NCBI RefSeq assembly: GCF_013371495.1
Contig: NZ_JABWTA010000001.1
Location: 806,001-870,000, forward strand
DNA length: 64,000 bases
Origin: Altererythrobacter lutimaris
Lineage (GTDB): Bacteria > Pseudomonadota > Alphaproteobacteria > Sphingomonadales > Sphingomonadaceae
Reading direction: 5' to 3'
In this document: one piece after another, positions 1 to 64,000 of the stretch
Position numbering within the stretch: position 1 is the stretch's first letter
How the letters are laid out: each line of letters opens with the position of its first letter
Made by a program: the position numbers and the translations under genes
Notes under the pieces: generated by a model
What the model was told of the DNA's origin: nothing
Seen by the model: only the letters and a program-made list of their open reading frames with translations
Database searches by the model: none

Positions 1-606
1 ATGATAGTCGCTGCCAAGCGCTATGCCAGCCGAATTCGCAAGGCTGGCTGAGCGGTGCGCAACTTGCTGCCTCGTTTGCTTGAAGACTTCAAGCTGGCGC
101 GCGTTCATCGGGCTGTCTTCATCCGCGCAAGCCAGATGGCTCATCAGCACATCGACCTCGAGCGCTTGCACATTCGCGTCGCCAAGCTCGCTGGGCGAAA
201 GCCCTAGACGGTTGATCCCGCTATCCACCATCAGGTGGCATCGCCCGCCTCCGCTCGCTTGCCAGCGCTCTGCTTGTTCGACGGAATTGATGACGGGGAC
301 TGCGCCTATCTGCTGAGCGTAATCCGCATCCTCTGACGTCAAAACGCCATGAAGGACCGCGATCTGGCTTGCGGGAATGTGGTGCGCGACCGCTTCAACC
401 TCGCTCCAATGCGCGACAAAGAAGTGTTGGCAGCCAGCATCGCGCAATACAGGCACACAAGTGTCAACGCCAAGGCCGTAGCAGTCCGCTTTGACCGCAG
501 CGCCAGCCTTTGCAGCGCCTGACATCGCATCGAGCGCACGCCAGTTTGCTGCCAGCGCGTCTGTATCGACAGTAAGCCTTAGCGTTGAAGATGGCTTATC
601 CGGCAT
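1..606 (-). CDS. alr: alanine racemase, N-terminal part (runs off window)
   Basis: PLP enzyme interconverting L- and D-alanine for peptidoglycan. Translation from the ATG at 604-606 gives 202 residues that stay open to base 1, so the C-terminal half lies outside the window. Lys39 sits in the AAVKADCYGLG segment, which matches the PLP-lysine motif of the family. Further along, the NRLGLSP segment and the NSAGIALGSDYH segment at the window edge are also typical. The start overlaps the 3' end of the upstream transporter gene by 11 bases, so alr is probably the last gene of a radA-cvpA-IscU-transporter-alr operon. Alr near radA/cvpA is a known alphaproteobacterial arrangement. Confidence 0.93.
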   Translation of the reverse strand, partial: MPDKPSSTLRLTVDTDALAANWRALDAMSGAAKAGAAVKADCYGLGVDTCVPVLRDAGCQHFFVAHWSEVEAVAHHIPASQIAVLHGVLTSEDADYAQQIGAVPVINSVEQAERWQASGGGRCHLMVDSGINRLGLSPSELGDANVQALEVDVLMSHLACADEDSPMNARQLEVFKQTRQQVAHRSASLANSAGIALGSDYH

Positions 607-2233
607 CTTCGCCGAAGTCGCGCGGCGGGCCTGAAGGCAAGCCCCACAAAGCGATCACGATGCCGAAAGCAACGACGACCCATGTGTACCAAAGCCCGGC
701 ATAGATATCGCCGCTGCGCGCTACGATGATCCCTGCAATCAGAGGCAGGAAACCGCCAAGATAGCCGGCACCGATGTGATAGGGGATCGACATCGAGGAA
801 TAGCGGATTTCAGGCGGGAACATTTCGGACAAGAGCGCTGCCACTGAACCATAAGTCAGCGCGGAGAGCCATGCCATCCAGAGCAGGATCGCAACGATCC
901 CGATCCACGCGCCTGCGCTCAGTTCGGGCTGTGAGAAGTCGAAGCCCTGCTCTGTCAGAGCAGCCTGAACGCCAGCCTTGCGAGCAACACTGTCAGTAAA
1001 CCAGGCCTCGTCGATGGCTACAGCTTGCCCGGCGACGGACAACCCGACCTCGCTTGCGGGCTCAACCGTGTATGGAACACCTGATGCAGTCAGCGTCTCA
1101 AGCACAGAACCGCAGTTGGTCTGACTCCGGTCAAACAGCTCTGCAAAAGGATCAGTTGTGCATTCCGGGCCGCTTACGACCACGGGCGCACGCTTAGCTG
1201 CCTCTGCAAGACCCGGATTGGCGAGCGAGCCCATCAACCAGAACGCTGGGAACAGGGTGATCAGGGTCAGTACCGCACCAATCAGGATGGGCTTGCGGCG
1301 CCCTACTCTGTCCGACCACTTGCCAACGATCAGATAGAAACCCATGGCGAGGGTGCCTGCGAAAAACAGGATCAGCTCGACCGTCAGCGCGTCCAGGTTC
1401 ATCGGCCCGCGCAGGAACGACATGCCGCTAAAGAATGCGGTGTACCAGATCGTCGTCAGGATGCCTGTGACACCGAACAGGGCGACAAAGATGCGCTTCT
1501 TGTTCCCGGGATACGTAAAGCTTTCGACGAACGGATTGCCTGCGATTTTGCCCTCTTCCTTCATCGCTTTGAACACAGGGCTTTCCGACAGCATCAGTCG
1601 CATCCACAGCGAGATGCCGAGCAGCACGATGGACAGCAGAAATGGTACGCGCCAGCCCCAAGCGAGGAAGTCATCCTCAGGGATCAGGAAACGGCAGGAC
1701 AAGACAACGGCGATCGACAGTACAAAACCGCCCGCAACACTCGCCTGGATAAAGCTCGTATAATATCCGCGCTTCTCCGGCGGTGAGTGCTCTGCGACAT
1801 AGATTGCCGCGCCGCCATATTCACCGCCTAGCGCGAGGCCCTGCAAGACCCTCAATATGATGACGATAATGGGCGCAGCGATGCCAATCGTATCGACCGT
1901 GGGGATCATGCCGACCCCGGCTGTCGCGATACCCATCAACGTAACTGTCACAAGGAATGTGTATTTCCGCCCGAGTTTGTCGCCAAGAAAGCCGAACAGT
2001 ATCGCGCCAATGGGACGGAAAGCAAAGCCAACCGCGAAGGTCGACCACACAAGCAGCAATGCCAGCGTTTCGTTCTCGACGTCGTAAAACGCATCTTTGA
2101 GAATGTAGGCGAGTGTGCCGTAGATGAAGAAATCGTACCACTCGAACACGGTCCCGGCGCTGCTGGCGCCAATAACGAGCCGGATTTCCTTCTGGCTGGG
2201 TTCTTTTGCGGCGTGGTCTGCAGTCGTAGCCAT
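596..2233 (-). CDS. MFS transporter, metabolite:H+ symporter (MHS) type
   Basis: A 545-residue inner-membrane permease of the MHS/ProP/KgtP group, probably moving an organic acid or osmolyte with protons; the substrate cannot be read. It has the N-terminal FEWYDFFIYG signature (residues 30-39) and both MFS loop motifs (GDKLGRK at 84-90 and GKWSDRVGRR at 304-313). Unlike the roughly 430-residue classical members, it carries about 100 extra hydrophilic residues (about 340-440) between two late membrane segments, including Cys358 and Cys374, which could form a disulfide if the loop is periplasmic. It lies in the radA-to-alr operon. Confidence 0.88.
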   Translation of the reverse strand: MATTADHAAKEPSQKEIRLVIGASSAGTVFEWYDFFIYGTLAYILKDAFYDVENETLALLLVWSTFAVGFAFRPIGAILFGFLGDKLGRKYTFLVTVTLMGIATAGVGMIPTVDTIGIAAPIIVIILRVLQGLALGGEYGGAAIYVAEHSPPEKRGYYTSFIQASVAGGFVLSIAVVLSCRFLIPEDDFLAWGWRVPFLLSIVLLGISLWMRLMLSESPVFKAMKEEGKIAGNPFVESFTYPGNKKRIFVALFGVTGILTTIWYTAFFSGMSFLRGPMNLDALTVELILFFAGTLAMGFYLIVGKWSDRVGRRKPILIGAVLTLITLFPAFWLMGSLANPGLAEAAKRAPVVVSGPECTTDPFAELFDRSQTNCGSVLETLTASGVPYTVEPASEVGLSVAGQAVAIDEAWFTDSVARKAGVQAALTEQGFDFSQPELSAGAWIGIVAILLWMAWLSALTYGSVAALLSEMFPPEIRYSSMSIPYHIGAGYLGGFLPLIAGIIVARSGDIYAGLWYTWVVVAFGIVIALWGLPSGPPRDFGEDAG

Positions 2234-2273
2234 GGCTTCCCTTACGTCTCCCCTGAGTAAGCGAATGGTTCCT

Positions 2274-2714
2274 CTAGCGGCTGTCTTGTGCCTTGGAAAG
2301 CGCCTCTATTGCTGCGCTCCACGGAAGCAGGATTGCACCATGGCGGCTTGAATACGAACGCGCTTCCTCGAGTGTTGATATTCCGCTCCAGGCAGGCATC
2401 TCTTCGGCCCCATGAAGCCAACCTTCCAGACTGGCTTTCGCGCGCTCGATATCGGCGAGCGTGCGGCCCTTTGCATCCGCAGCAAATATAGCGGCGGCGG
2501 CTTGTCCGATCGCGCAGGCGCTCACTTGCATACCGATCTGCGTGATTTCACCATCATCGCCTTGCGACAGACCCATGGTAAGCGAGCTGCCACATGTTCG
2601 TGACCTTGCTTCACCCCTCGAGGCAAAGTCATCGCTCAAAGGATATCGCGCCAATTGCACCGCAAGCCCCAGCACTTCGCTGGTGTAGAGCTTTGCAACA
2701 CTCCCGATAGTCAT
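2274..2714 (-). CDS. IscU/NifU-like iron-sulfur scaffold family protein
   Basis: A 146-residue protein resembling the IscU/NifU N-terminal domain. Two of the three scaffold cysteines are visible: Cys41 in TCGSSL and Cys67 in SACAIGQA. The third, expected near residue 127 in an R..C..L.W context, is replaced (RHGAILLPW, 124-132). Canonical Fe-S assembly on three cysteines is therefore doubtful, and it may be a degenerate or accessory member. Its ATG overlaps the cvpA-like stop codon by four bases (ATGA), implying translational coupling. No other isc or suf gene is in the window. Confidence 0.75.
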   Translation of the reverse strand: MTIGSVAKLYTSEVLGLAVQLARYPLSDDFASRGEARSRTCGSSLTMGLSQGDDGEITQIGMQVSACAIGQAAAAIFAADAKGRTLADIERAKASLEGWLHGAEEMPAWSGISTLEEARSYSSRHGAILLPWSAAIEALSKAQDSR

Positions 2715-3232
2715 TCCGCGTCGTCGCCTGTCCCTGAGACTTGCGCACGGCGCTCAGCGATTATTTCAACCAGATCGCGAGAAGCTGCATCAACAACCGG
2801 ATAGGTCCGCGCCGTCGACATCCAAGCAGGCCGTCCCTCGTAACCCCAGACCGTGTCGAACCCGAGCACCAGGACAGAAAACGCAAAGACGATGATGATA
2901 GCGCCTTTGAGCGCTCCAAACCCGAAACCAAGCACACGATCAATCGGACCAAGGATCGAGCCGCGCGCTGCTTGGCCAGCATTGCTCGCAATCACTTTCA
3001 TTGCGGCATAAGGGATTAGCAGCAGCAGAGCGAATGCGAGGATCGATGTCGTCGTCGGCTCTTCGAGATAGATGACGAGCTGCTCCGTGAGCGGCGTGTG
3101 CAAATATCGGATCGCAAATGCCGCCAAGACCCACGCCGCGAGCGAAAGCACTTCCTGCACAAGGCCGCGCATGAAGCCCCCGATCGCAGCCACACCCACG
3201 ATAATCAGAACAATAATATCGAAACCCGTCAT
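2711..3232 (-). CDS. CvpA family membrane protein
   Basis: A 173-residue integral membrane protein of the CvpA family (named for colicin V production). It opens with the typical N-terminal helix FDIIVLIIVGVAAIGGFMRG, then three more hydrophobic segments around residues 28-45, 60-78 and 102-122, and a charged C-terminal tail. The molecular function of the family is poorly defined; links to envelope homeostasis and purine-biosynthesis loci are known. It lies 12 bases downstream of radA and overlaps the next gene by four bases, so it is a middle gene of the operon. Confidence 0.88.
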   Translation of the reverse strand: MTGFDIIVLIIVGVAAIGGFMRGLVQEVLSLAAWVLAAFAIRYLHTPLTEQLVIYLEEPTTTSILAFALLLLIPYAAMKVIASNAGQAARGSILGPIDRVLGFGFGALKGAIIIVFAFSVLVLGFDTVWGYEGRPAWMSTARTYPVVDAASRDLVEIIAERRAQVSGTGDDAE

Positions 3233-3244
3233 AGGCGCGATGGA

Positions 3245-4618
3245 TTATGCATTCCCCATCACATGGTCAACGAGCTTTGCGAGCTGTCCCAACTGATGAT
3301 ATTTCAACGAAGACGAACCGGTTTTTGCGTCCGACGGGCCGAACGCCTTACTGAATCCCAGCTTTGCCGCCTCTTTTGCGCGGATATTCGCATGAGCAAC
3401 CGGGCGGACTTCACCCGCCAGTGACACTTCTCCGAACCAGACGCTTTGCTTAGGCATCGGCTTGTCTGCGAGCGCTGAAACCAATGCCGCAGCGACCGCC
3501 AAATCCGCCGCAGGATCTGCCAAGCGATACCCGCCCGCGATGTTGAGATAGACCTCAGCCGAACTGAAATTGAGCCCGCAACGCGATTCCAGTACCGCCA
3601 GCAGCATCGCCAAGCGGCTGTTGTCCCATCCCACCACGCTACGCCTCGGTGTTGCGCCCGATTGCAGCCGCACAATAAGTGCTTGTATTTCGACCAGCAC
3701 CGGCCGCGTTCCTTCTAGCGCAGGAAATACCGCGCTTCCTGCCAAAGGCTCATCGCGTCCCGACAGGAACAGCATTGACGGGTTTGGTACTTCGGCCAGA
3801 CCTTCGCTTTCCATCGCGAAGACACCGATCTCGTCGACTGCACCGAAACGGTTCTTGAGAGCGCGCAAAATGCGGAACTGGTGGCTTCGTTCGCCTTCAA
3901 AGCTCATCACCACATCGACCATGTGTTCAAGCACGCGCGGGCCAGCGATATTACCGTCCTTTGTAACGTGGCCAACGAGCACCAGAGCGACATCGTTCTG
4001 CTTGGCATAACGGATCAGCTCGAGCGCGCAGCCACGGACCTGGCTCACTGTACCCGGAGCGCCTTCGATGGTGTCCGAATGCATCGTCTGGATCGAATCG
4101 ATCACGAGCAAGGCAGGCGATTCCATCGAAGTCAGTGTAGTGAGGATATCGCGAACAGAAGCCTCACTCGCTAGCTGAATCGGGGCGTCAGCAAGTCCTA
4201 GCCGGGCAGCGCGCATCCTCACCTGTCCTGTTGCCTCTTCCCCGCTGACATAGATCGCGGTTCCGCCGCCTTTCGCAACCGTCGCTGCAGTTTGGAGTAA
4301 GAGCGTTGACTTGCCGATGCCCGGATCGCCGCCCATCAAAACCGCTGAACCGGGCACGAGCCCTCCCCCAAGCGCGCGGTCAAACTCGGCTAGCCCGGTT
4401 GGCCTGCGTTTCGGCAATTCCGCCGGGCCATCGAGTGGCACAAACTGCAGCGCACGCCCGCCGCTCGACAGATCGTGTTTTTGCGAGAACACCGTGGCCG
4501 GTGCATCCTCCACCATTGTGTTCCATTCCGCACAGTCGGGGCATTGCCCCTGCCAGCGGTGCGTCACACTGCCACAGGCCTGACAGACATATCGTTTTTT
4601 CGGCTTTGCCATCCCCAA
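3245..4618 (-). CDS. radA: DNA repair protein RadA
   Basis: A 457-residue RecA-like branch-migration ATPase involved in processing recombination intermediates. The N-terminal four-cysteine zinc finger is visible (CQAC at 12-15, CPDC at 26-29). It is followed by Walker A (GGDPGIGKST near residue 97), the RadA-specific KNRFG motif (about residue 256) and a C-terminal Lon-protease-like domain. Length matches the family (about 455). The start may be the ATG at 4618 or the second ATG two codons in. It is the probable first gene of the minus-strand operon, and a divergent patatin-like gene starts 64 bases away. Confidence 0.97.
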   Translation of the reverse strand: MGMAKPKKRYVCQACGSVTHRWQGQCPDCAEWNTMVEDAPATVFSQKHDLSSGGRALQFVPLDGPAELPKRRPTGLAEFDRALGGGLVPGSAVLMGGDPGIGKSTLLLQTAATVAKGGGTAIYVSGEEATGQVRMRAARLGLADAPIQLASEASVRDILTTLTSMESPALLVIDSIQTMHSDTIEGAPGTVSQVRGCALELIRYAKQNDVALVLVGHVTKDGNIAGPRVLEHMVDVVMSFEGERSHQFRILRALKNRFGAVDEIGVFAMESEGLAEVPNPSMLFLSGRDEPLAGSAVFPALEGTRPVLVEIQALIVRLQSGATPRRSVVGWDNSRLAMLLAVLESRCGLNFSSAEVYLNIAGGYRLADPAADLAVAAALVSALADKPMPKQSVWFGEVSLAGEVRPVAHANIRAKEAAKLGFSKAFGPSDAKTGSSSLKYHQLGQLAKLVDHVMGNA

Positions 4619-4682
4619 GGAATACGCAGAACAGAATAAGAACGCAATTGCCTTTCGTGCTTATCCCCTGCATCACGCTCAT

Positions 4683-7004
4683 GTGCGTCAGAAAGAACTC
4701 CGCATTGCCCTCGTTTGCTATGGTGGCGTCAGCCTTGCAGTCTACATGCACGGCGTCACGAAGGAGATATGGCAGCTGGCGCGCGCCAGTCGCGGCTTCC
4801 ATTGCGGTGGGCCTGATTGTGGCGGCGTTGAGACTGTCTACCGTCGTTTATTCCACCACATTGAAAGCCGTGCTGGGCTTAAACTGCGAGTCCTGCCTGA
4901 CATCCTGACAGGCGCGAGCGCAGGCGGCATCAATGCGGTCTTCCTCGCTGAAGCGATCCATTCCGGTCACTCGCTGGAGCCGCTCACCGATTTGTGGCTG
5001 ACCAATGCTGATGTCGACAAACTGCTCGACCCCGATGCGCGCCCCATGTGGAAATTCGCAAAGTTTTGGGCTCAGCCGATTGCTTGGTGGCTATTCTCGC
5101 GTCCTGGTAACGTTGTATCTGAAAGCGTTGCTCCAGAAACGCGCCAAGAAGTCCGCACCAAGGTGAGTCGCTTTGTAAGAGGTCGTTGGTTTCAGCCGCC
5201 ATTCTCTGGCGACGGTTTTTCCACTCTGCTGTTTGATGCGCTTGCGGCGATGCGGGCAGGCCAGGTCGAGGACCCGCTCCTGCCCCCAGGACACCCTGTA
5301 GATCTGTTCGTCACCGCGACAGATTTTCGCGGGCACCGCGAGATGCTGCGTTTGAATTCGCCTCCGGTCGTCGAAGAGGCCGAGCATCGCTTGCCGATTG
5401 AGATCAAGTCGAGGACGCCGTCGCAAGGCGGACTTTCGCTTTCCAATCCGCTGGAGCTAACGCTGGCTGCACGCGCGACCGCAAGCTTTCCAGGTGCTTT
5501 CCCCGCGCTCGAGCTTGCCGAGATAGATCGCTTAGCTGAGCGCCGCGAGCATGGCTGGCCGGGACGCGACGCTTTTTTGCGAGCAATTATGCCGGTTCAA
5601 CATCGTGCGGGGATTACTGACAGTGTCGCCCTGATCGATGGCTCGGTTCTTGTGAACGCGCCTTTCAGAGGCGCGATTGAAGCGCTTGATCGCAGACCTT
5701 CGCAACGCGAAGTCGACCGCCGTTTCGTCTATATCGACCCGCGCCCGGACCGATTTGGTGATGAGTATGTCAAAGCGAAAGAGCCTGTCGGGTTCTTCGG
5801 CGCGATCTTCGGCTCGCTTTCGACAATCCCGCGCGAGCAGCCCATAAGAGACAATCTTGAAGTGCTAGAAGAGCAATCGCGCGATGCTGAACGCCTCCGC
5901 CGGATGGTTCAAGGCATGCGTCCTGAAATCGACCGAGCGGTCGAGAAACTGTTCGGCCGCACCTTCTTTCTCGATAGTCCAACGCCGAAACGTCTGAAAG
6001 CGTGGCGCTCCAAAGCTCAACAAGCTGCTGCTGAGAATGCTGGTTATGCATTCCAATCCTATGCGCAGACCAAATTCACAGGGATCGTCGAGCAACTTGC
6101 CAAGCACACATTCGATGCGGCACCTGAACTGCCGTTGCCGGATGCAGGACCGGTCGAAGAGGTGTTGCGGACAGAACTCGCAGCGCGCGGCCTTACCTCG
6201 CTGAGCGATCCCAAAGGCGGTGCGAACAATGCGGCGATTGCGTTCTTCCGCGCGCATGATCTGGGTTTTCGCATTCGCCGCTTGCGACTGTTAGCGCGAA
6301 GGCTTGCCCGCGACTGGGAAGTTGATCCGGACATTCCCGATGACGCGCTCGATGTGGCGCGCGAAGCGATATACCAGATACTCGAGCTCTATCTCATGCG
6401 TGACGGTCTCGCACCGCTAGGAAAGGACTTTCCCGCTCTGGCAAGTGAAGTGCTGACAGAGCCTGGTGCGGTGCTCGACCATCTGGCAAAATTGCGTCTG
6501 CTACCAACAGTCGACGAGAAAGCAGAAGAGCTGCTCACAAATGCGCTTGAACAGATGCCCAAGGGCCTGCGTCGGCGCATGTTGCTGACTTATCTGGGCT
6601 TCCCGTTCTATGATGTTGCGACCCTGCCGCTGGTGCGTAATGAAGGCCTGACTGAGTATGACCCTGTAAAGGTCGACCGGATCTCGCCCGATGACGCTTT
6701 GAGCATTCGCGAAGGCGGGACTTCAGCCACTTTGCGCGGCACAGAGTTCTTCAATTTCGGCGCATTCTTCAGTCGTGCCTATCGCGAGAACGATTATCTG
6801 TGGGGTCGTCTTCACGGCGCTGAGCGGATGATCGACCTGGTGTGCTCGACATTGGAAGCCCCGTTGCCGGATAATCAATGCATGGCGTTCAAGCGCGATG
6901 CGTTTCTCGCCATTCTGGCAGAGGAAGAGGCTGCAGGCCGATGCAGGTCCGGCCTGCTCAATACTCTGAGGGCGGAAGTCGAAGAACGCTTGGGCGGCCT
7001 TTGA
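4683..7004 (+). CDS. large patatin-like phospholipase
   Basis: A 773-residue protein with an N-terminal patatin domain, a Ser-Asp dyad lipid acyl hydrolase fold. The oxyanion-hole segment is CYGGVSLAVYMHG (about 12-24), the nucleophile motif is GASAG with Ser79, and the second catalytic residue is the Asp of IDGSV near residue 318. The long C-terminal region (about 380-773) is helical and charged and looks like the DUF3376-type extension of actinobacterial and alphaproteobacterial patatin-like proteins. The start is a GTG; no signal peptide is visible, so it is probably cytoplasmic or membrane-associated. Substrate unknown. It ends four bases from the convergent gene. Confidence 0.85.
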   Translation: MRQKELRIALVCYGGVSLAVYMHGVTKEIWQLARASRGFHCGGPDCGGVETVYRRLFHHIESRAGLKLRVLPDILTGASAGGINAVFLAEAIHSGHSLEPLTDLWLTNADVDKLLDPDARPMWKFAKFWAQPIAWWLFSRPGNVVSESVAPETRQEVRTKVSRFVRGRWFQPPFSGDGFSTLLFDALAAMRAGQVEDPLLPPGHPVDLFVTATDFRGHREMLRLNSPPVVEEAEHRLPIEIKSRTPSQGGLSLSNPLELTLAARATASFPGAFPALELAEIDRLAERREHGWPGRDAFLRAIMPVQHRAGITDSVALIDGSVLVNAPFRGAIEALDRRPSQREVDRRFVYIDPRPDRFGDEYVKAKEPVGFFGAIFGSLSTIPREQPIRDNLEVLEEQSRDAERLRRMVQGMRPEIDRAVEKLFGRTFFLDSPTPKRLKAWRSKAQQAAAENAGYAFQSYAQTKFTGIVEQLAKHTFDAAPELPLPDAGPVEEVLRTELAARGLTSLSDPKGGANNAAIAFFRAHDLGFRIRRLRLLARRLARDWEVDPDIPDDALDVAREAIYQILELYLMRDGLAPLGKDFPALASEVLTEPGAVLDHLAKLRLLPTVDEKAEELLTNALEQMPKGLRRRMLLTYLGFPFYDVATLPLVRNEGLTEYDPVKVDRISPDDALSIREGGTSATLRGTEFFNFGAFFSRAYRENDYLWGRLHGAERMIDLVCSTLEAPLPDNQCMAFKRDAFLAILAEEEAAGRCRSGLLNTLRAEVEERLGGL

Positions 7005-7008
7005 CCCC

Positions 7009-7899
7009 CTAGTCGAGACTGTCCCACACAGTTTCGATGAAGCGATCAGCAGAAATGAAACCTTCGCCGCGTTCGAAACTGTCGAGTGGCTTCATTGCCT
7101 TCGCCTCTTCAATGGTGCTTCCGGACGATTTCAGCGCACGCAGCCGAGTCACCGCCTCACCGATGATATTGCGATAGGCCATCAGCTCGGCTTTATTCGA
7201 CATCGGCCCGTGACCGGGAATGACCTTGGTTTCGTCATCCATCATCGTCAGCGCGGTATCGAGCGAGAACAGCAGCTGCTGGACATCTCCGCCGGACATG
7301 TTGTCGACGAAGGGCCAGCCTGAAATCTTGAAATAGAGATCACCCATATGGACGATGTTTTTCTCACGCCAGATCACGATGCTGTCGCCATCCGTGTGAC
7401 CGCCACCGATGAACATAACATCGATTGTATCGCCGTTCATGTGAAGCGTGACGCCGCGATCATAAGTCACCACAGGCAAAGCTGCACCGGGTGAGGCAGG
7501 CGTGACGCGTTCGCCGCGTTGCTGGTCCGTGCTCATACGGACGCGGACATTCTCATGCGCGAAGATATGCGCGCCCTTCTCGCCGAAATGCTCGTTGCCG
7601 CCGGTATGATCGCCATGCCAATGCGTGCTCACGACATAGTGAACGGGATTTGCACCCAGCTCTCCAACGGCTGCTTCGATCTTTTCAGAAAGCGGCGCAA
7701 ACTGGTCATCGATCAGGACGGTGTAGTCTTCACCGTGGCTGACACCGATATTGCCGCCCGCGCCATAAAGGACCGCTACGCCCGGCGCGATCTCCTCAGT
7801 GGTGATCTCGACTTCGCTCAAATCCTGTTGTGCCGCGATTGGCGAGGCAAGAATTGTTGCTGCTGCCAGTGTTGCAAAGACGCGCGTCTTCATCAGCAT
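7009..7899 (-). CDS. secreted MBL-fold metallohydrolase
   Basis: A 296-residue protein with an N-terminal signal peptide (hydrophobic LAAATILASPIAA ending in AAQQ) and a metallo-beta-lactamase fold. The zinc-binding HxHxDH motif is present as HWHGDHTGGNEH, with the later GGGHTDGD and PGHGP histidines also visible. It belongs to the broad periplasmic MBL hydrolase group; the substrate cannot be inferred, and resemblance to true beta-lactamases is only at fold level. It follows dnaJ on the same strand after 77 bases. Confidence 0.82.
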   Translation of the reverse strand: MLMKTRVFATLAAATILASPIAAQQDLSEVEITTEEIAPGVAVLYGAGGNIGVSHGEDYTVLIDDQFAPLSEKIEAAVGELGANPVHYVVSTHWHGDHTGGNEHFGEKGAHIFAHENVRVRMSTDQQRGERVTPASPGAALPVVTYDRGVTLHMNGDTIDVMFIGGGHTDGDSIVIWREKNIVHMGDLYFKISGWPFVDNMSGGDVQQLLFSLDTALTMMDDETKVIPGHGPMSNKAELMAYRNIIGEAVTRLRALKSSGSTIEEAKAMKPLDSFERGEGFISADRFIETVWDSLD

Positions 7900-7976
7900 A
7901 TCTCCCAGTCCCTTGGGAGTTGCCTAGGCTTTCAATTTGATACTGTCGAGTGGGAGCGCCGAAGTGACTTGTGCGA

Positions 7977-9110
7977 TCAACCGCCGAACGCGTTCTTCAG
8001 TGATTCGAAGAAACCACGACTTTCCGGGCATTCGTCACCCGTCTCCGTCTCGCGGAATTCCTTGAGCAGCTCCTTCTGCTTCTTGGAGAGCTTGGTCGGT
8101 GTTTCCACCGCCACTTCGACGACGAGATCGCCTCGCCCTCGCCCTTGTAGAACCGGCATACCCGCACCGCGCACGCGCAACTGCTTGCCGGACTGGATAC
8201 CTGCGGGAATATCGACGGTGTTGGTCGAGCCGTCCAGATCAGGAATATCGATCGATCCGCCCAGAGCCGCTGTCGTAAAGCTCAGTGGCACACGGGTCGC
8301 AAGCGTCGTGCCTTGACGCTCAAACACATTATGCGGCCGGACTTGAACGAAAATGTAGAGGTCGCCGGGTGGTGAACCATGCGGCCCCGCTTCTCCGCGC
8401 CCGGCAAGGCGAATGCGGGTACCGGTATCAACACCCGGCGGAATGGTGACTTCCAGCGCTTGCACCTTGTCTACGCGCCCTTCCCCGCGGCACTCGCCGC
8501 AAGGCGTTTCGATGACTACGCCGCGCCCATGGCAAGTCGGGCATGGCCGCTCGACGACGAAGAAGCCCTGCTTGGCGCGCACTGCGCCTTGACCGTTACA
8601 AAGATTGCAGCGTCGTTCGCTGGTACCCGGCTCGGCGCCGGAGCCATCGCAAGTGTCGCATTCAGCCGAGACTTCGATTTCGATCTGCGTCTCTTTGCCG
8701 TGGAAGGCCTCGTCCAGAGTGACATCGAGATTGTAGCGCAAGTCCGCACCGCGCCGCGCCTGCTGACGTCCGGCACCGCCACCAAAAGCGCTCCCGAAAA
8801 TCGTTTCGAAGATGTCGCCAATATCACCGAAGTCTGCGCCGGGATGTCCGCCCCTGCCGCCGCCGCCAGCCATGCCTTCGGTAAAGGCCTGATGCCCAAA
8901 GCGATCATAGGCCGCGCGCTTTTGCGGATCCTTCAAACAGTCATAAGCTGCATTGATCGCTTTGAACTGCGCTTCTGCTTCTGCATCGCCAGGATTGCGA
9001 TCAGGGTGATACTTCATCGCCATCTTGCGATAGGCACTTTTGATGGTGCCCCCGTCAGCATCGCGGGAGACTTCCAAAAGCTGGTAAAAGTCGATCTCAG
9101 TTGCAGACAT
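7977..9110 (-). CDS. dnaJ: chaperone DnaJ
   Basis: A 377-residue Hsp40 co-chaperone that stimulates the DnaK ATPase and delivers substrates. The domain order is canonical: J-domain with the HPD tripeptide (KYHPDRNPGD), a Gly/Phe-rich linker, four CxxCxGxG zinc-binding repeats (CDTCDGSG, CNLCNGQG, CPTCHGRG, CGECRGEG), then the C-terminal substrate-binding domains. It lies downstream of dnaK on the same strand, separated by 82 bases containing a stem-loop. Confidence 0.98.
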   Translation of the reverse strand: MSATEIDFYQLLEVSRDADGGTIKSAYRKMAMKYHPDRNPGDAEAEAQFKAINAAYDCLKDPQKRAAYDRFGHQAFTEGMAGGGGRGGHPGADFGDIGDIFETIFGSAFGGGAGRQQARRGADLRYNLDVTLDEAFHGKETQIEIEVSAECDTCDGSGAEPGTSERRCNLCNGQGAVRAKQGFFVVERPCPTCHGRGVVIETPCGECRGEGRVDKVQALEVTIPPGVDTGTRIRLAGRGEAGPHGSPPGDLYIFVQVRPHNVFERQGTTLATRVPLSFTTAALGGSIDIPDLDGSTNTVDIPAGIQSGKQLRVRGAGMPVLQGRGRGDLVVEVAVETPTKLSKKQKELLKEFRETETGDECPESRGFFESLKNAFGG

Positions 9111-9141
9111 TGTGACCCCGTACCCTGCCCGTAAACTCTAA

Positions 9142-9172
9142 CCGCCACCCGTACGAACTGCACGAGTGGCGG
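9142..9172 (-). terminator. dnaK-dnaJ intergenic stem-loop
   Basis: On the minus strand a 7-bp perfect stem (CCGCCAC with GTGGCGG) with a 17-base loop follows the dnaK stop codon, then a T-rich stretch. It could be a partial terminator or an mRNA-processing/stability element that lowers dnaJ expression relative to dnaK, a common arrangement. Function is inferred. Confidence 0.5.
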
Positions 9173-9192
9173 CTGGAGTTATCATCAGGACA

Positions 9193-11121
9193 TCAGTCCT
9201 TCTTGTCTTCGTCGACTTCAGAGAATTCCGCGTCGACAACGTCTTCGTCGGCCTCTGCTGCATCGGAAGCATCTGCAGCATCACCTTCAGGAGCCGCATT
9301 TGCCTGCTCCTTCTCGTAGATTTGTTGCCCCATCTTCATGGCAGCTTCCGTCAAGGCCTGTGCCTTCGCATTGATCGCGTCGACATCATCGCCTTCAAGC
9401 GCTTCCTTGGTCTCACCAAGGGCTGCCTCAACCGCAGACTTGGTGTCCGCATCGATCTTGTCGCCGTGCTCTTCGAGCTGCTTTTCTGTCGCGTGGACAA
9501 GACTGTCAGCCTGGTTGCGGGCTTCCGCACCTTCGCGGCGCTTCTTGTCCTCTTCAGCAAACTTCTCGGCATCCTGCACCATCTGGTCGATGTCAGCATC
9601 GCTGAGACCACCAGAAGCCTGGATCTTGATCGTCTGCTCTTTGCCAGTGCCCTTGTCCTTGGCAGAGACGTTCACAATGCCGTTCGCATCGATGTCAAAG
9701 GTGACTTCGATCTGCGGGACACCGCGCGGCGCAGGCGGAATGCCGACCAGGTCAAACTGGCCAAGCAGCTTGTTGTCGGCTGCCATTTCACGCTCACCCT
9801 GGAAAACCCGGATCGTCACCGCGTTCTGGTTGTCTTCTGCCGTCGAGTAAGTCTGCGTCTTCTTCGTCGGGATCGTCGTATTGCGATCGATCATGCGAGT
9901 GAAGACACCGCCCAGCGTTTCGATACCGAGCGACAGCGGCGTCACGTCCAGCAGGAGCACGTCCTTGACGTCGCCCTGCAGCACGCCTGCCTGAATGGCA
10001 GCACCCATAGCGACCACTTCATCCGGGTTCACACCAGTGTGCGGCTTCGCTTCGAAAAACTTCTCGACCACTTCGCGAACCTTCGGCATGCGGGTCATAC
10101 CGCCAACCAGGATCACTTCGTCGATATCATCCTTGGAGATGCCTGCGTCGGCCAGAGCCTTTTTGCATGGCTCAAGTGTACGCTGGATCAGGTCGCCAAC
10201 GAGCTTTTCGAGATCAGAACGGCTCAGCGTTTCCACCAAGTGCAATGGCGTGGATGAACCACCTTCCATGCGCGCAGTGATAAACGGCAGATTGATTTCC
10301 GTCGTGGCAGAGCTTGAAAGCTCGATCTTCGCTTTCTCAGCGGCTTCCTTCAGACGTTGCAGCGCAAGCTTGTCCGTCTTCAGGTCCATGTTCTCTTTTT
10401 TCTGGAACTGGTCTGCAAGCCATTCGACAATCGCGCTGTCGAAATCTTCACCACCAAGGAACGTATCGCCATTGGTTGACTTCACTTCAAACACGCCATC
10501 GCCGATCTCAAGGATTGAGACGTCGAACGTACCGCCACCAAGGTCATAGACAGCGATGGTCTTGCCGTCTTCCTTGTCGAGGCCGTAGGCGAGCGCAGCA
10601 GCTGTCGGCTCGTTAATGATACGCAGGACTTCAAGACCAGCGATCTGGCCTGCATCCTTCGTTGCCTGACGCTGAGCATCGTTGAAGTATGCAGGAACAG
10701 TGATGACCGCCTGCTTCACATCTTCGCCAAGGTAGCCCTCAGCGGTCTCTTTCATCTTCTGCAGGATGAAAGCAGAAACCTGGCTAGGCGAATATTCTTC
10801 GCCGCCTGCTTCGACCCATGCATCGCCATTCTTGCCTTTGACGATGTCGTACGGGACGAGCTCTGAATCTTTCTTTGTCAGCGGATCATCGAACCGGCGA
10901 CCGATCAGGCGCTTGATTGCGAACAGAGTATTGTCCGGGTTCGTGACTGCCTGACGCTTGGCCGGCTGACCGATCAAACGCTCGCCATCCTTCGTAAAGG
11001 CGACGATTGAAGGCGTCGTGCGTGCGCCTTCTGAATTCTCAATAACTTTGGGCTTGCCCCCATCCATCACAGCAACACAGGAGTTTGTGGTGCCGAGGTC
11101 GATACCGATTACTTTGGCCAT
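9193..11121 (-). CDS. dnaK: molecular chaperone DnaK (Hsp70)
   Basis: A 642-residue Hsp70 with the N-terminal ATPase signature [11 protein letters not shown], the phosphate loops [10 protein letters not shown] and VGGMTRMP, a substrate-binding domain and a C-terminal helical lid ending in an acidic Asp/Glu-rich tail. Length is standard. It works with DnaJ (just downstream) and GrpE (3 kb away on the same strand). A heat-shock-type promoter is visible about 90 bases upstream. Confidence 0.99.
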
Positions 11122-11209
11122 GGTTTCCCCATTCCGTCTACATGTTGGACGCCGCGCGCTTGGCTTCCCGTTACTGGCGAAACCCCTCGGCGGCTCGATT
11201 GTGAAGCGG

Positions 11210-11237
11210 ATATAGGTGCGGTTTTGCTTGGCACAAG
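11210..11237 (-). promoter_or_regulatory. putative RpoH (sigma32) promoter of dnaK
   Basis: Reading the minus strand, CTTGTG (232-237 of the 11-kb block) is followed after 16 bases by CTATAT (11210-11215), about 90 bases upstream of the dnaK ATG. This resembles the alphaproteobacterial RpoH pattern (CTTG element, then a CTATAT-like minus 10). It is a pattern match only. Confidence 0.5.
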
Positions 11238-11286
11238 GGCGTGAGCGCTCTAGTTTTCAACGCTGTTCCATTGGGGGAGTAAATAC

Positions 11287-11790
11287 GTGAAGATCGCTCA
11301 TAATTTCCGGTCGCTGTTCATCGCACCTGCTAGCGCTGCTGCGCTGGCTCTTTCGCTTGCTGCTTGCGGAGGCGCAGAGGCTCCGGTTGAGGAAGTCACC
11401 GAGGTCGAAGGCGTACCGGGTATGACAATTGAAAACGCAAGGTTGGTCCTGCCACCCGTCGCGGGCAATCCGGCGGCAGTTTACTTCGATCTGTCTTACG
11501 AGGGCGATCGTGCGCTGACGATCCGAAAAGCTGAAGTTGCCGGCGCAGAAAGCGCGATGCTCCACGAATATGCGGAGTTCGAAGGCAAGATGCAGATGAT
11601 GGAAGCGCTGCCCATCGGCATTACGAAAGGCGACAAGCTCGAATTCAAGCCGGGCGAAAAGCACGTGATGGCTTTCGGTCTTGCTGAAGGCATCGAAGCT
11701 GGCGGGAGTGTCGATGTAACGCTGACAGTTGCTGGTGGCGCAACACAGACCTTCGCAGCAGAAGTGCGAGCCGCCGGGGAAGAACGCTGA
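11287..11790 (+). CDS. periplasmic copper chaperone PCu(A)C, lipoprotein
   Basis: A 167-residue PCu(A)C-family copper-binding protein that normally helps load Cu(I) into cytochrome c oxidase. The N-terminal signal ends in a lipobox-like LAAC, so it is probably membrane-anchored. The copper site HEYAEFEGKMQMM followed by KHVM fits the family H-(X)n-M-(X)n-HxM pattern. The ATG is divergent from dnaK. Its stop overlaps the apparent CTG start of the next gene, so these two and the following acetyltransferase gene appear co-translated. Confidence 0.9.
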   Translation: MKIAHNFRSLFIAPASAAALALSLAACGGAEAPVEEVTEVEGVPGMTIENARLVLPPVAGNPAAVYFDLSYEGDRALTIRKAEVAGAESAMLHEYAEFEGKMQMMEALPIGITKGDKLEFKPGEKHVMAFGLAEGIEAGGSVDVTLTVAGGATQTFAAEVRAAGEER

Positions 11791-12311
11791 CGCAGGCGCC
11801 AGATAACGCACAATTTGATACGGTCGCTTCCTTTTGCCCTGCCGGCGGGGAGCGGCCACTTACTTCTGGCGAGATCGAACTTGCCCGCAGTATCTTTGGC
11901 AATGCGATCGACTATTCCAGAGTCACGATCCGTCGCCGCAAATGGTTTCCTTTCCAGCCCCGCCACGTCACCATGGCACCCCGAGGGCACATCCATTTTC
12001 ATCCGCTTGGCCGCAATTACTGTGAGGACTTCAGCAAGGCTAGCCTAAGTCTCCAAGCACACTTCATTCATGAGATGGTGCATGTCTGGCAGACGCAGAC
12101 CCGTGGGTCGTGGTATCTGGTGACACACCGCATGCCGTGGGCGCGATACGACTACAGCCTGAAACCGGGCTGGAAGCTAGAGCAATACGGGATTGAGCAG
12201 CAAGCTCGCATAGTCGAACATGCATTCCTATTGCGCAAAGGCGCGAAACTTCCCGGAGTTGCTGACAAGGCGGCTTTTGAGCTACTTGTCGACTTCGGGG
12301 AGAGGGAATGA
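11787..12311 (+). CDS. vgr-related HExxH protein, likely CTG start
   Basis: A putative zinc-metallopeptidase-like protein containing HEMVHVWQ (HExxH followed by Gln), as in small proteins annotated 'vgr related' in sphingomonads. The first ATG in frame (11973) leaves a 112-residue protein, but about 60 residues of convincing coding sequence precede it (LTSGEIELARSIFGNAIDYS, then RRRKWFPFQPRHV), with no ATG, GTG or TTG among them. The frame can begin at a CTG at 11787 that overlaps the pcuC stop as CTGA, giving 174 residues. Function unknown. Confidence 0.65.
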   Translation: MTQAPDNAQFDTVASFCPAGGERPLTSGEIELARSIFGNAIDYSRVTIRRRKWFPFQPRHVTMAPRGHIHFHPLGRNYCEDFSKASLSLQAHFIHEMVHVWQTQTRGSWYLVTHRMPWARYDYSLKPGWKLEQYGIEQQARIVEHAFLLRKGAKLPGVADKAAFELLVDFGERE

Positions 12312-12805
12312 CTGGGCAGCTTGATTATATTGTACGACCGTTTGAGCCGCGGGACGCAGCCGCTTTTGCCGGGCTGAACCGCCAGTGGATCGATGCGCTA
12401 TTCGAGATCGAAGAAAAGGATCGTTTCCAGCTTGAGCATCCACAAACCGCGATCCTAGGCAAAGGCGGCTATATAGCCATCGCAGAAGCCAACGGCTGGG
12501 TCGTAGGGACGGGTGCCGTCATGCCCGCCGCGCTGGCGCCCAAGGATGGCAAGTCATGGTTCGAGATCGTCAAAATGTCGACGGACATTTCAGCCCAGCA
12601 CATGGGCATTGGAAGCCGCATTCTCGATCAGCTCATCGACTATGCGAAGGATCACATGGCCGACGCCTTGTGGCTCGAAACCAATGACCGGTTGGAAGCT
12701 GCGACGCATCTGTATCGCAAGAAGGGCTTTCAGGACCTTGTCGGCGATGCGGTTTGGGAGACACCCTATGAGCGCTGCAACATGCAAATGGTGATGGAGC
12801 TCTAG
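12308..12805 (+). CDS. GNAT family N-acetyltransferase
   Basis: A 165-residue acetyl-CoA-dependent acyltransferase. The acetyl-CoA loop region is visible as VKMSTDISAQHMGIGSRILD (a Q..G.G-type motif A), followed by the family C-terminal beta-bulge region (THLYRKKGFQ). The ATG overlaps the preceding stop as ATGA, so it is the third member of a tightly coupled unit with pcuC and the vgr-related gene. Substrate unknown. Confidence 0.87.
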   Translation: MTGQLDYIVRPFEPRDAAAFAGLNRQWIDALFEIEEKDRFQLEHPQTAILGKGGYIAIAEANGWVVGTGAVMPAALAPKDGKSWFEIVKMSTDISAQHMGIGSRILDQLIDYAKDHMADALWLETNDRLEAATHLYRKKGFQDLVGDAVWETPYERCNMQMVMEL

Positions 12806-12814
12806 CGCTCTGAT

Positions 12815-12852
12815 ACGCAAACGGGGCGCCCCTTCAAGAGAGACGCCCCGCC
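12815..12852 (-). terminator. terminator of ompW-like gene
   Basis: A GC-rich 7-bp stem (CGGGGCG at 12822-12828 with CGCCCCG at 12844-12850) lies between two convergent genes. On the minus strand it is followed by TTTGCG, a weak T-run, so it is better placed to end the OmpW-like transcript than the plus-strand one. Confidence 0.5.
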
Positions 12853-12873
12853 AAAAACTGCAATCTTACTGGC

Positions 12874-13548
12874 TCAGAAGCGAAAGTAAGCGCCTGCGCT
12901 GATCACCCATGGGTCAAGCTTGTGCTCGGTGCGGATGATCTCCGTGTCGCCAACGAAGAAGCGCGCATCGGTGTCGATGAAATAACGCTTCGCATCGATG
13001 GAGAGGCCAAAACCTTCATTGAGTTCAATGTCAGCACCCGCCTGCAGCGCAATGCCGAACTCATTGGTGAGATCAACGTCCGTGACGCCCAGTGCCGCCA
13101 CGTCAGCACCCGCGTCATCGTTGAAGATGATAAAGTAAGCTGGCCCCGCTCCTACATAAGGCTTGAAACCTTCGCCGAGATCAAAGTGATACTTGGCTGT
13201 GATTGTGCCTGGAATGATGCGCAGGTCAGAAACCAGCTCTGCCCCGTCGAGACCGCCAAGGCCGTCAACATCGTGCTGTGTCACGCCAGCAATCGTCTCC
13301 AGCGAGAAGTTGTTGCTGACGAAGTATTCGATCGCGATGGTCGGCGTGACATTGTCATTCGCTGCACTCTGCGTGCCTTCCGGCAGACCAAAGTCGTCCA
13401 GCTCAACATCAGTAATCTCAGCATCGGCAAACACTGCCGTTGCAAATACCTTGGCCTGGATCGAACCAGTGCGATCTTCCTGCGCAAGAGCAGGTGCGGA
13501 TACGCTTGCGGCCAAAGCTGCGACTGCCGACAAACAAACCTTTTTCAT
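12874..13548 (-). CDS. OmpW family outer membrane protein
   Basis: A 224-residue eight-stranded beta-barrel of the OmpW family, a small outer-membrane channel for hydrophobic compounds. An N-terminal signal peptide (VAALAASVSAPALAQ) is followed by alternating beta-strand patterns, and the protein ends in GAYFRF with the C-terminal aromatic residue needed for BAM insertion. The family motifs PTIAIEYFVSNNFSLE and FKPYVGAGPAYF are visible. An AT-rich region of about 146 bases upstream probably carries its promoter. Confidence 0.92.
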   Translation of the reverse strand: MKKVCLSAVAALAASVSAPALAQEDRTGSIQAKVFATAVFADAEITDVELDDFGLPEGTQSAANDNVTPTIAIEYFVSNNFSLETIAGVTQHDVDGLGGLDGAELVSDLRIIPGTITAKYHFDLGEGFKPYVGAGPAYFIIFNDDAGADVAALGVTDVDLTNEFGIALQAGADIELNEGFGLSIDAKRYFIDTDARFFVGDTEIIRTEHKLDPWVISAGAYFRF

Positions 13549-13694
13549 TAAACTACTCCATTGATGAGAGAGCGCTCCCGTGAATCGCTTCTCAAATCCC
13601 CGTCCGACCCTGAGAACGTGATATGATATATCTTGTTCCCGAAAACCGGACTAAAGCGGTCCAATTCACATAAATAAAGGAATATCAGCAGTTT

Positions 13695-13970
13695 CTAATC
13701 AATACGCTGCATGTGCGTGATGATCCCAGTCGCACCGGACTCATCCCAAAGATGCTGAACCCTGGCGCGATCTTCATCGCTGCGGAAGCGCTCCATAGCG
13801 TCCATATCGGGCACATCAAGGACATGCACTTCGCAAGAGCCGTCCTCGGCGCGCAACCGCTCAGCCATTATGATGCCATACCGATCAAGCAACGGGATCA
13901 CCGCAGCTTCATAGGCGTCGAACTTCTCCAGATCGACGCCTGCCAGATCAATGCGAGCATGGATGATCAT
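13695..13970 (-). CDS. small DUF1330-like/YciI-like protein
   Basis: A 91-residue ferredoxin-like (dimeric alpha-beta barrel) protein when started at the ATG at 13970 (MIIHARIDLAG); an upstream start at 14003 would overlap grpE and adds an unconvincing leader. Pattern: beta strand, a helix with FDAYEAAVIPLLDRYG, an ERL strand, a CEVHVLDVPD strand and an AMERFRSDEDRARV helix, as in DUF1330/stress-responsive dabb-type proteins. Role unknown. It follows grpE by 10 bases, so it is probably in the hrcA-grpE transcript. Confidence 0.75.
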   Translation of the reverse strand: MIIHARIDLAGVDLEKFDAYEAAVIPLLDRYGIIMAERLRAEDGSCEVHVLDVPDMDAMERFRSDEDRARVQHLWDESGATGIITHMQRID

Positions 13971-13980
13971 GCTGACCGGT

Positions 13981-14562
13981 TCACTCTGGAGCTTTCGCCA
14001 CACCCACCATTGCAGGACGCAGCAAACGATCCTTGATCATCCACCCACTCTGCATTTCCTGAACCACAGTACCGGGTTCAGCGTCGGCAGAAGGAACTTC
14101 AATCATGGCCTGATGCTGGTTGGGATCAAGCGGCATACCCTTGGCAGCAATGCGCGTAATGCCATGCTGCTGGAAGACTTTCTCCAGCTCACGCTGAGTG
14201 GCTTCGATGCCGACGACCAGACCTTTCATCTTGTCATCTTCGCGCAAGCTATCCGGAATGGCTTCGACCGCGCGTGAGAGATTGTCCCACACACTCAGCA
14301 CGTCACGCGCAAAGCCGGTTGAAGCATATGCACGCGCGTCCTGAATGTCCTTTTCCATACGGCGGCGGACATTTTGCGTCTCAGCCTGCGCGTAAAGCAC
14401 TTCCTGTTTCGCCGCGTCGAGATCAGCCTTCAGCGAAGCAAGCGCTTCATTCTCGCCCTCACCTTCGCTTTCCTCCGCCGTGCCATCATCGAGGAATTCC
14501 TCCGGCACACCCTTCAGCTCGTCTGCGACCGCTTCATCCTGCGGTTTTTCATTCTCGTTCAT
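13981..14562 (-). CDS. grpE: nucleotide exchange factor GrpE
   Basis: A 193-residue GrpE that exchanges ADP for ATP on DnaK. It has an acidic N-terminus, a long coiled coil (about 40-110) and the C-terminal beta domain with the recognisable GWMIKDRLLRPAMVGVAK ending. It lies 19 bases downstream of hrcA, the standard arrangement, and belongs to the same strand as dnaK-dnaJ, but four genes separate the two chaperone pairs. Confidence 0.97.
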   Translation of the reverse strand: MNENEKPQDEAVADELKGVPEEFLDDGTAEESEGEGENEALASLKADLDAAKQEVLYAQAETQNVRRRMEKDIQDARAYASTGFARDVLSVWDNLSRAVEAIPDSLREDDKMKGLVVGIEATQRELEKVFQQHGITRIAAKGMPLDPNQHQAMIEVPSADAEPGTVVQEMQSGWMIKDRLLRPAMVGVAKAPE

Positions 14563-14581
14563 TGAAGTCTATTCCGTCCAT

Positions 14582-15625
14582 CTATCCGATGAGCTTGCCC
14601 AACGATCGGGCTGTCAAATCCACCATGGGGACGACCCGCGCGTAATTCAACCGCGTGGGACCAATTACGCCCAGCACACCGACCACTCTTCCCTCGCGGT
14701 CTCGATAGGGCGACGCGATAACCGAGGAGCCTGACAAAGCGAACAAGCGGTTCTCACTACCGATGAAGATACGGGTCGCCTCAGCGTCGCGTGCGCTATC
14801 GAGAATCTCTGCAACTGACTGCTTGTTTTCCAGATCATCGATCAGCGATCGGACCCGCTCGATATCAGTCATGGCTTCGTCATCAAGCAGATTGGCCTGG
14901 CCGCGCACGATCAATACCGGCCGCTTGGCGGCATCCTCCGACCACACGGCTAGTCCGCGTTCAACCAGATCGCTGCTTGCGCTGTCCAACTGCGACTGGC
15001 CGGCCTTGATCTCCTTCGCGATGAGACCGGACGCTTCGGCGAGCGTTCTTCCAGCAAGTCGAGAGGTAACGTAGTTGGAAGCCTGCTCAAGTGTCGAAGG
15101 CACAGCTGCGCTTCCAATCTCGACCACACGGTTCTCAACCGAGCCATCCTCGCTCACGAGGACCGCCAGCGCCCTGCCCTGCCCCAACGGGACCATTGAA
15201 AACTGCGCAAGCCGCTCTTCGCGTGTCGGCACCATCACCATACCCGCTGCGCCGGTCAAATCAGACAGCATAGAGCTTGTCTTCTCCAGCGCTTGCTCAA
15301 TCGGTCCGCTTTCCGACAGGCTCTTCTCGATCTGCGCGCGTTCCTGTGCGTTGGGCTCGGCAACCCGCATCATTCCATCCACGAACAACCGCAATCCCGT
15401 TTCAGTTGGCAACCGCCCTGCACTTGTATGCGGCGCTGCAAGCAAGCCACCCTGCTCCAACTCCGCCAAAACCGACCGGATCGAAGCAGACGAAAGGTTC
15501 AGAGCGCCATCACTCGCAAGCGTCTTGGAGCCGACGGGCTGGCCGGTCTCGATATAGCACTCCACCACAAGGCGGAAGATTTCGCGCGCGCGGTCAGTCA
15601 ATACAGAGATCGGCGGTGATGACAT
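14582..15625 (-). CDS. hrcA: heat-inducible transcription repressor HrcA
   Basis: A 347-residue winged-helix repressor that binds CIRCE elements, classically in front of groESL and sometimes hrcA-grpE-dnaK. The N-terminal DNA-binding part (SSASIRSVLAELEQGGLL) and the C-terminal NLLDDE.M and IGPTRLNYARVVPMVDL motifs are present. No CIRCE inverted repeat (TTAGCACTC-N9-GAGTGCTAA) is visible upstream of hrcA or dnaK here, so the target is probably a groESL operon elsewhere. Confidence 0.97.
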   Translation of the reverse strand: MSSPPISVLTDRAREIFRLVVECYIETGQPVGSKTLASDGALNLSSASIRSVLAELEQGGLLAAPHTSAGRLPTETGLRLFVDGMMRVAEPNAQERAQIEKSLSESGPIEQALEKTSSMLSDLTGAAGMVMVPTREERLAQFSMVPLGQGRALAVLVSEDGSVENRVVEIGSAAVPSTLEQASNYVTSRLAGRTLAEASGLIAKEIKAGQSQLDSASSDLVERGLAVWSEDAAKRPVLIVRGQANLLDDEAMTDIERVRSLIDDLENKQSVAEILDSARDAEATRIFIGSENRLFALSGSSVIASPYRDREGRVVGVLGVIGPTRLNYARVVPMVDLTARSLGKLIG

Positions 15626-15710
15626 GGCCCCTATCTAGCGTGTCCTCTTGCAGCCTCAAGCTTCATGCGCCTAACGCAAGGCATATCGAGTCGGACACTA
15701 AGGATAATTC

Positions 15711-16424
15711 ATGCGACCTTCCGGACGCGCGCCTGACGAAATGCGCGCCATCACTATCGAAACGAGCTTCACCAAACACGCCGAAGGCTCTTGCCTCATA
15801 AGCTTCGGCGACACGCGAGTGCTGTGCACGGCGAGCGTCGAAGAACGCATCCCCCCATGGCTGCGCGGCAAGGGCGAAGGCTGGGTAACCGGCGAATATT
15901 CCATGCTTCCGCGTTCGACGCACACGCGTTCCTCTCGTGAAGCCGCGCGCGGTAAGCAGTCGGGTCGCACACAAGAAATTCAGCGCTTGATCGGACGATC
16001 CCTGCGCGCCGTGGTCGACCTGCAGAAGCTCGGAGAGCGGCAGATCACGCTCGATTGCGACGTCATTCAGGCCGATGGCGGTACGCGCACTGCTTCCATT
16101 TCGGGCGCTTGGATCGCACTGCGGATTGCTGTCAACAAGCTCATGGAAGCAGGCGAAATCACCGAAGACCCTATCACAGGTCAAGTTGCGGCGATCAGCT
16201 GCGGTATTTTCGAAGGCACACCCGTGCTGGACCTCGATTACCCCGAGGACTCTAACGCGGAAGCCGATGCCAACTTTGTCCTGATCGAAGGAGGCCAGAT
16301 CGCGGAAGTGCAGGCAACAGCTGAAGGTGCAACCTATGACGAGGAAGGTCTGCTTCGTTTGCTTCGCCTGGGTAAGATTGGCTGCGACCAGATTTTCGCA
16401 GCACAGCGGGATGCGGTGAAGTGA
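15711..16424 (+). CDS. rph: ribonuclease PH
   Basis: A 237-residue phosphorolytic 3'-5' exoribonuclease that trims tRNA 3' ends. The family N-terminus [12 protein letters not shown] and the motif [18 protein letters not shown] are intact, as is [13 protein letters not shown]. Length is standard (about 238). It is divergent from hrcA across 85 bases and overlaps rdgB by four bases, the conserved rph-rdgB arrangement. Confidence 0.98.
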
Positions 16425-17050
16425 CAAGACGGCTTGGCAGCGGCTCTCTGGTGATTGCCACGCATAATGCGGGCAAATTGAAAGAGATCGCTGCCTTGCT
16501 TGAGCCGCATGGCATGAAGTGCCTGTCAGCTGGTTCGCTTGGCCTGCCCGAACCACCTGAAACTGGCACAACTTTTGTTGAGAATGCGCTGATCAAGGCG
16601 CGCGCTGCAGCAGAAGCATCGGGCATTGTTGCGCTAGCCGATGACAGCGGGCTGTCCGCTGATGCGCTCAATGGACGTCCCGGCGTCTATACCGCAGACT
16701 GGGCAGAGCGGCAGTGGTTCGAAGGCGATCCCGGTCGCGACTGGTATATGGCGATGGGTAAAGTCGAGGGGATGCTGCAAGAGCTCGGCCCTGACGTTGA
16801 TCGCTCAGCCGCCTTCCATTGCGTGCTCGCGATAGCATGGCCCGATGGCGAATATGCGGTGTACGAAGGCAAGTGCGCAGGCTCCTTGAGCTGGCCGCCG
16901 CGCGGAACTATGGGCTTTGGCTATGATCCCGTATTCGTGCCTACAGGTTCTGACTTAACCTTTGCGGAAATAGAACCCGAAGCGAAGCACGCGATCAGCC
17001 ACCGGGCGGACGCGTTTGCCAAGCTCGTCGCTGAACAATTCGGCGGTTAG
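16421..17050 (+). CDS. rdgB: XTP/dITP diphosphatase (HAM1 family)
   Basis: A 209-residue pyrophosphatase that removes non-canonical purine nucleoside triphosphates. Diagnostic segments: [11 protein letters not shown] at the N-terminus, [11 protein letters not shown] around the metal site, [11 protein letters not shown], and the C-terminal ISHRADAF. Start is a GTG overlapping the rph stop (GTGA). Its stop codon overlaps the stop of the convergent CAP-domain gene by four bases. Confidence 0.97.
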
Positions 17051-17574
17051 CGGACCTCGCGGCCGTAAATATTGCCCGCGGGCCAATAGCGGCAAACGAG
17101 GAAATCATCGCGGCTGTTGCGAGCCACCGCGCACCCGACTTCCTGCGTTTCGCGCCATACGACCTGGGTGTAGTGGCCGACATCGCGCCAATTGCCTGTG
17201 CGTGAGACATTGGGGAATTCACCCGGTCGGAAATATCGCTTCTCGTCGGCAAACGCGCGGATCATGAACGTCGCGGAATAGGCTCCAGCGCTGCCCATCC
17301 AGAGATTTTCGCCGGCACCACCGCGCTCGTCATTGCTCGCATGGCGCATCCGGCCTTCGCGCGCGAGTCTCTCAGCCCAACTTTGCGCATCGCGGGCAAG
17401 CTTCTGACTCCATTTGAGTTTTGGCGCACCAAACTCCGCGCGCTCCTGATTATGAGCATCAAGCAACTCAGCGGCAAAGCGGTTTTGTGGACGCTCGGCA
17501 TGCAAGCCCGCAGTGGCGGCAAGCGACAATCCGGCAAAGGCAGCCAAGGCTGCGAGAATTCGACCCTTTTTCAT
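17047..17574 (-). CDS. secreted CAP-domain (SCP-like) protein
   Basis: A 175-residue secreted protein: signal peptide ([21 protein letters not shown]) followed by a CAP/SCP domain. Conserved CAP residues are visible: His in MRHASND, Glu in GAGENLW, then [17 protein letters not shown], giving the His/Glu cavity and the HYTQVVW signature. Bacterial CAP proteins are extracytoplasmic with mostly unknown function. Its 5' end faces hemW. Confidence 0.9.
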
Positions 17575-17626
17575 GCGCGCAAGACTGGACTTGAAGCGCT
17601 TAACAAAGGCTGAAATACACTACGGC

Positions 17627-18778
17627 GTGGCACGCGCTCTCTACATTCACTGGCCCTTCTGCGCGAAGAAATGCCCTTATTGCGACTTCAACAGTCATGT
17701 TCGCGATACGGTGGACTTCGATCGCTGGAAGCAAGCGCTGATATCCGACATGCGGCACGAAGCGGAGCTTGCGGGTGGTGAAGCGCTGACGTCGGTGTTC
17801 TTTGGCGGAGGCACGCCGTCGCTCATGCCGCCGTCGCTTGTCGCGGCTCTCCTCGAAGAAGCTGAACGTTTATGGGGGTTTAGCCAAGGTATTGAAATCA
17901 CGCTGGAGGCGAATCCGTCTTCGGTAGAAGCGTCAAATTTTGCCGGGTTGGCGAGCGCAGGAGTGAACCGGGTGTCGCTCGGGGTACAGTCTCTCAGAAG
18001 CGACGCGCTGCGGTTTCTGGGGCGTTTGCACGATGTGAACGAAGCGCTCCAAGCGCTTGAAACAGCACAGCAAATCTTCGATCGGGTGAGCTTTGACCTG
18101 ATCTACGCAAGGCCCGGACAAACCGAAGAGCAATGGCGCGCTGAACTTACTCAAGCGCTTTCCTACGGCACATCGCATTTGTCGCTCTATCAGCTTACCA
18201 TCGAGCCCGGCACGCGCTTCCAGACCGAAGTAAGGCTTGGAAACATAACGCCTTTGGACGATGATCCGGCAGCTGAGCTGTTCGCGGTAACGCAAGAGCT
18301 GACGGAAAATGCCGGCCTACCAGCCTATGAAACCTCCAACCACGCGCGTCCCGGCGAGGAAAGCCGCCACAACCTAACCTATTGGCGCTACGAGGATTAT
18401 TGCGGGATCGGCCCTGGCGCACATGGTCGCCGCAGGGCTCAAGCCACCGAACGCCACAAACGTCCCGAGGCCTATTTGCAGGCGGTCGAGACACATGGAG
18501 ATGGCACCAAGATACATCGAGATCTCCCGGAGATGGAGCAAGCTTCTGAAGCGATCCTTATGGGATTGCGGCTAGTTGAAGGGATGCAACTGCAACGCCT
18601 CGAAAAGCGCTTCTCCATCCCGCGCAATCAGCTCCTCGATCTCACCAAGGTCGAACTCCACCAAAGCCTCGGCCTGATCTGGCAGGATAGCGGCAGGCTT
18701 GGCGTGACTCCGGCAGGCAGACCGTTGCTTGATGGCTTGCTCGCCGAGCTTGTCAGCGATGATCTGGTGTCCGCATGA
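17627..18778 (+). CDS. hemW: HemW, radical SAM heme chaperone-like protein
   Basis: Radical SAM protein related to oxygen-independent coproporphyrinogen III oxidase; the family member HemW binds and delivers heme rather than oxidising coproporphyrinogen. The CxxxCxxC cluster motif is visible as FCAKKCPYCDFN right after the N-terminal YIHWP, and YCGIGPGAHG is typical of the family. The start is uncertain: the GTG at 17627 gives 383 residues with the family-like N-terminus, while an ATG at 17573 is also in frame but overlaps the divergent CAP gene. Followed by xerC, which overlaps it by four bases. Confidence 0.92.
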   Translation: MARALYIHWPFCAKKCPYCDFNSHVRDTVDFDRWKQALISDMRHEAELAGGEALTSVFFGGGTPSLMPPSLVAALLEEAERLWGFSQGIEITLEANPSSVEASNFAGLASAGVNRVSLGVQSLRSDALRFLGRLHDVNEALQALETAQQIFDRVSFDLIYARPGQTEEQWRAELTQALSYGTSHLSLYQLTIEPGTRFQTEVRLGNITPLDDDPAAELFAVTQELTENAGLPAYETSNHARPGEESRHNLTYWRYEDYCGIGPGAHGRRRAQATERHKRPEAYLQAVETHGDGTKIHRDLPEMEQASEAILMGLRLVEGMQLQRLEKRFSIPRNQLLDLTKVELHQSLGLIWQDSGRLGVTPAGRPLLDGLLAELVSDDLVSA

Positions 18779-19686
18779 GTGCTGCAACGACCAAAGCCGA
18801 TCTGCTCGAAGCCTGGGGCCAGCATCTCAGCCAATCGCGCAGGCGAAGCCCGCATACGGTGCGCGCCTATGTCGCGACCGCCAACCGCTTGCTGCAGGCG
18901 CGCGGCGTGGAAAACTGGCACAGCATTGCGAAGCTCGACGCGCGGGACTTGCGCGCCCAGCTTGCGAAACGCCGCGCGGAAGGCATCGGCAATGCCAGCG
19001 CCACGCGCGAGCTGTCCGCATTGAAGGCTTTCATCGCATTCGCGCGCGAGCAGTCGGGCGAGATCGATCCGGCTGCGCCGCGCGTGCGCGGACCGCGCCT
19101 TAAAAAGGGTCTCCCCCGCCCTCTCACACCCGATGAAGCAAGCAATGTCGCACAGCTTGTCAAAGGATCCGCTTCCGAGGACTGGATCGGCGCAAGAGAC
19201 CGCGCAGTTCTGCTGCTGCTCTATGGCTCGGGGCTGCGGATTGCCGAGGCGCTGTCGTTGAAAGGCCGCGATGCGCCGCTGGGCGAGGTCCTGCAAGTGA
19301 CCGGCAAGGGAAACAAGCAGCGGCTCGTTCCGATCCTGCCGATCTGCGCGGAGGCGGTCGCACGCTACACCGTCAAATGCCCATGGCCCCTGCCTGCTGA
19401 CGAAGCGCTGTTCCGCGGAGCCAGAGGCGGTCCGCTCAGCCAGAACATGGTCCAGAAATCCATGGCGAAAGCGCGCAAAGCGCTGGGGTTACCTGACACC
19501 GCGACACCGCATGCTTTACGGCATAGCTTCGCGACGCACTTGCTCGGCGCGGGCGTGGATTTGCGGAGCCTGCAAGAGCTGCTCGGCCATGCCTCGCTGG
19601 GTTCAACGCAGATTTACACGCAGGTTGATGCGGCTACGATGCTCGAAAACTACCGCGACGCGCATCCAAGAGCGAAGAAAGGTTAG
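18775..19686 (+). CDS. xerC: tyrosine recombinase XerC
   Basis: A 303-residue tyrosine recombinase, most likely the chromosome-dimer resolvase XerC acting with XerD at dif. The SAM-like N-terminal core-binding domain (about 8-95) is followed by the catalytic domain with the Arg of GSGLRIAEAL, the HALRHSFATHLL motif (His-x-x-Arg), GHASLGST and the nucleophile Tyr in QIYTQVD. The start overlaps the hemW stop (ATGA). Its operon position among housekeeping genes argues against a phage integrase. Confidence 0.93.
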   Translation: MSAATTKADLLEAWGQHLSQSRRRSPHTVRAYVATANRLLQARGVENWHSIAKLDARDLRAQLAKRRAEGIGNASATRELSALKAFIAFAREQSGEIDPAAPRVRGPRLKKGLPRPLTPDEASNVAQLVKGSASEDWIGARDRAVLLLLYGSGLRIAEALSLKGRDAPLGEVLQVTGKGNKQRLVPILPICAEAVARYTVKCPWPLPADEALFRGARGGPLSQNMVQKSMAKARKALGLPDTATPHALRHSFATHLLGAGVDLRSLQELLGHASLGSTQIYTQVDAATMLENYRDAHPRAKKG

Positions 19687-19752
19687 CGGCAGAAAACCAG
19701 GCGAAGATCGTAAACTGCCGACTGCCAGTTGCGCAATCGACTTTATGACCAC

Positions 19753-21051
19753 TCACCGTGACAGGCCAGTCACGAAGATCGCAACTATTGCCAGCGGAAT
19801 GACATATCGGATCAAGCCTCGCCAAAGGGCAAACAACCAATCGCTCGTTTGCGCCAGTTCCTCTCGCATCAACGATCGTGGCGCGACCCATCCTGCGAGC
19901 AGTGCAGCGGTCAGAGCGCCTATCGGCAATACCACGCTCCCGACTATCCAATCGAGCCAGCTGCCAAGCTCATCGATCAAAATAAGCCCGAAGCCTCCGC
20001 CCCATGCGAGCAGCCCGAACAGCAGCGTGGCGTTACGCTCACTCAGACCAAACTGTTCGACACCGACAGTCCGTGAGACCATGAGGATGGCAATCGACGA
20101 AGTCAGCGCTGCTATGAAGGCAAGAAAAAAGAATGCCCCGCCGATCAAATTGCCAAACGGCATGCCGGCGAAGAATTGCGGCAGGGTCTCGAAGATGAGC
20201 CCCATTCCAGCTGCCGGGTTCATCCCGAAAGCGAACACAATGGGAAAAATCATCAACCCCGCGACAAGCGCAACAAGTGTGTCTGCTCCAGCGATGACAG
20301 TAGCGTTCGAAGTGATGTTTTCATCATTGGGAAGAAACAATCCGAACGTAATCATGAGGGCAGCACCCAAGCCGAGCGAGAAGAGCGCCTGACCGAGGGC
20401 GGCCAGCACGACGTCCGGGGTAATTTCATCGAAGCGCGGCGTGAACAGATATGTCAGCGCTTCACTCGCCGCGCCACTGAACAATGCGAACGCGGCGAGG
20501 CTCACCAGCAGAAGGAAGAACATCGGCATCAAGAACACCGATGCGGCTTCAATGCCTTTGTTCAAGCCGCGCAGCACAATTGCCGTAGTTATCGCTACGA
20601 AGACAGTGAACCACAGCATTGGCGCGAGCGTACCGTCATAGAGCGAGGACGTACCCTTACCGCCCAGGTCGCCGATGAAGCTCATCGCAGAATACGCCAT
20701 GATCTGGCCAGAGATCATCGAGTAGCTGGGCAGTATCATCACTGCCGCCACAAGCCCGAACCAGCCTGTAATTTGCCAATTGGGCGCTCGACCTTTGTCG
20801 ACTGGCAGGTCCGGCGCAGTTCCGTTCGCTGAACGCCCCTTATGTCGGCCAATCGCCAATTCCGCGACCAGCACGGGATAACCAATCAGGAACACGCAAA
20901 GGATGTAGATCAGCACAAATGCGCCGCCACCATTCTCGCCAGCCTGAAAAGGAAATCTCCACAGGTTCCCAAGCCCGACGGCAGAACCAATTGCGGCCAT
21001 TAAAAAGCCAAGTCGCGAGCCCCATTGCGGCCCGCGCGCGCCTCCGATCAT
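19753..21051 (-). CDS. sodium-dependent transporter, NSS (SNF) family
   Basis: A 432-residue LeuT-fold sodium:neurotransmitter symporter family protein with about 11-12 membrane segments, probably importing an amino acid. TM1 contains GFLMAAIGSAVGLGNLWRFP followed by NGGGAF, the canonical sodium/substrate-binding segment; other family motifs such as SFIGDLG and AALGQALFSLGLG are present. Substrate not deducible. It lies between convergent xerC and upstream gshB. Confidence 0.92.
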   Translation of the reverse strand: MIGGARGPQWGSRLGFLMAAIGSAVGLGNLWRFPFQAGENGGGAFVLIYILCVFLIGYPVLVAELAIGRHKGRSANGTAPDLPVDKGRAPNWQITGWFGLVAAVMILPSYSMISGQIMAYSAMSFIGDLGGKGTSSLYDGTLAPMLWFTVFVAITTAIVLRGLNKGIEAASVFLMPMFFLLLVSLAAFALFSGAASEALTYLFTPRFDEITPDVVLAALGQALFSLGLGAALMITFGLFLPNDENITSNATVIAGADTLVALVAGLMIFPIVFAFGMNPAAGMGLIFETLPQFFAGMPFGNLIGGAFFFLAFIAALTSSIAILMVSRTVGVEQFGLSERNATLLFGLLAWGGGFGLILIDELGSWLDWIVGSVVLPIGALTAALLAGWVAPRSLMREELAQTSDWLFALWRGLIRYVIPLAIVAIFVTGLSR

Positions 21052-21118
21052 ACCCTGCTAGCCCCCACCTGCTTGTCAAAGAGCAGACAGACAGGCCTGC
21101 CTTCAGATTGTCAATCGA

Positions 21119-22072
21119 TTAAGACAGCACCCGTCCCTCAATCGCGTCCCAGATCATTCCAGCGACATCTGAATCATCGAAGTTCGAGATCGCCACGATC
21201 CCAGTCGGCGAGGTCACATTGATCTCGGTCAGGTATTTCCCGCCGATCACGTCGATACCCACGAAAGTCAGGCCGAGCCGTTTCAGCTCCGGTCCCATCG
21301 CGGCGCAGATTTCCTGTTCGCGCGCCGTCAGCTCAGTCTTTTCAGCGCTGCCGCCCATAGCGAGGTTTGAGCGGAACTCGCCCTCGCCCGGCTTGCGGTT
21401 GATCGCGCCAGCGACTTCACCATCGACCAGCACGATCCGTTTGTCTCCTTCCGCCACTTCGGGAAGGAAAGGCTGAACCATATGCGGCTCGGGCCAGGTC
21501 TGGTTGAACACTTCGAACAGCGCGGACAGATTGTCGCCATCGGCAGGCACACGGAAGATAGCCTTTCCGCCATTGCCGTGGATTGGCTTGACAACAACCG
21601 CGCCGTGCTCCGACATAAAACGGCGCACTTCATCGACTGAGCGTGTCACAAGCGTCGGTGGCATGAACTCACGATAGTTCAATACCATCACCTTTTCCGG
21701 CGAATTGCGGACGCTGACGGGATCGTTCACCACCAGCGTCTCATCCGCGATCCGCTCCAGCATATGTGTCGCGGTGATATAGCCCATGTGGAATGGCGGG
21801 TCCTGCCGCATGAGGATGACGTCGATGTCTTTACCAAGGTCGAGCCTTTGCGCCTCGCCCTTGGTGAAGTGATCGCCTTCGACGCGCTGCACCGTCACCG
21901 GATAGCATTCCGCGTAAAGCCGGTCATCCGCGTCGAGCGTCAGGCTTTCCACGTGATATTCGAAGATCTGATGCCCGCGCGCTTGAGCTGCTTCCATCAA
22001 GGCGAACGAGCTGTCGCCTTTGATATTGACGCTTTCAATCGGGTCCATCTGGACGGCTACGCGAAGGCTCAT
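21119..22072 (-). CDS. gshB: glutathione synthase
   Basis: A 317-residue ATP-grasp enzyme ligating glycine to gamma-glutamylcysteine. Start set at the ATG at 22072 (MSLRVAVQMDPIESVNI); the frame extends 20 codons further up but that leader is unlike the family. Motifs: ILMRQDPPFHMGYITAT, VVKPIHGNGGKAIFRV (ATP-grasp loop), and ITEINVTSPTG-like near the C-terminus (TEINVTSPTGI). It sits directly downstream of the yraN-like gene. Confidence 0.97.
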   Translation of the reverse strand: MSLRVAVQMDPIESVNIKGDSSFALMEAAQARGHQIFEYHVESLTLDADDRLYAECYPVTVQRVEGDHFTKGEAQRLDLGKDIDVILMRQDPPFHMGYITATHMLERIADETLVVNDPVSVRNSPEKVMVLNYREFMPPTLVTRSVDEVRRFMSEHGAVVVKPIHGNGGKAIFRVPADGDNLSALFEVFNQTWPEPHMVQPFLPEVAEGDKRIVLVDGEVAGAINRKPGEGEFRSNLAMGGSAEKTELTAREQEICAAMGPELKRLGLTFVGIDVIGGKYLTEINVTSPTGIVAISNFDDSDVAGMIWDAIEGRVLS

Positions 22073-22082
22073 GCGGGTTCTC

Positions 22083-22448
22083 TTATGGTTGCCAGGCGTT
22101 GACGATGTGGCGTGGCAAGCTCGCCGGTGCAAGCAGGATCACGTCGATTCTTATATCTTCGCCTGGCCCCGCATATTCGTGCGCGACGCATTCGACGGCG
22201 GCTGCGACGCGTGACAGGCGATATTCGTCAATGGCGGTATCAAGGTCCGCTTTCTTCGCGCGCCATTTGACTTCGATGAAGGCGATGACGCCGGCACGCT
22301 TGGCGATGAGATCGATCTCACCGAGGGGTGTTTTGACCCGCCGAGCCAATACGCGCCAGCCTTTAAGCGTGAGCCATGCAGCGGCGCGATCCTCGCCTTG
22401 CCGCCCTCGCCGCTCTGCACGTTTGCGGGTGACAGGCGCGCGCTTCAT
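22083..22448 (-). CDS. YraN family protein (UPF0102)
   Basis: A 121-residue small protein of the UPF0102/YraN family, a PD-(D/E)xK nuclease-like fold: RRGRQGEDRAAAWL, then a GEIDLIA with Asp and a FIEVKWR with Glu-x-Lys. Function is not established; homologues sit next to rsmI and lpoA genes in many bacteria (yraL-yraM-yraN). Here it overlaps the rsmI stop by four bases, and gshB follows. Confidence 0.92.
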   Translation of the reverse strand: MKRAPVTRKRAERRGRQGEDRAAAWLTLKGWRVLARRVKTPLGEIDLIAKRAGVIAFIEVKWRAKKADLDTAIDEYRLSRVAAAVECVAHEYAGPGEDIRIDVILLAPASLPRHIVNAWQP

Positions 22449-23305
22449 TCTGCTTTGAGTTCCATTGCGCGAGCATAGAGCGCTTTGCGATCGAGCCCCG
22501 TTGTTTTCGCGACTTGAGCCGCGGCTTGCGAGGTTTTCATCGACGCAAGAGCTTCGCGCAGCATCTTATCCGCGTCTTCTGCGCTCGCTTGCGAAGCAGG
22601 GGGCAGCCCCGCTAGAAGCACGATCTCACCCTTGGGTGGATGCGCCTCGTAATGCGCCGCGAGTTCATCCGCGCTGCCCGTCCGACATTCCTCGTGCAGC
22701 TTGGTTATCTCGCGCGCGACGGAAACTTCGCGGCCCGGCAGGACGTCTGCAATGGCATTGAGCGATTTCACGAGACGCGGGCCACTTTCATAGAAGACCA
22801 GCGTGGCTTGAGTGTCAGCAAGCTCACCAAGCGCCTCTGCCCTCGCCTTTTCCTTCACCGGCAAAAAACCTGCAAACAGGAAGCGATCATTGGGCAAGCC
22901 GGACAGTGTCAGCCCGGCGATAGCCGCGCATGCGCCGGGAATAGTCGTCACCACCGCTCCGGCTTCGCGCGCCTTTCGCACCAGATCATATCCGGGATCG
23001 GACACAAGCGGCGTTCCAGCATCGCTAACGAGCGCAATCGCTTCGCTTTGCATTTGCTCGATCAACCTGTCGCGCGTTCCATCACTCGCATGATCGTCGT
23101 AACGCATAAGCGGCTTTGAAATGCCTAAATGCTTTAAAAGCTTGCCGGTTACGCGCGTATCTTCACACGCAATCCGGTCGCACCAGCTCAGCACGTCTAT
23201 CGCACGGAGCGTTATATCGCTGAGATTGCCAATAGGCGTGGCGACTATATACAGGCCTGAAGGAAGAGACTCGTTAGTCGCGGGTTCGGGAGAGGTGCTG
23301 CTCAC
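22445..23305 (-). CDS. rsmI: 16S rRNA (cytidine-1402-2'-O)-methyltransferase
   Basis: SAM-dependent methyltransferase RsmI (YraL family) modifying C1402 of 16S rRNA. The family opening GLYIVATPIGNLSDIT is followed by ACEDTRVTGKLL, DAGTPLVSDPGY and PGACA. The likely start is a GTG near 23305 (a second GTG at 23314 is three codons upstream), giving about 286 residues; an open frame to 23512 would run into the divergent lipoprotein gene, so I reject the long version. Only about 40 bases separate it from the divergent gene, implying overlapping promoters. Confidence 0.92.
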   Translation of the reverse strand: MSSTSPEPATNESLPSGLYIVATPIGNLSDITLRAIDVLSWCDRIACEDTRVTGKLLKHLGISKPLMRYDDHASDGTRDRLIEQMQSEAIALVSDAGTPLVSDPGYDLVRKAREAGAVVTTIPGACAAIAGLTLSGLPNDRFLFAGFLPVKEKARAEALGELADTQATLVFYESGPRLVKSLNAIADVLPGREVSVAREITKLHEECRTGSADELAAHYEAHPPKGEIVLLAGLPPASQASAEDADKMLREALASMKTSQAAAQVAKTTGLDRKALYARAMELKAE

Positions 23306-23344
23306 ACGTGGCACTATTGGTCGAGTGAGGGTTAGTCGGCAAGT

Positions 23345-24511
23345 ATGAAGCATTTTCTTTTCAAGAGCCGCACTTGGGTTGCGGCAGGTCTGGCGGTTGT
23401 GCTGGCTGGCTGTCAGGTTGTTCCAAAGACCGGACCAGACACAACCGGCCCTGTTGATGAGCCTACTCCGGAGCCGACTGCAGACGCTCTGCCGACAGAT
23501 GAAACACGTCACCGTATTGCGCTGCTCGTGCCGCTTGCGGGCAACAATGGTGATGTGGGTCAGTCCATTGCCAATGCGACGACAATGGCTCTGCTCGACA
23601 CCAGCGCGGACAATCTGCGCATCACGACGTACGACACCTCGCGCGGCCCGCGCGATGCAGCGCGCAAAGCGATTGCGGACGGCAACAAGCTGATCCTTGG
23701 CCCGCTCATGTCCGACAATGTCGGAGCAGTTCTGGCAGAAGCTCGTCCTGCGGACGTGCCGCTCATTTCATTCTCGAATGATACAGGCGCAGCCGCGGTC
23801 AACGCGTTCGTTATGGGGCACATTCCAGAGCAATCGGTCGCGCGATCTATAGCCTATGCGCGCAGGCAAGGAGCGACACAATTCGCGGCGCTCCTGCCGA
23901 CGGGGAATTATGGCGACAGGGCGTTCAGCGCGTTGAAGAATTCTCTGCGTAATTATGGCGGCTCGCTGGTCGCGACCCAGCGTTATGATCGCGGCAATGC
24001 CAATATTAGCGCTGCCGCCAGAAGGCTCTCAAGCGAAGGTGGTTTTGATACTGTGTTGGTAGCAGACGGCGCGCGGCTTTCCGTCCAGGCTGCACTGGCT
24101 TTGCGAAATGACGAGACACGCGATCTTCGTTTGATCGGCACAGAACTGTGGAGCGGCGTTGATGCGCTCAACCTTTCCAGTTCGATGAACGGCGCGCTGT
24201 TCTCGGCTGTTTCCGATGCTCGCTATCAGCGCTTTGCTGACAGCTATAAGAGCCGCTTTGGCGACAACCCTTACCGGATCAGCACGCTCGGTTACGACGC
24301 AGTGCTGCTGATGTTGAGAGTCGCGCGCGATTGGCGCGTTGGACGGGATTTCCCAGTCTCGCAGCTGCGTGATTCGGGCGGGTTCCTCGGCCTTGACGGT
24401 CCCTTCCGTTTCCGCCGCAATGGCGTGGTGGAGCGCTCAATGGAAGTCCGCCAGATCCAGGCCAATGGTGTCGCGGTGGTTGATGCTGCTCCATCGCGCT
24501 TTGACGACTGA
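23345..24511 (+). CDS. LpoA/LppC-type penicillin-binding protein activator lipoprotein
   Basis: A 388-residue lipoprotein with a type I periplasmic-binding fold. The signal ends in the lipobox LAGC (about residue 22), so the mature protein is anchored, most likely in the outer membrane. The fold is visible in IALLVPLAGNNGDVGQSI and GPLMSDNVGAV and resembles the C-terminal domain of LpoA, which activates PBP1a; without the TPR domain it is a short member annotated as PBP activator. It faces rsmI and yraN, as in the yraL-yraM-yraN neighbourhood of many bacteria. Regulator role here is inference. Confidence 0.85.
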   Translation: MKHFLFKSRTWVAAGLAVVLAGCQVVPKTGPDTTGPVDEPTPEPTADALPTDETRHRIALLVPLAGNNGDVGQSIANATTMALLDTSADNLRITTYDTSRGPRDAARKAIADGNKLILGPLMSDNVGAVLAEARPADVPLISFSNDTGAAAVNAFVMGHIPEQSVARSIAYARRQGATQFAALLPTGNYGDRAFSALKNSLRNYGGSLVATQRYDRGNANISAAARRLSSEGGFDTVLVADGARLSVQAALALRNDETRDLRLIGTELWSGVDALNLSSSMNGALFSAVSDARYQRFADSYKSRFGDNPYRISTLGYDAVLLMLRVARDWRVGRDFPVSQLRDSGGFLGLDGPFRFRRNGVVERSMEVRQIQANGVAVVDAAPSRFDD

Positions 24512-24544
24512 AACCTTCGCCCACTGCCGAGCGATGCAAACGCA

Positions 24545-24587
24545 GATGGGGATAGCGTAATCCCTATCTTGTAAGCGTTCGGCTTAC
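24545..24587 (+). terminator. two consecutive stem-loops between lipoprotein gene and parE
   Basis: A 9-bp stem with one G.T pair (24545-24553 with 24560-24568) is followed directly by a second hairpin (GTAAGC at 24571-24576 with GCTTAC at 24582-24587, loop GTTCG). There is no strong T-run, so it is a candidate attenuator or processing element rather than a clear terminator. Confidence 0.35.
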
Positions 24588-24604
24588 GGCGATATTGGAC
24601 ACAT

Positions 24605-26581
24605 ATGTCTGACGATCTGTTTGCTGGAACGCCTGCCTCGAGCGGCGACTATGATGCTTCCTCGATTGAAGTCTTGGAGGGCCTTGAGCCTGTCCGCCGC
24701 CGACCCGGCATGTATATCGGCGGTACGGACGACCGCGCGTTGCATCATCTTGCGGCCGAAGTTCTCGACAACGCGATGGACGAAGCCGTCGCGGGCCATG
24801 CGAGCCGGATTGAAGTGCGTTTGGAGGAAGGCAATCGCCTTTCAATCAGTGACAATGGACGCGGCATTCCCGTCGACGAGCATCCCAAGTTCCCCGGCAA
24901 ATCCACGCTGGAAGTGATCCTTTCGACGCTTCACTCGGGCGGAAAGTTCTCTGGGAAAGCCTATGCGACATCTGGCGGTCTGCACGGGGTTGGTGTCTCG
25001 GTCGTCAACGCGCTGTCGAGCCACACTCGCGTTGAAGTCGCTCGCGACCGTCAGCTTTACGCGCAGGAATTTGCGAAGGGTCAGACCCTCGGCAAGATCG
25101 AAGAGCTCGGGCCAACGCCTAACCGGCGCGGTACTACGGTTACGTTTACGCCAGACGAGGAAATCTTCGGCGACCGCCAGTTCAAGCCGCATCGTCTGTT
25201 CAAACTGGCGCGCTCCAAGTCATACCTCTTCGCAGGGGTTGAGATCCGCTGGAAATGCGCGGACAGCCTGGCAAGCGAAGACGTGCCTGCGGAAGCCGTT
25301 TTCAAGTTTCCGGGAGGCCTTGCAGACCATCTGGCTGAACAAATCGGCGCACGCGAATGCGTCACCGCGCAGCCGTTTACTGGCAACGCGGAATTTCCGG
25401 AAGAAAAAGGCCGCGTCGAATGGGCGGTTGCGTGGCCGCTATATTCCGACGGCTCGACCAGCTGGTATTGCAACACGGTCCCAACACCCGATGGCGGAAC
25501 GCATGAGCAAGGTCTGCGCGCGGCGCTCACCAAGGGTCTGCGCGCATTTGGCGAGCTGACACAAACCAAGAAGGCCAAGGATATTACAGCCGATGATGTC
25601 ATGACCGGCGGCGAAGTGATGCTTTCGGTCTTCATCCGCGATCCGCAGTTCCAGTCGCAGACCAAGGACCGTCTGACTTCTCCAGAAGCCACGCGTCTGG
25701 TTGAGAACGCCGTGCGCGACAGCTTCGATCTGTTCCTCACTGACAATATGGAGCGCGGCAAGGCGCTGCTCGGTCAAGTCATGGAGCGCATGGAAGAGCG
25801 TCTGAAGCGCAAGCAGGAACGCGAGATCAAGCGCAAGAGCGCGACCAATGCCAAGAAGCTGCGTCTACCCGGCAAACTCACCGATTGCTCTGGCGAAGGC
25901 GATGGCGAGACGGAACTGTTTATCGTCGAAGGCGATTCAGCAGGCGGTAGCGCCAAGCAAGCGCGTAACCGCAAGACGCAGGCCATCCTTCCGATCCGCG
26001 GGAAGATCCTTAACGTTGCGTCCGCGACGGCTGACAAGATACGTGCAAACTCCGAAATCGCTGATCTGACGCTCGCCATGGGTTGCGGGACGCGCAAAGA
26101 CTGCGATCCAAGCAATCTGCGCTATGACCGCATCATCATCATGACCGATGCTGACGTCGATGGCGCGCATATCGCGACGCTACTGATGACATTCTTCTTC
26201 CAGGAGATGCCGGAGCTTGTCCGTCAGGGTCATCTCTATCTGGCGCAGCCGCCGCTCTACAAACTCACGGCTGGCAAAGAGAGCCGCTATGCCCGCGATG
26301 ATGCGCACCGCGCGGAGCTTGAAGAGAGCGTGTTCAAAGGCAAGAAGGTTGAAGTAGCCCGCTTTAAGGGCCTCGGCGAAATGAACCCGCAGCAATTGCG
26401 CGAAACGACGATGAACCCGGACACGCGCAGCCTTATTCGCATCACTCTGCCGCAAGAGTTTGAGGACCGTGCTGCAGTGAAAAGGCTGGTGGACGAGCTG
26501 ATGGGCCGCAATCCCGAACACCGCTTCAATTTCATCCAGAACCATGCAAGCGATATCGACCGCGATCTGATTGATGCATAG
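24605..26581 (+). CDS. parE: DNA topoisomerase IV subunit B
   Basis: A 658-residue GHKL-type ATPase subunit that decatenates chromosomes with ParC. N-terminal ATPase motifs: RPGMYIGGTDD, EVLDNAMDEAVAGHA, ISDNGRGIPVDEHP, GGLHGVGVSVVNALS. TOPRIM: EGDSAGGSAKQARNR and later TDADVDGAH. ParE rather than GyrB is favoured by its length (about 650) and by PxRGKILNV with no GyrB-specific insertion; gyrB usually exceeds 800. Followed three bases later by an unknown secreted-protein gene. Confidence 0.97.
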   Translation: MSDDLFAGTPASSGDYDASSIEVLEGLEPVRRRPGMYIGGTDDRALHHLAAEVLDNAMDEAVAGHASRIEVRLEEGNRLSISDNGRGIPVDEHPKFPGKSTLEVILSTLHSGGKFSGKAYATSGGLHGVGVSVVNALSSHTRVEVARDRQLYAQEFAKGQTLGKIEELGPTPNRRGTTVTFTPDEEIFGDRQFKPHRLFKLARSKSYLFAGVEIRWKCADSLASEDVPAEAVFKFPGGLADHLAEQIGARECVTAQPFTGNAEFPEEKGRVEWAVAWPLYSDGSTSWYCNTVPTPDGGTHEQGLRAALTKGLRAFGELTQTKKAKDITADDVMTGGEVMLSVFIRDPQFQSQTKDRLTSPEATRLVENAVRDSFDLFLTDNMERGKALLGQVMERMEERLKRKQEREIKRKSATNAKKLRLPGKLTDCSGEGDGETELFIVEGDSAGGSAKQARNRKTQAILPIRGKILNVASATADKIRANSEIADLTLAMGCGTRKDCDPSNLRYDRIIIMTDADVDGAHIATLLMTFFFQEMPELVRQGHLYLAQPPLYKLTAGKESRYARDDAHRAELEESVFKGKKVEVARFKGLGEMNPQQLRETTMNPDTRSLIRITLPQEFEDRAAVKRLVDELMGRNPEHRFNFIQNHASDIDRDLIDA

Positions 26582-26584
26582 CGC

Positions 26585-27124
26585 ATGAAAAGACTAGCCG
26601 CGCTCCTTTGCGTCTCGGCGCTTCTCGGAACTGCTACCAGTGCTAGCGCTGAAGCGGAGAGACACGACTTTCCATTCGAGCGGTTCCTCGGTCATTGGGC
26701 CTTGAAAGACGATCGCTTCCAGCAGGTCTGGGATGGCAAGACCGTTGAAACCCTCTCGATCCCTGGTCACCGCACCCACTGCAAGAAAGTGAACACGCGG
26801 CATTCCGTGCTTTGCGAAGTCGATGCGGTCGACTTCCAAGGACATATACTCTGGGCGATTGATGCCGAGGGTAGCGAAGTGCATCACTTATCGCACTTCG
26901 GAACGGCACGGCTGGGCCACGGTTTCGGTGAGCTCAGTCCGCAAGGCGATATGCGGCTACGCATCCGGTTCTCAGACGAACCCGATGGAACCTATCGCGT
27001 CTATGACTACCGCTGGTTGTCAGAAACCGAATATGAGATGATCTCGAGACAATATGATTGCCAGGGTCAGCCGACCGGCAATTGGTACGGCGGCACCTTC
27101 ATACGTATCGAGAGCGAGGGATAA
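26585..27124 (+). CDS. hypothetical secreted protein
   Basis: A 179-residue protein I do not recognise. It has a signal peptide (LAALLCVSALLGTATSASA) and a beta-rich body with FERFLGHWALKDDRFQQVW, followed by two Cys about 15 residues apart (C75 and C91-like positions: HCKK and VLCEVD). The layout resembles lipocalin- or DUF1579-type small extracytoplasmic proteins, but this is only a shape match. It follows parE by three bases and is immediately followed by the next gene, so it is probably co-transcribed. Confidence 0.7.
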   Translation: MKRLAALLCVSALLGTATSASAEAERHDFPFERFLGHWALKDDRFQQVWDGKTVETLSIPGHRTHCKKVNTRHSVLCEVDAVDFQGHILWAIDAEGSEVHHLSHFGTARLGHGFGELSPQGDMRLRIRFSDEPDGTYRVYDYRWLSETEYEMISRQYDCQGQPTGNWYGGTFIRIESEG

Positions 27125-27490
27125 GTGTTTCCCGACAAACAAGAAGACGAAGACGGCGATGTAATGGCGGGCGATCGCCGGATTGCGCGGCCCGACACAG
27201 CGCTGCCTGACTGGCACAATCCAGACACCAGCTATCGGCCAATCCCCATCGTATGGTTCACTGCGGCTTTCTTGGTTCAGAGTGTAGTCTTATTGGCAAT
27301 CTCCGTGGTTTTCTCCCATGCGAATGGGATTCTTCCTATCGCCTTTGGCATTAGTGCGACCTGGGTCATTGGGAGGAAAACCTGGGACAGAGGCATGAAA
27401 AATGCGAGCGAACGCTGGAAGGCCGCCACAATATGGGTGCTGCTCATCCAACTGGCGTTCATCGTGCTTGGGGCAAGCGACAGGCTGTAA
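27125..27490 (+). CDS. hypothetical small membrane protein
   Basis: A 121-residue protein starting at a GTG right after the preceding stop. About 35 hydrophilic N-terminal residues are followed by three hydrophobic segments (about 40-61, 64-80, 98-116). No recognised domain. An internal ATG 15 codons in is an alternative start. Its stop overlaps the next start (TAATG). Function unknown; position suggests an envelope-related operon. Confidence 0.65.
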   Translation: MFPDKQEDEDGDVMAGDRRIARPDTALPDWHNPDTSYRPIPIVWFTAAFLVQSVVLLAISVVFSHANGILPIAFGISATWVIGRKTWDRGMKNASERWKAATIWVLLIQLAFIVLGASDRL

Positions 27491-28623
27491 TGCCGCGCAA
27501 AGCTCTCCTCTCAGCCCTGCCTTTTGTGCTGCTTGCTGGCTGTGCTTTGCAGCCACCCGATCCTGCTCCACTGGTCGAAGGCTGCGCCAATGTGCCTGTC
27601 AGTGCCGCAGTTGATGATGAAAGCCAGCAATTCTTCTTCCTCTCGACCGCTATCCCTGACTGCCGCGATGGCGGCTTCAGGCTCGCGCCCTATCGCCATC
27701 CGGATCAGACCTACGGCTCAGGCATGTATGAGCTGATTGAAGGCGAAGCGCAGCCGCCGACCCTCGCCAAGCATGACCGCGATGACTGGTTCATGGCGCT
27801 TGAAAGCGCAATCAATACCCATCCCCAGCGCCGGGTGATCGTCTTCATTCATGGCTATGCGACGAGCTTTGAAGAAGCGCATAAGGATGCAGCGGAAGTT
27901 CGCGCACTGGGCGCGAGCAACATTCCCTTGGTCGTTCTGCATTGGCCTTCACGCAACAATGCGCAAGACTATCTGCTTGATCGGGCTAGCATCGGCTGGG
28001 CGCAGGACAGCATTATCGAGACGCTGGGCACGCTGACCATCCTTGCTGACGACATCACGCTGGTGACGCATTCCATGGGCGCGCAGGCCGGCACATCGGC
28101 TGTTCTCGCTCTGGATGAACTTTCTGCAGCGAATTCGGCTGTGATCAAGCGCATCGTGCTGGCATCGCCTGACTTTGACCGCGACAGAGCGTTGCGGATC
28201 GGCGGCACCGTGGATCAGCTTCTGGGCCGCGATCGCAAGCTGCTTGTTTACGCATCTGAGAAAGACAAGGCCTTGCGCGCCTCACGCACGGTAAACGGCT
28301 ACGCGCGCTTAGGCACGACCAGTTGTGAGTTTGATCTGGTGTACGAGCGCCGTGCGCTCGGTAAAGAAGGGAACTGCCATCTGACCGCCCCGAGACAAGG
28401 CTTCGCCATCGTCGATACCGGCCCGTCCATGCCCGGCGGCTATCTACGGCATAATGACTTTCTCGATAGTTGCCATGTGCGCGCTGATATAGCGGCTTTC
28501 CTGCGCGATGAGCCACCGCCTGCTTATCGTGTCCAGATCGGCGACGAGGAAAACGAAGGCTATGTAATCGACCCTTCCATCACTTTCGATGGAGCACCGT
28601 GCGAACCCATTAGCGACGACTAG
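27490..28623 (+). CDS. alpha/beta hydrolase lipoprotein (DUF900-like)
   Basis: A 377-residue lipoprotein starting at the ATG overlapping the preceding stop; the lipobox is FVLLAGCALQ. The core is an alpha/beta hydrolase: FIHGYATSFEEA oxyanion region, then the nucleophile elbow THSMGAQ (Ser in HSMG), Asp in SPDFDRDRA region, and a later His near RHNDFLD. It fits the DUF900 class of alpha/beta hydrolases. Likely faces the periplasm; substrate unknown. Last gene of the parE-linked set. Confidence 0.82.
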   Translation: MPRKALLSALPFVLLAGCALQPPDPAPLVEGCANVPVSAAVDDESQQFFFLSTAIPDCRDGGFRLAPYRHPDQTYGSGMYELIEGEAQPPTLAKHDRDDWFMALESAINTHPQRRVIVFIHGYATSFEEAHKDAAEVRALGASNIPLVVLHWPSRNNAQDYLLDRASIGWAQDSIIETLGTLTILADDITLVTHSMGAQAGTSAVLALDELSAANSAVIKRIVLASPDFDRDRALRIGGTVDQLLGRDRKLLVYASEKDKALRASRTVNGYARLGTTSCEFDLVYERRALGKEGNCHLTAPRQGFAIVDTGPSMPGGYLRHNDFLDSCHVRADIAAFLRDEPPPAYRVQIGDEENEGYVIDPSITFDGAPCEPISDD

Positions 28624-28629
28624 AACCCC

Positions 28630-29850
28630 TCAGTCCGCGCTCTCCGTGTGGATATGCAGGTGACCTTCGAGAGTACGGTGTACCGGGCATTTGTCTGCGA
28701 TTTCGATGATCTTCGCGCGCTGTTCATCTGTCAGCGCATCGCCATGGATCGTAATCCGCCGGTTTAGCGCCTGTACCTGAGCGCCCTCGCCTTCTTCCTC
28801 GCAATGGTCGCAATCCTCGTGGTGGTTGCGTTCATGCGTGACTTCCACCGTGGTGCCTTCAAATGGCCAGCCTTTGCGGTCAGCGTACATTTTCATGGTC
28901 ATGGCAGTGCATGTGCCAAGCGCGGCGTTGAGCAGATCATACGGCGTAGGCCCCGTATCATCGCCGCCATAGCTCAGCGGCTCATCCGCTACAAATCGGT
29001 GCGTTGCGGTATGCACTTCCGTTCCAAACTTGCCATTCCCGGTGCGCACCACAACACCGCCCTTCGGCAGGTCAACAGGCGCTGAATTTGGCAGGTATCG
29101 CTGCGCCCACTGTGCGATAACACCCGCAGCGAACATCGCGTCGTCCGCATTGGTCAGCAAATGATCGGCCTCCGCAAGACTGATGAAGCTCTTGGGATGC
29201 TTCGCCGCGCCAAACAGGTTTCCGGCGTGCTCAATGCCAACGATGGCATCTGTTGGCGCATGAGCGACCATGATCGGCACCCTCAGCTTTGCAACCTGAT
29301 CCAGCAGGTCTGTACCGTGCGTATTGTCGAGGAAATCCTTGCTCAGTCGGAAAGCGCGTCCGCCAATCGTGACATCGCCCTCGCCTTCGCGCTCGATCGC
29401 TGTGAGGTCGCCTTTGATGTTGTGAAGGACATGCGGGACATCGCTGGGCGCGCCAATCGTAGCGATCGCAGCGACCTTGTCCTTGCCGAGCCTGTGTCCG
29501 GCAGCGAGGACCGCAGCCCCACCAAGGCTATGGCCCACCAACAAGATCTTGCCGGAGAAGCGATCGCATAGCGCTTCTGACGCAGCGACAAGATCATCCA
29601 CATCGCTTGCAAAGCCTGCACGGCCAAACTCACCTTCGCTCGCACCAAGGCCGGTAAAGTCGAAGCGCAGCGTCGCAATCCCTTCGCGCGCCAATGCCCG
29701 AGTTACCGCGACAGCCGCTTTCGATTGCATGGTGCAGGTGAAGCAATGCGCAAACAAGGCCGCACCGCGCACAAGACCTGTAGGAAGCTCCAGAGTGCCA
29801 GAAAGCTGGTGGCCCGCCGCTGTTGTAATGGATATCTTTTCCGCTGGCAT
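28630..29850 (-). CDS. alpha/beta hydrolase-OsmC fusion protein
   Basis: A fusion of an N-terminal alpha/beta hydrolase (FAHCFTC, then GHSLGG with Ser108) to a C-terminal OsmC/Ohr-type peroxiredoxin domain. Both redox cysteines of OsmC are present (about Cys314 in GTCTAMT and Cys388 in DKCPVHRTLEG), so the peroxidase site looks intact. A charged HHEDCDHC segment lies between them. About 406 residues from the ATG at 29850, chosen because it has a GGAG ribosome-binding site 6-9 bases upstream; a start at 29862 is possible. Convergent with the DUF900 hydrolase gene. Confidence 0.88.
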   Translation of the reverse strand: MPAEKISITTAAGHQLSGTLELPTGLVRGAALFAHCFTCTMQSKAAVAVTRALAREGIATLRFDFTGLGASEGEFGRAGFASDVDDLVAASEALCDRFSGKILLVGHSLGGAAVLAAGHRLGKDKVAAIATIGAPSDVPHVLHNIKGDLTAIEREGEGDVTIGGRAFRLSKDFLDNTHGTDLLDQVAKLRVPIMVAHAPTDAIVGIEHAGNLFGAAKHPKSFISLAEADHLLTNADDAMFAAGVIAQWAQRYLPNSAPVDLPKGGVVVRTGNGKFGTEVHTATHRFVADEPLSYGGDDTGPTPYDLLNAALGTCTAMTMKMYADRKGWPFEGTTVEVTHERNHHEDCDHCEEEGEGAQVQALNRRITIHGDALTDEQRAKIIEIADKCPVHRTLEGHLHIHTESAD

Positions 29851-30014
29851 TCCCGTCTCCATAATCCGCTGTTGTACGACCGGGTTCGTTCCGATCAGCC
29901 TATCGTTACATGCGATAGCGGCTGAAGCGGGTTTACGCCACGGCACCCTTGCCTCTTTGCGCACTGCCCCCTAACGCTTACGTCAAGTTGCAAGACACCA
30001 CTTAAAGGAATGGC

Positions 30015-30872
30015 ATGACCGATACTACGCGCTTTGAAGGCACGAGTTCTTATATCGCAACCGACGATCTCAAGGTCGCGGTGAACGCAGCTGTGACTTT
30101 GCGCCGCCCTCTGCTGGTCAAAGGTGAGCCTGGCACCGGTAAGACCGTCCTCGCGCATGAAATCGCGCAGGCCATTGATGCGCCACTGATCGAGTGGAAC
30201 ATCAAGTCCACCACCAAAGCTCAGCAGGGTCTCTACGAATATGATGCCGTCGCGCGTCTCCGCGATGGCCAGCTCGGTGATGAGCGCGTTCACGACATTT
30301 CGAATTACATCAAGAAGGGCAAGCTCTGGGAAGCTTTCACTTCCGAGCAGCTGCCTGTCCTTCTGATCGACGAGATCGACAAAGCCGACATCGAGTTTCC
30401 GAACGATCTTTTGCAGGAACTCGACCGGATGAGCTTCGATGTTTACGAAACGCATGAGCGGATCGAAGCAAAAGAGCGCCCGATCGTTGTGATCACATCA
30501 AACAATGAGAAGGAATTGCCTGACGCGTTCCTGCGCCGCTGTTTCTTCCACTACATCAAGTTTCCCGATCGCGACACAATGCGCGAGATCATCGACGTGC
30601 ATTATCCCGGCATCCAGAAGAACCTCGTCACCAAGGCGATGGATATCTTCTACGAGCTGCGCGAAGTTCCGGGCCTCAAGAAGAAGCCGTCAACGAGCGA
30701 ATTGCTCGATTGGCTGAAACTGCTCTTGAACGAAGACATGCCGGTCGAAGTGCTGCAAGACGCCAATCCGAACAGCGCCATCCCGCCGCTTCATGGCGCG
30801 CTGCTCAAGAACGAGCAGGATGTGATGATGTTCGAACGGCTGGCCTTTATGGCGCGCCGCAATCCGACCTGA
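30015..30872 (+). CDS. MoxR family AAA+ ATPase
   Basis: A 285-residue AAA+ ATPase of the MoxR family with Walker A GEPGTGKTV (about 37-45), Walker B LLIDEIDKAD (about 117), the arginine-finger region RRCFFHYI, and the family C-terminal lid. MoxR ATPases act as chaperones, typically with VWA-domain partners. The CoxE-like VWA partner lies 1.5 kb downstream on the same strand but is separated by an inverted chemoreceptor gene. Confidence 0.92.
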   Translation: MTDTTRFEGTSSYIATDDLKVAVNAAVTLRRPLLVKGEPGTGKTVLAHEIAQAIDAPLIEWNIKSTTKAQQGLYEYDAVARLRDGQLGDERVHDISNYIKKGKLWEAFTSEQLPVLLIDEIDKADIEFPNDLLQELDRMSFDVYETHERIEAKERPIVVITSNNEKELPDAFLRRCFFHYIKFPDRDTMREIIDVHYPGIQKNLVTKAMDIFYELREVPGLKKKPSTSELLDWLKLLLNEDMPVEVLQDANPNSAIPPLHGALLKNEQDVMMFERLAFMARRNPT

Positions 30873-30878
30873 ACAAGA

Positions 30879-32279
30879 TCAGTCGAAGGCGTAAGCCAGC
30901 TCGAAATCGCCCCAGCGTCTGCCGTTGATAATCAGCGGTACATACACATTGCGCACGACTTGATAGTCCTCTTCGCCCGCTTCCGAGCGGTAAACAGCCA
31001 TCATGTAATCAGCCGAGCTCTGCTTGGCTTTGATATCCACTCCGCCAAGATACTTGATGCCGTTGCGGCAGTGCGAAGTATCAAGCTCGACATTGCCCGT
31101 TGGAAACCGAGAAAAAGTCGTTGAGTGGGTGGGAAGGAATCCCTGCATGTCGGTGCAAACCCCACCGATAATCTCGTTCGAAAGGGTTTCCATGCGATCG
31201 AGCTCAGGACGGATATTTGCATCTGCCCAATCGGAGAACCGTGTCCGATAAAGCTGTGGGTTGGTGCCTTCTACGGGCACATAGTGGTCGTCGAACAGAG
31301 CGTCTTTGCTTAGGGCACCACTCTCAATCGCCGCTTCGATCTTTGCTTGGAGACGATCTGTTTCTTCCTTCGCGAGGGCAACCATCGCTTCATCACGCGG
31401 CGAAAGGCCTGCATGGACAAGCCGATCGAACATATCGCTCGCGGTGAGTTCAAGCTCTTCCATGCGCTGGTGCGCGGCCTCAAGCTTGCTCTCATTGTCT
31501 TTCGCGGCTGTATCAAAACTGCGCATGACGTCCTGAACCTCGACCACATGCGCGCTGATTGTCGCAGTGGAATGCGCGATCTGTTCGTTCTGCTTGTCGA
31601 CCTCTTCGACCAGCTCGCCAACTTCGCTTATCGTGCGCTCGATCTGGCTGGCAGAGTTCTTTGCAGCGTCACTAGCCAATGCGCCTGCTTCGATCTGCCC
31701 AATGACCTGCGATGCTTCTTCGCCGAGTGCTTCGACTGTGGCAGAGATTTCCTCGGTTGCTTTGCGCGTATCGTTGGCGAGGCTCTTCACCTCGTTTGCA
31801 ACGACAGCAAACGTGCGTCCGGCCTCGCCCGCCCGCATGGCTTCGATTGTCGCGTTAAGCGCAAGGATATTGGTTGTTTCAGCGATCTGATCGATGTCCT
31901 GCGCGCTGCGGCGAACCTGATCCATCGCGCTGGCAAAGCCTGTCACATGCTGCGCCATCGCGTCAACAAGCTCCAGCAAGGAATTGATTTCAGACAGAGA
32001 TGACTGAATGAGCGTAGTGCCCTGCCCGAGGCGTTCCATCGCCTTTTCCGACAAGAGCCGCGCTTCATCGCTGGCATCTGCAACCTTGGCCTGGTCAGCT
32101 TCCAAAGCGCTGACTGTGCCTGACAATGCATCGTGCTCTGCCCGGAGCCGTTCGGACGAAGCGATGACCGCTTCGACGATGCCGGCCACATCGGTGCAGC
32201 CAACGGTTACTTCACCGCATTTTTCCGGAATCATATCGAGCGCGGCCACGCTCTGATTTTCGATTTCCACCGGCTTCAT
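30879..32279 (-). CDS. soluble methyl-accepting chemotaxis protein
   Basis: A 466-residue chemoreceptor with no visible transmembrane segment, so probably cytoplasmic. The N-terminal half has long coiled-coil helices and the hairpin tip [26 protein letters not shown], a slight variant of the usual EAARAGEAGxxF. The C-terminal 130 residues ([35 protein letters not shown]) form the ligand-type domain seen at the end of many soluble alphaproteobacterial receptors. There are no che genes in the window. It sits between the moxR and VWA genes on the opposite strand. Confidence 0.85.
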
Positions 32280-32325
32280 ACCGAATGCGCCCCTCTTTAA
32301 GCTCTTGCGGGACCGCTAAGCTGGG

Positions 32326-32344
32326 ATGGTTAGAAAACCATTAA
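32326..32344. promoter_or_regulatory. inverted repeat with CtrA-like site between MCP and VWA genes
   Basis: Perfect 6-bp inverted repeat (ATGGTT at 32326-32331, AACCAT at 32336-32341). Overlapping it, TTAG-N7-TTAA (32330-32344) differs by one base from the CtrA consensus TTAA-N7-TTAA. It lies about 50 bases upstream of the chemoreceptor start, as flagellar/chemotaxis genes in alphaproteobacteria are often CtrA-controlled. Candidate only. Confidence 0.35.
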
Positions 32345-32411
32345 GCAAAAGCGCATGTGGCGGCGCGCAATGGGTTGGCAAGATCGCCTCCGCGAAGCTA
32401 TGAGATCCGGT

Positions 32412-33596
32412 ATGTTCTTCAATTTTGTAGATGAGCTCCGCGAAGCCGGCATTGGTGCTTCGTTCAAAGAACACCTGACGCTGCTTGAAGCGCTCGACAA
32501 GGATGTCATCGAGCAAACGCCTGAGGCGTTCTATTATCTGAGCCGCGCGACGTTCGTGAAAGACGAAGGCATGCTCGACCGGTTCGACCAGGTATTCCAG
32601 AAAGTCTTCAAAGGAATTCTGACGGATTACGGCCAGAACCCAGTGGAGATCCCGGAAGACTGGCTCAAAGCTGTCGCGGAGAAGTTCCTGACGCCTGAAG
32701 AGATGGAAGCGATCAAGTCCCTCGGCGATTGGGACGAGATCATGGACACATTGAAGAAGCGCCTTGAGGAGCAGGAAAAGCGGCACGAAGGCGGAAGCAA
32801 GTGGATCGGCACAGGCGGCACCTCGCCCTTCGGTCATTCAGGCTACAACCCTGAAGGCGTACGCATCGGCGGTGAAAGCAAGCACAAGCGCGCGATCAAG
32901 GTCTGGGAAAAGCGCGAGTTCAAGAACCTCGATAACACCAAGGAACTGGGCACGCGCAACATCAAGATGGCGCTACGTCGTCTTCGCCGGTTCGCGCGTG
33001 AAGGCAATCCCGATCAACTCGATCTGGACGCGACGATTGACGGCACAGCCAAGCAAGGCTGGCTCGACATTCACATGCGGCCAGAGCGCCGCAACGCGGT
33101 GAAGTTGCTGCTGTTCCTCGATGTGGGCGGCTCGATGGATCCCTTCATCAAGCTCGTTGAAGAGCTGTTCAGTGCAGCCACAGCCGAATTCAAGAACCTT
33201 GAGTTCTTCTACTTCCATAACTGCCTCTATGAGGGCGTGTGGAAGGACAACAAGCGCCGCTGGCAAGAGCGTACCAAGACTTGGGACGTGCTCCACAAAT
33301 ATGGACATGACTACAAAGTGGTTTTCGTCGGTGATGCTGCGATGAGTCCCTATGAAATCACACATCCCGGTGGCAGCGTGGAGCATATGAACGAGGAAGC
33401 GGGCGGTGTCTGGATGCAGCGTGTAACAAACACGTACCCTGCAACGATATGGCTCAATCCAGTGCCGGAGAAGCAGTGGAGCTATTCGCAGTCGACCAAG
33501 ATCATGAAGGAACTGGTGAACGACCGCATGTTCCCACTGACCCTTGATGGCTTGGACGATGCCATGCGCGAACTCAGCCGCAAGCAGGGACATTAA
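32412..33596 (+). CDS. VWA domain protein, CoxE-like
   Basis: A CoxE-type von Willebrand factor A protein of about 394 residues, the typical partner of MoxR ATPases in metal-enzyme assembly or remodelling. The start is at the ATG at 32412 (MFFNFVDELREAGI, as in homologues); an ATG at 32355 is also in frame. The metal-site (MIDAS) segment reads LFLDVGGSMDPF rather than the full DxSxS, as usual in this family. The downstream GDAAMSPYEI is also characteristic. Partner by context: the MoxR gene at 30 kb. Confidence 0.88.
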   Translation: MFFNFVDELREAGIGASFKEHLTLLEALDKDVIEQTPEAFYYLSRATFVKDEGMLDRFDQVFQKVFKGILTDYGQNPVEIPEDWLKAVAEKFLTPEEMEAIKSLGDWDEIMDTLKKRLEEQEKRHEGGSKWIGTGGTSPFGHSGYNPEGVRIGGESKHKRAIKVWEKREFKNLDNTKELGTRNIKMALRRLRRFAREGNPDQLDLDATIDGTAKQGWLDIHMRPERRNAVKLLLFLDVGGSMDPFIKLVEELFSAATAEFKNLEFFYFHNCLYEGVWKDNKRRWQERTKTWDVLHKYGHDYKVVFVGDAAMSPYEITHPGGSVEHMNEEAGGVWMQRVTNTYPATIWLNPVPEKQWSYSQSTKIMKELVNDRMFPLTLDGLDDAMRELSRKQGH

Positions 33597-33673
33597 CGAT
33601 CAGCGAGCTACCTCCCGGCATTACACTCGACGATCCGCGCCCCATCGCTGCGGAAGCGCCATACACGTTCGAG

Positions 33674-34279
33674 ATGCCGCATGAATTGGAGCTTGCCGCG
33701 CTCAAACCCGGCGACGGGGTGAAAGCAATCTTCCGTCAGACAGAGGGCGAGACCAAATACGGCGCAGAGCGCATGTGGGTTCTGATCGAGCGGATCGAGA
33801 ATGATCTAATCTACGGCACGCTGGACAACGATCCTTTGGATATGCCGCTGATCGAAGCAGGCATGCCGGTCGCTATCCCGCTGAGCCATGTCATCTCGAC
33901 CGCCTTTTCGAAAGACAACCCTCGCCCGCAAACTCCTGAGCGCCGCGAATACTGGGATCGCTGCATGGTTGACCTTTGCGTTTCCGAAGGCAGAAGCCAT
34001 GTCGATTATCTCTATCGCGAGAATCCTGACATGACCAAGGAAGGAGACAAGTTCCCCGATAGCGGCTGGCGGCTACGCGGCCTTCCAGAGATAACTGACG
34101 CTGAAGCAGAGCTGGAAAACGCGATCCAGTACATTGCCTTAGGGGCCGTTCTTAACAAAGATGATCGCTGGATCCACCTGATTGACGAAGCGCCGGGGGT
34201 CGCCTTTCAATGGGATCCCGAGGCTCAAGACTATATCCGTTTCGACCGTCCCGATTTGCTTGAAGCCAACGATGATTGA
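33674..34279 (+). CDS. DUF2314/DUF2185-like protein (true start probably upstream)
   Basis: A 201-residue protein from the first ATG. The segment MWVLIERIENDLIYGTLDNDPLDMP followed by IEAGMPVAIPLSHVI resembles DUF2314/DUF2185 (Imm33-type) small proteins. Upstream, still in frame and free of stops, 26 codons encode a family-like leader (ITLDDPRPIAAEAPYTFEMPHELEL), but no ATG, GTG or TTG occurs between an in-frame TGA at 33545 and 33674. The reading frame would reach back to the VWA stop. Function unknown. Follows the VWA gene directly. Confidence 0.7.
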   Translation: MPHELELAALKPGDGVKAIFRQTEGETKYGAERMWVLIERIENDLIYGTLDNDPLDMPLIEAGMPVAIPLSHVISTAFSKDNPRPQTPERREYWDRCMVDLCVSEGRSHVDYLYRENPDMTKEGDKFPDSGWRLRGLPEITDAEAELENAIQYIALGAVLNKDDRWIHLIDEAPGVAFQWDPEAQDYIRFDRPDLLEANDD

Positions 34280-34288
34280 GCGGTTGCC

Positions 34289-35005
34289 TTACCAAGGCAC
34301 TTCATCGCCCTGAAGCTCGTAGAACTTGCCATTATCGGCAAAGCTCAGGCCCGCAATCACGTGGCGTTGATGCGTCACGCTATCCTCAACTGTCCAGTGC
34401 GCAGCTTCGCCGCCCATATCAGTCTTTGTCCAGCCGGGTGACAGTGCAACTGTCGTTATGCCGCGATCAGCCAGATCATTCGCAACTCCTTTGGCGAGCA
34501 TGTTCAGCGCTGCCTTGCTTGTACGATACAAATGCGATCCACCCATCGTGTTGTGAGCGATTGATGCAAGGCCCGAGCTGATCATGATGATCTGCTTCTT
34601 GTCGCTGGCTGCGACATTCTCGGCCAAAGCCTCGGTCACACGCATCGCGCCGAGAAGATTGACGTCCAGGATCCAGCGCCATTGCCCATAATCGATGCTG
34701 CCTAGCGATTGCTTGTCAGCATCCGGGTCCCAACTCTTGTCGCCCGCTGTGCCTGCATTGTTGATGAGCACATCAATCGCAGCGCCATCCAGCCGGCCAA
34801 CAAGCGCACAAACAGACTCGCAGCACGTCACATCCAGTTCTTCGATCTTGAGGTTCGAGGCATGTTTTTCAGCCAAGGAAGCGAGCTCTGTGGCTTCTTC
34901 AGGCTTTCGACATGTCGCAATAACTGTCTCGCCAGCGTCGAGCGCTTGCTTCGTATGCTCCAGACCGATCCCGCGATTGGCGCCTGTAATGAGAATTGTA
35001 GACAT
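34289..35005 (-). CDS. SDR family oxidoreductase
   Basis: A 238-residue short-chain dehydrogenase/reductase with the NAD(P)-binding TGANRGIGLE at the N-terminus, INNAG-type NNAGTAGD, and catalytic YxxxK (LYRTSKAAL). Ser in MISSGLAS precedes it as the third catalytic residue. Start chosen at the ATG at 35005 after an SD-like GGAGCGGGATCG; a longer form to 35026 would overlap NamZ by four bases. Substrate unknown. Confidence 0.9.
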   Translation of the reverse strand: MSTILITGANRGIGLEHTKQALDAGETVIATCRKPEEATELASLAEKHASNLKIEELDVTCCESVCALVGRLDGAAIDVLINNAGTAGDKSWDPDADKQSLGSIDYGQWRWILDVNLLGAMRVTEALAENVAASDKKQIIMISSGLASIAHNTMGGSHLYRTSKAALNMLAKGVANDLADRGITTVALSPGWTKTDMGGEAAHWTVEDSVTHQRHVIAGLSFADNGKFYELQGDEVPW

Positions 35006-35022
35006 CGATCCCGCTCCAAGCG

Positions 35023-36234
35023 TCAATAAAGCAAATGCTCGCGCACGGTCGCGACCCAGCTTGCCTCATCCGCGCTGGCAAGAGCATCCAGATCGCCTGG
35101 AGCAGCCGCCGGGTCATCGACCCATTTGCGCAATGATGGCCCGCCATTGATCACATCGATCGCCAACACATCATTGGTATATTCATATTTGAAATCCGTA
35201 CCGCGCCACAGCTCGTAGTCTGGATAGAGCGTGCGGATCGCTTTGAATGCTAGCGCCTGCAAACGCCAAGGGCGGAACAGGTCATGAGTGTAGTGTGGCC
35301 CCTCCGCATGGATCATCAGCGCATTGCAGAGCGTGCCAACATGCTTGTGGAAGGTCGGCTCGAACCAGCAATCGCGGATCGCGCAGCCGGTCATCCATTC
35401 CGGCTCCAGCTTGTGCATCGCGGCAAGCACCGCCTTTGCATCGACATCGGGAGCGGCGAACAGCACTTCCAATGGCCGGGTTGTCCCCCTTCCCTCGCTC
35501 AGTGTCGCGCCTTCGATCATCACTGTGCCAGCATAGGCGCGCGCCATATTGAGGCTCGCGGCATTGGGCGAAGGATTGATCCAGATCCGGTCCGTCGGCC
35601 AGCCATATCCGGGACCTGCTTCAGGCAGCCAATGATGCATATCAATGACGCGATATTCCACATCGAGGCCGAAATGCTCAATGAACCAGTGGCCCATTTC
35701 GCCAAGTGTCAGTCCATGTCGCATCGGCATAGGCGCCGCACCGACAAAGCTTTCGTGTCCCGGGACAAGCAACGTTCCTTCGACGGGGCGGCCCGCCGGA
35801 TTAGGACGATCCAATACCCAGACTTCTTTCCCCGCCTTGGCCGCCTCTTCCAGCAGGTAAAGAAGGGTCGTCACGAAAGTGTAGATGCGGCAGCCCAGGT
35901 CTTGCAAGTCGAAGAGAAACACATCCGCCGTCGACATCATCTGACCCGTCGGCCGCCTCACCTCGCCATAGAGACTGAAGACAGGGATGCCGTATTGCGG
36001 ATCAGTTTCATCCGCAGTCTCGACCATATTGTCTTGCTTGTCGCCCTTTAGACCATGCTGAGGTCCGAAGGCCGCGGTCACATTCACTCCCGCAGCAATC
36101 AGAGCATCAAGCGAATGCGTAAGGTCAGCGGTCATACTAGCGGGATGCGCCACCAGAGCCACCCGCTTGCCTTCGAGCGGTTTGCACAGTTCCGGCTCAC
36201 TCAACACCCTATCTATGCCAAACTTCATTGCCAT
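35023..36234 (-). CDS. namZ: DUF1343 protein, NamZ-like exo-N-acetylmuramidase
   Basis: A 403-residue member of DUF1343, some members of which (NamZ) cleave non-reducing terminal N-acetylmuramic acid from peptidoglycan. Family segments: RVALVAHPASMT, AFGPQHGLKGDKQDNM, FSLYGEVRRPT, FDLQDLGCRIYTF, and the later LSEGRGTTRPLE. There is no obvious signal peptide, so it may act on cytoplasmic muropeptide fragments; that is inference. The ATG overlaps the DOMON stop by one base (TAATG). Confidence 0.85.
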   Translation of the reverse strand: MAMKFGIDRVLSEPELCKPLEGKRVALVAHPASMTADLTHSLDALIAAGVNVTAAFGPQHGLKGDKQDNMVETADETDPQYGIPVFSLYGEVRRPTGQMMSTADVFLFDLQDLGCRIYTFVTTLLYLLEEAAKAGKEVWVLDRPNPAGRPVEGTLLVPGHESFVGAAPMPMRHGLTLGEMGHWFIEHFGLDVEYRVIDMHHWLPEAGPGYGWPTDRIWINPSPNAASLNMARAYAGTVMIEGATLSEGRGTTRPLEVLFAAPDVDAKAVLAAMHKLEPEWMTGCAIRDCWFEPTFHKHVGTLCNALMIHAEGPHYTHDLFRPWRLQALAFKAIRTLYPDYELWRGTDFKYEYTNDVLAIDVINGGPSLRKWVDDPAAAPGDLDALASADEASWVATVREHLLY

Positions 36235-36752
36235 TATCGCTTCTCCACCCGGAACTGGCGGCAGACTGCGCTATGAAACTCAGCCTTCCCCTCCTGAAAA
36301 GCCATCGCCCAGAACTGGATGTTGCCTTCTTTGTCTTCGACAATTGCATTGAGAGCGACGTTAGCAGGCACTGGCAATGCGGACACGATCTCTGCTTCCA
36401 GCACCAATTGCCCAGCATCGCGCGTACAGGAAATCTCAACATTGTCTCCCGGTGCATCCCGCGCATTCTCGCGGAAATCATCAAAGTCATACGCGGCCCA
36501 ACGGGTCGACGGCGAGAGGTTGAACTCACGGTAACAGCTGCCGCCATCCGGCTGCCAGAAAATCTCAAAGCAAGTCGTTTCCCATAGATAATCGGTCCGC
36601 TCCGGCTCTTCGCGCTTCGGTACTTTGATCGAGGATATGTCGCCTTCGAGCTTGAATGCAGTGGTGCAGCCGCTCGATGTTGGCTGAAGCGTGGCTTTGA
36701 CTTTCGCAATCGGCCCAGCCGAGCAGTCGGGATGCAGAACTAGCGATCTCAT
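36234..36752 (-). CDS. DOMON-like domain protein
   Basis: A 172-residue protein started at the ATG at 36752 (MRSLVLHPD); a longer form to 36785 overlaps tyrS more. It is a beta-sandwich DOMON-type protein: [20 protein letters not shown] with a [16 protein letters not shown] pattern. Such proteins in alphaproteobacteria often neighbour DUF1343, with which it shares a one-base stop/start overlap. No signal peptide visible. Function unknown. Confidence 0.8.
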
Positions 36753-36834
36753 AGCCACACTGACTAGGTTTGTGTGCACCCCCAAGCAAGAGGCTTACAC
36801 ACAGCTTCAAGCGCTGCTAGAGGCTCCAGCCGAA

Positions 36835-38064
36835 ATGAGCACTTACAAATCCGATCTCCTGCGCGTTCTCGACGGGCGCGGCTACATCCACCAGACCACC
36901 GATGCCGAAGGTCTTGATGCGCTTGCGTCCAAACAGATCGTACCCGGTTATATCGGCTTTGATGCGACCGCGCCTTCGCTCCACGTAGGGAGCCTGGTGC
37001 AGATCATGATGCTGCGCCGTTTACAGCAGGCAGGGCACAAGCCAATTGTCGTCATGGGCGGCGGTACGACCAAGATCGGTGACCCTAGCGGCAAGGATGA
37101 AAGCCGCCAGTTGCTCACGCCGGAACGCATCGGCGAGAACATCGCCGGTATTCGCAAGGTGTTTGAACGCCTTCTGACCTTTGGCGATGGCCCCACCGAT
37201 GCCATCATTGTCAATAATGATGAGTGGCTGTCCGAGCTCGGTTATATTGAACTGCTGCGCGACGTGGGTCCGCACTTCACGATCAACCGCATGCTGACTT
37301 TCGATTCCGTGAAGCTGCGGCTTGACCGCGAGCAGCCGCTGACTTTCCTCGAATTCAATTACATGATCCTGCAAGCCTACGACTTTCTCGAACTTGCTCG
37401 TCGGCACGAATGCCGTCTTCAAATGGGCGGCAGCGATCAATGGGGTAATATCGTCAACGGTATGGAGCTTTCCCGACGTAAGGAAGGCCACGAATTGTTC
37501 GGGCTGACCACACCCCTTCTCACTACCGCCGACGGGGCGAAGATGGGCAAGACGGCCGCTGGCGCTGTATGGCTGAATGAAGAGCAGCTGTCCGGATATG
37601 ATTTCTGGCAATATTGGCGCAACACGGATGACCGAGACGTCGGCCGCTTCTTGCGCCTGTTTACCGACTTGCCGCTGGACGAGATCGCGAAGCTGGAGGC
37701 GCTCAAAGGCGCTGAGATCAACGATGCCAAGGTGGTGCTCGCGAACGCCGTCACGGCACTTGTGCGCGGGGAAGAAGCTGCCAAGGCTGCTGAAGCAACC
37801 GCAAAAGAGACATTTGCTGGCAGCGGTGCAGGTGAGGACCTCCCTACCTTGAGTGTCGGCGCGGAAGGCATGCGCGTAGGCGCAGCGCTGACCGCAATTG
37901 GCTTCACCACTTCGAATGGCGAAGCCAAGCGAAAGATCGCCGAAGGTGCAGTGAAGCTCGAGGATGCGGCAATCACCGATCCGGGCTTTCTGATCCTGCC
38001 CGATGAAGGTGCTCAACTCCGCCTCAGCTTGGGCAAGAAAAAGCACGGGCTCATCACTCGCTGA
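36835..38064 (+). CDS. tyrS: tyrosyl-tRNA synthetase
   Basis: A 409-residue class Ic synthetase charging tRNA-Tyr. Start is the ATG at 36835 (MSTYKSDLL), since a longer frame would overlap the divergent DOMON gene. Motifs: SLHVGSL (HIGH equivalent), [10 protein letters not shown] (tyrosine binding), and [14 protein letters not shown] (KMSKS-type loop, here KMGKT). C-terminal S4-like RNA-binding domain. Family N-terminus and length agree. Confidence 0.97.
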
Positions 38065-38097
38065 AGCCAATCGGCGCAAAACCCTAACTGACTGACG

Positions 38098-38134
38098 CAA
38101 AGCACTGCGCAGCAATTCTTCTCTGCGCTTTACC
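38098..38134 (+). terminator. weak hairpin after tyrS
   Basis: GCGCAG (38107-38112) can pair with CTGCGC (38123-38128), then TTTACC. The stem is short and the T-run is weak. Possible tyrS terminator. Confidence 0.3.
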
Positions 38135-38195
38135 AATTGTCAGCCTTTCTGATGCATTAGGCATTCAACGAAAGGAAAATTGGAGGTCGTTGTCA

Positions 38196-38534
38196 GTGTC
38201 AGCCGGAGCAAACCTTAGCGTAACGGATCTGCGTCGCGCCGCGCGTCATCCCGTCGATTTTCCGGCGATTGTCGAGCATTTTCGCCACGGTGACATGAAC
38301 CTTCACATCGCGAACATTTCCGCGCATGGGTTCATGGTAGATGATGCTGAACAGCTTAACCGCGGAGACCGGGTCATCATTCGCCTTCCTATTGTTGGTC
38401 GCATTGAGGCCTATGTTATTTGGGCGCACGACAACCGTGCAGGTTTCCAGTTTGAGCGCATCATTCGTCTGGATGATTTCATGACGATTATTGATACGCT
38501 CCAGCCTAATCCTCGGCTGCGTCGTCCGCGCTAA
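38196..38534 (+). CDS. PilZ domain protein
   Basis: A 112-residue protein starting at the GTG at 38196, where a GGAGG lies nine bases upstream; a TTG two codons earlier is too close to it. A single PilZ fold is visible: RRAARHPVDF (an RxxxR-like c-di-GMP binding element), ISAHGFMVD (the D/NxSxxG element reads NISAHG), then GRIEAYVIWAHDNRAGFQFE. It probably binds c-di-GMP. Monocistronic by context. Confidence 0.85.
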   Translation: MSAGANLSVTDLRRAARHPVDFPAIVEHFRHGDMNLHIANISAHGFMVDDAEQLNRGDRVIIRLPIVGRIEAYVIWAHDNRAGFQFERIIRLDDFMTIIDTLQPNPRLRRPR

Positions 38535-38562
38535 CAGGGTCTGACAAAGAGACGAAAATTCA

Positions 38563-38590
38563 GGGCGCTTTCGAGCGCCCTTATTCTTAC
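38563..38590 (+). terminator. Rho-independent terminator of PilZ gene
   Basis: An 8-bp stem (AGGGCGCT with AGCGCCCT) closed by a TTCG tetraloop at 38571-38574 is followed by a partly T-rich tail (TATTCTTA). Confidence 0.75.
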
Positions 38591-38640
38591 CCAACACATT
38601 CTTGCTTGGCACGTCGCAGCCGCGCTGCCATGGCGCACTC

Positions 38641-39918
38641 GTGGACACCCAAGAGACCTTCGCGGCTGATCAGCCCTCGCATCCCTTCAAGGTCGCTAAT
38701 TTCCGGTACTACTGGCTAGCCCGCCTGACAATGACGCTCGCTCAGTATTCGATGATGCTGATCATCGGATGGCAAGCCTATAATATCGCGCGCGATGGCG
38801 GTTTGAGCGTCGCAGAAGCATCCGGCCAGTTGGCAGTCATAGGATTGCTTCAGTTCGCTCCGCTTTTTTTACTGACGCCATTCTCTGGCCTTGCAGCTGA
38901 CCGCTTTGACCGCCGCACACTTGGGCGCCTCACAATTCTGCTGCAACTGGTATGCGCTGGCATCCTCGCGTGGTTCACCTGGAATGGCGCGATGGCTCTT
39001 CCTGTGTTGTTCAGCATCGCGATCCTATTGGGCGTGGCGAGAGCATTTACCGGTCCTGCCATGTCTGCGCTTGCGGCAAACCTCATCCCCAAGGCGATCT
39101 TGCCAAATGCCATCGCATTGTCGTCTATCTCTTGGCAGGTCGGTATGATCGCGGGGCCAGCGCTGGGCGGTTACCTCTACGCGATAGAGCCTGCCCTGCC
39201 CTACACCGTCGCGACCGGTCTGTTCGCTCTCGCGTTCGTTGCGATGAGCCTGATCGGCAAGGTTCCGCAGCCTCCGCTTAAGAAAGACGTCCGTCCCATA
39301 GGCCAAATCGTTGACGGCATGCGCTATGTCGGGCGCAACAAGATGGTGCTGGGTTCCATCACGCTAGACCTGTTCGCGGTCTTCCTCGCCGGAGCAACGG
39401 CACTGTTTCCCGTCTATGCACGCGACATCCTGCAGGTCGGCGAGCAAGGCCTTGCACAATTGGCGATGGCGCCAGCGGTGGGCGCAGCAATAACTGCGGC
39501 TTGGTTCTCTTTCAGACCGCTTCGCAACAATGTGGGGCCGAAAATGCTGTGGTCAGTGTTTGTGTTCGGCATCGCGACGATTGTCTTTGGCCTTTCGACC
39601 AATATGGCACTCAGCCTCGCCATGCTGTTTATTGTCGGCGCGGCAGACATGTTCAGCGTCTACATCAGAGGCTCTCTGATCCAGCTGCATACACCGGATG
39701 AGAAGCGCGGCCGGGTTTCTGCCGTCAGCCAATTGACGATCAGCGCTTCGAATGAAGGCGGTGATTTCTTCTCGGGCAGCCTTGCTTACGTCATCGGTCC
39801 AGTCGGCGCAGTCGTTGCAGGCGGAGTTGGCGCAATCGTAACCGTGGCCCTGTGGGCGCGAATATTCCCTGTGCTCAGAACAACGAAAACCTTCGATCCG
39901 CCTGATGATTTAGAGTGA
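38641..39918 (+). CDS. MFS exporter
   Basis: A major facilitator protein of about 425 residues with 12 hydrophobic segments; the YWLARLTMTLAQYSMMLIIGWQAYN opening, LAADRFDRRTLGR (motif A) and the later YIRGSLIQLHTPDEKRGRVSA are typical of the EntS/DHA3 exporter group. Start uncertain: GTG at 38641 gives a normal N-terminus, TTG at 38602 is possible. Substrate unknown. cysK follows on the same strand after 50 bases. Confidence 0.86.
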   Translation: MDTQETFAADQPSHPFKVANFRYYWLARLTMTLAQYSMMLIIGWQAYNIARDGGLSVAEASGQLAVIGLLQFAPLFLLTPFSGLAADRFDRRTLGRLTILLQLVCAGILAWFTWNGAMALPVLFSIAILLGVARAFTGPAMSALAANLIPKAILPNAIALSSISWQVGMIAGPALGGYLYAIEPALPYTVATGLFALAFVAMSLIGKVPQPPLKKDVRPIGQIVDGMRYVGRNKMVLGSITLDLFAVFLAGATALFPVYARDILQVGEQGLAQLAMAPAVGAAITAAWFSFRPLRNNVGPKMLWSVFVFGIATIVFGLSTNMALSLAMLFIVGAADMFSVYIRGSLIQLHTPDEKRGRVSAVSQLTISASNEGGDFFSGSLAYVIGPVGAVVAGGVGAIVTVALWARIFPVLRTTKTFDPPDDLE

Positions 39919-39968
39919 GAACCTGCTAGAAGCCTTCTTGCAACAAATTTCCTCCAAAGGAGCACCCC

Positions 39969-40889
39969 ATGAAAGCCGCAAACATTCTCGAGACGATTGG
40001 CAACACACCGCACATCCGTTTGTCGCGGATGTTTCCGGATCATGAGGTCTGGATCAAGAGCGAGCGGGCCAATCCGGGCGGCTCGATCAAGGATCGTATC
40101 GGACTTGCGATGATCGAAGATGCGGAGAAATCCGGTGCTTTGAAGCCCGGCGGGACCATTATCGAGCCCACTTCCGGCAATACCGGCATCGGACTCGCGA
40201 TGGTGGCAGCTGTAAAGGGCTACAAACTCGTGCTCGTCATGCCCGAAAGCATGTCGCTTGAACGCCGCCGCTTAATGCTGGCCTATGGTGCGAGCTTCGA
40301 TCTGACGCCTAAGGAGAAGGGCATGAAAGGCGCGATCGAGCGGGCGACCGAGCTGGTCGAAAGCACTGAAGGCGCTTGGATGCCAAGCCAGTTCGATAAT
40401 GAAGCGAACTACAAGGTGCACATCGCGACGACTTCGAAAGAGATCCTTGCGGACTTCGCAGATGCTCCCATCGACGTGATGATCACTGGCGTTGGCACGG
40501 GCGGTCACCTCACTGGCTGTGCAGAAGCTCTTAAAGCGGAATGGCCCGGCATGAAGGCCTATGCGGTCGAGCCCACGCTTTCGCCCGTCATCAGCGGAGG
40601 TCAGCCCGGCCCTCACCCCATCCAGGGCATCGGCGCGGGTTTCATTCCGGGCAACCTGCACACTCAGTCGATTGACGGAGCCATCCAGGTCGATCCGGAA
40701 GCCGCCAAGGAAATGGCCAAGCGCGCCGCTCGCGAAGAAGGAATGCTCGTCGGTATATCTTCAGGCGCGACGCTTGCTGCAATCGCACAGAAACTGCCTG
40801 AACTCGATGCCGGAACGCGCGTGCTTGGTTTCAACTATGATACGGGCGAGCGATACCTCTCCGTTCCGGATTTCCTGCCTGCGGAATAG
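39969..40889 (+). CDS. cysK: cysteine synthase A
   Basis: A 306-residue PLP enzyme forming cysteine from O-acetylserine and sulfide. Motifs: [12 protein letters not shown] (Schiff-base lysine), [12 protein letters not shown] (phosphate/substrate loop) and the later [10 protein letters not shown]. Strong ribosome-binding site AAAGGAG before ATG. No other cysteine-pathway gene is in the window. Confidence 0.97.
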
Positions 40890-41008
40890 CACTGAGCGGA
40901 GCAAAAACAGCGAAGTCCTTCACAGCTCGCTAACCATTTTCATCTATCCGATCCTCAGGTTTGAAGAGCCGGCATCCGCGCCGGGTTAACCGGGGGATCA
41001 CACGCCGC

Positions 41009-41764
41009 ATGTTGGACTTGCAACATGTCTATGCCGTTGTTCTGACAGCGCTCATTTTCGTGCCGCTGGAATGGCTGCTGCCTGCGCGCAAGGCCCCCAA
41101 GCCAGAGCGTCAGCGCTATCTCACCGACATTCTGCACGTGGTGATCGGCGGGTTGCTGATCCGTGTCGGCACCGTTCTCGTACTGCTCGGGCTAATTTTC
41201 TACGGCCCGGTGAGCGATGCCTATGGCATTCCCATGTGGCTGCAGATCCCGATCCTGATCGCGATGCGCGACTTCGGATTTTACTGGGTTCACCGCCTCT
41301 ATCATTCAGTGCCGTTCCTGTGGCGCTTCCACCGCATTCATCATTCCAGCGAGCATCTCGACTGGCTTGCCTCATACCGCCTGCACCCACTTGACCAGAG
41401 TGTGCACTCAGCAATTGTGTTGGCGCCGACTGTGCTGCTGGACTTCTCGCCCATGGCTGTGCTGGTCGTGACAGCAATCTATCGCTGGCACACGATCTTG
41501 CTTCACTCCAATGTCCGCATTTCATTTGGCCCGCTGGAGAAAGTCATCTCCGCGCCGAGCTTCCATCACTGGCATCACGCCAATGAAGAACAGGCGCATG
41601 ATCGCAATTTTGGCGGTCAGCTGACCATTTGGGACCGCATGTTTGGCACGTTCTACAACGCGTCCTCACCTCGCCCGTCGCGCTACGGCGTCGACAATCC
41701 ACCGCGCGAGAACTTCATCACACATACAATCGAACCATTTCTGCCGGGGAAAAACAATGGCTGA
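41009..41764 (+). CDS. sterol desaturase/fatty-acid hydroxylase family protein
   Basis: A 251-residue membrane-bound di-iron oxygenase. The start is the ATG at 41009 (MLDLQHVYAVV). The eight histidine ligands appear as HRLYH, HRIHHSSEH and HHWHH spread among four to five membrane segments. Substrate class is open: sterol-like, fatty acyl or carotenoid. It overlaps the following methyltransferase gene by eight bases, so the two are probably functionally coupled. Confidence 0.9.
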   Translation: MLDLQHVYAVVLTALIFVPLEWLLPARKAPKPERQRYLTDILHVVIGGLLIRVGTVLVLLGLIFYGPVSDAYGIPMWLQIPILIAMRDFGFYWVHRLYHSVPFLWRFHRIHHSSEHLDWLASYRLHPLDQSVHSAIVLAPTVLLDFSPMAVLVVTAIYRWHTILLHSNVRISFGPLEKVISAPSFHHWHHANEEQAHDRNFGGQLTIWDRMFGTFYNASSPRPSRYGVDNPPRENFITHTIEPFLPGKNNG

Positions 41765-42350
41765 ACTGATCCGCTGGGCTGAGCGCCTATTCCTGATTCC
41801 GTTGAGCTGCCTGGTGATTTACCGGGTGTGGCCGCATATTGCAGACCATCCGCATATGGTGCTGTTCCTCGCATCCGAGGTGGTTGGCGTGGTCCTGTTG
41901 CTGACGCAGCGCCGCGGCACGTGGTCGGTGGATATCTATCCGTTGATCGTGGCTTTGCTTGGTACAGGCGTTGGTCTGCTGGTCGTCCCGGCAGGCGCGC
42001 AATTGGTGGCAGAGCCGATCTCAGTCATGCTTGTGATGACCGGCGCGGGTATTTCATTCCTTGCGAAGATTTTCCTTGGCCGCAGCTTTGGCGTTGTTCC
42101 GGCCAATCGCGGCGTCAAAGTCGTCGGCGTTTACCGCTTTGTGCGCCATCCGATGTATCTGGGCTACATGATCAACCAGCTTGGTTTTCTGCTACTGTTC
42201 TTCTCGCTTCACAATGTCGTGATCTACGCGATCGCCTGGTATGCCTTCTGGCTACGCGCTCGCGAAGAAGAGAAGTTTCTGGAGAAAGACGAAGCCTACC
42301 GCGCCTATCAGGACAAGGTACGCTATCGTTTGATCCCGGGTGTAGCCTGA
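41757..42350 (+). CDS. methyltransferase family membrane protein (ICMT/PEMT-like)
   Basis: A 197-residue integral membrane protein with five or so hydrophobic segments and the C-terminal signature VGVYRFVRHPMYLGYMI followed by AREEEKFLEKDEAYRAYQ, matching the isoprenylcysteine methyltransferase/PEMT-like superfamily. The ATG at 41757 overlaps the desaturase stop by eight bases. It probably methylates a lipid-linked substrate at the membrane; target unknown. Confidence 0.85.
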   Translation: MAELIRWAERLFLIPLSCLVIYRVWPHIADHPHMVLFLASEVVGVVLLLTQRRGTWSVDIYPLIVALLGTGVGLLVVPAGAQLVAEPISVMLVMTGAGISFLAKIFLGRSFGVVPANRGVKVVGVYRFVRHPMYLGYMINQLGFLLLFFSLHNVVIYAIAWYAFWLRAREEEKFLEKDEAYRAYQDKVRYRLIPGVA

Positions 42351-42363
42351 TCGCTAGTAAGGC

Positions 42364-43761
42364 CTAGCTCGCGCCAATATCAAGGAAGCCGGGCTTCGGC
42401 CCGTTCCATTCGCCTGCCGCAACTGGCTCGTCGTCCTGATCCTCGCGGCGCGAACGTGACTTACGCACGGGTTTTTCCGCGCCTGCGTCTTCATCCTTCC
42501 GGCTCTTGCGCTTGGGCTTTCCAGGCTTGGCTTCCTGCCTGTCATCGTCATCGCGCTCGCGGGAACGAGAACGCTTTGGATTCTCTTCCTGCGCATCGTC
42601 GTCTGACTTCGGCCGCTTGGGTTTGTCGACCAATTCGACACGCACGTCGTCCTTGCCGAAGACTTTAACTTCACTGCCCGTGAGCTTCTCGACATTGGCG
42701 ATAGCTTCGGCATCTTCTTTCGATACGAAAGTGAAGGCACGGCCCTTTGCCCCTGCCCTGCCCGTACGGCCAATCCGGTGAACGTAATCGTCGGGATGCC
42801 ACGGCGTGTCGAAGTTAAATACGTGAGATACGCCTTTGATATCGAGCCCGCGGGCGGCAACATCAGAAGCCACGAGAATATTGATTTCACCTGACTTAAA
42901 GCGATCAAGTTCCTTGATCCGGGTCGCCTGATCTATGTCACCATGGATTTCACCACTGGAAAAACCATGCCGCTGCAAGCTCTTGTTGAGCTCACGGACA
43001 GTGGTCTTGCGGTTCGCAAAGACGATCGCCGTTTCAACTTGGTCGTGCTGTAGCAACCACCGCAGCGTCTCGCGCTTCTTGCGGTTCTCCACCGGGATCT
43101 TGAACGCGGTGATATCCTTGTTCGTCGATGCCGCACGGCTCACTTCAATCCGCTTGGGATTGCTCAGGAATTTCTTTGCAAGCTTCTCGATCGGCGGCGG
43201 CATTGTGGCGGAAAACAGCATGGTCTGCCGTGTTTCCGGAAGCTTGTCACAGATGAATTCGATATCGGGAATGAAGCCCATATCGAGCATGCGGTCCGCT
43301 TCATCGATCACGAGAAGTTCGCAGCCGTTAAGAAGGATCTTGCCACGCTCAAACAGGTCCATCAACCGGCCCGGCGTTGCGATCAAAACGTCGACGCCTT
43401 CATCCAGCGCTTTCAACTGGTCTCCCATCTGCACACCGCCAATAAGCAGCGCCATGGTGAGGTCGTGATTCTTGCCGTATTTCTCGAAGTTCTCCGCCAC
43501 TTGAGCGGCAAGCTCGCGCGTGGGCTCAAGAATAAGCGAACGCGGCATCAAAGCGCGCCTGCGGCCCGCTGCCATGACGTCAATCATTGGGAGCACGAAA
43601 CTGGCGGTCTTGCCTGTGCCTGTTTGCGCAATACCGATCAGATCGCGCATCATCAGAACAGCTGGAATGGCTTGGGCTTGAATGTCAGTCGGCTGTGTGT
43701 AGCCCGCGGCTTCCACCGCTTGCAGCAATTTGTCAGAGAGGCCGAGATCGGCAAAAGTCAT
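42364..43761 (-). CDS. rhlE: DEAD-box ATP-dependent RNA helicase, RhlE-like
   Basis: A 465-residue DEAD-box helicase with Q motif and AQTGTGKTA, PTRELA, VIDEADRMLD, SAT, VASDVAARGLDI and HRIGRTGR motifs in order. The C-terminal tail (about 385-465) is rich in Arg, Lys, Asp and Glu, typical of RhlE. Likely acts in rRNA or mRNA remodelling, for example at low temperature. Convergent with the methyltransferase gene, 13 bases apart. Symbol is by family resemblance. Confidence 0.92.
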   Translation of the reverse strand: MTFADLGLSDKLLQAVEAAGYTQPTDIQAQAIPAVLMMRDLIGIAQTGTGKTASFVLPMIDVMAAGRRRALMPRSLILEPTRELAAQVAENFEKYGKNHDLTMALLIGGVQMGDQLKALDEGVDVLIATPGRLMDLFERGKILLNGCELLVIDEADRMLDMGFIPDIEFICDKLPETRQTMLFSATMPPPIEKLAKKFLSNPKRIEVSRAASTNKDITAFKIPVENRKKRETLRWLLQHDQVETAIVFANRKTTVRELNKSLQRHGFSSGEIHGDIDQATRIKELDRFKSGEINILVASDVAARGLDIKGVSHVFNFDTPWHPDDYVHRIGRTGRAGAKGRAFTFVSKEDAEAIANVEKLTGSEVKVFGKDDVRVELVDKPKRPKSDDDAQEENPKRSRSRERDDDDRQEAKPGKPKRKSRKDEDAGAEKPVRKSRSRREDQDDEPVAAGEWNGPKPGFLDIGAS

Positions 43762-43907
43762 AGGCTAATCAAATTTTCCGGATGTAAATTGCCTCGACAA
43801 AGCTCGGCAATGCGCCGGATTGCCCCCGGCAAGCTGTGCGAGCCATTCGCTGAATAGTCGAAAAAAGTCAAGTTTGTGCAGCGCAGCGAAGGCGCGGATC
43901 ACCGCAG

Positions 43908-44498
43908 TCAGATCTGGACCGGGACCAGCTCGCGCATTCGGGTGAGTTCACAACTCGCACCAGAGCGCGACTGAAGCATATCGCGCGCGACGCACAACAT
44001 CCCGTCTTCGTTACGCTCGATATAAAAGCCTGAATAGAAGTCGCGCGCGCGGCAGGACTTGTCCAAATGCGCGCTGATCATGCGCTGGTCTTCCAGATAG
44101 AGCACTAGCCGGTTGCCGCTTCCCGGACGCACACCAGCGATGCCTTCCACTTCAACGCAATCGTCCATCTTGCGCTCTTCGTAGCGCTGCCTTTGTACCG
44201 GCTGGGATTGCTCCGCCATAAGATTACTGCGCGGTGCGCGGGCCGCCGGCGAGATGCGGATCACCACCCGCCGTTCAATCCGAACCTGTCGATGGACAGG
44301 CGCCGAATATAGCGCTTCGAGCCGTTCGCTTTCATCGCTCAGCGCATCTGACTGCGCCAGCGGCCTGTAATTGGGGTCAAGGTGTGCTGGCGCATCGAGC
44401 GCGTCTTGCGATGCCATCGTGGTAGGCACAGGCGCATTCGCTGCAACCACTGGCAGAGCGAGCGCAACCAGACCTGACAAGACAAAGCGCGTTTTCAT
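43908..44498 (-). CDS. hypothetical secreted protein
   Basis: A 196-residue protein (start at the ATG at 44498) with a signal peptide (VLSGLVALALPVVAANA) and no recognised domain. The C-terminal half has three cysteines (DDCVEVEG, DKSCRARDFY, MLCVAR) plus a fourth in GASCELTR, which suggests disulfides in the periplasm. Function unknown. It lies between the helicase gene and the divergent FAD oxidase. Confidence 0.6.
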   Translation of the reverse strand: MKTRFVLSGLVALALPVVAANAPVPTTMASQDALDAPAHLDPNYRPLAQSDALSDESERLEALYSAPVHRQVRIERRVVIRISPAARAPRSNLMAEQSQPVQRQRYEERKMDDCVEVEGIAGVRPGSGNRLVLYLEDQRMISAHLDKSCRARDFYSGFYIERNEDGMLCVARDMLQSRSGASCELTRMRELVPVQI

Positions 44499-44698
44499 CC
44501 AACCCCTCATTGGCAGGTGCCTTCATGCACTCGTTGCCAAGTTATGCAGCTCTCTTAGCGCGCTGAATTGAATGATGGCTTAATCAAACTGCGGAAAATC
44601 GCCTTTCAGGGCGTATTCAAATCACCACCCATCTCATAACTCTCCGTTTTCAACCAGGATATGGAACCAAAGCCGTGCTGATGGCATAGAGCTAAGCC

Positions 44699-46153
44699 AT
44701 GACAACAATTCCTCAATTTGTAAGCCAGGCGCGTGAGATCCTGGGCGAACGCGGTTTCATTAGCGATCCGGATTTGCTGGAGCCTTGGCTGACCGATTGG
44801 CGCGGCAGGTTTACGGGCAAGGCTCTGGGGCTGGCCTCCCCTGTTCACACCCAAGAGGTCGCTGCGTTTGTAAAGCTGTGCGGTGAACATGGCGTTCCCA
44901 TAGTTCCACAAGGCGGGAATAGCGGCATGGTTGGCGGTGCTACTCCAGATGAAGGCGGCACATCGGTCTTGCTGTCTCTCAGGCGTATGAACACGGTGCG
45001 CGACTTTAACGTGGAAGCGAAGCAGATTGTCGTCGACGCCGGGCTTGTTCTTCAAACCTTGCACGAAATCGTCGAGGAGAAAGGATTGCGTTTTCCCCTG
45101 ACTCTGGGCGGGAAAGGCTCAGCGACAATAGGCGGCCTCATCGCGACGAATGCCGGCGGCACGCAAGTGCTGCGCCATGGGACAATGCGCGCGCAAGTGC
45201 TCGGGATCGAAGCAGTTCTGGCCGACGGGCAGGTTTTCGATGCGCTTACCACGCTCAAAAAAGACAATCGCGGCTTTGACTTGAAACAGCTCTTGATCGG
45301 CTCCGAAGGGACATTAGGCGTTGTGACAGGAGCAACCTTGCAGCTCTTGCCTGCGATCGATCAAAGAGTGGTGGCCTGGGTCGGCGTTCCTTCTATTCAT
45401 GCCGCAAGGGCTTTGCTCGTAAGACTTGAGAACAAGTTCGCAGAAGAGCTCGAGGGCTTTGAAGTCATGCCTACACATTGCCTCGCAAGCGTTTTGCATC
45501 ACTTGCCGGATGCTCGCAGTCCGCTGGAAGGTGAACACGCCTGGCATGCGCTTATCGAGCTCGTAGTGTCCAATGACGCGGCACAATCCACTCGTGAGCG
45601 ATTGGAGACGCTACTAGCGGATGAACTCGAGGCCGAGTCCATTGAAGACGCAGTTCTGGCGACCAATGAACGTCAGGCAGAGGACTTCTGGTTGCTGCGC
45701 GATTCCGTCGCGCCAGCAGAGAAAGAGATTGCGCCCGCCGTGCAGCACGACATCTCTGTGCCGGTGGCGAAAATGCCGGACTTCATTGAAGCGGCAGGTC
45801 CGCAAGTGGAGGACCGCTTCCCGGGAACACGGGCGGTCTCATTCGGCCACCTTGGGGACGGAAACATCCACTTTCATGTCCTCGCTCCTTCAGATGCGGT
45901 ACGCGGTGAATGGGAGCGCAATGAGGGCAAGATCATCAGCTCGTTCGTCTACGATCTGACAACCCAATGGGGCGGCTCAATCAGCGCAGAGCATGGGATT
46001 GGGCAAATGAAAATCGACGAACTGTCGCGCTTGAATGATCCGGTTGCGCTGCATCTCATGCGGAGTGTGAAGAAAGCGCTCGACCCACGAGGGCTACTCA
46101 ACCCAGGAAAGCTAGTCGCTGTAGACAGCGATGGCTTGCCTAGCGCAGCATGA
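44699..46153 (+). CDS. FAD-binding oxidase, D-2-hydroxyglutarate dehydrogenase-like
   Basis: A 484-residue PCMH-type flavoprotein of the GlcD/D-2-hydroxyacid dehydrogenase group. The FAD segment VPQGGNSGMVGGATP and the later GGKGSATIGGLIATNAGGTQVLRHGTMR are characteristic, and the C-terminal domain has FGHLGDGNIHFHV and SAEHGIGQMK. D-2-hydroxyglutarate or D-lactate are likely substrates; D-2-hydroxyglutarate is favoured by resemblance only. Divergent from the hypothetical gene across 200 bases. Confidence 0.9.
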   Translation: MTTIPQFVSQAREILGERGFISDPDLLEPWLTDWRGRFTGKALGLASPVHTQEVAAFVKLCGEHGVPIVPQGGNSGMVGGATPDEGGTSVLLSLRRMNTVRDFNVEAKQIVVDAGLVLQTLHEIVEEKGLRFPLTLGGKGSATIGGLIATNAGGTQVLRHGTMRAQVLGIEAVLADGQVFDALTTLKKDNRGFDLKQLLIGSEGTLGVVTGATLQLLPAIDQRVVAWVGVPSIHAARALLVRLENKFAEELEGFEVMPTHCLASVLHHLPDARSPLEGEHAWHALIELVVSNDAAQSTRERLETLLADELEAESIEDAVLATNERQAEDFWLLRDSVAPAEKEIAPAVQHDISVPVAKMPDFIEAAGPQVEDRFPGTRAVSFGHLGDGNIHFHVLAPSDAVRGEWERNEGKIISSFVYDLTTQWGGSISAEHGIGQMKIDELSRLNDPVALHLMRSVKKALDPRGLLNPGKLVAVDSDGLPSAA

Positions 46154-46251
46154 ACGCTTAAAGCGCCTGCGACTTTTGGTCGGGAGGCAGCGCACAAACG
46201 CGGCCGCTCACATTTTCAGCCACTCAGGCTCACCTAAATCGGAGAGAATTC

Positions 46252-47052
46252 ATGGCCAGCGCGCCGCAGATGAACTTGCCACTTTTCTACAAAGACTTGC
46301 TTCCGCTTAACAGCCGCGACCACAAATCGTGGAAGTGCAAGACCTTTGATAGCGCCGCCTTTATTGCGGAAACCCACGCAGTACCCGTCACGATCGACGA
46401 ATTCGTCGATGCTCAGCGTAGTTATCCGATCGTCTTCACTGCGGGCGAAAACCCGCTGCCGATCGCGATGATGGGCATGAACGAAGGCGTGAATGTCTTC
46501 ATTGATGACGAAGGGAAATTCATCGAGCAGGTCTACATTCCTGCCTATGCTCGCCGTTATCCGTTTATCCTCGCTCGCCTGCGCCAAGACAGCGAAGACA
46601 TGTCACTTTGCTTTGATCCGGCTTCGGAAGTCGTTGGCGATTTCAAAGACGGTCAGGAATTGTTTGATAGCGAAGGCCAACCAAGCGAATACACCAAGGG
46701 CGTGCTCGATTTCTGCGAGAAGTTCGAGCAAGCCGGTCAGCGCACCAAGGCTTTCATGGAAGAGCTTGAGAAGCGCGAACTGCTGATGGACGGTGAGATC
46801 GCCATTACGCAAAATGATGATAAGGATAAGCCTTTCATTTATCGCGGCTTCCGAATGGTTGACGAGAAGAAGCTCGCGGCACTGCCCGACGACCAGATCC
46901 TCGAGCTGCACAAAAATGGCATGCTGGTACTTATCCATGCACACCTCTTCTCGCTCAATCTGATGCGTTCCGTGTTCGGTCGCCAGGTCCAGCAAGGCAA
47001 GATGCCGAAGCCGGATGCAGCCACACAAAACGCAAACGCGTCGGCGAACTGA
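46252..47052 (+). CDS. SapC family protein
   Basis: A 266-residue member of the SapC family, named after a Campylobacter S-layer-related gene. Family features: N-terminal LLPLNSRDHKSWKCKTFDS, then YPIVFTAGENPLPIAMMGMNEGVNVFI, and IPAYARRYPFILAR. No signal peptide. The role is not established in alphaproteobacteria. It is followed by the candidate small RNA region. Confidence 0.88.
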   Translation: MASAPQMNLPLFYKDLLPLNSRDHKSWKCKTFDSAAFIAETHAVPVTIDEFVDAQRSYPIVFTAGENPLPIAMMGMNEGVNVFIDDEGKFIEQVYIPAYARRYPFILARLRQDSEDMSLCFDPASEVVGDFKDGQELFDSEGQPSEYTKGVLDFCEKFEQAGQRTKAFMEELEKRELLMDGEIAITQNDDKDKPFIYRGFRMVDEKKLAALPDDQILELHKNGMLVLIHAHLFSLNLMRSVFGRQVQQGKMPKPDAATQNANASAN

Positions 47053-47076
47053 GCTCTTTAAAAGATATTGAGGCTG

Positions 47077-47101
47077 GCGAAGGGGCTTGAATGCCCCTCG
47101 C
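47077..47101 (+). terminator. stem-loop after sapC
   Basis: AGGGGC (47081-47086) pairs with GCCCCT (47093-47098), extended by GCG/CGC past one unpaired A; loop TTGAAT. The tail is not T-rich. It could stop or protect the sapC mRNA; its loop coincides with a minus 35-like element of the small RNA candidate. Confidence 0.5.
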
Positions 47102-47115
47102 TGGCTGATTATCTT
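47087..47115 (+). promoter_or_regulatory. sigma70-like promoter of small RNA candidate
   Basis: TTGAAT (47087-47092), a 17-base spacer, then TATCTT (47110-47115). Both hexamers match four of six consensus positions. Transcription would begin near 47122, just upstream of the first stem of the downstream structured element. Confidence 0.45.
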
Positions 47116-47121
47116 ACAAGT

Positions 47122-47227
47122 ATTCGGGCGCGACTTCCCTCATAGTCTGCCCGGATTATGCGCTCTTTGAGCGCATATCCTCCCTGAACCTTGGCCACCT
47201 CGTGCATATTGCACGGGGTGGTTTTTT
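47122..47227 (+). ncRNA. candidate small RNA with C-rich anti-SD loops
   Basis: About 106 nt between sapC and the convergent amidohydrolase gene. Hairpin A: CGGGC (125-129) with GCCCG (149-153), inner stem GACT/AGTC, loop TCCCTCAT. Hairpin B: 9-bp perfect stem TATGCGCTC/GAGCGCATA (47157-47177) with a TTT loop. Then an unpaired linker holding CCTCCCT (47179-47185), and a terminator hairpin with T6. The two C-rich stretches could pair with Shine-Dalgarno sequences, as in alphaproteobacterial sRNAs of the CCUCC type (for example the rhizobial alpha-r14/NfeR group). Identity with any family is not established. Confidence 0.55.
47195..47227 (+). terminator. strong Rho-independent terminator
   Basis: A 12-bp stem with one T.G wobble (47195-47206 with 47210-47221), loop TAT, followed directly by TTTTTT. 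It is oriented on the plus strand; the other strand has no T-run. It ends the small RNA candidate and any sapC readthrough. Confidence 0.85.
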
Positions 47228-47261
47228 ATGAGTTTCAAAGGCTTAAGGACTAAATCTCAGA

Positions 47262-48218
47262 CTATTCCGCAGCTTGAGCGAAAAATCCGCTACTCCCGAG
47301 CTGTGCGACCTCTCGGCCTAGAAGCCGAGCAAACTCAGAAACAAGATGCGCGACGCCTTTTACGCGATCAGTCGGCAAATTGAGGTCCCAATCCAGATAA
47401 ATCGAACGACACACTTCCAGCTGCAATGCGTGGATCGCCTGCCTCGGCATACCATGTGCATTGAGGACATATCCGCCGGAATAGGGTCTGTTATGCGTAA
47501 CAACACGGCCCCGCCCTTCGAGGAAGTTCTGTCCTGCGGCCACCAATGCCGAATCGCAAGATGCCCCGAAACGGTCGCCGATAACGAATTCTGCACCCCG
47601 CTCAGTGCCCGAATTGGATCGCAACGGAGGCATTGAATGCAAGTCAATCAGCAGTGCTGCGCCCCAACGATCACGAATTCGGGCGAGCTCTTTGCCAAGT
47701 GCCTGGTGATACGGGCGATGTATCGCATCAATCCGATGCTCAAGCTCGTCATTTGACAAGGGTGTACGCCAGATTTCCCCGTGGCCAGGCAGTCGGCGCG
47801 GAATAAGCCCCAAACCGCTACGCGCTCTACGATTGGCTAGCGAATGGCGCGCAGGACGCTGTCTCGCACCCTTCACCATCGACCAATCGACATCATCGCG
47901 AGAGCGATTCAAATCAAGCATAGCGCGCGGCGCATTGGCAACCAGCAGGCTCGCACCGAGATCATGAACAGCTTCGTATGCGATTTCATCCACATAGCGG
48001 TCTTCCAAGCGGTTCATCACCAGCTCTGGCGCTCGCATCTGTGCTAACAACTCAGCCGAATACGCTCTTCCGGCGTGCGGCACGGCGATAAGGACAGGGA
48101 TTTCCTCACCTGTCGGGGGAAACAGGGTAAACGGATCGCTGCACTCAGCCGCGGGCCAACCCCTTGCAGCCTGAAGCTTATCGCTCGAATCGCCTCCAGA
48201 ATTGTCCTGATTAGCCAT
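47262..48218 (-). CDS. N-formylglutamate amidohydrolase family protein
   Basis: A 318-residue zinc-dependent amidohydrolase related to HutG of histidine degradation. Typical segments: VLIAVPHAGRAYS near the N-terminus, DRYVDEI, LLIDLHSMPP and IGDRFGASCD. No other hut gene is nearby, so another N-formyl or related amide substrate is possible. Divergent from cpdR across 95 bases. Confidence 0.88.
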   Translation of the reverse strand: MANQDNSGGDSSDKLQAARGWPAAECSDPFTLFPPTGEEIPVLIAVPHAGRAYSAELLAQMRAPELVMNRLEDRYVDEIAYEAVHDLGASLLVANAPRAMLDLNRSRDDVDWSMVKGARQRPARHSLANRRARSGLGLIPRRLPGHGEIWRTPLSNDELEHRIDAIHRPYHQALGKELARIRDRWGAALLIDLHSMPPLRSNSGTERGAEFVIGDRFGASCDSALVAAGQNFLEGRGRVVTHNRPYSGGYVLNAHGMPRQAIHALQLEVCRSIYLDWDLNLPTDRVKGVAHLVSEFARLLGREVAQLGSSGFFAQAAE

Positions 48219-48313
48219 GGTCCAGTGCTGCCGCGACTTGTCCTCTGTGTCAAAGTAGGTCGCATTGATATCCGAGGAGGATTTCTTAATCCATTAACGG
48301 TATCGAGCCGGAC

Positions 48314-48709
48314 ATGGCAGAGAATCAAACGCCCCGGATCCTTCTTGCAGAGGATGAAGAAGCAATGCGCACCTATTTGGAGCGCGCATTGGTTAATGCC
48401 GGCTATGAAGTCGTCGCTGTCGACCGAGGCACCGCCGCAGCTCCATTGCTGGAAGCAGAGCACTTCGACTTGCTGCTCTCCGATATTGTCATGCCGGAAA
48501 TGGACGGGATTGAACTGGCACAGAAATGCGCTGAAGTCAGCCCGCAAACCAAAGTGATGTTTATCACAGGTTTTGCAGCGGTTTCGCTGCGCGCAAGCCG
48601 TGAGCAACCGCACGCAAAGGTCTTGTCAAAGCCCTTCCATCTGCGCGATCTCGTATTAGAGGTGGAGCGTGTTTTTGCTGACCAGCACGGTGTTTCGACC
48701 GTCGGCTAA
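48314..48709 (+). CDS. cpdR: response regulator CpdR
   Basis: A 131-residue stand-alone receiver domain. It shows ILLAEDEEAMRTYLERAL with the acidic pair, the phosphoacceptor Asp57 in LLLSDIVMPEMDG, the Thr of FITGF and the Lys of LSKPF. The sequence matches CpdR of the alphaproteobacterial cell cycle, which in its unphosphorylated form acts as a ClpXP adaptor for CtrA degradation. Phosphate arrives from CckA through ChpT; cckA is 13 kb away in this window. The assignment is by resemblance. Confidence 0.88.
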   Translation: MAENQTPRILLAEDEEAMRTYLERALVNAGYEVVAVDRGTAAAPLLEAEHFDLLLSDIVMPEMDGIELAQKCAEVSPQTKVMFITGFAAVSLRASREQPHAKVLSKPFHLRDLVLEVERVFADQHGVSTVG

Positions 48710-48822
48710 CGCGCGTTTCAGCTCAACAAAGCCGAATAACCCGCGAATCGCTTGCACCTCACCGATTGCTTGGCTAAAGGCCGCGTCCGCTGTCTGAAAC
48801 ATGGCAGCCAGTTCGATGGATT

Positions 48823-48897
48823 GGGCGTATAGCTCAGTGGTAGAGCACTGTGTTGACATCGCAGGGGTCGGGAGTTCAACTCTCTCTACGCCCACCA
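48823..48897 (+). tRNA. tRNA-Val (anticodon GAC)
   Basis: A 75-nt cloverleaf with a GGGCGTA/TACGCCC acceptor stem, D arm TAGCTCAGTGGTAGAGCA, anticodon stem CTGTG/CGCAG with loop TTGACAT (anticodon GAC), and T loop GTTCAAC. The discriminator is A and CCA is encoded. A terminator follows. Confidence 0.95.
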
Positions 48898-48912
48898 TCG
48901 AAACTCAACGGA

Positions 48913-48945
48913 AAGCCCGCCAGACCCGGCGGGTTTTTTCGTTTT
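48913..48945 (+). terminator. terminator after tRNA-Val
   Basis: CCCGCC (48916-48921) pairs with GGCGGG (48928-48933), followed by TTTTTTCGTTTTT. Confidence 0.9.
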
Positions 48946-49062
48946 TGGCCATGATGGACTGCCTACCACCATACGGTCGCTTGCGCCTGCGCGCACCTCT
49001 GCTAAAGCCGCGCCAAGAGTTTACTCATACGGTCGAAAACAGCACAGATTTATAGGGCAGAC

Positions 49063-50283
49063 ATGCAAAAAATTCAGGTGAAGAACCCCGTCGTCGAACT
49101 CGATGGCGACGAGATGACAAAGATCATTTGGCAGTGGATCCGTGAGCGTTTGATCCTGCCCTATCTCGATATCGATCTGAAGTATTACGACCTGTCGATC
49201 GAGAAGCGCGACGAGACCGACGACCAGATCACCATTGATGCAGCCAACGCGATCAAGGAATTTGGTGTTGGCGTAAAGTGCGCGACGATCACGCCTGATG
49301 AAGCCCGCGTAGAAGAATTTGGTCTGAAGAAGATGTGGCGCTCGCCAAACGGCACGATCCGCAACATCCTTGGCGGTGTGGTTTTCCGTGAGCCAATCGT
49401 CATCGACAATGTCCCTCGCCTGGTCCCAGGCTGGACCGATCCGATCGTTGTTGGCCGTCACGCATTCGGCGACCAGTACCGCGCGACCGACACTCTGATC
49501 CCCGGTGCCGGTAAGCTCCGCTTGGTTTTCGAAGGGGCTGATGGCCAGAATATCGACCTGGATGTGTTTGAGTTCCAGAGCTCTGGCGTTGCGATGGCGA
49601 TGTACAATCTGGACGACTCTATCCGCGATTTCGCACGTGCATCGATGAACTATGGTCTCGACCGCAAATGGCCAGTCTATCTCTCCACCAAAAACACCAT
49701 CTTGAAAGCCTATGACGGGCGCTTCAAGGACCTGTTCGAAGAGGTGTTCGAAAACGAGTTCAAGGAAAAGTTCGAAGAAGCTGGCATCCACTACGAGCAC
49801 CGTCTGATCGACGACATGGTCGCAGCGGCCATGAAGTGGAACGGTAAGTTTGTCTGGGCTTGTAAGAACTACGACGGCGACGTTCAGTCGGACACCGTTG
49901 CACAGGGCTTCGGCTCGCTAGGTCTTATGACTTCGGTTCTTATGACCCCATCGGGCGACTGTGTCGAAGCAGAGGCCGCTCACGGGACTGTCACTCGTCA
50001 CTATCGCCAGCACCAGCAAGGCAAGGCAACCTCGACCAACCCGATCGCATCAATCTTCGCTTGGACGCGCGGCCTGATGTATCGCGGTAAATTCGACGAT
50101 ACGCCTGAAGTGGTGCGTTTTGCAGAAACGCTCGAGCGGGTTTGCATCGAGACCGTTGAGAAAGGCCAGATGACGAAGGATTTGGCGTTGCTGATCGGAC
50201 CTAACCAGAACTGGCTAACGACCGAGCAGTTTTTCGAGGCAATCGTGAATAACCTCGAAACGGAAATGCAGAGCTGGTCCTAA
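49063..50283 (+). CDS. icd: NADP-dependent isocitrate dehydrogenase
   Basis: A 406-residue dimeric enzyme converting isocitrate to 2-oxoglutarate with NADPH formation. It belongs to the eukaryotic-like type: [20 protein letters not shown] at the N-terminus, then [12 protein letters not shown] (substrate phosphate-type motif) and [14 protein letters not shown]. The next gene starts only five bases after the stop, so they are probably co-transcribed. Confidence 0.97.
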
Positions 50284-50288
50284 CACCA

Positions 50289-51941
50289 GTGGCAAAACGA
50301 CCATCCGCGCGAAAGTCTGGCGAGAAGCTTGGCAAGGCGCGGCTGGTTGTCCGTCAAGCGCAAATCAAAGACGTACGCGGCATCGCTGCGCTTGTTGAAC
50401 GCGCTTATGACGACCTGCCAGCTTACAAGCAAAGCGAAATTCGGGGGCAGATCAACAACTTCCCGCAAGGTTGCTTTGTTGCGCTGCTTGACGAGAAAAT
50501 CGTGGGCTACTGCGCCTCGATGCAGTTGCCGGAGCCCGTTGTGTTTGCAGAGCATGACTGGGACGAGATTTCCGGCAATGGATACGGTAGCCGCCACGAT
50601 CCCACGGGCGACTGGCTCTACGGCTATGAGATGTGCGTCGATCCCAAGGTGCGCGGCGTTAGAATCGGGCGCAGACTTTACGAAGAACGGCGCGCGCTAG
50701 CTGAAGAGCGCGACCTGACAGGGATTGTTTTCGGTGGCCGGATGCCAGGCTTCACGCGCGCCAAGCGTCGAAAGACCAATCGTGCGGAGACGCCTCAAGA
50801 ATATCTCGACCTTGTACTGGCGGGCAAAATCCATGACCCGGTCCTGCGTTTCCAGCTTGCAAACGGGTTCGAGCCTGAACGGATATTGGTCAACTACCTG
50901 CCCGAGGACAAACGCTCCGGCGGGCATGCTGTCATGATGGTGTGGCGCAACCCTTACGTGGATCGCGATCAGCCGGTGAAAAAACGTCTGCCTCGCGGCG
51001 TTGAGTCCGTCCGCGTTGCGACCTGCCAGCTGCAGGCGCGCGCTGTAAAGGACTATGACGAATTCCTCGGCGCAATCGAATATTTCGTCGATGTTGCAAG
51101 CGATTATGAAGCGGACTTCATAGTCTTTCCCGAGCTTTTCACGCTCATGCTGCTGAGCTTTGAAGAGAAGGAGCTCTCGCCGCTCGAAGCCATCGAACGC
51201 CTCAGCGAATACACACCACGCATCCGCGCCGATATTTCCGAATTCGCGCTGCGCTACAACATCAACGTCATCGCCGGCTCACACCCGACGCGGATGGATG
51301 ACGGGGACATTCACAACATCGCTTATGTCTGCCTGCGTGACGGTTCTGTGCACGAACAAGAGAAGATCCACCCTACCCCGAACGAACGCTATTGGTGGAA
51401 CATTAAAGGCGGCGATGCGATCGACGTAATTCAGACAGATTGCGGACCGATCGGCGTGCAGATTTGCTATGATAGCGAGTTTCCCGAATTGAGCCGCAAG
51501 CTGGCGGACGAAGGGGCTAGGATCATCTTTGTGCCCTTCTGTACCGATAGCCGACAGGGATATCTGCGCGTCCGCTATTGCGCTCAGGCGCGCGCGATCG
51601 AAAACCAGTGCTTCATGGTGCTTTCAGGCAATGTCGGAAACCTTCCGAATGTTGCCAATATGGACATCCAATACGCGCAGAGCTGCATTTTGACGCCGTG
51701 CGACTTTCCGTTTGCGCGTGACGGTGTGGCTGCTGAAGCGAGCGAGAATGTCGAAACGCTCACGATTAGCGACATCAATCTGGCTGACTTGAGCTGGGCC
51801 CGGGCGGAAGGCACTGTTCGTAACTTGGCCGATCGGCGCTTTGACCTTTACCGAATTGAGTGGGATGATGCGGCAAGCCATACCGGCAAAACCAAGCCTC
51901 GCGCAGAGCCACTGGGACGCTCGACTGTCGGAGGCGGGTAG
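50289..51941 (+). CDS. GNAT acetyltransferase-carbon-nitrogen hydrolase fusion
   Basis: A 550-residue two-domain protein. Residues about 15-215 form a GNAT acyltransferase (VRGVRIGRRLYEERRAL). Residues about 235-530 form a nitrilase-superfamily amidase whose catalytic triad is visible: Glu in FPELFTLM, Lys in EKIHPTPNE, Cys in GVQICYDSEF. GTG start. Such fusions occur across proteobacteria; the amide/acyl substrate is unknown. It is joined to icd. Confidence 0.9.
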   Translation: MAKRPSARKSGEKLGKARLVVRQAQIKDVRGIAALVERAYDDLPAYKQSEIRGQINNFPQGCFVALLDEKIVGYCASMQLPEPVVFAEHDWDEISGNGYGSRHDPTGDWLYGYEMCVDPKVRGVRIGRRLYEERRALAEERDLTGIVFGGRMPGFTRAKRRKTNRAETPQEYLDLVLAGKIHDPVLRFQLANGFEPERILVNYLPEDKRSGGHAVMMVWRNPYVDRDQPVKKRLPRGVESVRVATCQLQARAVKDYDEFLGAIEYFVDVASDYEADFIVFPELFTLMLLSFEEKELSPLEAIERLSEYTPRIRADISEFALRYNINVIAGSHPTRMDDGDIHNIAYVCLRDGSVHEQEKIHPTPNERYWWNIKGGDAIDVIQTDCGPIGVQICYDSEFPELSRKLADEGARIIFVPFCTDSRQGYLRVRYCAQARAIENQCFMVLSGNVGNLPNVANMDIQYAQSCILTPCDFPFARDGVAAEASENVETLTISDINLADLSWARAEGTVRNLADRRFDLYRIEWDDAASHTGKTKPRAEPLGRSTVGGG

Positions 51942-52004
51942 AACCCTCTCACTCAGCCAGACATTATGACTGACACAGCGTGCTGCGCACGCTAGGCACT
52001 GTTT

Positions 52005-53765
52005 GTGGCCGGTGAACTCACTCTTTCTCCCATGATGTCGGACGCGCTGGTGATACTCGGCGCGGCGGGCATCGTTATTCCAGTCTTTACGCGTTTCCGG
52101 ATCACTCCGATAATCGGTTTCATTCTGATTGGCATCGCTGTTGGCCCATATGGTCTGGGTACGCTGGTCTACGAAGTGCCGTGGCTGGAACACGTCACAA
52201 TATCGGATCCCGAAGGGCTTGGGCCCTTTGCCGAGTTTGGGATCATATTGCTGTTGTTTGCCATAGGATTGGAGTTGTCTTTCAATCGGTTATGGCAGTT
52301 ACGCCGCCTGGTCTTCGGTCTTGGCGCGATGGAATTGCTCATCATTGGCTCCTCGCTCGCGATTGTCCTGTCGATGATGGGACAATACTGGACAGGCGCA
52401 CTGGCCTTGGGGTTTGCGCTCGCCTTCTCTTCAACAGCCATCGTCTTGCCGATTTCAGGGACGTCCACACCTGTGGGTCGGGCGGCGCTTTCCATGCTGC
52501 TGTTCGAGGACATCATGATTGTGCCGATCGTTTTCATCCTCGGCGCGATGGGTCCTGCCGCAGCAAGCGAAGGCTGGGAGGGCATGTTCGAGATATTGTG
52601 GCAAGGCGGGCTGGTTGTCGCCGCTTTGCTCATCATCGGGCGTTTCGCGCTACCGCGCTTGTTCGCTCAGGCCGCACGCACGAAAAGTCCTGAGCTGTTC
52701 TTGTCAGCCTCCCTGCTCGTGGTGATCGGAGCAAGTCTCGCAACCGCTGCGACCGGACTCTCGCCGATTGTTGGCGCTCTGATCGCGGGCTTGCTCATCG
52801 CGGAAACCGAGTACCACAGCGAAGTCGAAAGCATCATGGAGCCTTTCAAAGGCCTCGCTCTCGGCATCTTCCTGATTACCGTCGGGATGAGCATTGATCT
52901 CACAACGATTTGGCGCAATCTCGGAACTATCTTGTTCGCTGTTGTCGGCGTCTTGGTTTTTAAGGCGCTTGTAACAGGCGTGCTTTTGCGGCTGATGGGA
53001 GCCCGTCGCAGCACTGCTGCTGAGACCGGCGTCCTTATGGCGAGCCCTAGCGAGACCACGTTGATAGTTCTGGCTGCGGCAAGTTCAGCCATGCTGATCC
53101 AACCCGGCACCGCACAATTCTGGCAGATCGTGACCGCCATCGGCCTAACCATTACCCCGCTTTTGGCGAAGCTTGGTCAGGTGGTCGCGCGCCGCATTGA
53201 ACCCGTCGCTGAGCTGCCTGAAGAAGATCACAACCAGCCTCGCACTATCATTATCGGTATCGGGCGCGTCGGCAGGCTTATCGGTGACATGATGGAAGCT
53301 CACGGCCAACCCTATGTCGCGATCGATTCGGACCCGGACTTGATCGCGTCCGCCAAGCGGGATGGCTATCGGGCGGTCTTTGGTGACGCGGCGAGAGGAG
53401 ACGCTTTATCACGGCTCAGCATTGAGACAGCGCCAGCCATCGTGCTGACCATGGACGAACCGGTGTTGGCGCAGCGCCTCGTTGCAAAACTTCGCAAGGA
53501 GCATCCAGACCTGCTGATCGTGGCACGTGCGCGCGACACAGAGCACGCGGCCTTGCTTTATCGATCAGGTGCGAGCCACGCAGTACCGGAAACTCTGGAA
53601 AGCTCACTCCAACTTTCCGAAGCAGTTTTGGTCGATATCGGCGTTGCGATGGGACCTGTCATCGCATCGATCCATGAGAAGCGTGACGAGTTTCGTGTCC
53701 AGCTTGAACGCGAGGGCAAGCTTAGTCACCGACCAAAACTGCGCACCAGCACCAGCGAAGCGTAA
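52005..53765 (+). CDS. CPA2 cation:proton antiporter with RCK domain (Kef-type)
   Basis: A 586-residue protein: a 12-segment Kef-type antiporter module (about 10-390, with FAIGLELSFNRLWQLRRLVFGLG and SPIVGALIAGLLIAETEYHSEVE) plus a C-terminal RCK/TrkA-N domain (about 405-520, IGIGRVGRLIGDMMEAHGQ, the Rossmann GxGxxG). Probably a K+ efflux system gated by nucleotide or glutathione adducts. Glutathione synthase gene is in the same window but not adjacent. Start is a GTG. Confidence 0.9.
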   Translation: MAGELTLSPMMSDALVILGAAGIVIPVFTRFRITPIIGFILIGIAVGPYGLGTLVYEVPWLEHVTISDPEGLGPFAEFGIILLLFAIGLELSFNRLWQLRRLVFGLGAMELLIIGSSLAIVLSMMGQYWTGALALGFALAFSSTAIVLPISGTSTPVGRAALSMLLFEDIMIVPIVFILGAMGPAAASEGWEGMFEILWQGGLVVAALLIIGRFALPRLFAQAARTKSPELFLSASLLVVIGASLATAATGLSPIVGALIAGLLIAETEYHSEVESIMEPFKGLALGIFLITVGMSIDLTTIWRNLGTILFAVVGVLVFKALVTGVLLRLMGARRSTAAETGVLMASPSETTLIVLAAASSAMLIQPGTAQFWQIVTAIGLTITPLLAKLGQVVARRIEPVAELPEEDHNQPRTIIIGIGRVGRLIGDMMEAHGQPYVAIDSDPDLIASAKRDGYRAVFGDAARGDALSRLSIETAPAIVLTMDEPVLAQRLVAKLRKEHPDLLIVARARDTEHAALLYRSGASHAVPETLESSLQLSEAVLVDIGVAMGPVIASIHEKRDEFRVQLEREGKLSHRPKLRTSTSEA

Positions 53766-53787
53766 GGACGCAGTCAAACTTCGTTTG

Positions 53788-56448
53788 CTAGGCTGAAACT
53801 GCTTCCAAAGCCTCTCTGACGGCAGCAATTGCCGCTTCAGCGTCATTGCCATTGGGCCCGCCACCTTGCGCCATGTCCGGCCGACCGCCTCCGCCCTTCC
53901 CCCCGAGAGCTTCAACGCCTGCGCGAACCAGCGAAACCGCGTCGAAACGGTCAGTCAAATCGTCTGTGACTGCTACCGCAAAGGCCGCTTTGCCATCATT
54001 GACCGCAACCGCGGCCGCAATACCTGAGCCAAGACGCTTTTTGGCATCATCGAGCAGCGGACGGAGGTCTTTCGGGCTGAGGCCATCGAGAACCTGTCCG
54101 CTGAATTTCACTCCAGCAATTTCTTCGTCAGCAGTCGCTTCACTGCTTCCACCGCCGCCCATGGCAAGGGCTTTCTTAGCCTCTGCCAGTTCTTTCTCAA
54201 GACGCTTACGCTCTGCCATCAGCGCTTCGATCCGCTCCGGCACTTCTTCCGGAGCGGCACGAATAACGCTCGCGGCCGATTTGAGCGCATCTTCACGCTC
54301 AACGAGCCATTGTCGTGCCGCTTCGCCCGTCAGAGCCTCAATCCGACGAACGCCAGAACTGACAGCCCCTTCCGAAACAATGCGGAATACGCCGATATCG
54401 CCGGTCGCTTTCACATGCGTGCCGCCGCACAGCTCGACGGAGTAGTTTCGTCCTTCCGAACCCTTGCGGCCCATGGAAAGCACGCGAACCTCATCGCCAT
54501 ACTTCTCGCCGAAAAGTGCAAGCGCTCCGGCCTCGACAGCATCGTCAGGGCTCATCAGGCTTGTCCCAACGGGATCATTCGCACGGATTTCGGCATTCAC
54601 TTCCGCTTCAATCGCGGCGATGTCTTCTGGCTCAAGCGGTTTGGGGTGCGAGAAGTCAAACCGCAGACGGTCATCTGCAACCAGCGAGCCCTTCTGGGTC
54701 ACATGCTCACCCAAGCGGTTACGTAATGCCGCATGCACAAGATGCGTGGCAGAGTGGTTGGCACGAATGCGATCGCGCCGATCCGCATCGACTTCGAGAT
54801 GAACAACGTCGCCAGTCGAAAGAGACCCTTCAAGGATTTTTGCCGAGTGAACGTGCAAGCGTCCGAGCGGTTTGCTGGTATCGCTAATTTCTGCGCGCAG
54901 ACCGCCAGGGGTGCTCAAATAACCGCGATCCCCTGTCTGCCCGCCGCTTTCACCGTAAAACGGTGTCTGGTTCGTGAGGACTAGCACCTCGTCGCCTTCG
55001 CTTGCCGATGCGACTTCAGCGCCATCGCGCACTAATGCAACAACCCGGCCTTCGCCGGACGTAGACGTGTAGCCGGTGAACTCGGTCGAGCCATCGCGTT
55101 CCGCAATATCGAACCAGACTCCGCTTGATGCCGATTCGCCAGAGCCTTTCCACGCGGCTCTTGCAGCCTCTTTCTGGCGCTCCATTGCAGCGTCAAAGCC
55201 GTCCTTATCGACGCCCATCCCGCGGGCGCGGAGAGCGTCTTCCGTGAGATCGTATGGAAAGCCATAGGTGTCATAGAGCTTGAACGCCGTTTCACCGTCG
55301 AGCTCGCCCCCTTCCGACATTTCGCCGGTAGCCTCATCGAGCAACCGCAAACCTTTGGACAGCGTCCGGCGGAACTGTGTTTCTTCGCGTTCCAGAACGT
55401 CCTCGATCAATGCCTGAGCGCGAGTAAGTTCCGGATAGGCTTGGCCCATCTCAGCGACCAGCGCTGGAACCAGACGGTGCATTAGCGGCTCGCGCGCGCC
55501 AAGAAGATGCGCATGCCGCATGGCCCGCCGCATGATGCGGCGCAGAACATAGCCGCGGCCTTCGTTAGAAGGCAGCACGCCGTCGGCAAGCAGGAAACTA
55601 GTCGAACGCAAGTGATCCGCGATGACACGATGGCTTGCGGTCTGTTCGCCTTCAGCCTTAGTCGAAGTGAGGCCCTCGGACGCTGCAGTCAGCGCTTTGA
55701 ATGTGTCTGTGTCGTAATTGTCATGTACGCCCTGCATGACAGCAGCGATGCGCTCCAACCCCATGCCCGTATCGATCGAAGGAGATGGCAAGGCCGTCCG
55801 CTGGCCATCCGCATCCTGATCGAATTGCATGAAGACAAGATTCCAGATTTCGACAAAGCGGTCACCGTCTTCATCGGGACTTCCCGGAGGGCCGCCGAAT
55901 ATATGATCGCCATGATCAAAAAAAATTTCAGAACACGGACCGCATGGACCGGTGTCGCCCATGGACCAAAAATTGTCATTGGTCGCGATCCGGATGATGC
56001 GCTCTTCAGGCAGTCCGGAAATCTTGCGCCACAAGTCAAATGCCTCGTCATCAGTGTGATAGACGGTTGCAGTAAGCTTATCGGCAGCGATGCCCCATTC
56101 CTTTGTCAGGAGAGTCCAAGCATGCTGGATCGCCTGTTCCTTGAAATAATCGCCGAACGAAAAATTGCCGAGCATCTCGAAGAAAGTGTGATGGCGCGCT
56201 GTGTAGCCAACATTGTCCAAGTCGTTATGCTTGCCCCCTGCCCGAACGCATTTCTGCGAAGAACTGGCACGCGGCGCTGGCGGTGCTTCGAGCCCGGTAA
56301 AGCTGTTCTTGAAGGGAACCATGCCCGCATTGACGAACATCAAGGTCGGATCGTTATACGGCACAAGCGGCGCGCTAGGCACGACCGCATGATCCGTGCT
56401 TGCGAAATAGTCCAGGAATGACCGACGAATGTCATTGGTTGAAATCAT
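53788..56448 (-). CDS. alaS: alanyl-tRNA synthetase
   Basis: An 886-residue class IIc enzyme: catalytic core ([13 protein letters not shown] and [14 protein letters not shown]), editing domain with zinc ligands [13 protein letters not shown] and CGGTHV, then the C-Ala domain ending in the glycine-rich [15 protein letters not shown] segment. Length is typical. Runs on the same strand as recA, 313 bases downstream of it. Confidence 0.98.
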
Positions 56449-56761
56449 GCAGCGCAGTTAAGCAATCCGGTCTCATGCGACAAGTCACAGATGTCCAATC
56501 TCGCTACTTTGAACCTGCTCTGACGGTGTTTTCTTTGGATCAGTGCAATCGAACCACGCTTTTCCATGAGGTCCAGCCTGAAGCGACGCTCTTTGAGCCA
56601 TTGCGCGGCCGAACCGTATCGACAGCGCAATCATTCATTATCCCCCACATACGGAAAAGCCGGCGCGGCACCTGGAGGGAGCGCTACGCCGGCTATCCAT
56701 CAATCCGAAGCTGCTATTTCACGATCCCGCTTGGATCTGCAGCTTCGCTTGAGAAGTGAGA
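56449..56761. other. 313-base gap between recA and alaS
   Basis: The region holds the recA terminator (56655-56693) and, nearer alaS, a 7-bp stem ATTGCGC/GCGCAAT around 56604-56635 with an 18-base loop. The alaS promoter must lie here, but I could not identify it by pattern. No coding sequence of note. Confidence 0.6.
56655..56693 (-). terminator. recA terminator
   Basis: GCCGGCG (56659-56665) pairs with CGCCGGC (56687-56693); in the minus direction the stem is followed by TTTTCC. This is a plausible Rho-independent terminator for recA. Confidence 0.6.
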
Positions 56762-57820
56762 TCAGTCCTCCGCGTCAGGGCCTGTCATCATCTCCTCGGC
56801 AACCTCGTCGGTGCGGCCGCGAATAGCAGCTTCCAACTTGGCGCAAACTTCCGGGTTTTCCTTCATGTAGGTCTTGGCATTCTCGCGGCCCTGTCCGATC
56901 CGGATCGAGTCGTAGGAGAACCAGCTGCCTGACTTCTCGACCAGGCCTGCCTTCACGCCCAGATCGAGGATCTCACCAATTTTGGAGATGCCTTCACCAT
57001 ACATGATGTCGAATTCGACTTGCTTGAAAGGCGGTGCAACCTTGTTCTTCACCACCTTCACACGGGTTGAGTTACCGATAACTTCATCGCGATCTTTGAT
57101 CTGACCCGTGCGGCGGATGTCCAAGCGAACAGAAGCGTAGAACTTGAGCGCGTTACCGCCCGTTGTCGTCTCGGGATTGCCGTACATCACACCGATCTTC
57201 ATGCGCAGCTGGTTGATAAAGATCACCATGCACTTTGAGCGGTTGATCGAACCGGTAAGCTTGCGCAGCGACTGCGACATCAAGCGCGCCTGCAGACCGA
57301 CATGCGCATCACCCATTTCACCCTCAATTTCAGCGCGCGGCACCAAGGCTGCCACTGAGTCGACGACCAGCACATCGATGGCGTTCGAACGAACCAGAGT
57401 GTCGGTGATCTCGAGCGCCTGCTCGCCTGTGTCAGGCTGTGAGACGATCAGCTCGTCAATGTCTACGCCGAGCTTCTTTGCATAGACCGGATCAAGCGCA
57501 TGCTCGGCATCAACGAAAGCAGCCGTGCCGCCTGCCTTCTGCGCCTCTGCGATAACGTGCAAAGCGAGCGTTGTTTTGCCTGAGCTTTCCGGCCCGTAAA
57601 CTTCGATAACGCGGCCTTTGGGCAGGCCACCAATGCCCAATGCAATGTCGAGGCCGAGCGATCCGGTCGAGATCGCTTCAACATTCATTGCTTCTTTCGA
57701 GCCCAGCTTCATTGCCGAGCCTTTGCCAAATGCTCTGTCGATCTGAGCGAGCGCAGCGTCGAGCGCCTTCTGACGGTCCACGGAACCTTCCTTTTCTACC
57801 AGCTTGAGACTCGTCGACAT
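56762..57820 (-). CDS. recA: recombinase RecA
   Basis: A 352-residue RecA, strand-exchange ATPase and co-protease for LexA. Walker [11 protein letters not shown], LexA-like loop regions and the [20 protein letters not shown] segment are intact. An alphaproteobacterial SOS box lies about 98 bases upstream of the start. Length is standard. Confidence 0.99.
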
Positions 57821-57917
57821 CGCATGACCTCCTTCTCTTGCCTAGTGCTGCCGAAGACTTATCGACCGCCCCTTCCAGGCATTGTGTTGGAGATTATGTA
57901 TCTGATTTGTTCTCAAA

Positions 57918-57932
57918 GAACAAGAGTAGAAC
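57918..57932 (-). promoter_or_regulatory. LexA (SOS) box of recA
   Basis: On the plus strand GAAC-N7-GAAC (57918-57921 and 57929-57932), i.e. GTTC-N7-GTTC toward recA, which is the alphaproteobacterial LexA operator consensus. It overlaps a TTGTTCT/AGAACAA inverted repeat. Placed 98 bases upstream of the recA start. Confidence 0.8.
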
Positions 57933-57986
57933 GAAAATTTCCGAGGTTCCATTCAAAGCATTGAATATACTACGTTTTTCTTCTCT

Positions 57987-59615
57987 CTAGCCTTCAGCAA
58001 GGCGCATTTGGAACGAAATTTCGCGCGTTCCATTGCGGGGAATGCTAACTTCGACCACTCGGTTGCCGTCTTTTAACCGTGCTTTGCGCAAGCCCTTTAC
58101 TTCCCAATCAGCAAAAACGCCCAGATCAAGTCGCACAGAAACCTTGTGAGGATTGGCATTGGAGAGGTTTGCCTTCACGGTGACCCATGGCCGCTCGCCA
58201 TCTTGCGATGGACTAAACTCGCTCATGCGTCCGCACTGTCCCTGCACCTGCGCGCTCGGCCCGATTTCGATCTCTATATCTTGCCCAACAGCATAATCGC
58301 GCAAACGTTCTTCACCGACCAGCAGTTCACCAGATGCGCTCGGCTCAAAGACCGTGATACCGCCCATCGGCATTGCAATACCAAGACCATGCTTCTCGTC
58401 GTTCTTCGTTTTCAGAACGATCCCAGCTTCCGCAAAGTCGCCTTCAATGCGCCGCCCCCAAGGGTCGCAGAAAAACTGATAGAGTATCTCGCCTTTCACA
58501 TCCTGCTTGTTGAGGAATGCGACCTGTTTCAAGCCTTGCGCATTCACACTCACAGGCTCTGGCACACGATAGAGCTTCAGATCGCCAAGCGCTTCCTCAC
58601 TTGCAACCATCGCCACGTCCGCCATAGATTCCATCGCATTCGACTTTCTACGCGAAGCTGTCACCATGATGCGTTGCTCCCCCAAGGCTGCCATTGGTGC
58701 TGGAGCAACGCCATCATACTCATCATAGCGCCCTGGAAGCGGCGAGCCCGCTGCCGTGCTTCCAATCGGATAACATGTCAGGCGCAAAGGCTCCGCACGC
58801 GGAGGTTCAGCCAGACCTTGAAAATCGCTTTCCACATTGAGCGTGCCTGCGACCGCCATCAGCTCAGCATCGGCGAAGGTCTGCCCGTTGTCATTGAGCA
58901 AAGTGAGCCAAGACAGGAGATTGAAACGCAAATTATCGCTCGTTCCACCTTCAATCAGTGTCGCAACATAATGTGCCTGCCAGTCGAAGCCCCAAGCGAG
59001 ATAGCTGAGTGTGATGTCGTAAGTCCCGCCATTCTGATCGCGTGTATCGATTGTGAAGACAGGCTGAGCCGAAAGCCCGTCCGGAACAGCAGGAAAAGTC
59101 AGCCGCTCAGGCAACCCTGCGCAGCGCACCGCCTCGTAACCTTGAGAGGTCTGAAGCACGAGCCCACCATCTGCGCGCGTGCGCACAATGCCGTTCTCGC
59201 TCACTTCTTCGCCCGTACCGGGCGTCGTTCGAGTGACAGTAATCCTGTTACCCAGCATACCGTTCACCAGCGCTGCAGGAGACAACAACTCGGCATTGCG
59301 GTTCTTTTCGATCGTACCGCCTGGCAGCCCCGTCACGATGGCAGAGACTGCTACCATACCCTCTGCAACGCCCGTAAAGCGGATCGTAGAGACACCGGCG
59401 GGTAGCGTTACCCGGCGCGTTTCGCTGATCATCGCGAAGCCTTGCGGCAAATCGAGGTTCATGGACTGATATTGGTCGCGCGAAGGATCACGATAGACCG
59501 TGACGGCTGTGTTGATCGGCGGAGAGGCGTCCACAACTTCGCGCGCATGAACGGTTGCCGTTGCATTCAACAAAGCGGCGGCAAGCATATCGAACAATAA
59601 GAGAAAGCGGGTCAT
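57987..59615 (-). CDS. DUF4139 protein, copy 2
   Basis: A 542-residue secreted protein (signal FDMLAAALLNATATVHA) of the DUF4139 family, which is uncharacterised and has large beta domains. It shows the family-like patterns VTVYRDPSRDQYQ, SLNLDLPQG, LSYLAWGFDWQAHYV and LTLLNDNGQTFADAELMAVAG. It follows copy 1 by 15 bases; the two share domain layout but limited identity, so they look like an old duplication. Contains a lysine/arginine-rich insertion (TASRRKSNAM) about residue 325. Confidence 0.85.
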   Translation of the reverse strand: MTRFLLLFDMLAAALLNATATVHAREVVDASPPINTAVTVYRDPSRDQYQSMNLDLPQGFAMISETRRVTLPAGVSTIRFTGVAEGMVAVSAIVTGLPGGTIEKNRNAELLSPAALVNGMLGNRITVTRTTPGTGEEVSENGIVRTRADGGLVLQTSQGYEAVRCAGLPERLTFPAVPDGLSAQPVFTIDTRDQNGGTYDITLSYLAWGFDWQAHYVATLIEGGTSDNLRFNLLSWLTLLNDNGQTFADAELMAVAGTLNVESDFQGLAEPPRAEPLRLTCYPIGSTAAGSPLPGRYDEYDGVAPAPMAALGEQRIMVTASRRKSNAMESMADVAMVASEEALGDLKLYRVPEPVSVNAQGLKQVAFLNKQDVKGEILYQFFCDPWGRRIEGDFAEAGIVLKTKNDEKHGLGIAMPMGGITVFEPSASGELLVGEERLRDYAVGQDIEIEIGPSAQVQGQCGRMSEFSPSQDGERPWVTVKANLSNANPHKVSVRLDLGVFADWEVKGLRKARLKDGNRVVEVSIPRNGTREISFQMRLAEG

Positions 59616-59630
59616 CGCCCTTCCCCGCCT

Positions 59631-61118
59631 TTAATAACGTGTGGCGTATGTTACACGGACAATCCGCTCACCATTGGCGGGCACACTAACTGTATGGCGC
59701 CTCGTGTTGGCGTTTACCTGCACGCCTTCCACGTCCTCGCTTGTTACGCGGAAGTCGCGGGTCCACCAGCCACGGTCCAAACCATTTTGCGACAGCACCA
59801 CTTCAACCGCAGAGCTCTTCGCATTGGTGAAAGTGTAGCGCATTGTAGTGCGGTAATAGGTCGGCCTCTCTTCGCGAGTGTATGTCCGAGTGCGCCCGTC
59901 ATCCTCGACTACACGGAAGCGAGAAGTAGCTTCCCATTCTCCTTCGCTCATCCGATCGCGTCGTTCGACCTCTGCCTGCACAAGCACATCGAAAGCTTCG
60001 CCCGTTGTCAGCGAAAGCGTGCTCCCCATCGGCGTGTGGCCGATCCGGTTTTCGCCGATAAACTGCGGACTGCCGCGCTGGTCGCGTTGATAGAACCTGA
60101 CTGTGCCGGCAGGCAGAGCATCACCAAGCCCGCCATCACTTGAACTCGTGAATGAAATGTCGCTTGAGACATTCACTGGCGCACCGTCGCTCGTGAGCCA
60201 GCCCACATTGCGACTATAGACCTTGCGCGCTGGCACGCCTTGGACATCAAGAAAACTGACCTGCTTAGTCTGAGCGTTGGCAATGGTTGTTCGCTCAGAG
60301 ATCGGATAGAGATAGTAATCGCCCAAACGCTCACGATCAGCGCTCTGTGTTCCAGGTCGAACCATATTGCGGTTGTTGTTGCGGCGACCTTGCCCGGGAT
60401 TTCCTGCGACCAATAGGGTATCGGCTCTATGGAAAGTCGTGCCGGTGTTATTGGTCAGCGTCACCCATCCTTGCATGTCGATCGTGTTCGTTGCTTCATC
60501 AAAAAGCGCGACATAGTCTGCATTCCAGCGCAGGCCAGTGGTCAGATACCGGATGGAAGCAGGACGAACTCCGCCACGGGTCGCGTCGACATTCACAGAC
60601 AAAGTCGGCCTAGCGCGCAAGTTCGGTGGCACGCGGTCGAATACGACACGCACAGGCAAGCCATCGTCGCGCAGCACTTCAATCCGGTTGCCGATCTGTA
60701 CAACAACGCCGCCCGCTGTGGAGAGAACCTTGGCACGCTCGGTCGTCTCGCGGCCTGTCGCGGGATTAGTCCGCACCAGAGTGACGGTCTGGCCGATAGC
60801 CTTTTCCATCATCTTGGCAGGAGTGAGCAGGTCGAAATCGAAGTTCTGTTCAATGATTCCGGCCCCGGCAGCGTTGAAGCTGAGCGTTTCTGGACGAATA
60901 CGGGCGGAGACATCGGGAAATTCGATCTTGCTGCGACCGCGCGGGATGTTGAGCTGCCGCACATCTTGAACAAGAGCCTGATCATTATTGTAGATCGTAA
61001 CTGCAAGATCGCCTTGAGCGGTCTCTTCGCTCGACGATTGCGCCAGAGCGGGCAATGCCGCCGCTACCAATGCAAAAACTGCAGTATTTCGTGCAAAGCG
61101 ACGCGTGCGTTGAGCCAT
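59631..61118 (-). CDS. DUF4139 protein, copy 1
   Basis: A 495-residue secreted protein starting at the ATG at 61118, nine bases after an AGGAGG ribosome-binding site; a TTG two codons earlier is too close to that site. Signal peptide AVFALVAAALPALAQ. DUF4139 body with AVTIYNNDQALVQDVRQLNIPRG, RYLTTGLRWNADYVALFDE and LTNNTGTTFHRADTLLVAG. Function unknown; the pair may form a complex or act as periplasmic or outer-membrane-associated partners. Confidence 0.86.
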   Translation of the reverse strand: MAQRTRRFARNTAVFALVAAALPALAQSSSEETAQGDLAVTIYNNDQALVQDVRQLNIPRGRSKIEFPDVSARIRPETLSFNAAGAGIIEQNFDFDLLTPAKMMEKAIGQTVTLVRTNPATGRETTERAKVLSTAGGVVVQIGNRIEVLRDDGLPVRVVFDRVPPNLRARPTLSVNVDATRGGVRPASIRYLTTGLRWNADYVALFDEATNTIDMQGWVTLTNNTGTTFHRADTLLVAGNPGQGRRNNNRNMVRPGTQSADRERLGDYYLYPISERTTIANAQTKQVSFLDVQGVPARKVYSRNVGWLTSDGAPVNVSSDISFTSSSDGGLGDALPAGTVRFYQRDQRGSPQFIGENRIGHTPMGSTLSLTTGEAFDVLVQAEVERRDRMSEGEWEATSRFRVVEDDGRTRTYTREERPTYYRTTMRYTFTNAKSSAVEVVLSQNGLDRGWWTRDFRVTSEDVEGVQVNANTRRHTVSVPANGERIVRVTYATRY

Positions 61119-61236
61119 GTCCAAACCCCTCCTTCAAATCCCAATCGCGATCATAATGCGACGGAATACCGTGTATCAAGGATGAATGGGATGGGGTTGA
61201 AACCTCAGTTCCGAAGTTGATCCCCAGCTGCGGATG

Positions 61237-63702
61237 TCACTCCAAGGCGGCAGATTCGCGCATGACTTCAGCGACTTTGTCGCCGATTTGCTGGACACTG
61301 AAGGGCTTCGGCATGAAGTGCATGTTGGGGATGTCGATGTCTTTGCGCAGCTGTTCTTCGGCATAGCCTGACATGAACAATACCGGGATATCTGGCTGAA
61401 TCTCACGGATTGCCCGGGCCATGGCAGGTCCGTCCATCCCCGGCATCACGACATCGCTGACAATCAGATCAAACGCGCCACCCTTCTGGATTTCAGCAAG
61501 GCCAAGCTCCCCATCAGCGCAAGCGGTTACAGTATAGCCAGAGCGTGCGAGCGCGCGTTCTGCGACTGCGCGGACCATATCCTCATCTTCAACCAACAGT
61601 ATTTTGCCGCCACCCGACCATTCGCGGGTCTTCTCTTTGCGAACCGGCTCCTTGGCGGCGGGTCGCTCTCCCTTGTTCACCGGGAAATAAAGCGTGAAGC
61701 GCGCACCCTTCACTCGGCCTGCATCATCTTCGGTATTTGTCACAAAGATAAAGCCGCCGGACTGCTTGACGATGCCGTAGACAGTCGAAAGGCCGAGCCC
61801 CGTGCCCTTGCCTTGCTCTTTGGTGGTAAAGAATGGCTCAAAAAGTTTCGACAGTGCCTGAGGCGGTATGCCTCCGCCATCATCCTCGACGACAAGCATG
61901 GTGTAATCGGCAGTCGGCAGGATTTCCGAGCCCATTTGTTCGACTTCACCGGCGCGGACACGATGTGTTGAAAGTGCGATCCGCCCTTCCCCGTTTCCGC
62001 GCGACTGAATGGCATCGCGAGCATTGACCGCCAGGTTCATGATGACCTGCTCCAGCTGCTGAGGGTCAGCCCGAACCGCACCAAGGTCGCGGTCATGCTT
62101 TACATCGTAAGCGATCTTCTCGCCGATGAGACGCTTGATGAGCGGGCCAACTTCGCTGACCACATCCGGCAATTGGATAATCTCTGGCCGCAAAGTCTGC
62201 TGGCGCGAGAACGCGAGCAATTGCCGTGTGAGGGCGGCAGCGCGGTTGGAGTTATTCTTGACCTGCTGAATATCATCATAGTCACTATCGCCCGGCGTAT
62301 GGCGAAGCAGCATCAAGTCGCACGTTCCGATTATGGCCGTCAGCACATTATTGAAATCGTGCGCAACACCGCCGGCAAGTTGTCCCACCGCTTGCATTTT
62401 GGTTGCTTGAGCGACCTGCCGCTTGAGCTGCGTCTCCTCGCTTGAATCAGCAAGAATGAGCAGCACCGCGGCTTCACCCAAGCCGCGTACACCCGCGAGA
62501 CCCAAGGAAACCGGCTCGTCCGGACGGCTGGCGAGACGCACTGCCATATTCCCGCTTGTCGCCGGGCCGCGTCCGTGCCTGCGCACAGCATCTGACAAAG
62601 CGGCCTTATCTTCGCGTACCACAATATCTGTCGGGAATGGCGGCATGCCGCGATTCTCGCGATCGATCGACCGCAGGAATGCCGTGTTGCCAAACAGAAA
62701 GCGACCATCACGGTCCGTCATTGCGAGGCCAAGCGGCAATTGACTAAGCAATGCTTCGAGCTGAGCAACACCTGCCTGCGACCCTCCGTCCCAGCTGCCG
62801 CCAATTCCAACCCCGGTATCGACCAGAAGCATCAGCGATTGCCCCTGATCAGGGCTCGTTGAGTTTTCGCCGGCGGGTGTTTCCAGCGGCACATGGATCA
62901 ATGTTTGCGGTGTGCCTGACTGACCTTCACGAGCAAAGAATATGCGATCCCGGTCATCTGAGCGAAGGAAAGACACAAAGTCCTGGCCTGCAAGCGTCGC
63001 ATTCGCGTCTCCAGCTGCGCGCTCAGCAAATCCGGCACTGACATTACGCACCAGGCCATCAGGAGACGTCACAGCAGCCTCGATACCAGCGCGAGACAAC
63101 ATCGCACCAAATGGCCCTGCAACATCATACTGGATCAACTCAGCTGCCAGCGCCGTCACTACAGGCTTGAGCCTCCACAGCAGATATTCTTCTGCTTGCC
63201 CCACGCGCTCGGACACCACATTCCAGACTTGCTCACCTGATGATTGCGCGGTTCCAGAATCAAGCTGAAGTTGGTCTGCTTCAGCCTTGCCGTCACGCCG
63301 CGCTTCCCGGGCTAGCCGCATGAGTGCTTCGCTTGCCTCTCGGCCTTGCGACAATCCCGTAGGCGCAAGTGCTGCGCCGAACGCTTCGACATAGGCGGTA
63401 TTGGCGCAAACCAGGCGGTTGGCTCTGTCTGTAATCGCAATAGCAATGCCAGGCAGTTCCATCGCAGCAAGGGTAACAGACCAGTCAGCGCTTGCTTCAA
63501 CATCTAGTGCCGGGATGTTCCGCATCCGCTCCAGCGCAAATGCAACAAGGCTCAGAATGACGAGGCCCGCTCCGAATGACAGGAGGAGAACGATGTTCTC
63601 GCTCACTGTCCAAAGAGCGCCAAGACTGAGAATGAAAGCAAGGCCCAAGCCTGCAATCATCAACCGTGATCCAGTATCGCTATCGCTGTAAGCGATGCTC
63701 AC
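61237..63702 (-). CDS. cckA: hybrid histidine kinase CckA
   Basis: An 821-residue membrane-bound hybrid kinase/phosphatase at the top of the CtrA pathway. Two hydrophobic segments (about 14-32 and 36-56), two PAS-like sensory regions (about 75-190 and 310-430), DHp with His448 in GGVAHDFNNVLTAI, HATPase, and a C-terminal receiver with Asp750 in VSDVVMPGMDG. The VAHDFNN H-box is the CckA/HisKA-type form. It overlaps the stop of the upstream membrane gene by four bases. Confidence 0.92.
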   Translation of the reverse strand: MSIAYSDSDTGSRLMIAGLGLAFILSLGALWTVSENIVLLLSFGAGLVILSLVAFALERMRNIPALDVEASADWSVTLAAMELPGIAIAITDRANRLVCANTAYVEAFGAALAPTGLSQGREASEALMRLAREARRDGKAEADQLQLDSGTAQSSGEQVWNVVSERVGQAEEYLLWRLKPVVTALAAELIQYDVAGPFGAMLSRAGIEAAVTSPDGLVRNVSAGFAERAAGDANATLAGQDFVSFLRSDDRDRIFFAREGQSGTPQTLIHVPLETPAGENSTSPDQGQSLMLLVDTGVGIGGSWDGGSQAGVAQLEALLSQLPLGLAMTDRDGRFLFGNTAFLRSIDRENRGMPPFPTDIVVREDKAALSDAVRRHGRGPATSGNMAVRLASRPDEPVSLGLAGVRGLGEAAVLLILADSSEETQLKRQVAQATKMQAVGQLAGGVAHDFNNVLTAIIGTCDLMLLRHTPGDSDYDDIQQVKNNSNRAAALTRQLLAFSRQQTLRPEIIQLPDVVSEVGPLIKRLIGEKIAYDVKHDRDLGAVRADPQQLEQVIMNLAVNARDAIQSRGNGEGRIALSTHRVRAGEVEQMGSEILPTADYTMLVVEDDGGGIPPQALSKLFEPFFTTKEQGKGTGLGLSTVYGIVKQSGGFIFVTNTEDDAGRVKGARFTLYFPVNKGERPAAKEPVRKEKTREWSGGGKILLVEDEDMVRAVAERALARSGYTVTACADGELGLAEIQKGGAFDLIVSDVVMPGMDGPAMARAIREIQPDIPVLFMSGYAEEQLRKDIDIPNMHFMPKPFSVQQIGDKVAEVMRESAALE

Positions 63703-64000
63703 GAGTTGCTTGCCCCCATTTGCTCATCGAGCCTCTCATCGAGCCGCGCTTCCATTTTGCGCAGCTCGCTAGCTCTCTTGCGAGCGACCATTACCCGCCA
63801 TACCGCGCTTGAAATCACATAACCGCATGCAGCGGAAACGACAGCTAGCACGACGAAGCCGAATGCTGTCACACCGGCAAGCTCGAAGAATGTGGCAAGC
63901 CAACCGCTATCCTCAGCCAATTGACCGGCCGCGCCCGCGCCCATCGTCTCGTCGATGTTGAGCGTAAGCTCACCCACGTTCTTCGCAACAACCACCCAGC
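63699..64000 (-). CDS. membrane protein C-terminus, DUF2062-like (truncated by window edge)
   Basis: Only the last 100 or so residues are visible: a hydrophobic segment (FFELAGVTAFGFVVLAVVSAACGYVI) and a charged coiled-coil-like tail rich in Glu/Arg. A GTG could begin a 98-residue protein at 63995, but the reading frame stays open to the window end, and the layout upstream of cckA in sphingomonads suggests the end of a DUF2062-type membrane protein. Its stop overlaps the cckA start (four bases). Confidence 0.6.
   Translation of the reverse strand, partial: WVVVAKNVGELTLNIDETMGAGAAGQLAEDSGWLATFFELAGVTAFGFVVLAVVSAACGYVISSAVWRVMVARKRASELRKMEARLDERLDEQMGASNS

Follow-up and report, generated by a model that had tools for sequence, protein, structure and literature searches.

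The 64,000-nucleotide stretch of DNA analysed here (the window) contains a predicted small RNA with conserved structure at 47122-47227 on the forward strand, about 106 nt long, between a sapC-family gene and an N-formylglutamate amidohydrolase (FGase) gene. With a probability of roughly two in three, this is a trans-acting sRNA from an FGase-linked, divergent branch of the alphaR8 family (SuhB/MmgR/SisA), found in sphingomonads and Erythrobacteraceae; it would have its own RpoH (sigma32)-type promoter and terminator and two C-rich seeds, and would repress translation, probably with Hfq. The features referred to below are:

46252-47052, forward strand: sapC-family gene, 5' of the sRNA (domain match, PF07277)
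47072-47106, forward strand: inverted repeat whose loop holds the -35 box (from the fold; 1 of 200 shuffles has as high a stem score)
47086-47091, forward strand: RpoH1-like -35 box, CTTGAA (conserved in upstream regions)
47108-47114, forward strand: -10 box, ATTATCT (consensus CCTATAT), 16 nt from CTTGAA (promoter scan)
47122-47227, forward strand: predicted sRNA, ~106 nt (5' end inferred from the -10 box; fold, conservation, covariation)
47122-47156, forward strand: hairpin 1, 5' of the RF00519-matched stretch (13 of 13 modelled pairs changed on both sides)
47136-47143, forward strand: hairpin-1 loop TCCCTCAT, candidate second seed (loop classes across relatives)
47157-47177, forward strand: hairpin 2, 9 bp, perfect (hairpin before the core in 120 of 120 distinct sequences)
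47178-47192, forward strand: single-stranded linker TCCTCCCTGAACCTT, 15 nt, with the alphaR8 core, candidate anti-Shine-Dalgarno seed (near-invariant in the alignment)
47193-47227, forward strand: rho-independent terminator, a 14 bp hairpin at 47193-47223 and a T-run to 47227 (terminator call, pairing)
47262-48218, reverse strand: FGase-family gene, convergent (PF05013, 219.5 bits)
48823-48894: tRNA gene (RF00005, 67.5 bits)

The minimum free energy (MFE) of 47122-47227 is -54.6 kcal/mol; shuffling the sequence 200 times gave -28.8 +/- 3.1 (z -8.35) and never so low a value. An RNA of this length with C-rich single strands, hairpins, a linker and a terminator was proposed in a preliminary description of the window, and all of these parts are present. 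In the MFE fold the linker between hairpin 2 and the terminator carries UCCUCCCUGAACCUU unpaired, and the first two bases of the core, UAUCCUCCCU, are paired; when the RNA is folded with slightly different ends, only five of nine linker bases are unpaired. An encoded peptide was considered and rejected: the nine-codon frame crosses hairpin 2, whose sequence varies between species (by eye). In some relatives (L019-L023, L027) the terminator loop has a run of C's, with CCCC in 9 of 134 sequences, possibly a third C-rich site.

The RNA is widely distributed among relatives. It was found by blastn in 19 of 61 genomes, its own counted, and a covariance model built from six sequences, with hairpin 1 and the terminator paired and hairpin 2 unpaired, matches 133 of 149 host-family genomes and 89 of 96 genera (E <= 0.01), a few of them weakly or partially. 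The same model matches 97 of 118 genomes in a sample of the order, 31 of the 97 being from the host family (counted from the rows); its best score outside the family is 47.2 bits. Named loci from these searches (L080-L159) are 80 of at least 119 matching stretches.

Conservation of the hairpins in relatives, on which the preliminary description had made its small RNA depend, is seen in an alignment of 63 sequences: 93.9% of cells are paired, and both partners vary in 21 of the 26 modelled pairs, figures that are biased towards the structure of the covariance model to which the alignment was fitted. (It omits L024, L026, L074, L076, L078, the second copies L029 and L038, and L080-L159.) For the terminator, 99.6% of cells are paired and 8 of 13 pairs have both-side changes. 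The covariation score, 0.528, compares with 0.181 for shuffled and at most 0.071 for slid alignments, and is above all 500 shuffles and all slides; the sequences are related and so not independent, and the shuffle comparisons therefore overstate significance. With MAFFT and RNAalifold, a first alignment yielded the terminator as the sole structure, and structure-guided alignments were used instead.

Individual folds agree with this picture. All 120 distinct sequences examined (L024, L026, L074 and L076-L079 omitted) have a hairpin of 5 bp or more immediately before the core, and its inner 5' arm takes 52 different forms. Among 134 distinct sequences (the same loci omitted, and those with short flanks), 126 have two hairpins and one terminator hairpin, and 100, the window's not among them, have at least seven of nine linker bases unpaired. 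Their hairpin-1 loops fall into two main classes, CCCTCAT (44) and CCCC..TTT (84), with six others. By eye, and among the matches listed, CCCC..TTT is the loop of named Sphingomonas, Sphingobium and Stakelama loci, and CCCTCAT that of Qipengyuania (L119, L129, L150) and of Erythrobacteraceae isolate L090, which is a repeat of L010, a locus of the window's own genus, with the same sequence.

Rfam at gathering score gives nothing at the place of the sRNA, the tRNA being the only match in the window. This includes 6S, earlier put forward as a family to check, which has no match at gathering score in the window; as identities, 6S, PyrR, anti-hemB and SorX are all absent or far below cut-off there. 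In a permissive scan the best match is RF00519 (suhB/mmgR = alphaR8), at 31.2 bits and E 1.3e-4, short of the gathering cut-off of 41. The element had been called undescribed, which holds to the extent that no Rfam family matches at threshold, but its nearest family is RF00519, and it appears to be a divergent branch of a family already described. Fifteen loci were scanned with RF00519, 14 of them matched by the covariance model and the other a second copy in the window's own genome (L001). Eight matched: L078 (66.8 bits), L001 (52.6) and L024 (42.2) above the cut-off, and L074 (38.1), L072 (37.4), L030 (35.9), L077 (32.4) and L059 (31.2) below it; up to E 0.05 there was no match in L010, L015, L020, L046, L069, L076 and L079. 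Nine further host-family places are matched by both the covariance model and RF00519, the latter at 30.2-34.4 bits. An RF00519 search of the own genome found L001 and did not list the window locus; cmscan on the stretch alone did see that locus, so the genome-wide search misses weak members.

According to the available part of PMC12559287, alphaR8 RNAs consist of a weak hairpin, an unpaired 10-mer UUUCCUCCCU and a terminator, and most species have one copy adjoining an FGase gene, a linkage reported for SisA. Here the core agrees with UUUCCUCCCU in nine of ten positions, the 3' end is a rho-independent terminator as in alphaR8, and the FGase gene is adjacent, as at the single-copy alphaR8 locus. 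At 20 order-level loci outside the host family, the core is UUUCCUCCCU in all 20 (by eye), FGase is within the stretch in 12, and many carry, on the 5' side of hairpin 2, a further hairpin whose loop is in most cases not C-rich (by eye). Because of the alphaR8 architecture, the 9/10 core, the bridging relatives above cut-off and the FGase neighbor, we conclude from sequence comparison that the RNA is a putative alphaR8 homolog at the FGase locus, from a divergent branch and formally short of the Rfam threshold. It shares with the alphaR8 RNAs (MmgR of Sinorhizobium, SisA-D of Caulobacter, RF00519) the hairpin, a C-rich core predicted to be mostly unpaired, the terminator and the adjoining FGase gene; unlike them, it falls below the Rfam cut-off, keeps GAACCUUGG 3' of the core among relatives and is preceded by a conserved RpoH1-like promoter. 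Compared with the RF00519 model, it has in addition a 5' hairpin, the loop of which (CCCUCAU or CCCC..UUU) is C-rich too.

The downstream gene, given simply as an amidohydrolase in the preliminary description, is more exactly an N-formylglutamate amidohydrolase (PF05013); against TIGR02017 (HutG) it scores 108.2 bits, not reaching the cut-off of 278.75. FGase is the convergent neighbor in 122 of 137 sRNA loci with enough flank, and Sphingobium accounts for 9 of the 12 named loci, among the matches listed, that lack it. (The neighbor counts, here and for sapC below, come from 148 loci, with at least two repeats within them: L038 = L015 and L090 = L010.) By inspection, the FGase side (47193-47262, reverse strand) has the terminator hairpin without a T-run; read-through from FGase could possibly yield a G-rich antisense transcript of the sRNA core that would act as a built-in sponge.

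The boxes on which the preliminary description based a sigma70-like promoter are there (TTGAAT at 47087-47092, a 17-base spacer, TATCTT at 47110-47115), and a promoter-like sequence belonging to the RNA itself stands; the sigma70 label seems the weaker part, the sequence fitting the S. meliloti RpoH1 consensus, CTTGAA-N15/16-CCTATAT as quoted in the accessible part of PMC4843759. The window promoter matches that consensus in 10 of 13 positions (CTTGAA, spacer 16, ATTATCT); counting the window's, 135 of the 145 distinct upstream regions reach 10 or more, as against 3.55 in shuffles (loci with a short 5' flank omitted). A simple sigma70 scan did not list the window promoter (0 found, 0.9 expected), and its significance comes from conservation across relatives. 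Spacers in the 140 regions scoring 9 or more are of 16 nt (73), 15 nt (57), 14 nt (6) and 17 nt (4). Two of 30 canonical SuhB loci score 10 or more; order-level relatives outside the host family score 10 or 11 in 8 of 20 cases, counted over a longer stretch with no shuffle comparison. Sphingomonadales have rpoH1 only, as far as the available text of PMC4843759 goes, and the own genome has one rpoH match over cut-off, at 368.7 bits.

Heat-shock genes and genome-wide searches add less. Host-family clpB promoters, read by eye, have CTTG, a 15-nt spacer and a (C/T)AT-like -10 in 19 of 25 cases; most of their -35 boxes end in TG or CG, not AA, and 4 of 25 score 10 or more (shuffles 1.2). In the own clpB and groES promoters the RpoH1 motif is not convincing, and groES is uninformative as a control. 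Many clpB promoters (L262-L286) have, by eye, CTTGTG, an internal GTTGCAA...GCAACAC inverted repeat, possibly a repressor site, and an ACCATAT-like -10. The exact pattern CTTGAA-N18-TATNT occurs in the own genome at the window locus only (control 4) and yields no regulon; CTTGNA-N15/16-CYTATNT gives two matches there (control 2), one within a coding frame. The other, an exact match to the RpoH1 promoter consensus, lies at C10:305526-305553 of the own genome (reverse strand, locus L258), upstream of a gene whose product resembles a LemA-family protein.

The alternative that survives best, though it seems rather unlikely, keeps the same alphaR8-type sRNA and gives it a housekeeping sigma70 promoter that merely resembles an RpoH one. 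RpoD would favor CTTGAC, whereas 137 of the 140 regions end the -35 box in A and none in C, which argues against sigma70, even if the scan's choice of best match favors A. The -10 pattern and the 15/16 spacing likewise match the quoted RpoH1 consensus (PMC4843759, available in part). TTG and TATNNT at 17 nt nevertheless fit sigma70 as well, and in alphaproteobacterial sigma70 promoters TTG and a spacing of 17 bp are retained (PMC8407463, in extract); SisA in Caulobacter is nearly constitutive (PMC12559287, likewise), and the host-family clpB promoters are not CTTGAA. RpoH appears to be the better reading of the promoter sequence, but is not proven.

The inverted repeat around the -35 box recurs in several lineages with arms that differ between species, and T-rich bases, the -10 included, lie 3' of its stem (by eye). 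Most simply, it is probably the sapC mRNA terminator, which would share sequence with the sRNA promoter; it may also have a regulatory role. At p <= 0.01 the -35 box is in such a loop at 12 of 19 loci of the blastn set (the window and 11 of 18 relatives), but at 6 of 46 and 9 of 76 in two other sets, and the hairpin was dropped as a required promoter feature. (These counts omit loci with a promoter score below 9, and the 76-locus set includes L090, the repeat of L010.) That this sequence resembles a sapC terminator, and that sapC lies upstream on the same strand in 113 of 132 sRNA loci with enough flank, could suggest a purely cis-acting element, the sapC 3' end with its terminator and hairpins and without a separate regulator. 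This is very improbable: the loop classes, linker and promoter are kept while the stem sequences change, and in the other 19 of 132 loci the sRNA match is present without a SapC hit upstream.

Least probable of all, at the edge of what need be considered, is an alpha-r14/NfeR or CcsR-type RNA: the window RNA does expose C-rich loops, and relative L069 has a sub-threshold RF02344 match over the RNA (32.8 bits, cut-off 58.8) without one to RF00519, but the earlier likening to alpha-r14/NfeR finds no RF02344 match in the window stretch 46900-47400 up to E = 5, the 15 scanned loci have eight RF00519 matches and one of RF02344, and the FGase synteny is that of alphaR8. CcsR1-4 have C-rich loops and an RpoH promoter. 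As presented in part of PMC8625941, these RNAs of Rhodobacter sphaeroides are induced by oxidative stress, and the window RNA would be like them in being stress-linked; unlike it, they are processed from the ccaF1 3' UTR. Window scans gave no CcsR-type Rfam match. GsrN of Caulobacter, as far as PMC5869019 is available, combines a stress sigma factor with a C-rich 5' loop as seed, as the window RNA may; unlike the latter, it has a sigma EcfG promoter and activates katG. The same partial source reports no apparent gsrN-like gene in Erythrobacter litoralis.

The alphaR8-branch RNA has a sibling. The second copy in the own genome, L001 (C10:1906719-1906796, reverse strand), is a canonical alphaR8/SuhB (RF00519, 52.6 bits), and 46 of 59 host-family genomes have an RF00519 copy over cut-off, with up to seven matches per genome. 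The 30 canonical copies examined mostly have GCCUUUCAGGCAUCCUCUCC(C/U)AA, and a conserved TTCGCACTTGCACAA-like block upstream. YGCR-N1/2-YGCR is found upstream of 28 of 30 canonical SuhB copies (shuffles 7.05) vs. 19 of 147 FGase-linked RNAs (16.05). YGCRNYGCR forms part of the PhaR/AniA motif of S. meliloti, and mmgR is repressed by PhaR (PMC12542648, from the part available). Reading the TTCGCACTTGCACAA block as a PhaR-like site is suggestive only, because the exact one-base spacing gives just 12 of 30 (shuffles 3.85).

In Sphingopyxis granuli TFA, SuhB is described in a review, available in part, as a 61-nt RNA that acts with Hfq on the thnR 5' UTR and its translation and is linked to PHB (PMC6563040). 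Since ncRNAs of the TFA genome were predicted with Infernal (PMC4741004, in extract), it is probably the canonical, over-threshold paralog, like L001. The window RNA resembles it as an alphaR8-type RNA of sphingomonads, action with Hfq on a 5' UTR being that of TFA SuhB (PMC6563040, as above), and differs in probably lying at a locus other than that of the canonical paralog, TFA SuhB being known here by description.

If the window RNA acts as proposed, transcription would start at the RpoH-type promoter and end at the terminator, and the linker UCCUCCCUGAAC and the hairpin-1 loop CCCUCAU would pair with G-rich ribosome-binding sites of mRNAs, blocking their translation, probably with Hfq. Pairing by the core is suggested by family analogy: as given in the available part of PMC12559287, SisA represses many mRNAs, likely via the 10-mer seed, and is helped by Hfq in pairing with CrfA. 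The hairpin-1 loop is a candidate second seed by analogy with the C-rich 5' loop of GsrN. A search of the own genome for the complement of the linker, with at most one mismatch, gave eight places including itself (control 5); none of the seven others precedes a long frame, so no target is named.

Among the leading matches of longer literature lists, no FGase-linked sphingomonad RNA was found described, nor the C-rich 5' hairpin of the FGase-linked RNA, nor an RpoH-type promoter for alphaR8; the published alphaR8 phylogeny may include the locus.

A broader proposal, for which we see even odds, is that an alphaR8 carbon-storage regulator has split in the host family into two differently wired siblings. 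Canonical SuhB, with its PhaR-like promoter, would respond to a PHB signal; the FGase-linked RNA, under a heat-shock sigma factor and with a second anti-Shine-Dalgarno seed loop switched between clades (CCCUCAU vs. CCCC..UUU), would bring repression of translation by this family into the heat-shock response. At some of these loci the -35 box would lie within the sapC terminator loop, one sequence both ending sapC and starting the sRNA.

Branch members scored inside the host family stay below the RF00519 cut-off, and because of this the RNA, present in 133 of 149 host-family genomes, is probably missed by annotation pipelines that rely on Rfam. Should the RpoH reading of the promoter be right, a family of anti-Shine-Dalgarno repressors so far associated with carbon storage and starvation would be tied to the heat-shock response. 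Canonical SuhB and the FGase-linked RNA would together offer a naturally occurring pair in which to study why sRNA duplicates are retained in bacteria.
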